From Oscillospiraceae bacterium (GTDB lineage: Bacteria; Bacillota; Clostridia; Oscillospirales; Oscillospiraceae), in NCBI GenBank assembly GCA_017937195.1, contig JAGBEA010000014.1:1-40388 (forward strand): a stretch of 40,388 nucleotides of DNA, given 5' to 3'. The notes beneath the pieces were generated by a model. That model was not told the origin of the DNA, made no database searches, and worked only from the letters and a program-made list of their open reading frames with translations. Of the stretch, positions 1 through 40,388 are shown one piece after another; within the stretch, counting starts at the first letter, position 1, and each line of letters begins with the position of its first letter. The position numbers and the translations under genes are program-made.

Positions 1-45
1 CGTATCGGCACCAAATTTCAAGGAGAAGTGCCGGTAGCGAAATAA
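1..45 (+). CDS. 3' end of an upstream gene (partial)
   Basis: An open frame enters from the left edge and reads RIGTKFQGEVPVAK before a TAA at 43-45. It is followed about 50 bases later by a strong intrinsic terminator on the same strand, which fits the end of a transcription unit. Only 14 residues are visible and I do not recognise the family. It could also be a chance open frame. Confidence 0.3.
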   Translation, partial: RIGTKFQGEVPVAK

Positions 46-91
46 TTCTTCTGCAGTGCAGCTTTGTGCGTCTGTTTGTCATACCTTCATG

Positions 92-128
92 ACACCGTGT
101 AGGCTCTATGCCCTGCATGGTGTTTTTT
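92..128 (+). terminator. intrinsic terminator
   Basis: A 12-bp stem (92-103 with 112-123, two G-T wobbles) has an 8-base loop and is followed by a run of six T. It lies between the partial upstream frame and the next gene and probably ends the upstream transcript. Confidence 0.7.
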
Positions 129-161
129 GATTTTCAAATCAAATTTATGGAGGTATCTTCT

Positions 162-1028
162 ATGCACGTACTCACTATCATTCGTATGTATCTGGGGCTG
201 TCCCAGATCGCACTGGCGAAAGCGGCCGGTGTTACGCAGCCGGATCTGTGCGAAATGGAAACGATGGCGCCCTATGGCCGACCGGATAAATACCACCGTG
301 TCGCGGCCGTCCTTGGTCTTCCGCTGGAGCCGATTCTGAAAAACAGCATCAGTGATATTCCGCTTTCTTTCTTCGATATGCATCCGCCGCAGCCTTATCT
401 GCCTTGCCCGACGGATCGCAAAATGCGCATCGGGCGGGAAGGGGAGGACTTCGTCTTTGCCCGGGAACGGGACCGACTGAAGGAGACGCTTCCTATCCAC
501 GCAAAGCTGGTGCTGCCTCTTTACAAGATGAAAGCGCAGCGTATCGGCTGTGACATTCTCTCTTACGATGAGGATGGCCGGCCCGTCTGTCTGGAGGTGA
601 AAACCACTTGCGAAGGTGGGAGTACCTTCTCTATGACGCGCAATGAGCTGGAAACTGCACGGAAGCTGACGGAAGCGGGAGAGGAATATGTGATCACCTA
701 TATCACCAATTGGAAAAAGCCCACGCAGAGGGTTCGTGATATCTCTTATGCAGAATTTGTTTCCCGCTATGATGTGACGGCACAGCGCTTTTCCTGTGCG
801 CCGAGCAAAGAACCGGGAGGGAGCATCACCGGTCTTGCTTACTTCCGTAAGCTGCGCGGGCTGAAGGAGCGCGAAATCGCCGAGGTGGTTGGAATCCGTC
901 AGGACAAGTGGAGTCTGTACGAAACCGGAGAACGTGTGCCTCCGGTGCAGGTGTTGCTGAAGGTGAGTGACGCTCTGGATGCAACGGTAGATCAGCTGCT
1001 GGATATGTATCCTGCGATGGAAGCGTAA
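162..1028 (+). CDS. HTH - DUF3883 - HTH fusion protein (putative DNA-binding nuclease-like protein)
   Basis: This 288-residue protein has three parts. An XRE-type helix-turn-helix lies near residues 2-55 (LGLSQIALAKAAGVTQPDL). A central domain at about 88-190 resembles DUF3883 (NO VEIN C-terminal type). A second XRE-type HTH lies at about 224-285 (IAEVVGIRQDKWSLYETGE). In the central domain D131 followed by E145-V-K147 resembles the D...ExK core of PD-(D/E)xK nucleases, and it is followed by the MTRNEL segment common in DUF3883. I chose ATG 162 because GGAGG at 149-153 sits 8 bases upstream. Longer in-frame starts at 108 fall inside the preceding terminator. The gene stands alone between two terminators with no restriction or modification partner in view. 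DNA or RNA processing, or regulation in defence, is inference. Confidence 0.7.
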   Translation: MHVLTIIRMYLGLSQIALAKAAGVTQPDLCEMETMAPYGRPDKYHRVAAVLGLPLEPILKNSISDIPLSFFDMHPPQPYLPCPTDRKMRIGREGEDFVFARERDRLKETLPIHAKLVLPLYKMKAQRIGCDILSYDEDGRPVCLEVKTTCEGGSTFSMTRNELETARKLTEAGEEYVITYITNWKKPTQRVRDISYAEFVSRYDVTAQRFSCAPSKEPGGSITGLAYFRKLRGLKEREIAEVVGIRQDKWSLYETGERVPPVQVLLKVSDALDATVDQLLDMYPAMEA

Positions 1029-1108
1029 GATGCAATATGCGGAAAACGAATCGAAAGTATAGCAAAGAACTGTGTGATCCGTGCCAGATCCCCACCGCGC
1101 GGACGTAA

Positions 1109-1160
1109 AAACAAACCATCTGTCGACATCCTTGTACTGTCGGCAGATGGTTTGTTTTTT
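1109..1160. terminator. bidirectional intrinsic terminator
   Basis: A 19-bp stem (1109-1127 with 1139-1157, one wobble) is flanked by A-rich sequence on the left and a T run on the right, so it can work in both directions. It separates the DUF3883 fusion gene from the convergent HEPN-like gene. A second small perfect dyad (AATTCTTA, TTT, TAAGAATT) lies at 1172-1190. Confidence 0.8.
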
Positions 1161-1274
1161 GAAAAATCAAGAATTCTTATTTTAAGAATTAAGAAATCCT
1201 TGTCGAAATTATGGTATGGTTTCTGGTAGCAAAAAACGCCTAGCGAGATTTCTGCCAAGCAACACAATAGTCCT

Positions 1275-1736
1275 TTAAAACTCTATTGTCATCGGCGTGC
1301 CTTTGTTCCTGACATTATTTTCAGCGTGTTTTTTTACTGCATCGGTAAATGCTTGCCAAAATTTTAGGTCGATTCCAGATGATTTGAAAATGTCCTCGTG
1401 TAAGTATCTGAACTCATTAAAAACCTTACTGTAGCAGCTCAGATTACTATCAAAGTCTGCGTAGCTGACATCTTTGATGATAGCTTCTTGTTGATCGGTG
1501 GGTAGTAAGTGGAATAAATGCTCCAATGTATGTCCTTCACGTCTGTTAAAGGGTATCCCATTTTCATCCAAAATAGCCTTCAAGAACAGTTCCGTAGAAA
1601 ATGCAGCGTTTACCATCGCAGGGATAGGTAGAATGATTTGGCCGATTCCACCGATGTACATCATACAGCGTTCGTACGCATACCAGAAAACAAGCGCTTG
1701 CTGATATATTGTATAAGCGGGGTTAGCATTATCCAT
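1275..1736 (-). CDS. HEPN-like helical protein
   Basis: This 153-residue, mostly helical protein has a core (AFSTELFLKAIL, then GHTLEHLFHLLP, then FNEFRYLHED) that resembles HEPN-fold proteins, which are common in toxin-antitoxin and phage-defence loci. The classical RxxxxH RNase motif is not evident; the nearest is RYLH, so catalytic activity is uncertain. The start is awkward. ATG 1736 has no good ribosome-binding site. The strong GGAAGGAG at 1764-1771 abuts an ATG at 1763 that opens only a three-codon frame (ATG TCG CTT TGA) in the same reading frame. The true N-terminus may have been altered by that stop. A near-consensus promoter lies about 80 bases upstream. No partner gene overlaps it. 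Confidence 0.5.
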   Translation of the reverse strand: MDNANPAYTIYQQALVFWYAYERCMMYIGGIGQIILPIPAMVNAAFSTELFLKAILDENGIPFNRREGHTLEHLFHLLPTDQQEAIIKDVSYADFDSNLSCYSKVFNEFRYLHEDIFKSSGIDLKFWQAFTDAVKKHAENNVRNKGTPMTIEF

Positions 1737-1815
1737 TGCACAGTGAGCCGCTCAAAGCGACATCTCCTTCCTATCATTCTCTTAACAAAACCGTACAAAA
1801 TCTTTCATGTTGGAT

Positions 1816-1844
1816 ATTATATTTGATCATCCATTGACCGTCAA
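1816..1844 (-). promoter_or_regulatory. sigma-A promoter with overlapping dyad
   Basis: On the minus strand TTGACG (1844-1839), a 17-base spacer and TATAAT (1821-1816) form a near-perfect promoter for the HEPN-like gene. A perfect 7-bp inverted repeat (CATTGAC, C, GTCAATG, 1832-1846) covers the -35 box and could be an operator. Confidence 0.75.
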
Positions 1845-1849
1845 TGTTT

Positions 1850-2100
1850 TAAGAGTGCCAAACTTATTCCCAACACAATGAGACATCTCCATTTTTAACC
1901 CTAAGGCCGGTTTGAGGGACAGGGGGGTATCCCAATACTCCGTCACCCTTTTCGCCGGAATTGGCGCGATTTCCAATAGAGATTACTATGTTTTTGACAA
2001 GCGGTGAAAGTAATCGTGTTCCGCCAGAAAATCCCTGTCGTTTTGGGTGGTCATCTAACGTATTTTTACCGGTGAAAAATTTCAGTCAGTGCAGAGGTGA
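1850..2100. other. intergenic stretch without a recognisable gene
   Basis: About 250 bases between the HEPN promoter and the terminator of the next minus-strand gene. It has a G run near 1921-1927 and a small dyad (CGCC...GGCG) near 1963-1976. No frame with a convincing start and ribosome-binding site is seen on either strand. It may be a decayed mobile-element border, but nothing in it proves that. Confidence 0.3.
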
Positions 2101-2102
2101 AA

Positions 2103-2134
2103 CAGAAAATCCCCGAAACAGATGCTCCGGGGAT
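2103..2134 (-). terminator. intrinsic terminator
   Basis: A 7-bp stem (ATCCCCG 2109-2115 with CGGGGAT 2128-2134) is followed, on the minus strand, by TTTTCTGTTT. It lies just downstream of the stop codon of the small membrane protein gene. Confidence 0.6.
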
Positions 2135-2142
2135 AGGGCCAT

Positions 2143-2451
2143 TTATACAATTGTAAGCAATGCTGAAATTATGCCCAAAACACCACTGATGAGGCCTTTG
2201 AACTTTTTTTGCTCTTTATTCGAAAGAATATATCCCGACGTTGCGAACAAGAGAATGGTTATTCCTAAAAATACACCTTTTTCTAGAAACCAATCGGTGA
2301 TGCCAAGTTCGTTTGGGAAGTGTATTGCGGTGGCAATTAAGATCCTAATTAGATCCAATGTTCCCGAGGCAAAGGTTCTAATTAAATCCCATGCCGCATA
2401 GAAACCATTAGAGTATATGACGCATACGATGATGATAAGCAAACCGACCAA
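2143..2451 (-). CDS. small membrane protein, unknown function
   Basis: A 102-residue protein with hydrophobic segments at about 1-20, 30-47, 58-78 and 86-102. A short basic stretch (NKEQKKFKG) lies between the last two. I do not recognise the family. The frame opens at a TTG (2451). A good AAAGGAG lies about 14 bases upstream of it, a longer gap than normal, and no ATG is available, so the N-terminus is uncertain. A terminator follows directly, which supports a real transcription unit. The base composition is more AT-rich than that of the housekeeping genes in the window. Confidence 0.45.
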   Translation of the reverse strand: MVGLLIIIVCVIYSNGFYAAWDLIRTFASGTLDLIRILIATAIHFPNELGITDWFLEKGVFLGITILLFATSGYILSNKEQKKFKGLISGVLGIISALLTIV

Positions 2452-2553
2452 AAAATTCGTTATACAACACTCCTTTACTATTAAAATGCTTGTGTATAGT
2501 TTTCATATCATATTAACAGACTTTTTTATAAAAGCAATATGCGAAGAAGGAAA

Positions 2554-2910
2554 ATGGCATATTTTACAGTTAGTTCATAGATTTACCAGTTTTCGGAGTT
2601 CTCGGAAATTATAGATCGATTGCTACCGACCGATTTTGTATGTTTGTTTGAATTCATGTGCAACGGTTGCGTGGAAATAGAAAAGAGTAAAGTCGAAATT
2701 TCTTCTGTATTGAGACTCCTTGCGGTTGGTTTTGTAAGTCAAGAACAGCCAGCAGTAAAAGTGCTAATCGGTATGCAAGAGCCCAACGATTATATGGACT
2801 ATATAATTACTGATTACGGAAGAAATCTTGTGAAAATATTTGAGGGTGATATTAGAAACATATATGAAAAACAAACACGCAAAGCACAAGCCATCTCGTC
2901 AACTCTGTGA
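2554..2910 (+). pseudogene. small gene interrupted by an in-frame TAG
   Basis: AGAAGG precedes ATG 2554 (another ATG at 2539 is in the same frame). The frame reads MAYFTVSS, meets TAG at 2578-2580, then continues open to 2910 with protein-like sequence (EISSVLRLLAVGFVSQEQ, then DYIITDYGRNLVKIFEGD). The downstream part alone (from TTG 2620, 96 residues) has no ribosome-binding site. The simplest reading is one gene of about 118 codons broken by a nonsense change. A sequencing error, or a late start giving a real short protein, is also possible. The family is not recognised. Confidence 0.4.
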
Positions 2911-2942
2911 GCATATTAGGGATTCCCGATATTTGTATTCTC

Positions 2943-2971
2943 TTGCTTTTTAAGAGGCAATTTGATAAAAT
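2943..2971 (+). promoter_or_regulatory. promoter of the ribbon-helix-helix gene
   Basis: TTGCTT (2943-2948), a 17-base spacer and TAAAAT (2966-2971) with an extended TGn just before the -10. The predicted start leaves a leader of under 20 bases before the GGGAGGGG ribosome-binding site. Confidence 0.6.
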
Positions 2972-2994
2972 AAAATTTAAAGGGAGGGGTGCTT

Positions 2995-3192
2995 ATGGCG
3001 CGTACAGAGGCAATGGCTCGTGCATCGAAAAAGTATGAGGCGGAAACGGTAGAACGTATTGCTCTTCGTGTTCCGAAGGGCAGAAAAGCGAAGATTCAGA
3101 TATGCGCGGAGAAGCACGGACTTTCACTCAACGTGTATATTAATCAACTGCTTGAGGAAGCTATGAAACGCGAAGGCGTGGACAAACTGTGA
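2995..3192 (+). CDS. ribbon-helix-helix (Arc/MetJ-type) DNA-binding protein
   Basis: A 65-residue protein. Residues about 22-60 fit an Arc-like RHH fold: a beta strand (ERIALRVP), then helix (RKAKIQICAEKHG), turn (LSLN) and helix (VYINQLLEEAMK). Such proteins usually dimerise and bind operator DNA. They are common as antitoxins or as regulators on integrative elements. ATG 2995 is chosen because GGGAGGGG ends five bases upstream; a GTG two codons earlier lies inside that ribosome-binding site. No toxin gene follows with a convincing start, and only a possible 40-residue frame lies between it and a terminator. Confidence 0.7.
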   Translation: MARTEAMARASKKYEAETVERIALRVPKGRKAKIQICAEKHGLSLNVYINQLLEEAMKREGVDKL

Positions 3193-3199
3193 CCAACAA

Positions 3200-3322
3200 A
3201 TGAACAATGTATTATTGGCAAAAGAAAATAATACAGATGAAAGTGATAAGTATTGCCATATTTTATTATATGAAGCCAACAAATACAGTAGAAAAAGCGA
3301 ATCGATAAATATCGTTGACTGA
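3200..3322 (+). CDS. possible small ORF after the RHH gene
   Basis: A 40-residue frame starts at ATG 3200, eight bases after the RHH stop, and ends just before a terminator. The product would be hydrophilic (ends RKSESINIVD). There is no ribosome-binding site, so translation would depend on coupling to the RHH gene. It resembles no family I know and may be untranslated 3' sequence. Confidence 0.2.
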   Translation: MNNVLLAKENNTDESDKYCHILLYEANKYSRKSESINIVD

Positions 3323-3331
3323 GGTTAACTG

Positions 3332-3364
3332 AAAAAACGGCACGCAATGCGTGCCGTTTTTTTT
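3332..3364. terminator. bidirectional intrinsic terminator
   Basis: CGGCACGC, loop AAT, GCGTGCCG, flanked by six A on the left and eight T on the right. It ends the RHH transcript and closes the accessory patch. Confidence 0.85.
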
Positions 3365-3423
3365 GTGCCCGGAGGGCATTGCTAATGGTGTCAAAAATGA
3401 AAGGATATTTTTGGTAAAATCGC

Positions 3424-3465
3424 CGAAAAGTATACTTTTCGTGTCATTTATATGCATAAATGACA
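3424..3465. promoter_or_regulatory. two adjacent perfect dyads upstream of the surface-protein promoter
   Basis: CGAAAAGTATACTTTTCG (3424-3441) is an uninterrupted 18-bp palindrome. Directly after it lies a second perfect dyad with 10-bp arms (TGTCATTTAT 3442-3451, ATGC, ATAAATGACA 3456-3465). They sit about 55-95 bases before the -35 box at 3518. Neither is followed by a T run, so they look like protein-binding sites rather than terminators. The cognate regulator is unknown. Confidence 0.55.
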
Positions 3466-3517
3466 ATGATTCTTTGATAAATTGCACCAAAACAACTGGA
3501 AAAAGTTTGACAAAAAC

Positions 3518-3547
3518 TTGACAATTCGGGAAAAAGCGGTCTATTAT
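3518..3547 (+). promoter_or_regulatory. promoter of the LamG-phosphatase-FIVAR gene
   Basis: TTGACA (3518-3523), an 18-base spacer and TATTAT (3542-3547). A second TTGACA at 3507-3512 lies just upstream but has no matching -10 at standard spacing. Confidence 0.6.
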
Positions 3548-3559
3548 GATACTATGAAA

Positions 3560-3673
3560 AACTTGCGGCGAGAAGGGCGCCCTTCTTATTTTGTCCTTAC
3601 AGGACAAAATAAAGATCTTTGCCCAGACAAAGGTGAACCAACAGACGAAGTCTGTGGAGAAAGGAGAAATAAT
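3560..3673 (+). promoter_or_regulatory. structured 5' leader
   Basis: Three hairpins precede the ribosome-binding site: GAAGGGCGCCCTTC near 3572-3585, ATTTTGTCC with GGACAAAAT near 3588-3611, and CAGAC with GTCTG near 3642-3655. None is a recognised riboswitch. They could stabilise the message or attenuate it. Confidence 0.4.
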
Positions 3674-6600
3674 ATGAAGAAAAAGCTGCTTTCACTATTT
3701 CTCTGCGCTGTAATGGTGCTGAGTATGGTACTGACTACTCCGCCTGCTGCATGGGCTGCAGATGGACTGACTGTCACCGGTGGCAAGAGCTTTTCCGGGC
3801 CGACAGACCAGCTATGTATGGAGCGGGCACTGGATGCGGTGCCGCTGAGCTTTGAGGCAACCATCAGTGTGCCGAAGGGAAGTGCGCGCGCGGGCCACAT
3901 CGTCAGTAACTACGCCAAGGGCGCTATCGACGGCGAATTTGACAGTACGCGCGAATATGTGGATATCGAGATATTCAACAATGGCAATCCTGCTCTCTAC
4001 TGGCAGGAAAGCCATGCCAGCAACTCTAAACACGTGAAGATGAGTATCGTCTTTGACGAAGTGAACGTTGCCACGAATAAGTTTGTGCATCTTGCCATCA
4101 CCTACGATCCTGCCACGGATCTTGCCAGTTGCTATGTGGACGGCGAACTGAAGCAGACGATCGTTAACGGCAATCTGGAGCCTACTGTGCCCGATGGCCC
4201 GATGAAGATCGGCGGTGACTACCGCTACGAAAGTTATCCGACCACACATAAAAACTACAATGGGCAGTATTTTAAGGGAACGATTGCAAATGTAAGCGTG
4301 TGGAGCAGTATTCTTACGGCTACAGACGTCAAGGCGCACTATGATGCGCTTTGCACCGACAGTTCTGCTATTCCCACTGCCGGAACAGGACTTTTGGGCA
4401 GTTGGGATCTTACCGCTCCGGATGCCAACGGTGATTATGCAGACAAGTCCGCCAACGGCAATGATGTCTATGTTTTCTACGATTGGCTGACCGATATCGA
4501 CATGGCGGAAGGTGACTATTCTATGGTCGTGATGCCTGATCCGCAGGTGCTGGTGGAGTATAGTCCGGAGAGCTTCTATACCGTTACAAAGTGGATCGCC
4601 GACAATGCGGATGATTTGAATATCAAGGGCGTTATCGGCGTGGGTGATATGGTGGACGATGACAGTGAAGCCGCCCAATGGAACGTCAGTAAGACCGGTA
4701 TGGATATGATCGATGCTGCGGGTGTGGCCTGGATGCCGATGCGCGGCAATCACGAGCGTCACTCTAATACATTCAATGAGATCTATAAATATGATGAGCT
4801 GAGCCGGAAAAGCTGGTTTGGCGGCTCATATCAGGAGGGAAGTCTGGATCACACCTATTGGTTTATCACGGAGGGCGGCCGCGAGTATATGGTGCTGTCT
4901 TTGGGATGGGCGCCTTCCTGGGATGTGCTGGATTGGGCGGAGGAGCTGGTAAAGAGCTTCCCGGAGAAAAATGTGATCATCACCGCCCATGCCTATGTGT
5001 ATTGGGATGGAACACTGATCGATAAAAATGACGGAAGCTGCGTCAACAATTATTCCGGATTTAAAGGGTATCCGGAGGGTCAGGATATTTGGGACAGACT
5101 CAGTAAGTATGAGAATGTCGCGATGGGCTTTGGCGGTCATATCGGTTCGTCCGATCTCATTACATACGTGGATAAGAACGGTGCCGGCAAAGATGTGACG
5201 AATATGCTGGTGGACAGCCAAAATATGGACTATGACGGCTGCAATGTGGGTCTGGTCTGTGTGCTGACCTTCCACAACGATAGTGACACCGTGGATGTCA
5301 ACTGGTATTCCCCCGTACGCGAGGCGTTCTTCCGTGAGCGTAACCAGTTTTCCTTTACGGTTCCCCATGTGGCGGAGAATGAGACAGGCGTAATTAAGAC
5401 CAAATTGAAAATCGCTGTGATCAACTGCGGCACACACCGTCCGCTGAACTACACGGTGGAAACATGGACAGCTTTTGACGAGGCGCTGACCGTAGCCGAG
5501 AATCTGCTGGAGAACGACAATGCCACGCAAAAGCAAGTGGATGATGCTGAGCAGGCGCTGATTGCGGCCAAGGCAGGTCTGGTAAAGCGTGAGGGTCTGA
5601 CCTTCTCTGCTGCGGCAAAGAACTATGCACAGTTCTCAAAGCCTATGGTCATTCCGGAAACGGTGGAGGTCTGGTTCCAGATCCCCGAGGGATATAATAA
5701 GCGCGCACTTTTGTGCGGCGGTTACGGTTACGGCGGCAACACCGATACCGAGATCTTTTGGGGCATTGATTACTACACCGACGGCAAGCTCTACTGGTGG
5801 GAGGAAGCCGCCGGCAGGGAGCTTTCCGAGGAGTTGATTTCCAAGAATGAAACGGATGGCGAGTATAAGGTTAATACGGGCGAATGGATGCTGCTGAGTG
5901 TTGTCCGCGATCAGGAGGACGAGTGTATCCGTACTTACATCAACGGCGAACTGGTTCATACCCTCACGGATTTGAGCGCACAGAAAAACCCGACAGTTAA
6001 TAAGAATGTGCTGGACTATACCACCGGCAAGACTACGACACAACCCATCCGGCTTGGTCGCGATTACGGTAAGACCATAAAGACCTATGAAGGTATGATC
6101 GGTGAAATGCGCGTTTATAGCGATGATCGCACGGCTGAAGAGATCAAGGCGGGATATCTCAACGATATCAAGGGTGAGGAAAACCGTAATGATACATATC
6201 TGTCCGATGCCAATCTTACAGGCTGCTGGCGCCTGCGTGACCTGAAGGACGACGAGGTACACGCACATACCTTCGCAAATCTGGCGAACGGCACCGGAGC
6301 AGACGCAGAACTGACGATTTCTACCGTGGGCTTTACCTCTGCGCGTGATACTTCTGCGCTGGAGGCAGAGATCGCGGCAGCCAAGGCGTTGACAGAAGCA
6401 GACTATACTACGGATAGCTGGACTGCGCTGGAAACCGAACTGGCTGCTGCCGAGGCTGTCGTGGCGGATACTGCCAATACGCAGAAGGAAGTGGCACAGT
6501 CGCTGATCGATCTGCGCGCCGCCGTTGCTGCCCTCGTGGAGCGCGGTGATAAGACCGAACTGCAGAAGGCAGTGGACGATGCCAAGGCACTGGATGAGGA

Positions 6601-8068
6601 AGACTACACCACCGCCACTTGGGCGGATGTGGAGGAAGCACTCGCCGATGCGGAAGCTGTTCTCGCCGATGTGGACGCTCTGCAGCCCGCCATCGACGCT
6701 GCTGAAAAGGCACTGGAAGACGCTGTTGCCGCCCTTGTTGAGCGCGGCGATAAGACTGAACTGCAGAAGGCAGTGAATGATGCCAAGGCGCTGACCGAGG
6801 CTGACTACACCACCGCCACTTGGGCAGATGTTGAGGAAGCACTCGCCGATGCGGAAACCGTCCTCGCTGATGTGGATGCTCTGCAGCCTGCCATCGATGC
6901 CGCCAAGAAGGCAGTGGAAGACGCTGTTGCCGCCCTTGTTGAGCGCGGTGATAAGACCGAACTGCAGAAGGCAGTGGACGATGCCAAGGCACTGACCGAG
7001 GCTGACTACACCACTGCCACTTGGGCGGATGTGGAGGAAGCTCTCGCCGACGCGGAAGCTGTTCTCGCGGATGTGGACGCTCTGCAGCCTGCCATCGATG
7101 CCGCCAAGAAGGCACTGGAAGATGCCGTTGCTGCACTGGTTGAGCGCGGTGATAAGACCGAGCTGCAGAAGGCAGTGGACGATGCCAAGGCACTGGATGA
7201 GGCAGATTACACGACCGCCACTTGGGCAGATGTTGAGGAAGCACTCGCCGACGCAGAGGAAGTTCTGGCCGATGTGGATGCCCTGCAGCCCGCCATCGAC
7301 GCTGCTGAAAAGGCACTGGAAGACGCTGTTGCAGCTCTGGTGGAACGCGGCGACAAGACCGAGCTGCAGAAGGCAGTGAACGACGCCAAGGCACTGAATG
7401 AGGACGACTACACCACCGCAAGTTGGGCAACCGTTAAGGATGCTCTGGCTGATGCGGAAGAAGTCCTCGACGATATGAATGTGCTGCAGCCTGCCATCGA
7501 TGCCGCCGAGAAGGCACTGGAAGATGCCGTTGCCGCACTGGTGAAGCGCGGTGACAAGAGCGAACTGCAGAAGGCAGTGAACGACGCCAAGGCGTTGGAC
7601 GAGGACGATTACACCACTGCCACTTGGGCGGTTGTCGAAGATGCCCTCGCCGACGCGGAAGCTGTTCTGGCAGAGGAAGACGCTCTGCAGCCTGCCATCG
7701 ATGCTGCCGAAAAGGCGCTGACCGATGCCGTTGCAGCCCTCGTTGAGCGCGGTGACAAGACCGAGCTGGCCAAGGCTGTGAAGGCTGCCACGGCGCTGGA
7801 CAAGGATGACTACACCGCTGACACCTGGGCAGCCGTTGAGGACGCCCTTACCGATGCCGAGCTGGTGCTGGCAGAAGAGGATGCCACGCAGCGCGATGTG
7901 GACGCCGCCGAGAAGGCTCTGGAGGACGCTGTTGCGGCGCTGAAGAAGCCCGCGACCAGCCCCGAGACCGGCGACAGCGCGCCCATCGTTCTGTGGACGA
8001 TCCTGCTGTGCCTGTTTGCTGCGGCAGTTGTGATCCTGAAAAAGAAGGAACGCGAAGCGGCTGAATAA
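3674..8068 (+). CDS. sortase-anchored surface protein with LamG, metallophosphatase and FIVAR repeats
   Basis: This 1464-residue exported protein starts at ATG 3674 after AAGGAG. A signal peptide covers residues 1-29 (KKKLLSLFLCAVMVLSMVL, cleavage after AWA). A LamG/concanavalin-like domain lies at about 30-250. A calcineurin-type metallophosphoesterase domain lies at about 282-500, with D289-P-Q, G324-D325...D328, G-N359-H360, H439 and G-H489 as metal and catalytic motifs. The usual second residue of the first motif (H) is Q. One FIVAR-like segment sits near residues 595-640, a second LamG near 642-885, then eight tandem 67-residue FIVAR repeats at 894-1428. The C-terminus has SPETGD (1429-1434), a membrane segment and KKKE: a wall-sorting signal for a sortase. 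LamG and FIVAR parts suggest binding of host or dietary glycans, and the phosphatase may act on phosphorylated sugars or nucleotides outside the cell; both are inference. It is monocistronic. Confidence 0.85.
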   Translation: MKKKLLSLFLCAVMVLSMVLTTPPAAWAADGLTVTGGKSFSGPTDQLCMERALDAVPLSFEATISVPKGSARAGHIVSNYAKGAIDGEFDSTREYVDIEIFNNGNPALYWQESHASNSKHVKMSIVFDEVNVATNKFVHLAITYDPATDLASCYVDGELKQTIVNGNLEPTVPDGPMKIGGDYRYESYPTTHKNYNGQYFKGTIANVSVWSSILTATDVKAHYDALCTDSSAIPTAGTGLLGSWDLTAPDANGDYADKSANGNDVYVFYDWLTDIDMAEGDYSMVVMPDPQVLVEYSPESFYTVTKWIADNADDLNIKGVIGVGDMVDDDSEAAQWNVSKTGMDMIDAAGVAWMPMRGNHERHSNTFNEIYKYDELSRKSWFGGSYQEGSLDHTYWFITEGGREYMVLSLGWAPSWDVLDWAEELVKSFPEKNVIITAHAYVYWDGTLIDKNDGSCVNNYSGFKGYPEGQDIWDRLSKYENVAMGFGGHIGSSDLITYVDKNGAGKDVTNMLVDSQNMDYDGCNVGLVCVLTFHNDSDTVDVNWYSPVREAFFRERNQFSFTVPHVAENETGVIKTKLKIAVINCGTHRPLNYTVETWTAFDEALTVAENLLENDNATQKQVDDAEQALIAAKAGLVKREGLTFSAAAKNYAQFSKPMVIPETVEVWFQIPEGYNKRALLCGGYGYGGNTDTEIFWGIDYYTDGKLYWWEEAAGRELSEELISKNETDGEYKVNTGEWMLLSVVRDQEDECIRTYINGELVHTLTDLSAQKNPTVNKNVLDYTTGKTTTQPIRLGRDYGKTIKTYEGMIGEMRVYSDDRTAEEIKAGYLNDIKGEENRNDTYLSDANLTGCWRLRDLKDDEVHAHTFANLANGTGADAELTISTVGFTSARDTSALEAEIAAAKALTEADYTTDSWTALETELAAAEAVVADTANTQKEVAQSLIDLRAAVAALVERGDKTELQKAVDDAKALDEEDYTTATWADVEEALADAEAVLADVDALQPAIDAAEKALEDAVAALVERGDKTELQKAVNDAKALTEADYTTATWADVEEALADAETVLADVDALQPAIDAAKKAVEDAVAALVERGDKTELQKAVDDAKALTEADYTTATWADVEEALADAEAVLADVDALQPAIDAAKKALEDAVAALVERGDKTELQKAVDDAKALDEADYTTATWADVEEALADAEEVLADVDALQPAIDAAEKALEDAVAALVERGDKTELQKAVNDAKALNEDDYTTASWATVKDALADAEEVLDDMNVLQPAIDAAEKALEDAVAALVKRGDKSELQKAVNDAKALDEDDYTTATWAVVEDALADAEAVLAEEDALQPAIDAAEKALTDAVAALVERGDKTELAKAVKAATALDKDDYTADTWAAVEDALTDAELVLAEEDATQRDVDAAEKALEDAVAALKKPATSPETGDSAPIVLWTILLCLFAAAVVILKKKEREAAE
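6353..7957 (+). repeat. eight tandem 201-bp FIVAR-coding repeats
   Basis: Repeat units begin about every 201 bases (6353, 6554, 6755, 6956, 7157, 7358, 7559, 7760). Units 2-7 are highly similar in DNA and share TELQKAV, then TTATWADVEEALADAE, then LQPAIDAA, then VAALVERGDK. The first and last are more diverged. The frame is kept through every unit, so copies could be gained or lost by recombination without breaking the protein. Protein length would then vary between strains. Confidence 0.85.
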
Positions 8069-8077
8069 GTGCACAAT

Positions 8078-8113
8078 AAAAAAGGAACGGATCGAATGAT
8101 CCGTTCCTTTTTT
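8078..8113. terminator. bidirectional terminator between the surface-protein gene and glnN
   Basis: A 16-bp perfect stem (8078-8093 with 8098-8113) has a GAAT loop, with A6 on the left and T6 on the right. It can end both the plus-strand surface-protein gene and the convergent minus-strand glnN. Confidence 0.9.
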
Positions 8114-8163
8114 GTTCTGTTTGGCTCTTTTCAGTTGAGAAGAAAATGGGCGCACTTGTGGTT

Positions 8164-10257
8164 TTACACAGAGAACAAGAGCTCGCTATAAGTCGGGAAA
8201 GGCCAATACTTCCGGGCTGTGATGGTTTCCAGCTCATCGGCAATGCGGCGGGCTTGTGTCATATCCGGAATGATCACATCATGGCAGTATGCCATAGCGG
8301 ATATAGTATCAGCAGGCTTTTGCGCCATATCCGCTTCCAGCTTGCTGCAGGCGGCCATCAGAGCGTCTGTTAAGCGCCCCAGTTCCTTTGCCGTAGAACG
8401 GTCATATTCACAAGGGATATGCATAGCTTCCTTGTGAAAAGCGCGCTGGCATAGCTGATCGGCATAATCCGACACGGCAGGCAGAATTTCGTGGCGAAGC
8501 ATATCGATCATAGTGTTTGCCTCGATAGAAACGATTCGGCTGTAATTTTCAAAGTGAATCTCAGCCCGTGCAGCCATTTCCTCCTGCGTATAGATGCCGT
8601 GTCTTACAAACAAGTCCACATTTTTGGGGGCAGCATACAAAGGAAGCGCATCTACGGTGGACACGAGATTTGCAAGACCGCGCGCTTCGGCTTCCGCGAT
8701 CCAGGCATCATCGTAGCCGTTTCCGTTAAAAATAATACGCTGGTGCTCCGTAAACGTGCGCTTGATCAAGCGGTGCAGATCAGCCTGAAAGTCGACAGAC
8801 TCCTCGAGTATATCAGCAAACTGCTGCAGCTCCTCGGCCATAATGGTGTTCAGCGCAATGTTGGGGCCGGAAACGGATTGAGAAGCACCCGGCATACGGA
8901 ACTCGAACTTGTTGCCGGTAAATGCAATGGGGGAGGTGCGGTTGCGGTCTGTATTATCCAATGGGATGGCGGGAATCGAATCCACACCGATCTGAAGTGT
9001 GCGCTTGCCGATCTCCTCATATTCCGTGCCGTTGATAATAGAGGTTACCAGATTTCCAAGATCATCGCCCAGGAAAATAGAAATAACAGCAGGCGGAGCT
9101 TCCTGCGCGCCCAAACGATGGTCATTGCCCGGGAAAGCAACAGTAGCCCGGAGGAAATCCTGATAGTCATCCACACCCTTGATAAATGCAGCAAGAAACA
9201 GCAGGAACTGGGCATTTTGGCTGGGAGTAGAACCGGAATTGAACAGATTCCGTCCGGTATCGGTGCTCAAGGACCAGTTGTCATGCTTGCCGGAGCCGTT
9301 GACACCGGCAAAGGGCTTTTCATGGAGCAGACAGACCAGATCATGCCGATCAGCGACCTTTTTCATTATCTCCATCGTCAGCTGATTGTGGTCACACGCA
9401 GTATTGGCATCGGAATAGATGGGGGCGATTTCGTGCTGGGACGGAGCTACTTCGTTGTGCTTGGTCTTAGACAAAACACCCAGTGCCCACAAGGACTCAT
9501 CCAGATCTCTCATATACGCGGCTACGCGGGGCTTGATCGCACCATAATAATGGTCATCCAGTTCCTGACTTCGGACGGGTTTTGCACCAAAAAGGGTACG
9601 GCCGGTCATACGCAGATCCTTGCGCTGGTTATAAAGCTTTTTGTCCACCAGAAAATATTCCTGCTCCGGACCGACCTGCGGAATGACACGCTTGGTGGCC
9701 GTATCTCCAAACAGCCGAAGCAGGCGGACAGCCTGCCGGCTTACCTCATCCATAGAGCGCAGGAGCGGCATCTTCTTATCCAGTGCATGACCGGAGTAAG
9801 AACAGAAGATCGTGGGGATGCACAGGGAGCCTTCCTTGATGAAAGCGTAGGAAGTAGGGTCCCATGCGGTGTAGCCGCGGGCCTCAAAAGTGGCGCGAAG
9901 CCCGCCGGAGGGGAAGGAGGAGGCATCAGACTCGCCGCGGACCAGCTCCTTGCCTGAAAACTCCATGATAATCTTTCCGCCGCCGGCAGGAGAGATAAAG
10001 CTGTCGTGTTTTTCGGCTGTTACGCCGGTCATCGGCTGGAACCAGTGCGTATAGTGTGTCGCGCCGTTTTCCACAGCCCAGTTTTTCATTGCTTCTGCAA
10101 TTCCGTTTGCAGTTGAAATATCCAGCGGTGTTCCGTCGGTGACGCTCTTTTTCCACGCATCGTAATGTGTGGACGAGAGGCGATCCTTCATGGTTTCTTC
10201 ATTAAAAACCAGACATCCAAACCGCTCTGGAAGCTTCATGTTTGTAATATTGCTCAT
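8164..10257 (-). CDS. glnN: glutamine synthetase, type III
   Basis: This 697-residue protein makes glutamine from glutamate, ammonia and ATP in the cytoplasm. Its length of about 700 residues, the early HYTHWFQPMTG, the ATP/glutamate site segments GPEQEYFLVD and NEVAPSQHEIAPI, and FAGVNGSGKHDNWS are typical of GSIII and unlike the 450-residue GSI. I chose ATG 10257 (MSNITNMKLPERF). The 30 codons upstream in the same frame overlap what looks like a guaA remnant, and the ribosome-binding site before ATG 10257 is weak (AAAGAAAG). It is transcribed alone, convergent to the surface-protein gene. Glutamine feeds PurL and other amidotransferases. The nearby PurF-like protein may instead use ammonia directly. 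Confidence 0.95.
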   Translation of the reverse strand: MSNITNMKLPERFGCLVFNEETMKDRLSSTHYDAWKKSVTDGTPLDISTANGIAEAMKNWAVENGATHYTHWFQPMTGVTAEKHDSFISPAGGGKIIMEFSGKELVRGESDASSFPSGGLRATFEARGYTAWDPTSYAFIKEGSLCIPTIFCSYSGHALDKKMPLLRSMDEVSRQAVRLLRLFGDTATKRVIPQVGPEQEYFLVDKKLYNQRKDLRMTGRTLFGAKPVRSQELDDHYYGAIKPRVAAYMRDLDESLWALGVLSKTKHNEVAPSQHEIAPIYSDANTACDHNQLTMEIMKKVADRHDLVCLLHEKPFAGVNGSGKHDNWSLSTDTGRNLFNSGSTPSQNAQFLLFLAAFIKGVDDYQDFLRATVAFPGNDHRLGAQEAPPAVISIFLGDDLGNLVTSIINGTEYEEIGKRTLQIGVDSIPAIPLDNTDRNRTSPIAFTGNKFEFRMPGASQSVSGPNIALNTIMAEELQQFADILEESVDFQADLHRLIKRTFTEHQRIIFNGNGYDDAWIAEAEARGLANLVSTVDALPLYAAPKNVDLFVRHGIYTQEEMAARAEIHFENYSRIVSIEANTMIDMLRHEILPAVSDYADQLCQRAFHKEAMHIPCEYDRSTAKELGRLTDALMAACSKLEADMAQKPADTISAMAYCHDVIIPDMTQARRIADELETITARKYWPFPTYSELLFSV

Positions 10258-10288
10258 ATCGTTTCTTTCTTTATATAGTTTGCGCGGC

Positions 10289-10369
10289 TTACTCCCACTC
10301 GATCGTGTCCTGACGCTTGGGTGTAAGATCCTATCATACCCGGTCAATGCCGTTTGCTTCGGAAGTGAT
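10289..10369 (-). pseudogene. guaA: decayed 3' end of guaA (GMP synthase)
   Basis: On the minus strand the codons before the TAA at 10291-10289 read GIDRV, stop, stop, DLTPK, four residues, then TIEWE and stop. GMP synthases end in a stretch close to GxNRVxYDxTxKPPxTIEWE, and the spacing matches residue for residue. The two stops fall where C or V and Y are expected. The preceding codons (ITSEAN) also resemble the family. No more of guaA is visible upstream, where a hairpin and the symporter gene lie. This appears to be the scar of a lost guaA copy just before glnN. Confidence 0.6.
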
Positions 10370-10491
10370 GCAGGTTATTGTTTCCGACCTTGCATTGATA
10401 GGCATATTCTTCTTGTGATTGTATTTGTATAGAAGTCCCGCAATCAGAACAAACACCGTAGAAAGCTGCAGCTTTATTAATTCGGAAAAGT

Positions 10492-10524
10492 TCCCACCTG
10501 CTTTTGCGTTCAAAGCAGGTGGGA
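10492..10524 (-). terminator. hairpin after the symporter gene
   Basis: A 13-bp perfect stem (TCCCACCTGCTTT 10492-10504 with 10512-10524) and a 7-base loop. On the minus strand it is followed by ACTTTTCC, a weak T stretch, so it likely ends the symporter transcript. Confidence 0.6.
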
Positions 10525-10603
10525 CAATTCTGTTCTAAGCTGGGAGAACAAAAGACGATCTCCGAACGGTGTTGACGAATTGCGCGATGCTTTTACATTC
10601 CGA

Positions 10604-12043
10604 TTACTCCAAGTAAGCGGAGGGGGCGGCGGGGACGCCGCGCTTGCGCTCGATGGCGTTGACCACGAAGAACACCACCACGGACACGGCGCAGCCGAAG
10701 ACCACGGGCAGGATGCCCCAGCCCTTGGCGAGATCGCCGCCGGTGAGCCACTGCCAGAAGCAGAAACCGACAGTACCGGCAACGAGGGAGAGGACGCCGG
10801 CATTCTTGGTGGCGTTGGGAACAACAAGACCCAGACCGTAGGCTGCGAAGGGGCCTGCGCACCGAATGCCAAAGGCGAAGGTGTTCATCACAGCGATGGG
10901 CACGCCCAGCATAGAGATGAACATAGCTACTACTGCTGCCACGACGTTGCACATACGGGTGATGAAGATGATGCGCTTCTCGCTCAGCTCCTTCTTCTTG
11001 CCGAGACCTAAGTACAGATCGTTGATGATGATGGTGGACATACACAGCAGGTTGGAGTCAGCAGAGGACATCGTGGCGCAGATAATGGCGGCGGAGATAA
11101 GACCCACGATGGCGCCGGGGGCAAACTGGCTGGTAACAGCCATCATAGCGTTGGAGCCTTTTTCGGCCAGCATAGGAATCTGATCCTTCAGAGCCAGTGC
11201 GGCAAGACCGAGGAGCGTGGGGAAGATGGACATGGCAGCCATCAAAATGGCGGAGAGCCAGGAGGCGTTGCGGGCAGTCTTTTCATCCTTGGCAGTTTCG
11301 AAACGGGACACCATCTCGGGGCCGGCAAGGAAGGTGCAGAAGTAGTTGAAGATGTAGCCGAAGATGGGCATCCAGCCGATCTTGGTAACGCTCAGCTGCT
11401 GACCGGGCAGCGCGGCAGAGATGGCCTCCCAGCCGCCGCAGCCCTTGATGACAAAGGGCGTGGCGATGGCAAGTCCTGTCAGAATCACCGCAAACTGGAT
11501 CAGATCGGAGATCTGATCTGCGATCATACCGCCGAAGGTGGTATAGAGGATGACCACGATACCGGCGATGACCAGTGCCACATTGGTGGGGATGCCGGTC
11601 AGGGTGGAAACTACGGTACCGGAAGCGGCGATCTGAGAAGAGGTAAGACAGAACAGCGACAGAATGCTCAGCACAGCGGTAAAGGTGCTGGAACCCTTGC
11701 CGAAACGGCGACCTACCACCTCGGGGATGGTGACGGCCATAGTCTTACGAATCTTGGGTGCGAAGTATGCCAAGGGGATCATGGCAATGGAGGCAGCCAG
11801 CACGTACCAGATGGCACTCATGCCCCAGTCGCCGAAGGCTTTCTGAGCAAGACCGGTAGTGGAGCCGCCGCCGATGTTGTTGGCGGACAGAGAAAATGCC
11901 ACCATAAAAAGGCCCATGCGGCGACCTGCCAGCATATAGTCGGAGCTGTCTTTGATGTTCAGCTTGCCGACAATGAAGCCGACCACCATCATGCCTACCA
12001 GATAGGCCACGACGATAATCAGAGGGATAATCTGCAGTTCCAT
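10604..12043 (-). CDS. sodium:solute symporter (SSS family)
   Basis: A 479-residue inner-membrane transporter with about 12-13 hydrophobic segments. It carries hallmarks of the SSS family: an N-terminal YMLAGRRMG, SANNIGGGSTTG, then SSQIAASGTVVST, FGGMIADQISDLIQF, and ICATMSSADSNLL near residues 310-330. It should couple sodium entry to uptake of an organic solute. The family covers sugars, amino acids, vitamins and nucleosides, and the substrate cannot be read from sequence. ATG 12043 follows GGGAGG by about eight bases. It has its own promoter (12122-12094) and a hairpin terminator. It is divergent from fhs, with about 500 bases of shared upstream region. Confidence 0.85.
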   Translation of the reverse strand: MELQIIPLIIVVAYLVGMMVVGFIVGKLNIKDSSDYMLAGRRMGLFMVAFSLSANNIGGGSTTGLAQKAFGDWGMSAIWYVLAASIAMIPLAYFAPKIRKTMAVTIPEVVGRRFGKGSSTFTAVLSILSLFCLTSSQIAASGTVVSTLTGIPTNVALVIAGIVVILYTTFGGMIADQISDLIQFAVILTGLAIATPFVIKGCGGWEAISAALPGQQLSVTKIGWMPIFGYIFNYFCTFLAGPEMVSRFETAKDEKTARNASWLSAILMAAMSIFPTLLGLAALALKDQIPMLAEKGSNAMMAVTSQFAPGAIVGLISAAIICATMSSADSNLLCMSTIIINDLYLGLGKKKELSEKRIIFITRMCNVVAAVVAMFISMLGVPIAVMNTFAFGIRCAGPFAAYGLGLVVPNATKNAGVLSLVAGTVGFCFWQWLTGGDLAKGWGILPVVFGCAVSVVVFFVVNAIERKRGVPAAPSAYLE

Positions 12044-12093
12044 GCGGGTTTCCTCCCAAAAACAAAAATTTAGGCTCGTTATGCCGATTTTTT

Positions 12094-12122
12094 ATTATAA
12101 AACGATATCAATGGATTGTAAA
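12094..12122 (-). promoter_or_regulatory. promoter of the symporter gene
   Basis: Minus strand TTTACA (12122-12117), a 17-base spacer and a perfect TATAAT (12099-12094), about 50 bases before the symporter start. Confidence 0.7.
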
Positions 12123-12385
12123 GACGGAAACAAGAATATGTACAATTTTTGGGGTTTATCACCAAAAGCTCCGAGTATCCCTGCGAGCGATACAGACATA
12201 TCGTTTTTTGAAAGTGCCGTATTTGCTGCATTTGAAACGCAGAGGCCATAGGGAAAAACGGGAGAAATGTGCTTTGCCCGGTTCTTGACGGCAAAGACAC
12301 TTTCCGTACGCAGGTTCTGTCTGCACAAGGGGCACAATTCAATTGCCATCTGCAAGTAAATAATCAGGACAAGCTGCTTCCTCTC
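12123..12385. other. unassigned region between divergent promoters
   Basis: About 260 bases between the symporter and fhs promoters. An 86-codon minus-strand frame (includes ELCPLCRQNLR) lies here but has no ribosome-binding site and runs through the symporter promoter. No RNA gene or repeat is recognised. Confidence 0.3.
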
Positions 12386-12414
12386 TTGACAAATGTTTAC
12401 GGTTTTGATATATA
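12386..12414 (+). promoter_or_regulatory. promoter of fhs
   Basis: A consensus TTGACA (12386-12391), a 17-base spacer and TATATA (12409-12414) preceded by an extended TGA. Transcription would begin a few bases before the riboswitch aptamer. Confidence 0.8.
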
Positions 12415-12422
12415 TAATGATA

Positions 12423-12541
12423 GCTGTATTACTGACGGAAGTGGAGTGACCACATGGAGTACAGCCGCGGAATGCCGCTATTGCCGACCGTCTGGGCGTA
12501 CTACAGAAGTGGTGCGTCCTTTTTTATTTTTTTGAGGACGC
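12423..12541 (+). promoter_or_regulatory. ZTP riboswitch (pfl motif) controlling fhs
   Basis: The aptamer pieces are all visible. P1 is GCTGTA (12423-12428) with TACAGC (12460-12465). P2 is GTGG (12441-12444) with CCAC (12450-12453). P3 is GCC (12483-12485) with GGC (12495-12497), around the conserved CCGTCTGGGC. GACGG (12434-12438) can form the pseudoknot with CCGTC (12488-12492). Directly after, GGGCGTACTAC (12494-12504) pairs with GTGGTGCGTCC (12509-12519) over an AGAA loop and is followed by a T-rich run (12520-12533): an intrinsic terminator. Its left arm shares GGGC with P3, so ligand-bound aptamer and terminator exclude each other. GCGTCC can also pair with GGACGC (12536-12541) as an antiterminator. 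ZTP rises when 10-formyl-THF is short, so binding should switch fhs on. Confidence 0.92.
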
Positions 12542-12561
12542 AACGAAGGAGGAAAATTATT

Positions 12562-14235
12562 ATGGAATTCAAAACCGACATCGAAATCGCACAGTCCACC
12601 CCTATGCGCCCCATTACCGAGATCGCCCAAACTGCCGGTGTAGACGCGCAGTATCTGGAGCTCTACGGCAACTACAAGGCAAAGGTGGATTACCGCCTGC
12701 TGAAAGAAAACACCAATCCCGACGGCAAGCTGATTCTGGTCACCGCCATCAACCCCACCCCTGCCGGTGAGGGAAAGACCACCACTACTGTGGGTCTGGC
12801 CGATGGCCTGAAGAAGCTGGGTAAGAACGTTGTGGTCGCCCTGCGCGAGCCCTCTCTTGGCCCCGTGTTCGGTGTTAAGGGCGGCGCTGCCGGCGGCGGC
12901 TACGCGCAGGTCGTCCCTATGGAGGACATCAACCTCCACTTTACCGGTGACTTCCACGCCATCGGCGCTGCCAACAACCTGCTGGCTGCTATGCTGGACA
13001 ACCATATTCAGCAGGGCAACGCACTGGGCATTGATGTCAAGCGCATCGTCTGGAAGCGCTGCGTGGATATGAATGACCGCCAGCTGCGCAATGTTATCGA
13101 CGGTCTGGGCGGCCGCATGCAGGGTGTGCCCCGTGAGGACGGCTTCGACATCACCGTGGCTTCCGAGATCATGGCTGTTCTGTGCCTGGCATCCGATATC
13201 ACCGACCTGAAGGCTCGTCTGGCCCGTATCGTGGTGGCCTACAGCTATGACGGCAAGGCGGTTACCGCTGCCGACCTGAAGGCGCAGGGCGCTATGGCTG
13301 CGCTGCTTAAGGACGCGCTGAAACCCAATCTGGTTCAGACCTTGGAAGGAACTCCCGCCTTTATTCACGGCGGTCCTTTCGCCAATATTGCACACGGCTG
13401 CAACAGCGTGATGGCCACCAAGATCGCTATGAAGCTGGGCGACTATGCTGTTACCGAGGCTGGCTTCGGTGCGGATTTGGGCGCAGAGAAGTTCCTGGAT
13501 ATCAAGTGCCGTCTGGCAGGCCTGACTCCCGCCGCAGTGGTAGTGGTCGCTACCGTCCGTGCTTTGAAGAATCATGGCGGTGTGCCCAAGGCTGAGCTGA
13601 ACAACGAAAATCTGGAGGCGCTGGAACGTGGCTTGCCCAACCTGCTGCAGCACGTTTCCAATATCACCAATGTCTATAAGCTGCCCTGCGTTGTGGCCAT
13701 TAATGCGTTCCCCACCGATACGGCTGCCGAGCTGAAGCTGGTGGAGGACAAGTGCCGCGAACTGGGTGTCAATGTTGCGTTGTCCGAGGTGTGGGCCAAG
13801 GGCGGCGAGGGCGGTGTGGCTCTCGCGCAGGAAGTCATGCGTCTGTGCGAGCAGCCCAACGATTTCACGTTTGCTTACGATGTGAATGATTCCATTGAGA
13901 AGAAGCTGAACGATATTGCCCAGAAAATCTATCATGCTGATGGCGTAGTGCTCACCGCCAATGCACGCAAGCAGATGGCAGAGCTGGAGGCTTTGGGCTT
14001 CGACAAGCTGCCGATCTGTATGGCCAAGACTCAGTATTCCTTCTCCGATGATCAGACGAAGTTGGGTGCGCCCTCCGGATTCACCGTTACTGTCCGCAAC
14101 ATCAAGGTTTCTGCCGGTGCCGGATTCCTTGTGGCATTGACCGGCGATATTATGACTATGCCCGGTCTGCCCAAGGTCCCTGCTGCAGAAAAGATCGATG
14201 TGGACGAGAATGGAAAGATTACCGGTCTTTTCTAA
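12562..14235 (+). CDS. fhs: formate-tetrahydrofolate ligase
   Basis: This 557-residue cytoplasmic enzyme joins formate to tetrahydrofolate with ATP to give 10-formyl-THF, the one-carbon donor for PurN and AICAR transformylase. The P-loop-like [11 protein letters not shown] (K72) and the family motif [19 protein letters not shown] are intact, and the length matches the usual 556-559. ATG 12562 follows GGAGG (12549-12553) by eight bases. A longer frame from 12454 would run through the riboswitch and is not used. The gene is monocistronic, under a strong promoter and a ZTP riboswitch, and a terminator follows. Its place just before the purine operon fits supply of 10-formyl-THF from formate. Confidence 0.97.
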
Positions 14236-14263
14236 AAAGAAGCAGGTATTCTCGTGAATTACG

Positions 14264-14303
14264 CAAAAGGGTTTGCTTCCAACGCGGGCAAACCCTTTTG
14301 TTA
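14264..14303 (+). terminator. terminator after fhs
   Basis: A 13-bp perfect stem (CAAAAGGGTTTGC 14264-14276 with 14288-14300) has an 11-base loop. The stem itself ends in TTTTG and is followed by TT, so the T stretch is short but the arm structure is strong. Confidence 0.75.
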
Positions 14304-14383
14304 TTCATATGCCAGGCTGCTGTGGGAAAATCGGAAGCGTGAAAAAAATTCGAAATTTTGCGTTTTGGAAGTTGCTTGCTGTG

Positions 14384-14412
14384 TTGTATGTTTTTTCCTG
14401 GTGTGATAAAAT
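14384..14412 (+). promoter_or_regulatory. promoter of the purine operon
   Basis: TTGTAT (14384-14389), a 17-base spacer and TAAAAT (14407-14412) with an extended TGn. The leader to purE is about 110 bases. I see no purine or ZTP aptamer in it, and no clear PurR box pair upstream. Confidence 0.65.
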
Positions 14413-14529
14413 ACTGTGGCAGTATTTTTGCGAGTCTGTTTCTTGGCACTATGGATTAATGTGATCAGGAAGAGCCTCTTTGAAACCGTATTATATGCGA
14501 AAAAGATTATAGCGATGAGGAGTACGGAA

Positions 14530-15027
14530 ATGAAAAAAGTAGCAATCATTATGGGGTCAGACAGTGACTGGCCCGTTGTCAAAGGTGCGTGCCAGCAGCT
14601 CACTTCTTTTGGCATTCCCTATGAGGCGCACATTCTCAGTGCGCACCGAACCCCTGCTGCTGCGGCGGAATTTGCCAAAAATGCCCGTAAAAACGGCTTT
14701 GGTGTTCTGATTTGTGCTGCCGGTATGGCAGCGCATCTGGCGGGCGCTTTTGCGGGGAACTCCACCCTCCCCGTGATAGGCATCCCTATGAAGGGCGGCG
14801 CTATGGACGGGCTGGACGCGCTTCTTGCTACCGTGCAGATGCCCAGCGGCATTCCGGTAGCTACGGTGGCGATCAACGGAGCAAAGAATGCTGCCGTATT
14901 GGCTGCACAGATTCTGGCGGTCGGCGACGATGAGCTGGCTGCCAAGCTGGATGCTGCCCGTGCCGAAATGGCGCAGCAGATTGCGGATAAAGAAGCCAAG
15001 CTCCAAAGCGAATTGGCTGCACTTTGA
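14530..15027 (+). CDS. purE: N5-carboxyaminoimidazole ribonucleotide mutase
   Basis: A 165-residue protein, first gene of the purine operon. It converts N5-CAIR to CAIR. The GSDSDW loop, SAHRTP and the later GIPMKGGAMDGLDALL match class I PurE, so a PurK partner (N5-CAIR synthetase) would be expected; none is in the window. The start at ATG 14530 has GAGGAG seven bases upstream. An in-frame ATG at 14515 overlaps that site and is less likely. 59 bases separate it from purC. Confidence 0.95.
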   Translation: MKKVAIIMGSDSDWPVVKGACQQLTSFGIPYEAHILSAHRTPAAAAEFAKNARKNGFGVLICAAGMAAHLAGAFAGNSTLPVIGIPMKGGAMDGLDALLATVQMPSGIPVATVAINGAKNAAVLAAQILAVGDDELAAKLDAARAEMAQQIADKEAKLQSELAAL

Positions 15028-15086
15028 TTTCATTTCCAAGATTTTATTTATAAATTTATATATTTTTGTTTTAGGAGGAATCCCAT

Positions 15087-15767
15087 ATGAAACTCGTTTA
15101 CACCGGTAAAACCAAGAATGTTTATGCGCTGGACAATGGCAACTATCTGCTGAAGTTTAAGGACGACTGCACCGGCAAGGACGGCGTGTTTGATCCCGGC
15201 GAGAACGCGGTCGGTCTGACCATCGAGGGTGTGGGTGATGTCAACCTTCGTATGTCCATCTATTTCTTTGAGAAGATCAATGCTGCCGGTATTAAGACAC
15301 ACTATGTCAGTGCAGATCTGAGCGAGACGACTATGGAGGTCCTTCCCGCCAAGGTCTTTGGCAAGGGTCTGGAGGTCATCTGCCGCTATAAGGCTGTCGG
15401 CTCCTTCTACCGCCGTTATTCCGATTACTGCGAGCAGGGTCAGGATCTGCCCGCTTATGTGGAGACTACGTTCAAGAATGATGCTTTGGGCGATCCTCTG
15501 GTTACCAAGGACGGTCTGGTGGACTTGGGCGTGATGACCGCCGAACAGTATGATGATCTGAAGGCTATGACGCAGGCGATTACCAAGATCGTGGCCGATG
15601 ACCTGAAGGCAAAGGGTCTAGATCTGTACGATATCAAGTTTGAGTTTGGCTATGATGCCGAGGGCAATGTGATTCTGATCGACGAAATCGCTTCCGGCAA
15701 TATGCGCGTTTACAAGGACGGCGAATATATCGATCCTATGACGCTCAACGAGCTGTTTTTTGCATAA
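15087..15767 (+). CDS. purC: SAICAR synthetase
   Basis: A 226-residue enzyme joining CAIR and aspartate with ATP to give SAICAR. The N-terminal [11 protein letters not shown] is the usual PurC KxK nucleotide-loop start, DDALGDPLV is the conserved middle motif, and [14 protein letters not shown] matches the C-terminal signature. Parts between these are more diverged than in textbook bacterial PurC, for example [10 protein letters not shown] where most have GSLAKR. ATG 15087 has AGGAGG eight bases upstream. It is co-transcribed with purE and purF. Confidence 0.93.
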
Positions 15768-15798
15768 TCACAAATAATCTGATTGGGAGTTACGAACC

Positions 15799-17223
15799 AT
15801 GGGTGGCTTTTTTGGTACCATTTCCAAGAGAGAGTGTGTGCTTGATATCTTCTTCGGTGTTGATTACCACTCTCACCTAGGCACAAAGCGCGGAGGAATG
15901 GTTGTCTACGATGCAGACAGCGGCAAATTCCAACGCCAGATTCACAATATCGAAAACACGCCTTTCCGAACGAAATTCGAAAAGGATCTCCATGATTTCC
16001 ACGGCTGCAGCGGTATCGGCTGTATCAGCGATACAGATCCTCAGCCGCTGCTGGTGCGGTCTCATCTGGGATTGTATGCCATTTCCACTGTCGGCATCAT
16101 TAACAATGCTGAAGAATTGGTAGACACCTATTTCTCCGACCATGGACATCAGTTTATGGCCATGAGTTCCGGCAACGTCAATTCTTCTGAGCTTACGGCA
16201 GCCCTTATCAATCAAAAGGACTCTCTTGTTGAGGGCATTCTCCATGCGCAGGAAGTTATCCAGGGGTCTATGACCATACTTCTTCTGACAAAGGATGGCA
16301 TCATCGCCGCCCGTGACAAAATGGGGAGACTTCCGGTTCTGCTGGGCAAAAACGAAGAGGGCTATTGTGTGTCCTTTGAATCCTTTGCCTATACCAAGCT
16401 GGGGTATGTGGATACCTATGAACTGGGCCCCCATGAGATTGTCCGTATTACGGCTGACGGCTTTGAAACGCTGTCTCCTGCAAGTCAGGAGATGAAGATC
16501 TGCGGCTTCCTTTGGACCTATTATGGGTACCCCAATTCCAACTATGAGGGGAAAAACGTGGAGGTCATGCGGTACCGAAATGGTGAGATCATGGCCCGCG
16601 ATGAGATCGCTCGCGACAGCTTGCCCGAAGTTGATATGGTAGCCGGCGTGCCGGATTCCGGTATCCCTCATGCGATTGGCTATGCCAACCGCAGCGGCAA
16701 GCCCTTTGCGCGTCCTTTTATCAAATACACCCCCACATGGCCTCGTTCTTTTACTCCCAGTGACCAAAAGGTGCGAAATCAGGTAGCGAAGATGAAGCAG
16801 ATCCCGGTCCCTGAGTTGATTGAGGGGAAAAAGCTGCTGTTTGTGGACGATTCCATCGTCCGTGGAACACAGCTGCGGGAGACGGTTAACTTCCTGTATG
16901 AAAGCGGCGCCAAGGAAGTGCATATGAGGTCTGCTTGTCCTCCCATTATGTATGCCTGCAAGTATCTGAATTTCTCGCGCGGCAACTCCGATATGGAATT
17001 GCTGGCGCGCCGTACGATTCAGGAGCTGGAAGGCGATGAGGGACAGCTCCATATTGAGGAATACGCTGATGCATCTTCCGAGCGCGGACAGTGCCTGCTG
17101 AAGCGCATCTGTGAAGAGTTCGGATTTGATTCTCTGGGCTATCAGTCTCTGGATGGCGTGCTGGAAGCGATCGGCATTGACAAAGACAAGATCTGCACCT
17201 ACTGCTGGAACGGCAAGGGGTAA
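15799..17223 (+). CDS. purF: PurF-like amidophosphoribosyltransferase lacking the catalytic N-terminal cysteine
   Basis: A 474-residue protein in the position of purF, which makes phosphoribosylamine from PRPP. The phosphoribosyltransferase half is intact (GVPDSGIPHAIGYA and the PRPP loop LLFVDDSIVRGTQ), and cysteines matching the 4Fe-4S ligands of the Bacillus enzyme are present (KICGF, YACKY and the CTYC end). The N-terminal glutaminase half is degenerate. It begins MGGFFGT, with no Cys at position 1-2. RGGMVVY replaces RGQEGAG, the NG oxyanion pair is missing, and SSGNVNSSEL replaces SSDTE. No upstream start would add a Cys. The best reading is an ammonia-using variant, or one with a separate glutaminase. 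Similar MGGFFG proteins occur, from memory, in Bacteroidetes and Clostridia. GGGAG precedes ATG 15799. Confidence 0.85.
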   Translation: MGGFFGTISKRECVLDIFFGVDYHSHLGTKRGGMVVYDADSGKFQRQIHNIENTPFRTKFEKDLHDFHGCSGIGCISDTDPQPLLVRSHLGLYAISTVGIINNAEELVDTYFSDHGHQFMAMSSGNVNSSELTAALINQKDSLVEGILHAQEVIQGSMTILLLTKDGIIAARDKMGRLPVLLGKNEEGYCVSFESFAYTKLGYVDTYELGPHEIVRITADGFETLSPASQEMKICGFLWTYYGYPNSNYEGKNVEVMRYRNGEIMARDEIARDSLPEVDMVAGVPDSGIPHAIGYANRSGKPFARPFIKYTPTWPRSFTPSDQKVRNQVAKMKQIPVPELIEGKKLLFVDDSIVRGTQLRETVNFLYESGAKEVHMRSACPPIMYACKYLNFSRGNSDMELLARRTIQELEGDEGQLHIEEYADASSERGQCLLKRICEEFGFDSLGYQSLDGVLEAIGIDKDKICTYCWNGKG

Positions 17224-17298
17224 GAGGATCAAGCCCGTCAACCGGTGTGTTCATCACCCTACGCACGATAAAGAAATAAATGCAAGGAGATATATATT

Positions 17299-18342
17299 AT
17301 GGATCATTCCAATTCCCACTCCGCTTCTTACGCTGCTGCCGGTGTCAATATCGAGGCAGGGTATGAAGGCGTTCGCCTGATGAAAAAGCATGTTGCCCGC
17401 ACGATGATTCCCGGTGTTGTTTCCGACATCGGCGGCTTCGGCGGTCTGTTTACGCCCGATATCGCCGGTATGACCGAGCCTACTCTGGTTATGGGTACCG
17501 ATGGTGTCGGCACGAAGCAGCGTATCGCCCAGTTGATGGACAAGCACGACACCGTGGGTATCGACTGTGTGGCTATGTGCGTCAATGATATCGTTTGCTG
17601 CGGCGCTAAGCCCATCGCATTTCTGGACTATATCGCCATCGGCAAGAACGAGCCTGAGAAGGTCGCCACTCTGGTTTCCGGTGTGGCAGAGGGCTGCGTT
17701 CAGGGCGGTTGTGCGCTGATCGGCGGTGAGACCGCTGAGCATCCCGGCACTATGGCTGCCGATGATTACGATCTGGCCGGTTTTGCTGTCGGTATTGTGG
17801 ACAAGTCCAAGATCATCGACCAGAACAGTATGAAGGAAGGCGACGTTGTTTTGGCGCTGCCCTCCTCCGGCATTCATTCCAATGGTTACTCGCTGGTTCG
17901 CAAGGTGTTTGATGTGGAGAACACTGATCTGAACAAGTATTACGAGGAACTGGGTCAGACTTTGGGCGAGGCTTTGCTGACGCCGACGGTCATCTATGTG
18001 AAGCCTGCTCTGGCTGCTATCGCTGCAGCTGAGGTGCATGGTATCAGCCACATTACCGGCGGCGGTTTTTATGAGAACCTTCCCCGCTGCATTCCTGCAG
18101 GTCTGTCTGCAAAGATTGAAAAGGCCGCTATCAAGATCCCTGCCATTTTCTCTTTGCTGCAGCGCGAAGGCAATATCCCCGAGCGTGATATGTACAATAC
18201 TTATAATATGGGCGTTGGTATGGCAATGATCGTCAGCCGGGAGTCTGCGGATGCGGCTATTGCTGCGCTGACAGCTGAGGGCTGCAATGCCTATGTGATC
18301 GGCGAAATCGTCTGCGGGGAAGACCCTGTCGTGCTATGGTAA
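17299..18342 (+). CDS. purM: phosphoribosylformylglycinamidine cyclo-ligase (AIR synthetase)
   Basis: A 347-residue enzyme closing the imidazole ring of FGAM with ATP. The start [51 protein letters not shown] and the [13 protein letters not shown] segment are the standard PurM motifs in order. The length is usual. AAGGAG precedes ATG 17299. The end overlaps the FNT gene by seven bases, so those two genes are translationally coupled. Confidence 0.97.
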
Positions 18343-18947
18343 GGCGCGCGCTGAGCCTGTCCTTTGCTGCGGGCATTTTTATCAGCATTGGCGGAGCGGT
18401 ATTCCTCTCCTGCGAGAACAGTGTAATCGGGGCGGTGCTTTTCAGTGTGGCACTTCTGTCGATCTGCTGTCTCCAGCTTTTCCTTTTCACCGGAAAGGTA
18501 GGATTCCTTGCTTTGAGCCATACAACAAAAGACATTGGAGAAGTGCTGCTGACCCTTGTTGGCAATCTTCTCGGTACATTCGCAGGCGGTATAATGGTCT
18601 CCGCTGCCAAACCCAAGCTGATGGAAGCGGCACAGATCCGTTGTATCCCCCGTTTGGAGATGGGTGTGCCCGCCATCCTTATCACTGCGTTTTTCTGCGG
18701 TATTCTTATGTATACCGCCGTTGCGATCTATAAGGAGAAAGGATCTCCTGCCGGTATCTTTTTCTGTGTGCCGGTTTTTATCCTCAGCGGGTTTGAACAC
18801 TCCATCGCAGATATGTTCTACTTCTTCTGTGCGCGTATGTTCAGCGCGGAAGTGTTTTTGTTCCTTGCAATCGTTATTGTGGGCAACAGCGTGGGCGGTA
18901 TGTTTATTCCTGCCCTTCGAAAGCTGGCAGAGGAGAAGAAGGTATGA
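18336..18947 (+). CDS. formate/nitrite transporter (FNT) family channel
   Basis: A 203-residue integral membrane protein with six hydrophobic segments (about 5-25, 28-52, 65-90, 108-130, 138-158, 167-190). FNT hallmarks are [11 protein letters not shown] in the first helix, [12 protein letters not shown] near the loop after the second, and [13 protein letters not shown] with the central His, then [14 protein letters not shown]. It is shorter than FocA (about 285), mainly from short termini. It overlaps purM by seven bases and purN by four (ATGA), so it is an integral part of the purine operon. FNT proteins pass formate, nitrite, hydrosulfide or small acids. Next to PurN, and near Fhs, formate is the natural guess: import as substrate for 10-formyl-THF. 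That role is inference. Confidence 0.8.
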
Positions 18948-19567
18948 CGAAAACAAGAATTGCCGTGCTGGTTTCCGGCGGCGGCACCAACCTGCAGGCA
19001 TTGATCGATGCCGAGCGTTCCGGAAAGATTCCCTCCGGCGAGATCGTGCTGGTTATTTCCAGCCAGTACGGTGTCCGCGCCATTGAGCGGGCTGCAGCGG
19101 CGAACATCCCCTGCGTGGTATGCAACAAAAAGGAGCTTGGCGGAGAGCAGAAAGCTTTTGAGGAGGCCATCTGCAAAGCCCTTGACCGGGCAGGTGTGGA
19201 GATGATCGTCCTCGCCGGCTTTATGAGCATTCTCAGCGAAGCGTTTACCCGCCGTTACAGTAACCGCATCATCAATGTCCATCCCTCGTTGATCCCCTCT
19301 TTCTGCGGTAAAGGGATGTACGGTCTCAAGGTTCACGAAGCGGCGCTCGACTATGGAGTAAAGGTGACCGGAGCGACCGTACATCTGGTCAACGAAATTC
19401 CCGATGGCGGCAAGATCCTGCTTCAAAAGGCGGTAGACATTCTGCCGGGCGACACGGCGGAGCTGCTCCAGCGCCGCGTGATGGAGCAGGCGGAGTGGAA
19501 GCTCCTGCCGCAGGCTGCCGAAATGCTGGCTGCAGCTATGATGAACGAAAAGGAGAACATACAATGA
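18944..19567 (+). CDS. purN: phosphoribosylglycinamide formyltransferase (10-formyl-THF dependent)
   Basis: A 207-residue enzyme that moves a formyl group from 10-formyl-THF to GAR. It has the N-terminal VLVSGGGTNLQALIDA, the catalytic N111-V-H113-PSLIP segment, and D154 in PDGGKIL where the family has its catalytic aspartate. It overlaps the FNT gene upstream and purO downstream by ATGA in both cases. With no formate-using PurT in view, it is the consumer of Fhs product at this step. Confidence 0.95.
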   Translation: MTKTRIAVLVSGGGTNLQALIDAERSGKIPSGEIVLVISSQYGVRAIERAAAANIPCVVCNKKELGGEQKAFEEAICKALDRAGVEMIVLAGFMSILSEAFTRRYSNRIINVHPSLIPSFCGKGMYGLKVHEAALDYGVKVTGATVHLVNEIPDGGKILLQKAVDILPGDTAELLQRRVMEQAEWKLLPQAAEMLAAAMMNEKENIQ

Positions 19568-20286
19568 ACATTTATGAAATTGGCTCTATGGCTCAAAAGC
19601 TGAGCACCAATACATATCCGGGACGCGGCATCGTTCTGGGCATCACTCCTGATGGCAAAAAAGCTGTTGCTGCCTATTTCATCATGGGCCGCAGCGTCAA
19701 CAGCCGCAACCGTGTTTTTGTCGCGGAAGCAGACGGTATCCGCACCGAGGCTCATGATCCCAGCTTGATGGTGGATCCTCATCTCATCATCTACCATCCT
19801 GTTCGTGAAGTCGGTCAGGGTCTCATTGTTACCAACGGCGATCAGACCGACACCGTTTGGGAATATCTTGCAAAGGGCGAGAGCTGGGAATCCGCGCTGC
19901 GCACCCGTCAGTTTGAGGATGACTGCCCCAACTGGACACCTCGCATCTCCGGACTGCAGGCAAACGACGGCAGCTATAAGATGTCTATTCTGAAAGCAGC
20001 TGATGCCGAAGGCAGCGCGTGTGCCCGCCATTTCTTTGAATATCCCGCACTGGCCGGACTGGGTCACTTCCTGCACACCTATGTGTGTGATGGAAATCCC
20101 GTCATTCCCACCTTCCAGGGTGAGCCTGAGCGCATCGCCACGTGCAATGACATTGATGCATTCACCGCCGAGCTGTGGGAGAACCTGAACCCCGACAACA
20201 AGATTTCTTTGTTTGTGCGCTATACGGATCTGGAGACTTGTGCGTATGAGCAGCGTATTTTGAACAAGCATTTGGAGGATAAGTGA
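19564..20286 (+). CDS. purO: IMP cyclohydrolase, PurO type
   Basis: A 240-residue enzyme closing FAICAR to IMP. It matches the stand-alone IMP cyclohydrolase family first described in archaea (STNTYPGRGIVLG, then FIMGRSVNSRNRVF, then HDPSLMVDPHLIIYHP). It is not the PurH N-terminal domain. AAAGGAG precedes ATG 19564, and its start overlaps the purN stop. The next gene supplies the transformylase half, so the two together replace the usual bifunctional PurH. Confidence 0.88.
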   Translation: MNIYEIGSMAQKLSTNTYPGRGIVLGITPDGKKAVAAYFIMGRSVNSRNRVFVAEADGIRTEAHDPSLMVDPHLIIYHPVREVGQGLIVTNGDQTDTVWEYLAKGESWESALRTRQFEDDCPNWTPRISGLQANDGSYKMSILKAADAEGSACARHFFEYPALAGLGHFLHTYVCDGNPVIPTFQGEPERIATCNDIDAFTAELWENLNPDNKISLFVRYTDLETCAYEQRILNKHLEDK

Positions 20287-20288
20287 GT

Positions 20289-21467
20289 ATGAAGAATCTG
20301 GAACTGAAGTATGGCTGCAACCCCAATCAGAAGCCTTCCTGCATTTTTGTGCGTGATGGCCGCGAACTGCCCATCACCGTGCTCAGCGGTAAGCCCGGCT
20401 ACATCAATTTCATGGATGCCTTCAACTCCTGGCAATTGGTTAAGGAATTGAAAGCTGCCACCGGTCTGCCCGCCGCTGCATCTTTCAAGCATGTTTCTCC
20501 CGCCGGTGCCGCTGTGGGTCTGCCCCTGAGCGAGACCGACAAGAAGATCTACTTTGTGGAAGAGGGCGCCGAGCTTTCTCCCATTGCCTGCGCTTATATC
20601 CGCGCCCGTGGTGCAGACCGTCTGTGCTCCTACGGCGACTGGGCCGCTCTGTCCGAGGTCTGCGATGCTGCTACCGCCGCCTATCTGAAGGCTGAGGTTT
20701 CCGACGGTGTTATTGCGCCCGGTTATACCGAGGAGGCGCTGGAGATCCTGAAAACCAAGAAAAAGGGCAACTACAATGTGGTTCAGATCGATCCCGATTT
20801 CGTTCCCGCCGAGGAAGAGTTCAAGGATGTTTTCGGCATCACCTTCCAGCAGGGCCGCAACAACTTTAAGATCGATGAGGAGCTGCTGGGCAACATTGTG
20901 ACCGAGAACAAGAACCTGCCTCAGCAGGCGAAGATCGATATGATCGTGGCGCTCATTACCCTGAAGTACACCCAGTCCAACTCTGTGTGCTACGTTAAGG
21001 ACGGTCAGGCTATCGGCGTAGGCGCCGGTCAGCAGAGCCGCATCCACTGCACCAGACTGGCAGGCCAGAAGGCCGACAACTGGTATCTGCGCCAGCATCC
21101 CAAGGTATTGGGTCTGCAGTTCGTGGACGGTATCCGCCGTCCCGACCGTGACAATGCGATTGATATCTACACCTCCGACGAGTACGAGGATGTGCTGGCT
21201 GAGGGCGTGTGGCAGACCATCTTCAAGGTCAAGCCCGAGGTGCTGACCATCGAGGAAAAGAAGGAATGGATCGCCACCCAGTCCGGCGTCACCGTGGGCA
21301 GCGATGCCTTCTTCCCCTTCGGTGATAATGTGGAACGCGCCCGCAAGAGCGGCGTACAGTACATTGCCGAGCCCGGCGGCTCCATCCGCGACGACCATGT
21401 CATTATGACCGCTGACAAGTACAATATGACCATGTGCTTTACCGGCATGCGTCTCTTCCATCATTGA
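20289..21467 (+). CDS. purV: AICAR transformylase (stand-alone PurH C-terminal type, PurV)
   Basis: A 392-residue enzyme formylating AICAR with 10-formyl-THF. KHVSPAGAAVG corresponds to the KHxNPCG motif, QSNSVCYVKDGQAIGVGAGQQSR to the conserved cofactor and dimer region, and SDAFFPFGD and EPGGSIRDD to the end. There is no IMP cyclohydrolase domain. ATG 20289 lies two bases after the purO stop, with GGAGG at 20274-20278; a GTG at 20283 is the alternative start. When this step starves for 10-formyl-THF, ZMP/ZTP accumulates, which is the signal read by the fhs riboswitch. Confidence 0.9.
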   Translation: MKNLELKYGCNPNQKPSCIFVRDGRELPITVLSGKPGYINFMDAFNSWQLVKELKAATGLPAAASFKHVSPAGAAVGLPLSETDKKIYFVEEGAELSPIACAYIRARGADRLCSYGDWAALSEVCDAATAAYLKAEVSDGVIAPGYTEEALEILKTKKKGNYNVVQIDPDFVPAEEEFKDVFGITFQQGRNNFKIDEELLGNIVTENKNLPQQAKIDMIVALITLKYTQSNSVCYVKDGQAIGVGAGQQSRIHCTRLAGQKADNWYLRQHPKVLGLQFVDGIRRPDRDNAIDIYTSDEYEDVLAEGVWQTIFKVKPEVLTIEEKKEWIATQSGVTVGSDAFFPFGDNVERARKSGVQYIAEPGGSIRDDHVIMTADKYNMTMCFTGMRLFHH

Positions 21468-21480
21468 TAGGAGGACTACT

Positions 21481-22761
21481 ATGAAATTACTGGTTGTCGG
21501 CAGTGGTGGCCGTGAACACACCATTATTAAAAAGCTGAAGGAGAATCCGGCGGTAGAGACTATCTACGCACTGCCCGGCAACGGCGGTATTGCGGCAGAC
21601 GCCGTGTGTGTGCCTGAGATCGGTGCCAAGGATATCCCTGCCATCGTGGAATTTGCACAGGCACACGCTGTTGACTTTGCTGTGGTGGCTCCGGACGATC
21701 CTCTGGCGCTGGGGTGCGTGGATCGGCTGCACGAGGTGGGCATTCCTTGCTTTGGTCCCGATGCCAAAGCTGCCCGCATCGAAGCCAGCAAAGTGTTCTC
21801 CAAGAACCTGATGAAGAAATATGGCATTCCCACCGCCGCTTACGAAGTGTTCAATGACCCTGCCAAAGCTATGGCATATCTGGAGACTGCCGACTTCCCC
21901 ATCGTCATCAAGGCCGACGGTCTGGCTCTGGGCAAAGGTGTATTGATCCCCCAGAATCTGGAGGAGGGCAAGGCTGCCGTCAAGAGCATTATGGAAGACA
22001 AGGCCTTTGGCGATTCCGGAAACGAGATCGTCATTGAAGAGTTTCTTACGGGACCTGAGGTCAGCGTGCTGGCCTTTACTGACGGTACCGCTATCCGCCC
22101 CATGGTGTCCTCGATGGATCACAAGCGGGCAGGCGATGGGGATACCGGCCTGAACACCGGCGGTATGGGTACCGTGGCGCCCAATCCCTACTACACTGCC
22201 GAAATTGCGCAGGAGTGTATGGATACAATTTTCCTGCCCACTTTGGCTGCTATGCGTGCTGAAGGCTGCCCCTTTAAGGGCTGCTTGTATTTCGGACTGA
22301 TGCTTACCCCCAAGGGCCCCAAGGTGATTGAGTACAACTGCCGCTTCGGCGATCCCGAGACTCAGGTGGTGCTGCCCCTGCTGAAAACTGATCTGCTGAC
22401 GGTGATGCAGGCTGTGGAAAACGAAACGCTTGCTGATCTGGAAGTGGAATGGTCTGACGGCGCTGCTGCCTGCGTTATTCTGGCTTCCGGCGGCTATCCC
22501 GGTTCCTACGAGAAAGGTAAGATCATGACCTTCCCTGAGAGCACTGCCGCCAATGTGACCATCATCCATGCCGGCAGCAAGATCTCCGGCGACAATCTGG
22601 TCACCAACGGTGGCCGCGTGCTGGGCATCACTGCCACAGCACCTACTCTGAAGGAAGCTTTGGCAGATGCCTACGCTGCTGCTGCGACCGTTGATTTCGA
22701 GGGCAAATATATGCGAAGCGACATCGGTCAAAGAGCCCTGCGTGCAATGGAGGAAGTGTAA
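21481..22761 (+). CDS. purD: phosphoribosylamine-glycine ligase
   Basis: A 426-residue ATP-grasp enzyme making GAR. It begins MKLLVVGSGGREHTI and has FPIVIKADGLALGKGV (ATP-grasp lysine loop), DHKRAGDGDTGLNTGGMG and EYNCRFGDPE (metal-binding end). Length and order are standard. AGGAGG precedes ATG 21481, 13 bases after the AICAR transformylase. The purL start follows the purD stop with no gap. Confidence 0.97.
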   Translation: MKLLVVGSGGREHTIIKKLKENPAVETIYALPGNGGIAADAVCVPEIGAKDIPAIVEFAQAHAVDFAVVAPDDPLALGCVDRLHEVGIPCFGPDAKAARIEASKVFSKNLMKKYGIPTAAYEVFNDPAKAMAYLETADFPIVIKADGLALGKGVLIPQNLEEGKAAVKSIMEDKAFGDSGNEIVIEEFLTGPEVSVLAFTDGTAIRPMVSSMDHKRAGDGDTGLNTGGMGTVAPNPYYTAEIAQECMDTIFLPTLAAMRAEGCPFKGCLYFGLMLTPKGPKVIEYNCRFGDPETQVVLPLLKTDLLTVMQAVENETLADLEVEWSDGAAACVILASGGYPGSYEKGKIMTFPESTAANVTIIHAGSKISGDNLVTNGGRVLGITATAPTLKEALADAYAAAATVDFEGKYMRSDIGQRALRAMEEV

Positions 22762-25700
22762 ATGGTTAGACGTATATTTGTTGAAAAGAAAGAGCCCCTG
22801 CGCCATGAGGCAAAGGGATTGCTCAATGAGCTGCAGAGCCTGCTGGGCATTACTTCGCTTACCGGCCTTCGTCTGGTGAATCGCTACGATGTAGAGGGAC
22901 TGAAGAAGGATGTCTTCGAGCGTGCTGTGCAGACCGTGTTCTCTGAACCTCAGGTGGACAACGCGACCGAAAATCTTCCGGAGGGTGACTTCACTGTGTT
23001 CGCCGTGGAAGCGCTTCCCGGTCAATTTGACCAGCGCGCTGACTCTGCCAGCCAGTGTATCCAGTTGATGACCCAGGGGGATCGTCCCATTGTCCGTACC
23101 GCCAAGGTGTATCTGCTCTCCGGCGAACTTTCCAAAGCCGATTTGAAGAAAATCAAGGACTATGTCATCAACCCCGTGGAGTCCCGCGAAGCCCGCTTGG
23201 GCAAGCCCAAGACACTGCAGGTGGAATATACCATTCCCACTGCCGTGGAAACAGTAACCGGCTTTATCAATATGGACGAGGCCGCTCTGGCTGCGCTGCT
23301 GGACGAGCTGGGTCTTGCTATGGATATTGATGATTTGAAGTTCCTGCAGGCCTATTTCCGTGACGATGAGCAGCGTGATCCTACCATTACCGAGATCCGT
23401 GTGGTGGACACTTACTGGTCCGATCACTGCCGTCACACCACATTCTCTACTCACATCGACAATGTTTCCATCGACGATCCGGAGATCCGGGCCGCCTATG
23501 AGCGCTATCTGGCCGCCCGCGTGGAGGTCTACGGCGAGGAGAAGGCTGCCAAGCGGCCTCAGACTTTGATGGACATTGCCACCATCGGCGCCAAGACGCT
23601 GAAAAAGCGGGGACTCCTGCCCGAGTTGGATGAGAGTGAGGAGATCAATGCCTGCTCGATCCACACCTCCGCCACCGTAAACGGCGAGGAGCAGGACTGG
23701 CTGCTGATGTTCAAGAACGAGACCCATAACCATCCCACTGAGATCGAGCCCTTTGGCGGCGCAGCAACCTGCATCGGCGGCTGTATTCGTGATCCTCTGT
23801 CCGGTCGTGCTTACGTCCATCAGGCTATGCGCCTTACCGGCGGCGGCGATCCCCGTGTGGCTCTGGATAAAACGACTCCCGGCAAGCTTCCCCAGCGCAA
23901 GCTGGCTCAGACTGCTGCGGCCGGCTACTCCTCTTACGGCAACCAGATCGGTCTGGCTACCGGCCATGTGGCTGAAGTCTACCATGAGGGCTACATTGCC
24001 AAGCGCATGGAGTGCGGCGTGGTAGTGGGTGCCGCACCCGCTTATAATGTCCGCCGTGAGCGCCCCGCCCCCGGCGACATCGTCATCCTGCTGGGTGGAC
24101 GCACCGGCCGTGACGGTATCGGCGGTGCTACCGGCTCTTCCAAGAGCCACAATATGAAATCTCTGACCACTATGGCCTCTGAGGTTCAGAAGGGCAACGC
24201 CCCCGAGGAGCGCAAGATCCAGCGTCTGTTCCGCAACAGCGAGGTCACCCGCCTGATCAAACGCTGCAATGACTTCGGCGCCGGCGGAGTGTCCGTTGCT
24301 ATCGGTGAGCTGGCCGACGGTTTGAAAATCGATTTGGATGCCGTGCGCAAGAAGTACGACGGTCTGGACGGCACCGAACTGGCCATTTCCGAGTCTCAGG
24401 AGCGTATGGCGGTGGTCGTGGCGGCTGAGGATGCTGACAAGTTTATCGCCGCCGCTGAAGGAGAGAATCTGGAGGCTTACCGCGTGGCTGTCGTTACCGA
24501 GGAAGCCCGTATGGTCATGGAGTGGAACGGTGCCACCATTGCCGACCTTTCCCGTGACTTTTTGAATACCAACGGCGCTGTCAAGCACGCTGATGTTTCT
24601 GTTGCCGAAAAGGACCGCAGTGCATTTGGCAAGAAGCAGTATGGTGATTTGCGGGAGATGGCCTCCGGCTTGAAGGCTGCTTCCCGCCGCGGTCTGACCG
24701 AACGCTTCGACGGTTCCATCGGCTGCGGCTCCGTCCTGATGCCTTTCGGCGGCAAACGGCAGCGCACACCTGCTCAGGCGATGGCTGCGTTGTTCCCCGT
24801 AATGCCCGATCAGGAGACCGAGCAGGCCAGCGTTATGGCTTGGGGCTTTGATCCTGAGCAGTCCAGCATTGACCCCTATACCGGCTCCTATAATGCGGTA
24901 TACACCTCTATGGCAAAGCTGGTAGCTGCCGGCGCAGACTATAAACTGGCGTATTTGACCTTCCAGGAATTCTTTGAGAAGCTGAGAAATGAGCCCAACC
25001 GCTGGGGCAAGCCCTTCTCTGCATTGCTGGGCGGCCTGGACGCTCAGCTGGAGCTGGGTGCAGCTGCCATTGGCGGCAAAGACTCTATGTCCGGCTCCTT
25101 TATGGATCTGGACGTTCCTCCTACGCTGATTTCCTTTGCAATTGCACCCATTAAGGCCGGCGATGTCCTGTCTCCCGAGTTTAAGGAAGCAGGCCATCCC
25201 GTTTATCTGTTCTCCGGCTGCACTGCCGATGAGAAGAAGGCGGCATGGGAGGCGTTCCACGCGCTGCATATGGCCGGAAAGGTCAAGGCTGCATGGGCTG
25301 TGGAAAACGGCGTGGCGGAAGCTGTGATGAAGATGTCCTTCGGCAATGAAATCGGATTCTCTGCTGCTGGTACCGATGCGGCGTGGGATGAGCTGCTGCC
25401 CGGTGCCATCGTGGCTGAGTTGACGGAAGATACCGATGCTGCACTGCTGCTGGGCGTTACTACTGCTGACGGCTGCATCACCATTGGTGACGACAGTGCC
25501 TCTGTGGAGGAACTGCTTTCCCTCAACGAAAGTGTTCTGGAGGGTGTATATCCCAACCGCACGGCTGTGGATCCCGCTCCTGTTCCGGTTCTGGAAGCCC
25601 CCACGACCCAGCGTGTGGCGCCCAAGGTGGGCATCGTTCGCCCCAAGGTCGTTATCCCCGTGTTCCCCGGCACTAATTGCGAGTATGACAGTGCCCGCGC

Positions 25701-26439
25701 GGTAGAACGCGCCGGTTTGGAGCCGCAGATCATGGTCATCAACAACCAGTCCGCTCAGGGTGTTGCCGATTCCGTAGATCGTATCGCTGCCGCTATCCGC
25801 GAAAGCCAGATCATCTTTGTCCCCGGCGGCTTCTCCGGCGGTGACGAGCCCGACGGCTCCGGCAAGTTCATTACTGCATTCTTCCGCAACCCCGCAGTGA
25901 AGGATGCCACGATGGATCTGCTGAAGAACCGCGACGGTCTGATGCTGGGCATCTGCAATGGCTTCCAGGCCCTGATTAAGCTGGGTCTGGTGCCCTACGG
26001 CGAGATTATCGACACGGATGAGACCTGCCCCACTCTGACCTTCAATGTCATCGGCCGCCACCAGTCCAAGATCGTCCGCACCCGCATTGCATCCAACCGT
26101 TCTCCCTGGCTTGCCAAGCGGAGTGTGGGAGACATTGTGAATGTTCCCATCTCTCACGGTGAGGGCCGCTTCCTGTGCAGCCCTGAGCTGGTCGCAAAGC
26201 TGGCTGAGAGCGGACAGATTGCTACGCAGTATGTGGATCTGAACGGCACGCCTACTATGGATGTGGACTTCAACCCCAATGGCTCTGTCTGGGCTATTGA
26301 GGGAATTACCTCTCCCGATGGCCGTGTATTTGGCAAAATGGGCCATGCAGAGCGCATTGGACAGAGTCTGTACAAGAATATTCCCGGCGACTATGATTTG
26401 CATTTGTTTGAGGCCGCCAAAGAATATTTTGATATTTAA
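22762..26439 (+). CDS. purL: phosphoribosylformylglycinamidine synthase, single-chain
   Basis: A 1225-residue fused enzyme converting FGAR to FGAM with glutamine and ATP. SDHCRHTTF lies at 220-228, the ATP-site segment NETHNHPTEIEPFGGAAT near 319, GGVSVAIGELADG in the first half and AAIGGKDSMSGSF in the second. A C-terminal glutaminase domain starts near 965 (PVFPGTNCEYD), with catalytic C1065 in GICNGFQ and the His of SHGEGRF near 1133. The glutaminase is intact, in contrast to the PurF-like protein. This one-chain form is the type common in Clostridia, and no PurS or PurQ is needed. GGAGG lies eight bases before ATG 22762. It is the last gene of the operon. Confidence 0.97.
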   Translation: MVRRIFVEKKEPLRHEAKGLLNELQSLLGITSLTGLRLVNRYDVEGLKKDVFERAVQTVFSEPQVDNATENLPEGDFTVFAVEALPGQFDQRADSASQCIQLMTQGDRPIVRTAKVYLLSGELSKADLKKIKDYVINPVESREARLGKPKTLQVEYTIPTAVETVTGFINMDEAALAALLDELGLAMDIDDLKFLQAYFRDDEQRDPTITEIRVVDTYWSDHCRHTTFSTHIDNVSIDDPEIRAAYERYLAARVEVYGEEKAAKRPQTLMDIATIGAKTLKKRGLLPELDESEEINACSIHTSATVNGEEQDWLLMFKNETHNHPTEIEPFGGAATCIGGCIRDPLSGRAYVHQAMRLTGGGDPRVALDKTTPGKLPQRKLAQTAAAGYSSYGNQIGLATGHVAEVYHEGYIAKRMECGVVVGAAPAYNVRRERPAPGDIVILLGGRTGRDGIGGATGSSKSHNMKSLTTMASEVQKGNAPEERKIQRLFRNSEVTRLIKRCNDFGAGGVSVAIGELADGLKIDLDAVRKKYDGLDGTELAISESQERMAVVVAAEDADKFIAAAEGENLEAYRVAVVTEEARMVMEWNGATIADLSRDFLNTNGAVKHADVSVAEKDRSAFGKKQYGDLREMASGLKAASRRGLTERFDGSIGCGSVLMPFGGKRQRTPAQAMAALFPVMPDQETEQASVMAWGFDPEQSSIDPYTGSYNAVYTSMAKLVAAGADYKLAYLTFQEFFEKLRNEPNRWGKPFSALLGGLDAQLELGAAAIGGKDSMSGSFMDLDVPPTLISFAIAPIKAGDVLSPEFKEAGHPVYLFSGCTADEKKAAWEAFHALHMAGKVKAAWAVENGVAEAVMKMSFGNEIGFSAAGTDAAWDELLPGAIVAELTEDTDAALLLGVTTADGCITIGDDSASVEELLSLNESVLEGVYPNRTAVDPAPVPVLEAPTTQRVAPKVGIVRPKVVIPVFPGTNCEYDSARAVERAGLEPQIMVINNQSAQGVADSVDRIAAAIRESQIIFVPGGFSGGDEPDGSGKFITAFFRNPAVKDATMDLLKNRDGLMLGICNGFQALIKLGLVPYGEIIDTDETCPTLTFNVIGRHQSKIVRTRIASNRSPWLAKRSVGDIVNVPISHGEGRFLCSPELVAKLAESGQIATQYVDLNGTPTMDVDFNPNGSVWAIEGITSPDGRVFGKMGHAERIGQSLYKNIPGDYDLHLFEAAKEYFDI

Positions 26440-26481
26440 GCTGGTTTTACCATCCCTTGAGATAAGAGAATAACCTGAAAA

Positions 26482-26515
26482 TACGCCCAGTCATACGCAA
26501 GTGTGACTGGGCGTA
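26482..26515 (+). terminator. hairpin at the end of the purine operon
   Basis: A 15-bp stem with one wobble (26482-26496 with 26501-26515) capped by GCAA, 42 bases after the purL stop. It is followed on the plus strand by A5, not T, so it may act as a 3' stabiliser or Rho-linked end rather than a classical intrinsic terminator. The next 180 bases (to 26698) hold nothing recognised. Confidence 0.6.
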
Positions 26516-26698
26516 AAAATCAGAGAACCCTATGGCGTTTTATTTTAAGGAACCGCCTTGCACTGCCGAGCTGACGGAGAGATCACTTTTTGATGTAAGG
26601 TTTCTGTTCTTCAAAAAATATGCATTGTTGCAACAAAGGTGCGCAGTGTAATCCGGATGTCCTGACATCTTTTGAAAAACACCGTTATTATATTGCTG

Positions 26699-26732
26699 CA
26701 AAAAAACGACCAGCAGCAAATGCTGCTGGTCG
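26699..26732 (-). terminator. terminator after the EIIC-like gene
   Basis: CGACCAGCAGC (26707-26717) pairs with GCTGCTGGTCG (26722-26732). On the minus strand a run of about seven T follows. It is the intrinsic terminator of the gene at 26811-27890. Confidence 0.85.
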
Positions 26733-26810
26733 GGAAAATTCAATACTTTTCCATTAATTGCTTGACGGGTGCGGATCAATCAGATCCGTGCCCTTTTTGT
26801 CTATGTACTG

Positions 26811-27890
26811 TCACAGCTTCAGATCCAGATCGCCGTCCTTGATCCAGCCCATCTTGCACAGGGGCAATGCAAACAGCAGTGTCAGCACGGCAGGCAGCAC
26901 GATGCAGATCAGCAGCATCCCGATCCAATCCATCGCGGTGGGGGTGATGGCGGTGGCGTTCCACAGCTCCACGGCCTTTTCGCTGGGCGCCATCCAGCCG
27001 GTCCACACGCCGATGGGACCGCACAGACCGCAGGTGCCCATACCGGAGTTCACCGGCGCGCCGTTCATCTGCAGCTTAAACACACAGGTGGCGATGGGAC
27101 CGGTCACAGCGGAGGCGAGGATGGGGGGGATCCACACGCGGGGATTGCGTACGATGTTGCCCATCTGCAGCATACTGGTGCCAAGACCCTGCGACACGAT
27201 GCCGCCCCAGCGGTTTTCCTTGAAGCTCATTACCGCAAAGCCCACCATCTGCGCGCAGCAGCCTGCTACGGCGGCGCCGCCTGCCAGACCCACCAGACCT
27301 AAGGTGTGGCAGATGGCAGCGGAGGAGATGGGCAGCGTCAGCGAGATGCCCACCAGCACCGACACGGCGATGCCCATCCAGAAGGGCTGCAGTGCGGTAG
27401 TTTTATTGATCAGCTCACCAAAGGCGTTGGCAACAGCGCCGATGGGCGGCGCGATCAGGTAGGAAACGGCCACACCAACAAAGATGGTGACGAAGGGGGT
27501 CACCAGAATGTCCACCTTGGTCTCCTTGCTGATGGCCTTGCCCACCTCGGCGGCGATGATGGCAATGAAGAACACTGCCAGAGGACCGCCGCTGCCGCCC
27601 ATAGAGTTGGCGGCCTGACCCACAGCGGCAAGGGAGAACAGCACCAACGGATCAGCCTTCAGCGCGTAGCCGATGGCGATGGCCATGGCCGGCGCCGCCA
27701 TTGCACTGGCAAAGCCGCCCATCTCCACCATAAAGGGAAGTTCCATCTGCTGTCCCAGCGTTTTGATGATGGTGCCGATCAGCAGCGAGCAGAACAAGCC
27801 CTGCGCCATGGCACTCATTGCGTCGATAAAATAGCGTTTGGCGGAGAACTCAATGTTCTTCCGCTTGAGAAATGCGCGAACCTTTTCCAT
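26811..27890 (-). CDS. PfoR/EIIC_2-type membrane protein, possible NiaR-controlled transporter
   Basis: A 359-residue protein with about ten hydrophobic segments. It resembles the PTS_EIIC_2 family (PfoR-like). Recognisable parts are MSAMAQGLFCSLLIGTII, NSMGGSGGPLAVFFIAIIAAEVG, TPFVTIFVGVAVSYLIAPPIG and the C-terminal NSGMGTCGLCGPIGVW. No EIIA or EIIB domain or gene is nearby, so PTS phosphorylation is doubtful. ATG 27890 follows GAGGT by six bases. It has its own consensus promoter with a perfect 15-bp dyad over the start of transcription. That dyad matches a site in the promoter of the adjacent niaR gene. This suggests control by NiaR, hence a role in niacin or nicotinamide uptake, which is inference. 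A sugar or metabolite carrier is the alternative. Confidence 0.75.
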   Translation of the reverse strand: MEKVRAFLKRKNIEFSAKRYFIDAMSAMAQGLFCSLLIGTIIKTLGQQMELPFMVEMGGFASAMAAPAMAIAIGYALKADPLVLFSLAAVGQAANSMGGSGGPLAVFFIAIIAAEVGKAISKETKVDILVTPFVTIFVGVAVSYLIAPPIGAVANAFGELINKTTALQPFWMGIAVSVLVGISLTLPISSAAICHTLGLVGLAGGAAVAGCCAQMVGFAVMSFKENRWGGIVSQGLGTSMLQMGNIVRNPRVWIPPILASAVTGPIATCVFKLQMNGAPVNSGMGTCGLCGPIGVWTGWMAPSEKAVELWNATAITPTAMDWIGMLLICIVLPAVLTLLFALPLCKMGWIKDGDLDLKL

Positions 27891-27910
27891 ATCGCACCTC
27901 ACAAAAAATC

Positions 27911-27944
27911 AGAGTACGCAGGTGTCTTGACACCTGCGTACTCT
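27911..27944 (-). promoter_or_regulatory. putative NiaR operator at the EIIC-like gene
   Basis: A perfect inverted repeat with 15-bp arms and a CTTG centre. Its core is GCAGGTGTCTTGACACCTGC (27918-27937). It begins at about +1 of the minus-strand promoter and so would block transcription when bound. It shares 14 of 20 positions with the dyad in the niaR promoter (28532-28551). It can also fold as an RNA hairpin in the leader, but no T run follows. Confidence 0.7.
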
Positions 27945-27972
27945 ATTATAGGCATTGCGCGATTTTTGTCAA
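27945..27972 (-). promoter_or_regulatory. promoter of the EIIC-like gene
   Basis: A perfect TTGACA (27972-27967) and TATAAT (27950-27945) with a 16-base spacer, lying between the niaR stop codon and the operator. Confidence 0.85.
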
Positions 27973-27979
27973 TAGCTGC

Positions 27980-28489
27980 TTACGCTTTTTCCACCCACAG
28001 CATTCCCAGCTCGCCCAGTTTTTCTTCCAGCAGTCTAAAGGCTGCCTCGCTGGGGCAGGCGAGGGTGTGGAGATGGATGCCCTCGGTCAGTGCGGAGAGG
28101 GGGCGGGCATCGCGGCTGTCCATCTTTTCCACAAACTGATCCACGTCAAACCGACTGCTCAGCTGCAGTGCGGCGGTGAGCTGTCCGTAAACGGGGTGCT
28201 CTACCACCACATCCAGCACAGTACAGCCGCAGTCCACCATCAGATACAGTTCCTCCTGCGTCTGCGCGCCGGTATGGACGCAGGCGAGCCGGCGGACAAG
28301 TCCGCTGTGGGAGGGGATAATGTAGCCCCGGGGCGTGGCGGTGATGTCGTAGCCGCCTGCACGCAGCAGCGCTATATCACCCACGATGATCTGGCGGCTG
28401 ACACCGAACTGTTTGGCCAGCGCCGTGGCGCTGACGGGGGCATCGGATAGCTGGGATAAAATTTTGCTGCGGCGTTCATCTGCGGTCAT
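27980..28489 (-). CDS. niaR: NiaR-type niacin-responsive repressor (HTH_11 + 3H domain)
   Basis: A 169-residue cytoplasmic regulator. Residues 5-60 form a winged helix (ERRSKILSQL, then ALAKQFGVSRQIIVGDIALL). Residues about 72-165 are a 3H domain with its three histidine motifs (CVHTGAQTQEEL, VVEHPVYGQL, IHLHTLACPSE). NiaR proteins repress NAD-synthesis and niacin-uptake genes when niacin is plentiful. AAGGAG precedes ATG 28489. Its promoter holds a palindrome between -35 and -10, so it probably represses itself. It lies directly upstream of the EIIC-like gene on the same strand. Confidence 0.88.
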   Translation of the reverse strand: MTADERRSKILSQLSDAPVSATALAKQFGVSRQIIVGDIALLRAGGYDITATPRGYIIPSHSGLVRRLACVHTGAQTQEELYLMVDCGCTVLDVVVEHPVYGQLTAALQLSSRFDVDQFVEKMDSRDARPLSALTEGIHLHTLACPSEAAFRLLEEKLGELGMLWVEKA

Positions 28490-28526
28490 ACGGTCAGCTC
28501 CTTTTCGCTCAACTTTATTTTACCTA

Positions 28527-28556
28527 ATCATACACCTGTCACGACAGCTGTTGCAA
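28527..28556 (-). promoter_or_regulatory. niaR promoter with operator in the spacer
   Basis: Minus strand TTGCAA (28556-28551), an 18-base spacer and TATGAT (28532-28527). The spacer is almost filled by a near-perfect dyad (ACACCTGTC, AC, GACAGCTGT on the plus strand, 28532-28551, one mismatch). It shares the TGTCnTGACA core with the operator at 27918-27937. Confidence 0.7.
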
Positions 28557-28580
28557 GAGTTTCTTTTCGGCAAATCCGAA

Positions 28581-28609
28581 TTGCTTTTATGCTTTGGTGG
28601 GTATATAAT
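28581..28609 (+). promoter_or_regulatory. promoter of the yfmF-yfmH-lgt-folD operon
   Basis: TTGCTT (28581-28586), a 17-base spacer and a perfect TATAAT (28604-28609), divergent from the niaR promoter. Confidence 0.75.
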
Positions 28610-28643
28610 ATAGTTTGTATACCTATATGCAGGAGGTCACCGG

Positions 28644-29909
28644 ATGAACCGAAACAGAACGGAGATCATGCAGAATGTGTTTCTGACCTATCTTCCGGAT
28701 CGAAAATTCAAAACGGGCTATCTGTCCGCCCAGTTTATCACTCCGCTGCGCAAGGAGACGGCGTCTGCCAACGCGCTGCTGCCGGCTGTGCTGCACCGCG
28801 GTACGATGCGCTGTCCGGATATGGAGCAGCTGTCCGCTGCAATGGATCGGCTCTACGGCGCGCAGATCGACTATACGGTGCGCAAAAAAGGGGAGACCCA
28901 GTGCGTGGGCTTTGTGGCCAGCGTCATCGACGACAGCTTCGCCCCCGGTGGTGAGCGGCTGCTGGAGCCGGTGGCGGAGCTGCTGGGCGAGTTTTTCCTG
29001 GATCCCGTTACCCGCAACGGCCGGTTTTTAAGTGAATATGTGGAGAGCGAGAAGACAAATCTCATCGACGCGCTGCGCTCGGTGCGCAATGATAAGCGGG
29101 AGTACGCCGACCTGCGCCTAATGCAGGAGATGTGCGCCGGCGAGCCTTACGGCGTGCGTCGTCTGGGCGATGAGGAGTCTGCCCGCAAGCTGAATAACCG
29201 CACCCTCTATCAACGCAGTCAGGAACTGATGTCCTCCAGCCGTCTGGAGCTGTTTTACTGCGGCAGCGCCCAGCGTGAGCGTGTTACCGATGCGCTGCTG
29301 CACGCCTTTGCCGCGCTGCCCCGCTCGGCGGCAGCGGACATTGAGCCTGCACGATTCTATGACGCGCCCGCCCAGCCCCGCATCATCACCGAGCGTATGG
29401 ACGTGACGCAGGGCAAGCTGTCTATGGGCTTTCGCTGCCAGAGCCGCGATGTGCCGGCTATGATCATGGCCAACCTGATCTTCGGCGGATCCAGTAACTC
29501 CAAGCTGTTCCTCAATGTGCGGGAAAAGCTGTCGCTGTGCTACTATGCCTCCAGCCAGTATGCCCGCAGCAAGGGCATCCTCACCGTGTCCAGCGGCATC
29601 GAGACCAAGGATTACGACCGCGCGCTGGAGGAGATTCTGCATCAGCTCAAGGCGGTGCAGCAGGGCGATTGGGAGGATTGGGAGCTGACCGGCGCCCGCA
29701 GTGTGATCTTAAGCTCCCTGCGCGCCATGAACGACAGCCAGAGTGCGATGGAAAACTGGTCCGTGGGGCAGATCGCCACGGGACAGAGCGAAACGCCGGA
29801 GGAGATGGCGCGGCAGCTCAATGAAGTGACGCCGGAGCGCATTTGCGCCGCAGCGGAGAGCATCACGCTGGATACCGTGTATTTCCTGAAGGGGAAGGAG
29901 GATGCATAA
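28644..29909 (+). CDS. yfmF: M16-family protein YfmF (no zinc motif)
   Basis: A 421-residue member of the insulinase-like M16 family. The expected HxxEH zinc site is replaced: the equivalent stretch reads ALLPAVLHRGT. The fold motifs remain (YGAQIDY, IFGGSSNSKLFLNVREKLSLCYYASS). Such inactive subunits pair with an active partner, here the next gene. Current annotation links the YfmF/YfmH pair to EF-P 5-aminopentanol modification. AGGAGG precedes ATG 28644. It is the first gene of a four-gene operon, and its stop lies one base before the next start. Confidence 0.88.
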   Translation: MNRNRTEIMQNVFLTYLPDRKFKTGYLSAQFITPLRKETASANALLPAVLHRGTMRCPDMEQLSAAMDRLYGAQIDYTVRKKGETQCVGFVASVIDDSFAPGGERLLEPVAELLGEFFLDPVTRNGRFLSEYVESEKTNLIDALRSVRNDKREYADLRLMQEMCAGEPYGVRRLGDEESARKLNNRTLYQRSQELMSSSRLELFYCGSAQRERVTDALLHAFAALPRSAAADIEPARFYDAPAQPRIITERMDVTQGKLSMGFRCQSRDVPAMIMANLIFGGSSNSKLFLNVREKLSLCYYASSQYARSKGILTVSSGIETKDYDRALEEILHQLKAVQQGDWEDWELTGARSVILSSLRAMNDSQSAMENWSVGQIATGQSETPEEMARQLNEVTPERICAAAESITLDTVYFLKGKEDA

Positions 29910-29910
29910 G

Positions 29911-31200
29911 ATGGAGAAAACCGTATATGCCCGCATCGGTGAGACGGTGCTGTGGCACACCTTGCCTAACGGTTTGCCCGTGTGCATCGTCCCCCGCAAG
30001 GACTATGAGCGCAAATATGCCCTCTTTGCCACCCGTTACGGTGGAATGGATCTGCGCTTCAAGCTGGGGGAGGAGTGGCTGGATACACCGGCCGGCATCG
30101 CCCACTATCTGGAGCATAAGATGTTCGACACGCAGGAGGGTAACGCCTTGCAGGAGCTGGCGACAAACGGCGCCGAACCCAACGCCTTCACCAGCAATGC
30201 CATCACCGTGTACTATTTTGACTCCACCGACTGCTTTATGGAGAATCTGAAGATCCTGCTGCAGTTCGTGTCCGTCCCTTATTTCACCGACGAGAGCGTG
30301 GCCAAGGAGCAGGGGATTATCTCTCAGGAGATCGGTATGATCGAGGATAATCCTGAGTGGGTGGTGTACCGCCAGCTGATGGAGGCACTGTATAAAAACA
30401 GCCCCGCCCGCGTCAGTGTGGCCGGCAGCGTGGAGAGCATCTCTCACATCACCGCCCAAACGCTGTATGATTGCCATAAGGCATTCTACACCCCCGCCAA
30501 TATGTGCCTTATTGTAGTGGGTGATGTCAACGAGGATGAGGTACTGCGCCTTGCGCAGGAAGTGCTGCCCCAAGAGAGCGGCGCCATCATTGAGCGCGAC
30601 TACGGTGCAGAGGAGTCCCTTACCCCTTGCACCAAGGAGGTGCGCAGTGCTATGGAGGTGTCCATGCCCACCTTTTTGGCGGGCTTCAAATGCCCCGATG
30701 CGCCGCAGGGGCAGGAGCGGATGCGCAACAATATCATCGGAGATCTGGCCTGCGATGTGCTGATGGGCGACTCCAGCCCCTTGTTTGCCCGACTCTACAG
30801 CGAGGGTCTCATCAACGGCTCGTTTGGCAGCAGCTACGATCTGCTGCCCGGCGTGGCATATGTCTATGCCGGAGGTGACAGCAATGATCCCAAGGCTGTG
30901 GTGCAGGCTATTCTGAACGAGGCACAGCGGCTGCTGTGCGAGGGCATCGACGAGGACTATTACCAGCGCGTCCGCCGCGCCAATTTCGGCACGGCGCTGA
31001 AGGCGCTCAACTCCTTTGAGGCCATCGCCGTGTCTATGGCGGAGGGCTGCTTCGGCGATTATGATCCCTACCGCTTCCCCGAGGTGTACGATTCCATCAC
31101 CTGCGAGGATCTGCTGGCATTCATCCGCGACAATATCTGTGAGAGCCGTATGGCTCTGTCTATCATTGACCCGAAGGAGGCGAGCGAATGTACGCAATGA
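29911..31200 (+). CDS. yfmH: M16-family zinc protease YfmH
   Basis: A 429-residue M16 metalloprotease with the inverted zinc site H65-Y-L-E-H69, followed by the FTSNAITVYYF and FGSSYDLLPGVAYVYAGG regions. It likely forms a heterodimer with YfmF and cuts small peptides or a specific cytoplasmic target. ATG 29911 is nine bases after AGGAGG. The earlier ATG 29902 abuts that site and is unlikely. The 3' end overlaps lgt by 13 bases. Confidence 0.9.
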   Translation: MEKTVYARIGETVLWHTLPNGLPVCIVPRKDYERKYALFATRYGGMDLRFKLGEEWLDTPAGIAHYLEHKMFDTQEGNALQELATNGAEPNAFTSNAITVYYFDSTDCFMENLKILLQFVSVPYFTDESVAKEQGIISQEIGMIEDNPEWVVYRQLMEALYKNSPARVSVAGSVESISHITAQTLYDCHKAFYTPANMCLIVVGDVNEDEVLRLAQEVLPQESGAIIERDYGAEESLTPCTKEVRSAMEVSMPTFLAGFKCPDAPQGQERMRNNIIGDLACDVLMGDSSPLFARLYSEGLINGSFGSSYDLLPGVAYVYAGGDSNDPKAVVQAILNEAQRLLCEGIDEDYYQRVRRANFGTALKALNSFEAIAVSMAEGCFGDYDPYRFPEVYDSITCEDLLAFIRDNICESRMALSIIDPKEASECTQ

Positions 31201-32111
31201 CCGACAGCCCCATCCGTTTCCCGGGTCTGTTCGGGGACTGGGCATTCACCGCCTCGTCCAAGGCGCTGGACATCGGCAACGGTATCTACTGGTACGGCAT
31301 CCTTATCGCGCTGGGCCTGCTGCTGGCGGTGGCATTCTGCCTGCGTCAGCGGAAGAAGTACGGCATCAGCGAGGACAATCTTATCGACGGCGTGCTGTGG
31401 GGCATCCCCTGCGGCGTGATCGGCGCACGGCTTTACTATGTGGTGTTCTATCTGGACAACTACCGCCGCGTGGACGGCAGCTTTGACTGGGGCGAGGCCA
31501 TCGCCATCTGGGACGGCGGATTGGCCATCTATGGCGCGGTGATCGCCGTGGTCATCGTGGCGCTGATCCTCAGCCGCGTGAAGAAATTCAGCCTCTGGGC
31601 CATGATGGATGTGGTGGTCATGGGTTTGATGATCGGTCAGGCGGTAGGCCGCTGGGGCAACTTTATGAACCGCGAAGCCTTCGGCGGCGAGACCACGCTG
31701 CCGTGGCGTATGGAGCTGACACTGCGCAGCGGCGAGATCGTGCAGGTGCATCCCACCTTTTTCTATGAGAGTCTGTGGAATGTGATCGGTCTGCTGCTGA
31801 TCGTATTCGTGGTGTCCAAGGCACGTCGCTTTGACGGCGAGAACACCTGCTTTTACTTCCTTTGGTACGGCATCGGTCGGTTCTGGATCGAGGGTCTGCG
31901 CACCGACAGTCTGTACCTTTTCGACTGGCAGCTGTTCGGTCAGCCCATCCGCGTCAGTCAGGCACTGTCGCTGGTGATGATCGTGGTGTCGCTGGCGCTG
32001 CTGGTGTATCATTTGAAGATTTGCCCCCACGATCCGGCTGAGCTGTATGTCAACCGCGTGGCGGCGCAGGAAAAGAAGGAGACAGAGGAAAATGAGCGCA
32101 CAGATCCTTGA
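31188..32111 (+). CDS. lgt: prolipoprotein diacylglyceryl transferase
   Basis: A 307-residue membrane enzyme transferring diacylglycerol from phosphatidylglycerol to the lipobox cysteine of prolipoproteins. The signature GRWGNFMNREAFGG starts at G154. Other family marks are IYWYGILIALG, GARLYYVVFYL, WDGGLAIYGAV and HPTFFYESLWN. About seven membrane segments are seen. AAGGAGG lies six bases before ATG 31188, inside the end of yfmH. The C-terminal tail is charged and overlaps folD by 20 bases. Confidence 0.95.
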   Translation: MYAMTDSPIRFPGLFGDWAFTASSKALDIGNGIYWYGILIALGLLLAVAFCLRQRKKYGISEDNLIDGVLWGIPCGVIGARLYYVVFYLDNYRRVDGSFDWGEAIAIWDGGLAIYGAVIAVVIVALILSRVKKFSLWAMMDVVVMGLMIGQAVGRWGNFMNREAFGGETTLPWRMELTLRSGEIVQVHPTFFYESLWNVIGLLLIVFVVSKARRFDGENTCFYFLWYGIGRFWIEGLRTDSLYLFDWQLFGQPIRVSQALSLVMIVVSLALLVYHLKICPHDPAELYVNRVAAQEKKETEENERTDP

Positions 32112-32937
32112 CGGAAAGGCCCTTGCGGCCAAAATGAAGGAAAATATCCGCCTCGAGGCGGCAGCGCTGCGGCGTCAGCCCGGTCTTGCGGTGATTCTGG
32201 TGGGCGATAACGGTGCCTCGCAGGTCTATGTCCGCAACAAGGTGAAGGATTGCAGCGATTGCGGCATCGCCTGCTTTGACTATTATCTGTCTGCCGATAC
32301 CACGCAGGAGCAGCTGCTGACGCTCATTGACGAGCTCAACGGCAGGGAGGACGTGGACGGCATTCTGGTGCAGCTGCCGCTGCCCGCCCATCTGGAGGAA
32401 CGCCCCGTGCTGGAGGCCATTAGCCCCATGAAGGATATGGACGCCTTCCACCCCGAGAATATGGGCCGCATCCTCCGCGGTGACGCCCGCTTCAAGCCCT
32501 GCACCCCCGCCGGTGTGATGGAGCTGCTGCACGAAGCGGGCATCGACCCCGCCGGCAAGCACTGCGTGGTGGTGGGTCGCAGCAACATCGTGGGCAAGCC
32601 GATGGCACTTCTGCTGCTGCAGGAAAACGGCACCGTCACCGTGTGCCACAGCCGCACCCCCGACCTGAAAGAGCAGTGCCTGCGCGCCGATATTCTGGTC
32701 TCGGCAGTGGGCAGGGAGAATCTCATCACCGCCGATATGGTGAAGGATGGCGCGGTGGTCATCGATGTGGCTATGAACCGCAATGCCGCCGGTAAGCTGT
32801 GCGGCGATGTGGACTATGCGGCGGTGGCGGAGAAGGCGTCGTATATCACCCCCGTCCCCGGCGGTGTGGGGCCTATGACCCGCGCTATGCTGATGGCCAA
32901 TACGCTGACCGCAGCCAAGCTGCGGGAGAACCGCTGA
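32092..32937 (+). CDS. folD: methylene-THF dehydrogenase / methenyl-THF cyclohydrolase
   Basis: A 281-residue bifunctional enzyme interconverting 5,10-methylene-THF and 10-formyl-THF. The catalytic Y46xxxK50 pair (VYVRNKVKDC), VQLPLPAHL, the nucleotide loop VVGRSNIVGKPMA and the end PVPGGVGPMTRAM are all present. AGAGGAAA precedes ATG 32092, and the start lies inside lgt. It belongs with Fhs in the one-carbon part of the window although it is transcribed with peptidase and lipoprotein genes. Confidence 0.95.
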   Translation: MSAQILDGKALAAKMKENIRLEAAALRRQPGLAVILVGDNGASQVYVRNKVKDCSDCGIACFDYYLSADTTQEQLLTLIDELNGREDVDGILVQLPLPAHLEERPVLEAISPMKDMDAFHPENMGRILRGDARFKPCTPAGVMELLHEAGIDPAGKHCVVVGRSNIVGKPMALLLLQENGTVTVCHSRTPDLKEQCLRADILVSAVGRENLITADMVKDGAVVIDVAMNRNAAGKLCGDVDYAAVAEKASYITPVPGGVGPMTRAMLMANTLTAAKLRENR

Positions 32938-32955
32938 AAAACAGTATATTGTGCG

Positions 32956-32996
32956 AAAAGCGCTCTCTCACACACGCTGTGGGAGAGCGCTTTTGT
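32956..32996 (+). terminator. terminator after folD
   Basis: A 17-bp stem with one wobble (32956-32972 with 32978-32994). It starts with AAAA and ends with TTTT, so it can work in both directions. Confidence 0.85.
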
Positions 32997-33174
32997 ATAG
33001 CGACTGGCGCTTTTTGTGAGAAATGACAAAAACTGCTTAGCAAATTTGTGAGATAGGCTGAAAAAATAAGAGGGATTGACGAAAAAGTTGCGGATTCTCT
33101 TTGAAATGGAAGAAAAGTGGCGAAAAGGGTTGAAAAATGTGATGAAGCGAATCTGCCAAAGGACGAGGAGAATC

Positions 33175-33203
33175 TTGACTAAAAGGGTAATGAAGATTAA
33201 AAT
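33175..33203 (+). promoter_or_regulatory. promoter of the 2217-residue surface protein gene
   Basis: TTGACT (33175-33180), a 17-base spacer and TAAAAT (33198-33203). The 180 bases between the folD terminator and this promoter hold no gene. Confidence 0.7.
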
Positions 33204-33230
33204 ATAGTCTGTATAGGAATTTTTTCCTGC

Positions 33231-33275
33231 AGCGTCAGTGCGCCCACTGGCCGAAAAGCGGACAGCCCTGACGCT
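33231..33275 (+). promoter_or_regulatory. leader hairpin before the surface protein gene
   Basis: AGCGTCAG (33231-33238) pairs with CTGACGCT (33268-33275), enclosing 29 bases with smaller possible pairings (CAGTG with CACTG). It ends ten bases before the AGGAGG. It may stabilise the message; no known riboswitch is recognised. Confidence 0.45.
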
Positions 33276-33301
33276 CATCTTATCAAGGAGGTATGAATTT
33301 G

Positions 33302-36300
33302 ATGAGAAAGCAAAATTCCCGGACACACCGTGTGTCCACGAAAGTCATGACTTGGGTCCTGACTTTCGTAATGCTCCTTGGCCTCATTCCTTACGGTGCC
33401 ATTCAGGTGGCATCCGCTGCTGAGCTGCTGAAGCAGGATGACCTGCAGGCAGTCGGTACTGAGATTTGGAAAGAGGTCGTAGAAAACGGTTATACCCAGT
33501 TCGACACCATTGATATGTGCGGTGGTAACTCCCACCTGCAGGGTATCTGCATGGACGACGAGGGTAAGTACCTGTACTTCTCCTACACCAGCTCCCTTGC
33601 CAAGCTGGATATGTCCACCGGTAAGGTGGTCGCATCCGTGGGCGGCTTCGGTCAGGGCTCGTTTGGTACTCCCGGCGGCGCACATCTGGGCTGCCTGGAC
33701 TACTATGACGGCTGGATCTACGGTTCTCTGGAGTACAAGGAGCCCGGTAAGAAGTTCTTCATTGCTGCTTTCGATGCCAGCAAGCTGACTGAGACCGGTA
33801 TGGATATCAAGGGCGACGACTTCAAGGATGGCGGCGTCACCGGTATCCTGCTGTATGAACCCACCGAGGATTTCCGTGATCCTATCGACACCAATGTATT
33901 CTCCGGTCAGGACAGCTATGGCCACGCCACCAATGAGGCGAACAACGGCCACGCATTTGCCTGCTCCGGTATCGACGGCGTGACTTTCGGCACCATGCCC
34001 GGCGACACCAGCGGCAAGCTGTACCTCATCGTAGCTTACGGTGTGTATGGATTCTCCAACATCAACCGTTACGACAACACCTACAACGTGCTGCAGTTCT
34101 ATGATGTGGAAGATTTCTGGGACGGCGAGAAGCCCGTTGGTACCCAGAACATCCGCTTCACCTATGAGCGCGGTCTGGCTGTGGACTACACGCAGGAAGA
34201 AGTGCTGAAGGCTGCTGATACTCTGTTCGTCTACACCGGCAACACCAGCTATGGTGCACAGAACCTGGAGTACGAGGCTGACACCGGCGACATCGTGCTG
34301 TATACCTACGGCAACACCGACGGTATGGGCGGCACCAAGTACGTGGTGGACGGCAGCAAGGCTCCCGTTGAGAAGGTGCTGGAGCTGGGCCAGAGCAACA
34401 CTCTGTCCGACGCCACCCAGAAGGCCTATGCCAAGTCCATCGCTGACGCTTACTCCACCGATGCCAACCAGAACGGCACCATCGAGGACAGCGAGCGCTT
34501 GACCGGCAAGGTTGCCGTGCTCAAGTGCATCTGCGGCAATCCTGATGCGCACTCCGCCAACTCTGTTGGCGACGCCACTTGGAGCACCACCGGCGTGAAG
34601 AAGGCTGACCAGCCCATCTGCTCCGGCAGCGCTCCCCAGAGCGCCACCACCGGCATCGCTTGGGTGGGTAACGACGGCGATAATGTGGACTACCTGTTCA
34701 TCGCCAACGGCGAGACCACCGCAGGTCTGTACAAGCGTACCACCAATGCCAACGGCTCCTGGAGCTATGAGAAGGTCACCGTTCCCGTCACCAAGAAGCC
34801 CATCGTTCAGCTGAGCATGGACGCTGCCGATATGTACGAGAAGGACGGCGTCGTGTACATGAAGAACAAGGCCGAGGGTTACACCGACGGCACTTATGAC
34901 GCCATCGTGGAGAACACCTCCGCTTCCAAGGGTGAGGACGGCAAGGACAACGGCGCCCTGCACTTCGACGGCGGCTGGGATGCCACCTCCGAGCTGGATC
35001 GTCTGTACCTGAACAGCGACACCATCGCTGCCATCAACCAGAAGATCCAGGCCTCCAGCGGCAACGGCTCTTACTCCTACTCCTTCTGGGCTAAGCTGCC
35101 TGACGAGCTGAACAGCGACGGTAACTTCGTTCCCTTCGTTGGCTTCTACCGTGAGGACGGCACCTATGCCGGCGTGTTTGAGATTCGCTGGCGCAATATG
35201 CTGAAGTATGTCATCAACGGTATCGGCGATAAGACGGTCGGTGATCCCGGTGACAACGGCGCCTATTATGTCAATGGCTCGACTCCCGTTCCCAATGATG
35301 GCGAGTGGCATATGTTCACTGTCACCGAGGCTGCCGGCTCCGGCACCTTGTATATGGACGGTGTTGTGAAGGCTACCTATGGCGTTACCTCCAACCATCT
35401 GGCCGGCAAGCCCTTTGCCGAGTTCGAGGTGGGCGGCACTGTGGCAAAGCTGTGGCTGGATAGAAACAACCGCGGCCGCTTCATCGGTGACATCGATGAT
35501 ATCTCCATCTACTCCGGTATTCTGACTCAGGCTGAGATTCAGGCTGCCTATGCTGCAGGCACCAAGACCGGCGACGGCACCGCCTATGTTCCCGCCGCTC
35601 CCGAGGCTGACAGCAATCTGTATGCCACCTACACCAAGGGCGGCAGCAATGCTGTCACCGTAACGGCTGCCAAGGCCGTGCAGTCTGTCACCGGCGTTGG
35701 CCCCATCCCCACCGTCAGCGGTAAGGATGTGACCTTCTCCAACGCGGTTCTGTCCGCTGCGGCTGCAGGTCGTTACAACAAGACCGTCAACTACACCGAC
35801 GGTTCCACCCAGACTCTGGTTCTCACCGTGCTGGATCCCGCCAGCCCCGTGCTGAGCTACTCCCTGCTGAAGAAGGATCTGCAGAACGGCATGGTCGGTG
35901 ACGGCAGCGCCTACGGCGTGAACGGCATCACCACCGTCACCGAGTATTCCGGCGGCGCCTTCTTCTTCGACGGTTTCGATTACAACGATCCCACCTATGT
36001 CAAGCTGTCCGATGCTGACAACAACTGGCTGAACAATGTGCTGTCCACCAACGGCGCCGGCTTCACCCTGAATGTCTGGGCAAAGGCATTTGACGAAAAC
36101 GGCAACAAGACATCCATTCTGGGTCTGTATGCCGAGGACGGCCGTCCCATGGGCGTTCTGGAGACTTATGACGGCGAAAACAGCGATGCTGCTGCTGCCG
36201 ACAACAAGACGACCATTCAGGCTGACATCGGCACCGCTGCCAAGGCCAGCCAGAATGTCCGCTCCACCTCCCAGACCGATGTGGGTGAGTACTATATGTA

Positions 36301-39300
36301 CACCATCACCTACGACGCTACCACCAAGACCATGACGCTGTATGTGGACGGCGTTGCACAGGGCACCAAGGTTGTGGATGCCAACGATCTGGATGAGCTC
36401 AACGAGCTGTACATCGGTACCCAGTACAAGAAGTACTACCACAACGATATGGCTGCCATCAGCACTTATCCGTCCACCGCTCAGGAGGACTGGACCACCC
36501 GCGGCGGCTTCTACGGCGAGATGCGCAACTTCTCTCTGTATGCCAAGCCTCTGGAAGCTGCCGAGATCAAGGCTCTGGCTGATATGGGCGCTGTGACTCC
36601 CATTACCCAGATCAAGCCCATCGTGCAGTACACCATGGATGGTAACACCCTGAACGGTGACGGCACTGTGGACGAAGCCATCGCAGGCTATGACTCCTAC
36701 TTCCGCAACGTCACCGCAGTGGCCGGTGTGGATGGCAAGGCCAACGGCGCTCTGTACTTCGACGGCCGCGCTGACGCCGCCAACTGGAGCCGTCTGTGGC
36801 TGGGCGAGGATGGTATCGACGCTGTCAATGATGCCATCTCCACTCAGGTGACCATCTCCTTCTGGATCAAGCCCGACGGCAATCTGAACAATGCATTCTC
36901 CAACGCCTGGTCTCCCGCTCTGGGCTTCTACAGCCTGACCAAGACCAACGCGGGCAACAACCTGCACAACATGGTGCTGACCCTCGAGGAGCGCTATGGC
37001 GTGCTGAACATGGAGATGAACAACTATCCCAACGCTACCTGGCCCACCGATATCCGTCTGGTCGGTCCCAAGACCGATGTGATCCTGGACGGCGATTGGC
37101 ACCACATCGTTATGAGCGTTGATATGGAGACCTCCGACGGTAACAAGACCGGCGGTGCCTCCATGTGGCGTCGTCTGTACATCGACGGTGTCGAGTACAC
37201 GCCCGACCGTGCTCTGTATCCCACCACCACCATTCTGGACACCATCGACGCCTTTGAGATCGGCGGCGAGCCCTGGAAGTGCTGGAGCGATACCAACGTC
37301 CGCGGCCGCTTCACCGGCGCTATCGACGATGTCCGTATCTACAATGTTCCCGTTTCCAAGTCTGACGTTCAGAAGCTGATGGCAGCCGGCACTGTGACCG
37401 GCAGCGATCTGACTCTGTCCGGCTTCGACTTCACCGTCGATGTGGCTAACGAGCAGGATGTTACCTTCAACGCCGCCAACACCACTCAGCTGGTGTCCGT
37501 CAGCGGTCTGGAGGATGACGATGTCTCCTTCGCCGGCGGCGTTGTCACGCTGGACGGTGCTGCTCTGGCCGATCTGGGCCTGGGCGCACACGACCTGCTG
37601 GTGGTCTTCGACAACGGCTCCAAGACCATCCGCGTCACCGTGGTTGACACCCGCGAGTACTTCACTCCCAGCACCATCGTGTTCGACAAGAACGCCGCTG
37701 CTGATGTGGAGATCACCTGCAAGGCCGCTTTCGGCACGCCCAAGACCGTTGTGGCCGAGGGTCTGACCGAGGACGACTATTCCATCAGCGGCAACAAGAT
37801 CATCCTGAAGAAGGAATGGCTGCTGCTGAACCAGCCCGGCGCTGTTGAGCTGACCGTTACCTCCGCCGACGGCAACACCAAGGTGGCTAAGGTCTATGTG
37901 GTCAACTACGCCCCCGTGGCTACCGTCCCCTCCGGCGAGGTTCCCTATCCCGTTCTGTACTACAAGCTGGATAAGGCAGATCTGAACAAGACCGGCACCA
38001 CCAAGGACGGTCAGTCCGATCTGGGCACCATCACCGATCACTCCGGCAATGGCATCGATCTGCAGTATGCCAGCCTGAACACCGCTGGTAAGGACAATGC
38101 CGGCAACGCTGACGCCGCCATCTTCTTCGACGGCTATAACGATGGCAACGTTTCCCGCGCATGGCTGGATGAGGCCGGTGTGGACTTCCTCAAGAGCGTC
38201 GTGGACGATGAGATGACCATCTCCTTCTGGCACTCCAGTGAGTGGATCTCCTCCAACTTCATGACCGTTGGCGGTGTCTTCGCTGCTGATGACCGTCCTC
38301 TGCTGGTCAGCCAGTTCAACACCACCGGCGGCGAGCGTTCCGGTAAGAACCAGAGCACCGCTCCTGCTGTCATCTCTGCCACCGGCAATGCCACCGCACA
38401 GCTGACCACCGGCGTCGCCAAGGCCGGCAACATCGCAATGAACGGCACCTGGCACCAGTACACCGTGGTCTATGATGCCGGCGCTGTCACCCTGTATGTG
38501 GACGGCGTTCAGAAGGCTACCGGCACTGCCGCAGCCGATCAGCTGGATGCAATGGCCGCCTTCGAGATCGGCGGTCTGGTGAACAACTCCTACTTTGCTC
38601 TGGCAAAGGAAGAGCAGACCGAGAAGAGCCCCAACCGTCTGTACGGTTACATGGATGAGCTGAAGGTCTACAACGTGGCTCTGACCGCTGACGACGTCAA
38701 GGATGTCTATGACATGGGCGTTGGCAACGATCTGCCCGGCGACCTGACCGGTCTGCCCACCAACATCACCGATGAGAGCGGCTTCGCCATTCTGGAGAAT
38801 GAAGGCATCTACACCATCGGTTATGTGGAGTCCCCCGAGGGTCCCGTTGAGGGCGCAGTGTTCTCCTACGCCGAGGAGGAAGTCGTCGTCACCCTGCCCG
38901 AGGGTATGGATGTGGAAGACGGCGTGGCTATCGTGGTTCTGGATACTGACGGCAATGCTCAGGATGGTCTGCCCATCAACATCGCTGACAGCGAGAACGG
39001 CTCCCGTACCGGCGAAGTCACCAACGAGGACGGCGCTGTTGCCTACCTGATCCCCGCTGAGAAGCTGCTGGTTTACGCTGACGGCGTGAACAAGGCTTAC
39101 GACGGCGAGGCTGCTGCTCCCTCCGTCACCGCCATTGTGGGTGCTACCATCGAGTACAGCACCGACGATGGCGCTACTTGGACCGCTGAGGCTCCTCAGT
39201 ACACCGACGTGGGTGAGGCTACCGTTCTGTGGCGTGTCACCAAGGATTGGTACGAGGCCGACGAGGGTGAGGTCGAAGTGATCATCACCGAGGCTTCCAT

Positions 39301-39955
39301 CGAGGACTTCGAGATCGAGGCCAACGAGGGTGTGGTCTATGACGGTGAGGCTCACGAGTCTGCCACCATCGTGGTGGGCATCCCCGCCGATGCTACCATC
39401 ACCTTCTTCTACGGCGAAGATGAGTCTGCCGAGGTTCCCAAGTTCACCGATGCCGGCTCTTACACTGTGAGCTACACCATCGAGAAGGAGAACTACGAGA
39501 CTGTTGATGGTGAGTACACCTTCGTCATCGACTATGCTGAGATCGAGGCTGACTATGAGCTGTTCGAGAAGGCGGAAGCCACCGGCGAGCCCGTCCCCGC
39601 AGCCAAGATCAACTCTATCTCCGAGGGTGCATATCCCTGGTTCGCACAGTTCAAGGATAAGGCGACTATGGAAGCCTATAAGGCTGATCCCGAGTCTGTT
39701 GAAGATCCCTTCGAGAAGATCTTCGATCCCGGTGAGATCCCTGCCTTCACCGAACCCGGCACCTACTATCTGTGTGTCTACTTCGAGGGCGAGAACTATA
39801 TGTGGACTGATCTGGAGTTCTACACCTTCGAGCTGACTGAGCCCGCACCCGAGACCGGCGACAACGCTGCTCTGGGTCTGTGGATGGTAATGCTGACTCT
39901 GTCCGCCGCTGCCGGTGCCATTCTGGTGCTGCGTCGCCGCAAGGAGCAGGCATAA
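33302..39955 (+). CDS. giant sortase-anchored LamG surface protein
   Basis: A 2217-residue exported protein. ATG 33302 has AGGAGG ten bases upstream; ATG 33293 is one base after that site and less likely. A signal peptide covers about 1-39 (VMTWVLTFVMLLGLIPYGAI, cleavage after ASA). Residues about 45-480 look like a beta-propeller or quinoprotein-type head (SHLQGICMDDEGKYLYFSY, then LAKLDMSTGKVVASVGGF). Four LamG-like domains follow at about 497-753, 848-1096, 1102-1363 and 1548-1808, each with an F-D-G strand, a Y-(V/M/I)-D-G strand and a closing strand such as GRFIGDIDDISIYS. Immunoglobulin-like and MBG-like modules lie at about 1365-1545 and 1920-2175. The C-terminus is APETGD (2182-2187), a membrane segment and RRRK. 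LamG modules suggest glycan or adhesin binding, which is inference. Codon use is very biased, which suggests high expression. Confidence 0.85.
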   Translation: MRKQNSRTHRVSTKVMTWVLTFVMLLGLIPYGAIQVASAAELLKQDDLQAVGTEIWKEVVENGYTQFDTIDMCGGNSHLQGICMDDEGKYLYFSYTSSLAKLDMSTGKVVASVGGFGQGSFGTPGGAHLGCLDYYDGWIYGSLEYKEPGKKFFIAAFDASKLTETGMDIKGDDFKDGGVTGILLYEPTEDFRDPIDTNVFSGQDSYGHATNEANNGHAFACSGIDGVTFGTMPGDTSGKLYLIVAYGVYGFSNINRYDNTYNVLQFYDVEDFWDGEKPVGTQNIRFTYERGLAVDYTQEEVLKAADTLFVYTGNTSYGAQNLEYEADTGDIVLYTYGNTDGMGGTKYVVDGSKAPVEKVLELGQSNTLSDATQKAYAKSIADAYSTDANQNGTIEDSERLTGKVAVLKCICGNPDAHSANSVGDATWSTTGVKKADQPICSGSAPQSATTGIAWVGNDGDNVDYLFIANGETTAGLYKRTTNANGSWSYEKVTVPVTKKPIVQLSMDAADMYEKDGVVYMKNKAEGYTDGTYDAIVENTSASKGEDGKDNGALHFDGGWDATSELDRLYLNSDTIAAINQKIQASSGNGSYSYSFWAKLPDELNSDGNFVPFVGFYREDGTYAGVFEIRWRNMLKYVINGIGDKTVGDPGDNGAYYVNGSTPVPNDGEWHMFTVTEAAGSGTLYMDGVVKATYGVTSNHLAGKPFAEFEVGGTVAKLWLDRNNRGRFIGDIDDISIYSGILTQAEIQAAYAAGTKTGDGTAYVPAAPEADSNLYATYTKGGSNAVTVTAAKAVQSVTGVGPIPTVSGKDVTFSNAVLSAAAAGRYNKTVNYTDGSTQTLVLTVLDPASPVLSYSLLKKDLQNGMVGDGSAYGVNGITTVTEYSGGAFFFDGFDYNDPTYVKLSDADNNWLNNVLSTNGAGFTLNVWAKAFDENGNKTSILGLYAEDGRPMGVLETYDGENSDAAAADNKTTIQADIGTAAKASQNVRSTSQTDVGEYYMYTITYDATTKTMTLYVDGVAQGTKVVDANDLDELNELYIGTQYKKYYHNDMAAISTYPSTAQEDWTTRGGFYGEMRNFSLYAKPLEAAEIKALADMGAVTPITQIKPIVQYTMDGNTLNGDGTVDEAIAGYDSYFRNVTAVAGVDGKANGALYFDGRADAANWSRLWLGEDGIDAVNDAISTQVTISFWIKPDGNLNNAFSNAWSPALGFYSLTKTNAGNNLHNMVLTLEERYGVLNMEMNNYPNATWPTDIRLVGPKTDVILDGDWHHIVMSVDMETSDGNKTGGASMWRRLYIDGVEYTPDRALYPTTTILDTIDAFEIGGEPWKCWSDTNVRGRFTGAIDDVRIYNVPVSKSDVQKLMAAGTVTGSDLTLSGFDFTVDVANEQDVTFNAANTTQLVSVSGLEDDDVSFAGGVVTLDGAALADLGLGAHDLLVVFDNGSKTIRVTVVDTREYFTPSTIVFDKNAAADVEITCKAAFGTPKTVVAEGLTEDDYSISGNKIILKKEWLLLNQPGAVELTVTSADGNTKVAKVYVVNYAPVATVPSGEVPYPVLYYKLDKADLNKTGTTKDGQSDLGTITDHSGNGIDLQYASLNTAGKDNAGNADAAIFFDGYNDGNVSRAWLDEAGVDFLKSVVDDEMTISFWHSSEWISSNFMTVGGVFAADDRPLLVSQFNTTGGERSGKNQSTAPAVISATGNATAQLTTGVAKAGNIAMNGTWHQYTVVYDAGAVTLYVDGVQKATGTAAADQLDAMAAFEIGGLVNNSYFALAKEEQTEKSPNRLYGYMDELKVYNVALTADDVKDVYDMGVGNDLPGDLTGLPTNITDESGFAILENEGIYTIGYVESPEGPVEGAVFSYAEEEVVVTLPEGMDVEDGVAIVVLDTDGNAQDGLPINIADSENGSRTGEVTNEDGAVAYLIPAEKLLVYADGVNKAYDGEAAAPSVTAIVGATIEYSTDDGATWTAEAPQYTDVGEATVLWRVTKDWYEADEGEVEVIITEASIEDFEIEANEGVVYDGEAHESATIVVGIPADATITFFYGEDESAEVPKFTDAGSYTVSYTIEKENYETVDGEYTFVIDYAEIEADYELFEKAEATGEPVPAAKINSISEGAYPWFAQFKDKATMEAYKADPESVEDPFEKIFDPGEIPAFTEPGTYYLCVYFEGENYMWTDLEFYTFELTEPAPETGDNAALGLWMVMLTLSAAAGAILVLRRRKEQA

Positions 39956-39995
39956 GCCATAAGCGGTACACCGCAAGTTCATAGCAAAACCCCGG

Positions 39996-40036
39996 AAAGG
40001 GGCGGCTGAAAAGCCGCCCCTTTCTTCTTTTTTTGC
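39996..40036 (+). terminator. terminator after the giant surface protein gene
   Basis: A 12-bp perfect stem (AAAGGGGCGGCT 39996-40007 with 40012-40023) with a GAAA loop, followed by a T-rich run to 40035. Confidence 0.92.
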
Positions 40037-40105
40037 CTTACTGGATTCGTTTGTGCAAATCGACCAAAATGGGGATGGGTATTTGTTCAAGTAGCTGAAA
40101 AATGC

Positions 40106-40117
40106 GGGGGGGGGGGG
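40106..40117. repeat. run of twelve G
   Basis: An uninterrupted G12 tract lies about 100 bases upstream of a strong promoter. Such tracts slip during replication and are a classical phase-variation element; they are also error-prone in sequencing. Just downstream GAGAAATG-like units recur (about 40171, 40182 and 40192). Confidence 0.8.
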
Positions 40118-40216
40118 TAGAAAAAGATAACTTTTGCCTGTGTATACTCTGATAAAAAATGCTATTTTGGGGAGAAATGAGAAGAAATGGGGGAGAAATG
40201 TAAAAATGCTAAATGA

Positions 40217-40245
40217 TTGACAGTTGCATCCAAAAACTGTAGAAT
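40217..40245 (+). promoter_or_regulatory. strong promoter for a gene beyond the window
   Basis: A perfect TTGACA (40217-40222), a 17-base spacer and TAGAAT (40240-40245). Confidence 0.8.
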
Positions 40246-40251
40246 TACACT

Positions 40252-40388
40252 GTGATAAAATCGTCAGCCGTGTATTCTTGTGCCCGTTTTCCTGTGGTCA
40301 GGTGGAAGAGGGGAGAGGCGGAACACGGCGCCTGCCCAAAGCACGCCCTTTTTATCGAGGAAAACCTTAACCACCGAATGAAAAATCA
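40252..40388 (+). promoter_or_regulatory. structured leader of the next gene
   Basis: GCCGTGT near 40267 can pair with ACACGGC near 40323, closing a domain that contains a TTTTCCTG-TGGT-CAGG type hairpin. An ATGAAAAATCA at 40378 might be a start codon, but the GAGG before it is about 16 bases away. No known riboswitch class is recognised. Confidence 0.35.

Follow-up and report, generated by a model that had tools for sequence, protein, structure and literature searches.

A gene of the FNT channel family lies between purM and purN in the purine cluster of an Oscillospiraceae bacterium, and its product is probably a short FocA-like formate channel that imports formate for formate–tetrahydrofolate ligase (Fhs), taking the role of pyruvate formate-lyase (PFL), the usual formate-producing enzyme, in the ZTP riboswitch regulon. 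The original prediction for this gene, a dedicated formate entry route for purine synthesis, draws support at the level of sequence from its gene context, from a ZMP/ZTP riboswitch, from a reciprocal distribution of PFL and from a pore core resembling that of FocA. The window, that is the whole stretch of 40,388 nucleotides analyzed, was considered together with related loci and with samples of 394 genomes from its order and 200 from its family.

The purine cluster and its leader

The genes of the cluster span positions 12565-26439 in the order ZMP/ZTP riboswitch-fhs-purE-purC-purF-purM-FNT-purN-purO-AICAR formyltransferase-purD-purL, and the identities of the genes neighbouring FNT are backed by Pfam/NCBIfam (Table 1). 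Intergenic gaps from fhs to purL do not exceed 75 bases, except for the 294 bases between fhs and purE. The last steps to IMP are encoded at 19564-21467 by a PurO-type cyclohydrolase and a stand-alone AICAR formyltransferase, which replace the bifunctional PurH. The PurF-like protein starts with MGGFFG where E. coli PurF has MCGIVG. This replacement of the N-terminal catalytic cysteine by glycine suggests that PurF of this type may use ammonia. Among the purine-linked loci L165-L220, the catalytic Cys is replaced in all 22 readable N-termini of 23, Gly (once Ser) following Met.

Table 1. Features of the purine cluster, its leader and folD in the window
Feature	Position	Strand	Evidence or remark
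Possible sigma-A promoter (TTGACA, 17 nt, TATATA)	12386..12414	+	read by eye; uncertain; absent from consensus-scan output
ZMP/ZTP riboswitch aptamer (RF01750)	12418..12504	+	53.7 bits, gathering score 39
Terminator-like stem and T run	12494..12519	+	11-pair stem; consensus match only
fhs, formate–tetrahydrofolate ligase	12565..14235	+	PF01268 919.3 bits; PRK13505 942.8 bits, cut-off 652
purE	14530..15027	+	PF00731 205.7 bits
purC	15087..15767	+	PF01259 139.7 bits
purF-like, without N-terminal catalytic cysteine	15799..17223	+	TIGR01134 186 bits, below cut-off 350
purM	17299..18342	+	PF00586 and PF02769
Short FNT-family channel gene (candidate formate importer)	18336..18947	+	PF01226 76.1 bits, pore residues, clade
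purN, GAR transformylase	18944..19567	+	PF00551 171.6 bits
PurO-type IMP cyclohydrolase	19564..20286	+	PF07826 193.6 bits
Stand-alone AICAR formyltransferase	20283..21467	+	PRK07106 714.1 bits, cut-off 415
purD	21481..22761	+	PF01071 and others
purL (FGAM synthase)	22762..26439	+	TIGR01857 1716.9 bits, cut-off 1057
folD, elsewhere in the window	32092..32922	+	PF02882 and PF00763; links formyl-THF and methylene-THF

The aptamer ahead of fhs is the sole Rfam match in the window at gathering scores. The terminator-like site overlaps its 3' end, an ON-switch layout, and the possible promoter ends 3 bases before the aptamer match, so that a transcript would start at the aptamer 5' edge. In the available parts of the literature, ZMP is described as an alarmone of folate stress and the ZTP switch as being of the ON type (PMC7337938), and the commonest published targets of the riboswitch are fhs, purH, glyA, folD and pfl (PMC2864571).

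The riboswitch was also searched for in 22 genomes with a purM/purN-adjacent FNT gene (hereafter purine-FNT genomes: 16 from the order sample, five from the family sample, and G021, which belongs to neither and stays outside the PFL counts below). In 16 of them it was found 3.0-5.8 kb upstream of FNT, on the same strand and contig, which should be the expected start of the operon. It was not found in the other six (G035, G226, G137, G199, G123 and G373) under filters stricter than those of the sister-species search described below, since 46 genomes were searched together. Of the other 24 genomes in this search, nine have a ZTP riboswitch, but it accompanies the FNT cluster in just two of them: in G509 it precedes the FNT match by 95 bases, with glyA and fhs following, and in G494 it lies 3.3 kb upstream of an FNT gene beside fhs, fchA and folD. 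Rfam was also run on 60 loci in which neither purM nor purN neighbours FNT (two genes entered twice; flanks of 1.5 kb in most cases). Apart from tRNA and 5S RNA, it detected three THF riboswitches and a single ZTP riboswitch; ZTP control of stand-alone FNTs is thus not general. THF riboswitches (RF01831) lie just downstream of one-carbon-linked short FNT genes, on the same strand, at L051:1389-1483, L052:614-704 and L053:2148-2243.

An fhs gene is present in 21 of the 22 purine-FNT genomes; in 12 it shares contig and strand with FNT and is no more than 9 kb away from it. The exception is G137, listed as 100% complete, which gave no fhs match.

The purM-purN slot

As originally read, the channel gene overlaps purM by 7 bases (purM stop 18340-18342) and purN by 4 bases (purN ATG 18944). 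The overlap with purM measures exactly 7 bases in 37 of the 45 distinct loci in which both genes are readable, and 44 of the 45 show some overlap; the arrangement is therefore not due to chance. FNT and purN overlap in 40 of the 45 distinct purM-FNT loci. Start codons were picked by rule for all these counts, and purN was assigned the start nearest to the FNT stop, which biases the purN figure towards overlap. In sister species lacking FNT, purN directly follows purM in 17 out of 17 purM loci, its match starting between -7 and +90 bases from the purM stop (18 genomes, one purM being partial and one genome giving no purM match). FNT thus sits cleanly in the purM-purN slot. The order purM-FNT-purN is found in 20 of the 22 purine-FNT genomes; in G199 and G123, purN follows FNT and a PurF-like gene precedes it. 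Loci L028 and L029 carry a PurF-like gene (ca. 30% identical to purF of the window) 5' of FNT, with purN still 3', and purM was not found within the 1.5 kb examined upstream of FNT.

The channel protein and its pore

The PF01226 score of the 203-residue product exceeds the family cut-off of 34.6 bits, and this is the single PF01226 match in the genome, which is 92% complete. A Kyte-Doolittle hydropathy profile, the only one used, gave nine peaks merging into six hydrophobic regions. The protein had been called unusually short, which holds in comparison with E. coli FocA (285 aa) and NirC (268 aa) but not within its own subfamily, where ca. 200-215 aa are usual and the median is 211 aa (240 rows); a truncated gene is therefore rejected. 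It scores far from the NCBIfam models for FocA (equivalog TIGR04060, 31.5 bits, below the cut-off of 290.1) and NirC (PRK11562, 21.4 bits, below the cut-off of 293). Some species of the window's genus (L018-L024) have a longer, distant FNT, with open frames of 254-273 aa and 29-33% identity, that falls outside the short subfamily.

Comparison with FocA, as the original prediction had proposed, revealed a conserved pore core. The residues kept, in FocA numbering, are F75, L79, L89, F90, T91, N121, F202, F207, E208, H209, A212 and N262. The central constriction of FocA (F75, F202, H209, A212) corresponds to F36, F148, H155 and A158 of the window protein, and the FNT hallmarks are found as H155 (the central His), L50 and T52 (the Leu-x-Thr of the omega-loop), N77 (TM3) and N184 (TM6). 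All 48 purine-linked rows (47 distinct) retain the central His, the Leu-x-Thr and both Asn. FocA K156 is replaced by R106, most relatives having K. According to excerpts of two reports on FocA, T91 and H209 are needed for formate-proton symport into cells (PMC12559229), and H209 is needed for formate uptake, the H209N variant only letting formate out (PMC8914244).

Outside this core the protein departs from FocA: S92-T93 is replaced by G-K (S92 being G53), N172 by G, N254 by F and N213 by D. S92, T93, N172 and N254 are the residues of the FocA subfamily in Table 4 of PMC5525234, as available. G at N172 and F at N254 also occur in the uncharacterised YfdC type of that survey, the marks of which, a non-Phe hydrophobic residue at F202 and E at S92, are absent from the window protein (F148 and G53). 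The T93 site holds T/S, N, V or H, or is not fixed, in the eight subfamilies of the same table. In the short FNTs it holds K/R throughout the 48 purine-linked rows (47 distinct) and the 22 readable one-carbon rows, and in 102 of 120 others. This basic omega-loop residue, unlike those of the published eight, suggests that the short FNTs form a separate subfamily, three of the published ones having been compared in a tree (E. coli FocA, NirC and YfdC) and the others by their Table 4 residues. The available text of that survey mentions the removal of 128 sequences for short helices or poor alignment, and the words purine and tetrahydrofolate are absent from its main text.

Relatives, contexts and phylogeny

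Searching with the window protein (E <= 1e-20) retrieved matches in 39 of the 200 family genomes and 96 of the 394 order genomes. In a contig scan for relatives, the best 80 of 288 loci came mostly from clostridial metagenome-assembled genomes, with titles often naming animal guts. Short FNTs also appear in records titled Treponema, Methanomethylophilaceae or 'archaeon', Thermoguttaceae, Planctomycetia, Alistipes and Bacteroidales (L197, L199, L214, L223, L228, L229, L231, L233, L237 and L242), owing either to transfer among gut microbes or to binning errors.

A FastTree tree was built from 188 distinct FNT rows (the window included, identical sequences removed) and the three E. coli FNTs (FocA, NirC and YfdC). 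Many of its branches are weak and some are long, so that the inner branching order is not trusted. The neighbourhood survey proposed with the original prediction found the purM/purN arrangement repeatedly: 47 of the 188 distinct rows, the window included, adjoin purM/purN, so it is not confined to one genome. A further 21 have a one-carbon gene (fhs, fchA, folD, folC, 5-formyl-THF cyclo-ligase or glyA) on their own strand no more than 6 kb away, and 120 have neither kind of neighbour. All 47 purine-linked rows fall in one clade of 66 rows with a local support of 99, the other 19 being five one-carbon-linked rows and 14 others. Their genomes carry six different family codes, and mapping the purine label onto the tree requires 11 changes or more. 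Among cluster representatives of the neighbours, Fhs, FolC with 5-formyl-THF cyclo-ligase, FolD, GlyA and formate dehydrogenase alpha were recognized by Pfam or NCBIfam; the FchA-like neighbour matches the FTCD_C family and scores under the NCBIfam FchA cut-off.

In the order sample, the 96 short-FNT loci divide into 16 purine, nine one-carbon (in one of these folC lies 5.3 kb off on the opposite strand, in another fhs is on the opposite strand), one near purC and 70 others. For these 70, a stretch of 6 kb around FNT contains neither a purine nor a one-carbon gene, in some cases owing to nearby contig ends, and one-carbon linkage is discarded as a general rule for short FNTs. Homologues lying mostly outside purine operons, with nitrite or sulfide genes, had been named as evidence against a role in purine synthesis. 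The first part of this holds, 80 of the 96 loci lying outside purine operons, but nitrite genes were not found: the stretches examined gave a weak NirB-like hit at just two of the 96 loci, both outside the purine clade. Operon partners of the 'other' group (69 likely partners scanned with Pfam) belong to scattered families, with no nitrite or sulfite reductase among the 25 of 68 matches listed.

Distribution of PFL

PFL was counted as present at TIGR01255 E < 1e-100, i.e., in 198 of the 394 order genomes, 188 above the curated cut-off and 10 under it. Genomes outside the listed matches were counted as lacking PFL, listed rows plus the stated remainder giving 394 for the order and 200 for the family, and the FNT and PFL searches were taken to cover the same genomes since their totals agree (order 394, 315, 168; family 200, 129, 106). 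PFL was thus recorded in none of the 16 purine-FNT genomes of the order sample vs 182 of the 298 genomes without a short-FNT match (E <= 1e-20; Fisher 5e-7), and in 16 of the 96 with a short FNT of any context (9e-15 against the same 298), relatedness being ignored in both tests. Nor was it found in the five purine-FNT genomes that the family sample adds, and the genome of the window itself has no PF02901 (PFL) match. Within the window's family PFL is rare, being over the cut-off in 30 of 200 genomes, and the contrast is weak, with PFL in three of 39 short-FNT genomes (one a partial gene) vs 28 of 161, and not significant (Fisher p = 0.15, the latter entered as 29/161).

The alternation is seen within genera. 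Sixteen genera of the order sample hold both species with FNT and no PFL and species with PFL and no FNT, and six of these have purine-linked FNTs (g20, g24, g171, g218, g228 and g239; sign test 0.016). A purine-linked FNT and PFL occur together in no genome of the order sample. A short FNT of another context coexists with PFL in sixteen genomes of eleven genera, and 116 order-sample genomes have neither PFL nor a short FNT.

Eighteen PFL-bearing, FNT-lacking sister species were picked by hand, 15 belonging to the six purine-FNT genera and three to two genera whose short FNTs lie in another context. Each of the 18 gave a ZTP riboswitch match. Among the 15 species for which the position of PFL is given, it precedes pfl by 58-83 bases in 13, one of which (G428) scores below the gathering score; in eight of the 18 species a ZTP riboswitch stands 2-3 kb ahead of purM in the same orientation. 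The riboswitch is therefore not specific to FNT, and a ZTP-controlled purine operon may predate the insertion of FNT, counts of this kind being unable to tell gain from loss. From these positions, the best reading is a swap between pfl and FNT inside one ZTP regulon. All 35 genomes tested have FolD, which rules out the idea that FolD is missing and formate the sole source; serine could feed 10-formyl-THF without formate and is a possible second one-carbon source via FolD.

Proposed mechanism and alternatives

We infer formate as the substrate, an inward direction, co-transcription of the cluster, its switching and a dependence on formate from neighbours. ZMP/ZTP (the AICAR nucleotide) would rise when AICAR formyltransferase lacks enough 10-formyl-THF, and its build-up would let transcription pass the terminator at the riboswitch, so that fhs, the purine enzymes and the channel would be made together. 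External formate would then enter through FNT as formate plus a proton, and Fhs would trap it with ATP as 10-formyl-THF for PurN and the AICAR formyltransferase of the same cluster; this picture of formate-proton symport and of capture by Fhs is modelled on FocA work and textbook chemistry. Imported formate may also supply methylene-THF via FolD. The channel would stand in for PFL, which related species encode behind a riboswitch of this class, formate being taken up instead of made. The originally proposed link to fermentative formate of the gut community is plausible, because no PFL was found in the genome itself.

Flow in the opposite direction, FNT letting formate out as a relief valve for Fhs run backwards (10-formyl-THF + ADP -> formate + ATP) or for deformylation, is unlikely. 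FocA works both ways, according to the available text of PMC8914244, and with FolD present serine could become formate. However, the gene sits in a biosynthetic operon that consumes 10-formyl-THF, under a riboswitch class tied to folate stress (PMC2864571 and PMC7337938, in part), it occurs in purine operons where PFL, a main formate source, was not found, and the His needed for uptake by FocA is invariant in the purine-linked rows.

It is similarly improbable that a different small anion passes through the channel, for instance bicarbonate to serve the carboxylation by PurE, or nitrite or hydrosulfide. The PDB sequences matched by the window protein include those of LCIA, an algal FNT with a link to bicarbonate, and of the HSC channel 3tdo. 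Moreover, FocA L167 (TM4), T in the window, is R in 40 of 48 purine-linked rows, as the site is K/R in the NirC and HSC types (PMC5525234, Table 4 as available). Against this, relatives adjoin fhs, fchA, folD and glyA, NirB-like hits are confined to the two loci mentioned above, and bicarbonate would not explain the swap with PFL. Very improbable indeed is an unrelated passenger in a strong housekeeping operon, as the many short FNTs outside purine operons and the repeated changes of the purine label could suggest, given the single clade, the same purM-purN slot in genomes of six family codes, the exact 7-base overlap and the relatives beside other one-carbon genes.

Formate import for Fhs thus being preferred, a broader proposal is put forward tentatively, with slightly less than even confidence: that the short FNTs, as a distinct subfamily of ca. 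205 aa with a basic omega-loop, are the formate importers of the ZTP regulon, that they repeatedly replaced PFL and turned formate makers into takers leaning on their neighbours' formate, and that the charge of the omega-loop contributes to a preference for uptake. If true, an FNT subfamily wired into purine/folate one-carbon metabolism would point to many uncultured gut clostridia as probable takers of formate, and cross-feeding would be readable from the genome, riboswitch-pfl denoting a maker and riboswitch-pur-FNT a taker. The short FNTs would also provide material to study what sets direction and selectivity.

Comparison with known systems

In the available text of PMC5525234, the partners ascribed to FNT channels are PFL, formate dehydrogenase, nitrite reductase or sulfite reductase. 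Among the papers listed from the open-licence literature, no title or abstract opening describes an FNT in a purine operon; an earlier mention is possible. Like the NirC and HSC channels (solved as 4fc4 and 3tdo/3tdp), the window protein is expected from its profile matches to have the FNT fold; it keeps F202 and A212, and many of its relatives share R at L167. Unlike them, it has a basic residue, not H or N, at FocA T93 (PMC5525234, in part), and nitrite reductase neighbours were essentially not found at the 96 order-sample loci. With the ZTP (pfl) riboswitch regulon the cluster shares fhs, one of its commonest published targets, and differs in having a channel gene where PFL was not found, no formate transporter being named in the available part of PMC2864571.

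A close parallel is E. coli FocA, the pore core of which is kept, the proposed substrate of which is the same and which is likewise co-encoded with an enzyme of formate metabolism (focA-pflB). The window protein is shorter (203 vs 285 aa), without the N-terminal extension and without Y-L-R near the C-terminus (motif from the available text of PMC5572259). Its partners are fhs and purine genes, not pflB. In yogurt, Streptococcus thermophilus supplies formate to Lactobacillus bulgaricus for purines, and the proposed use of external formate as a one-carbon source for purines would resemble that pair.
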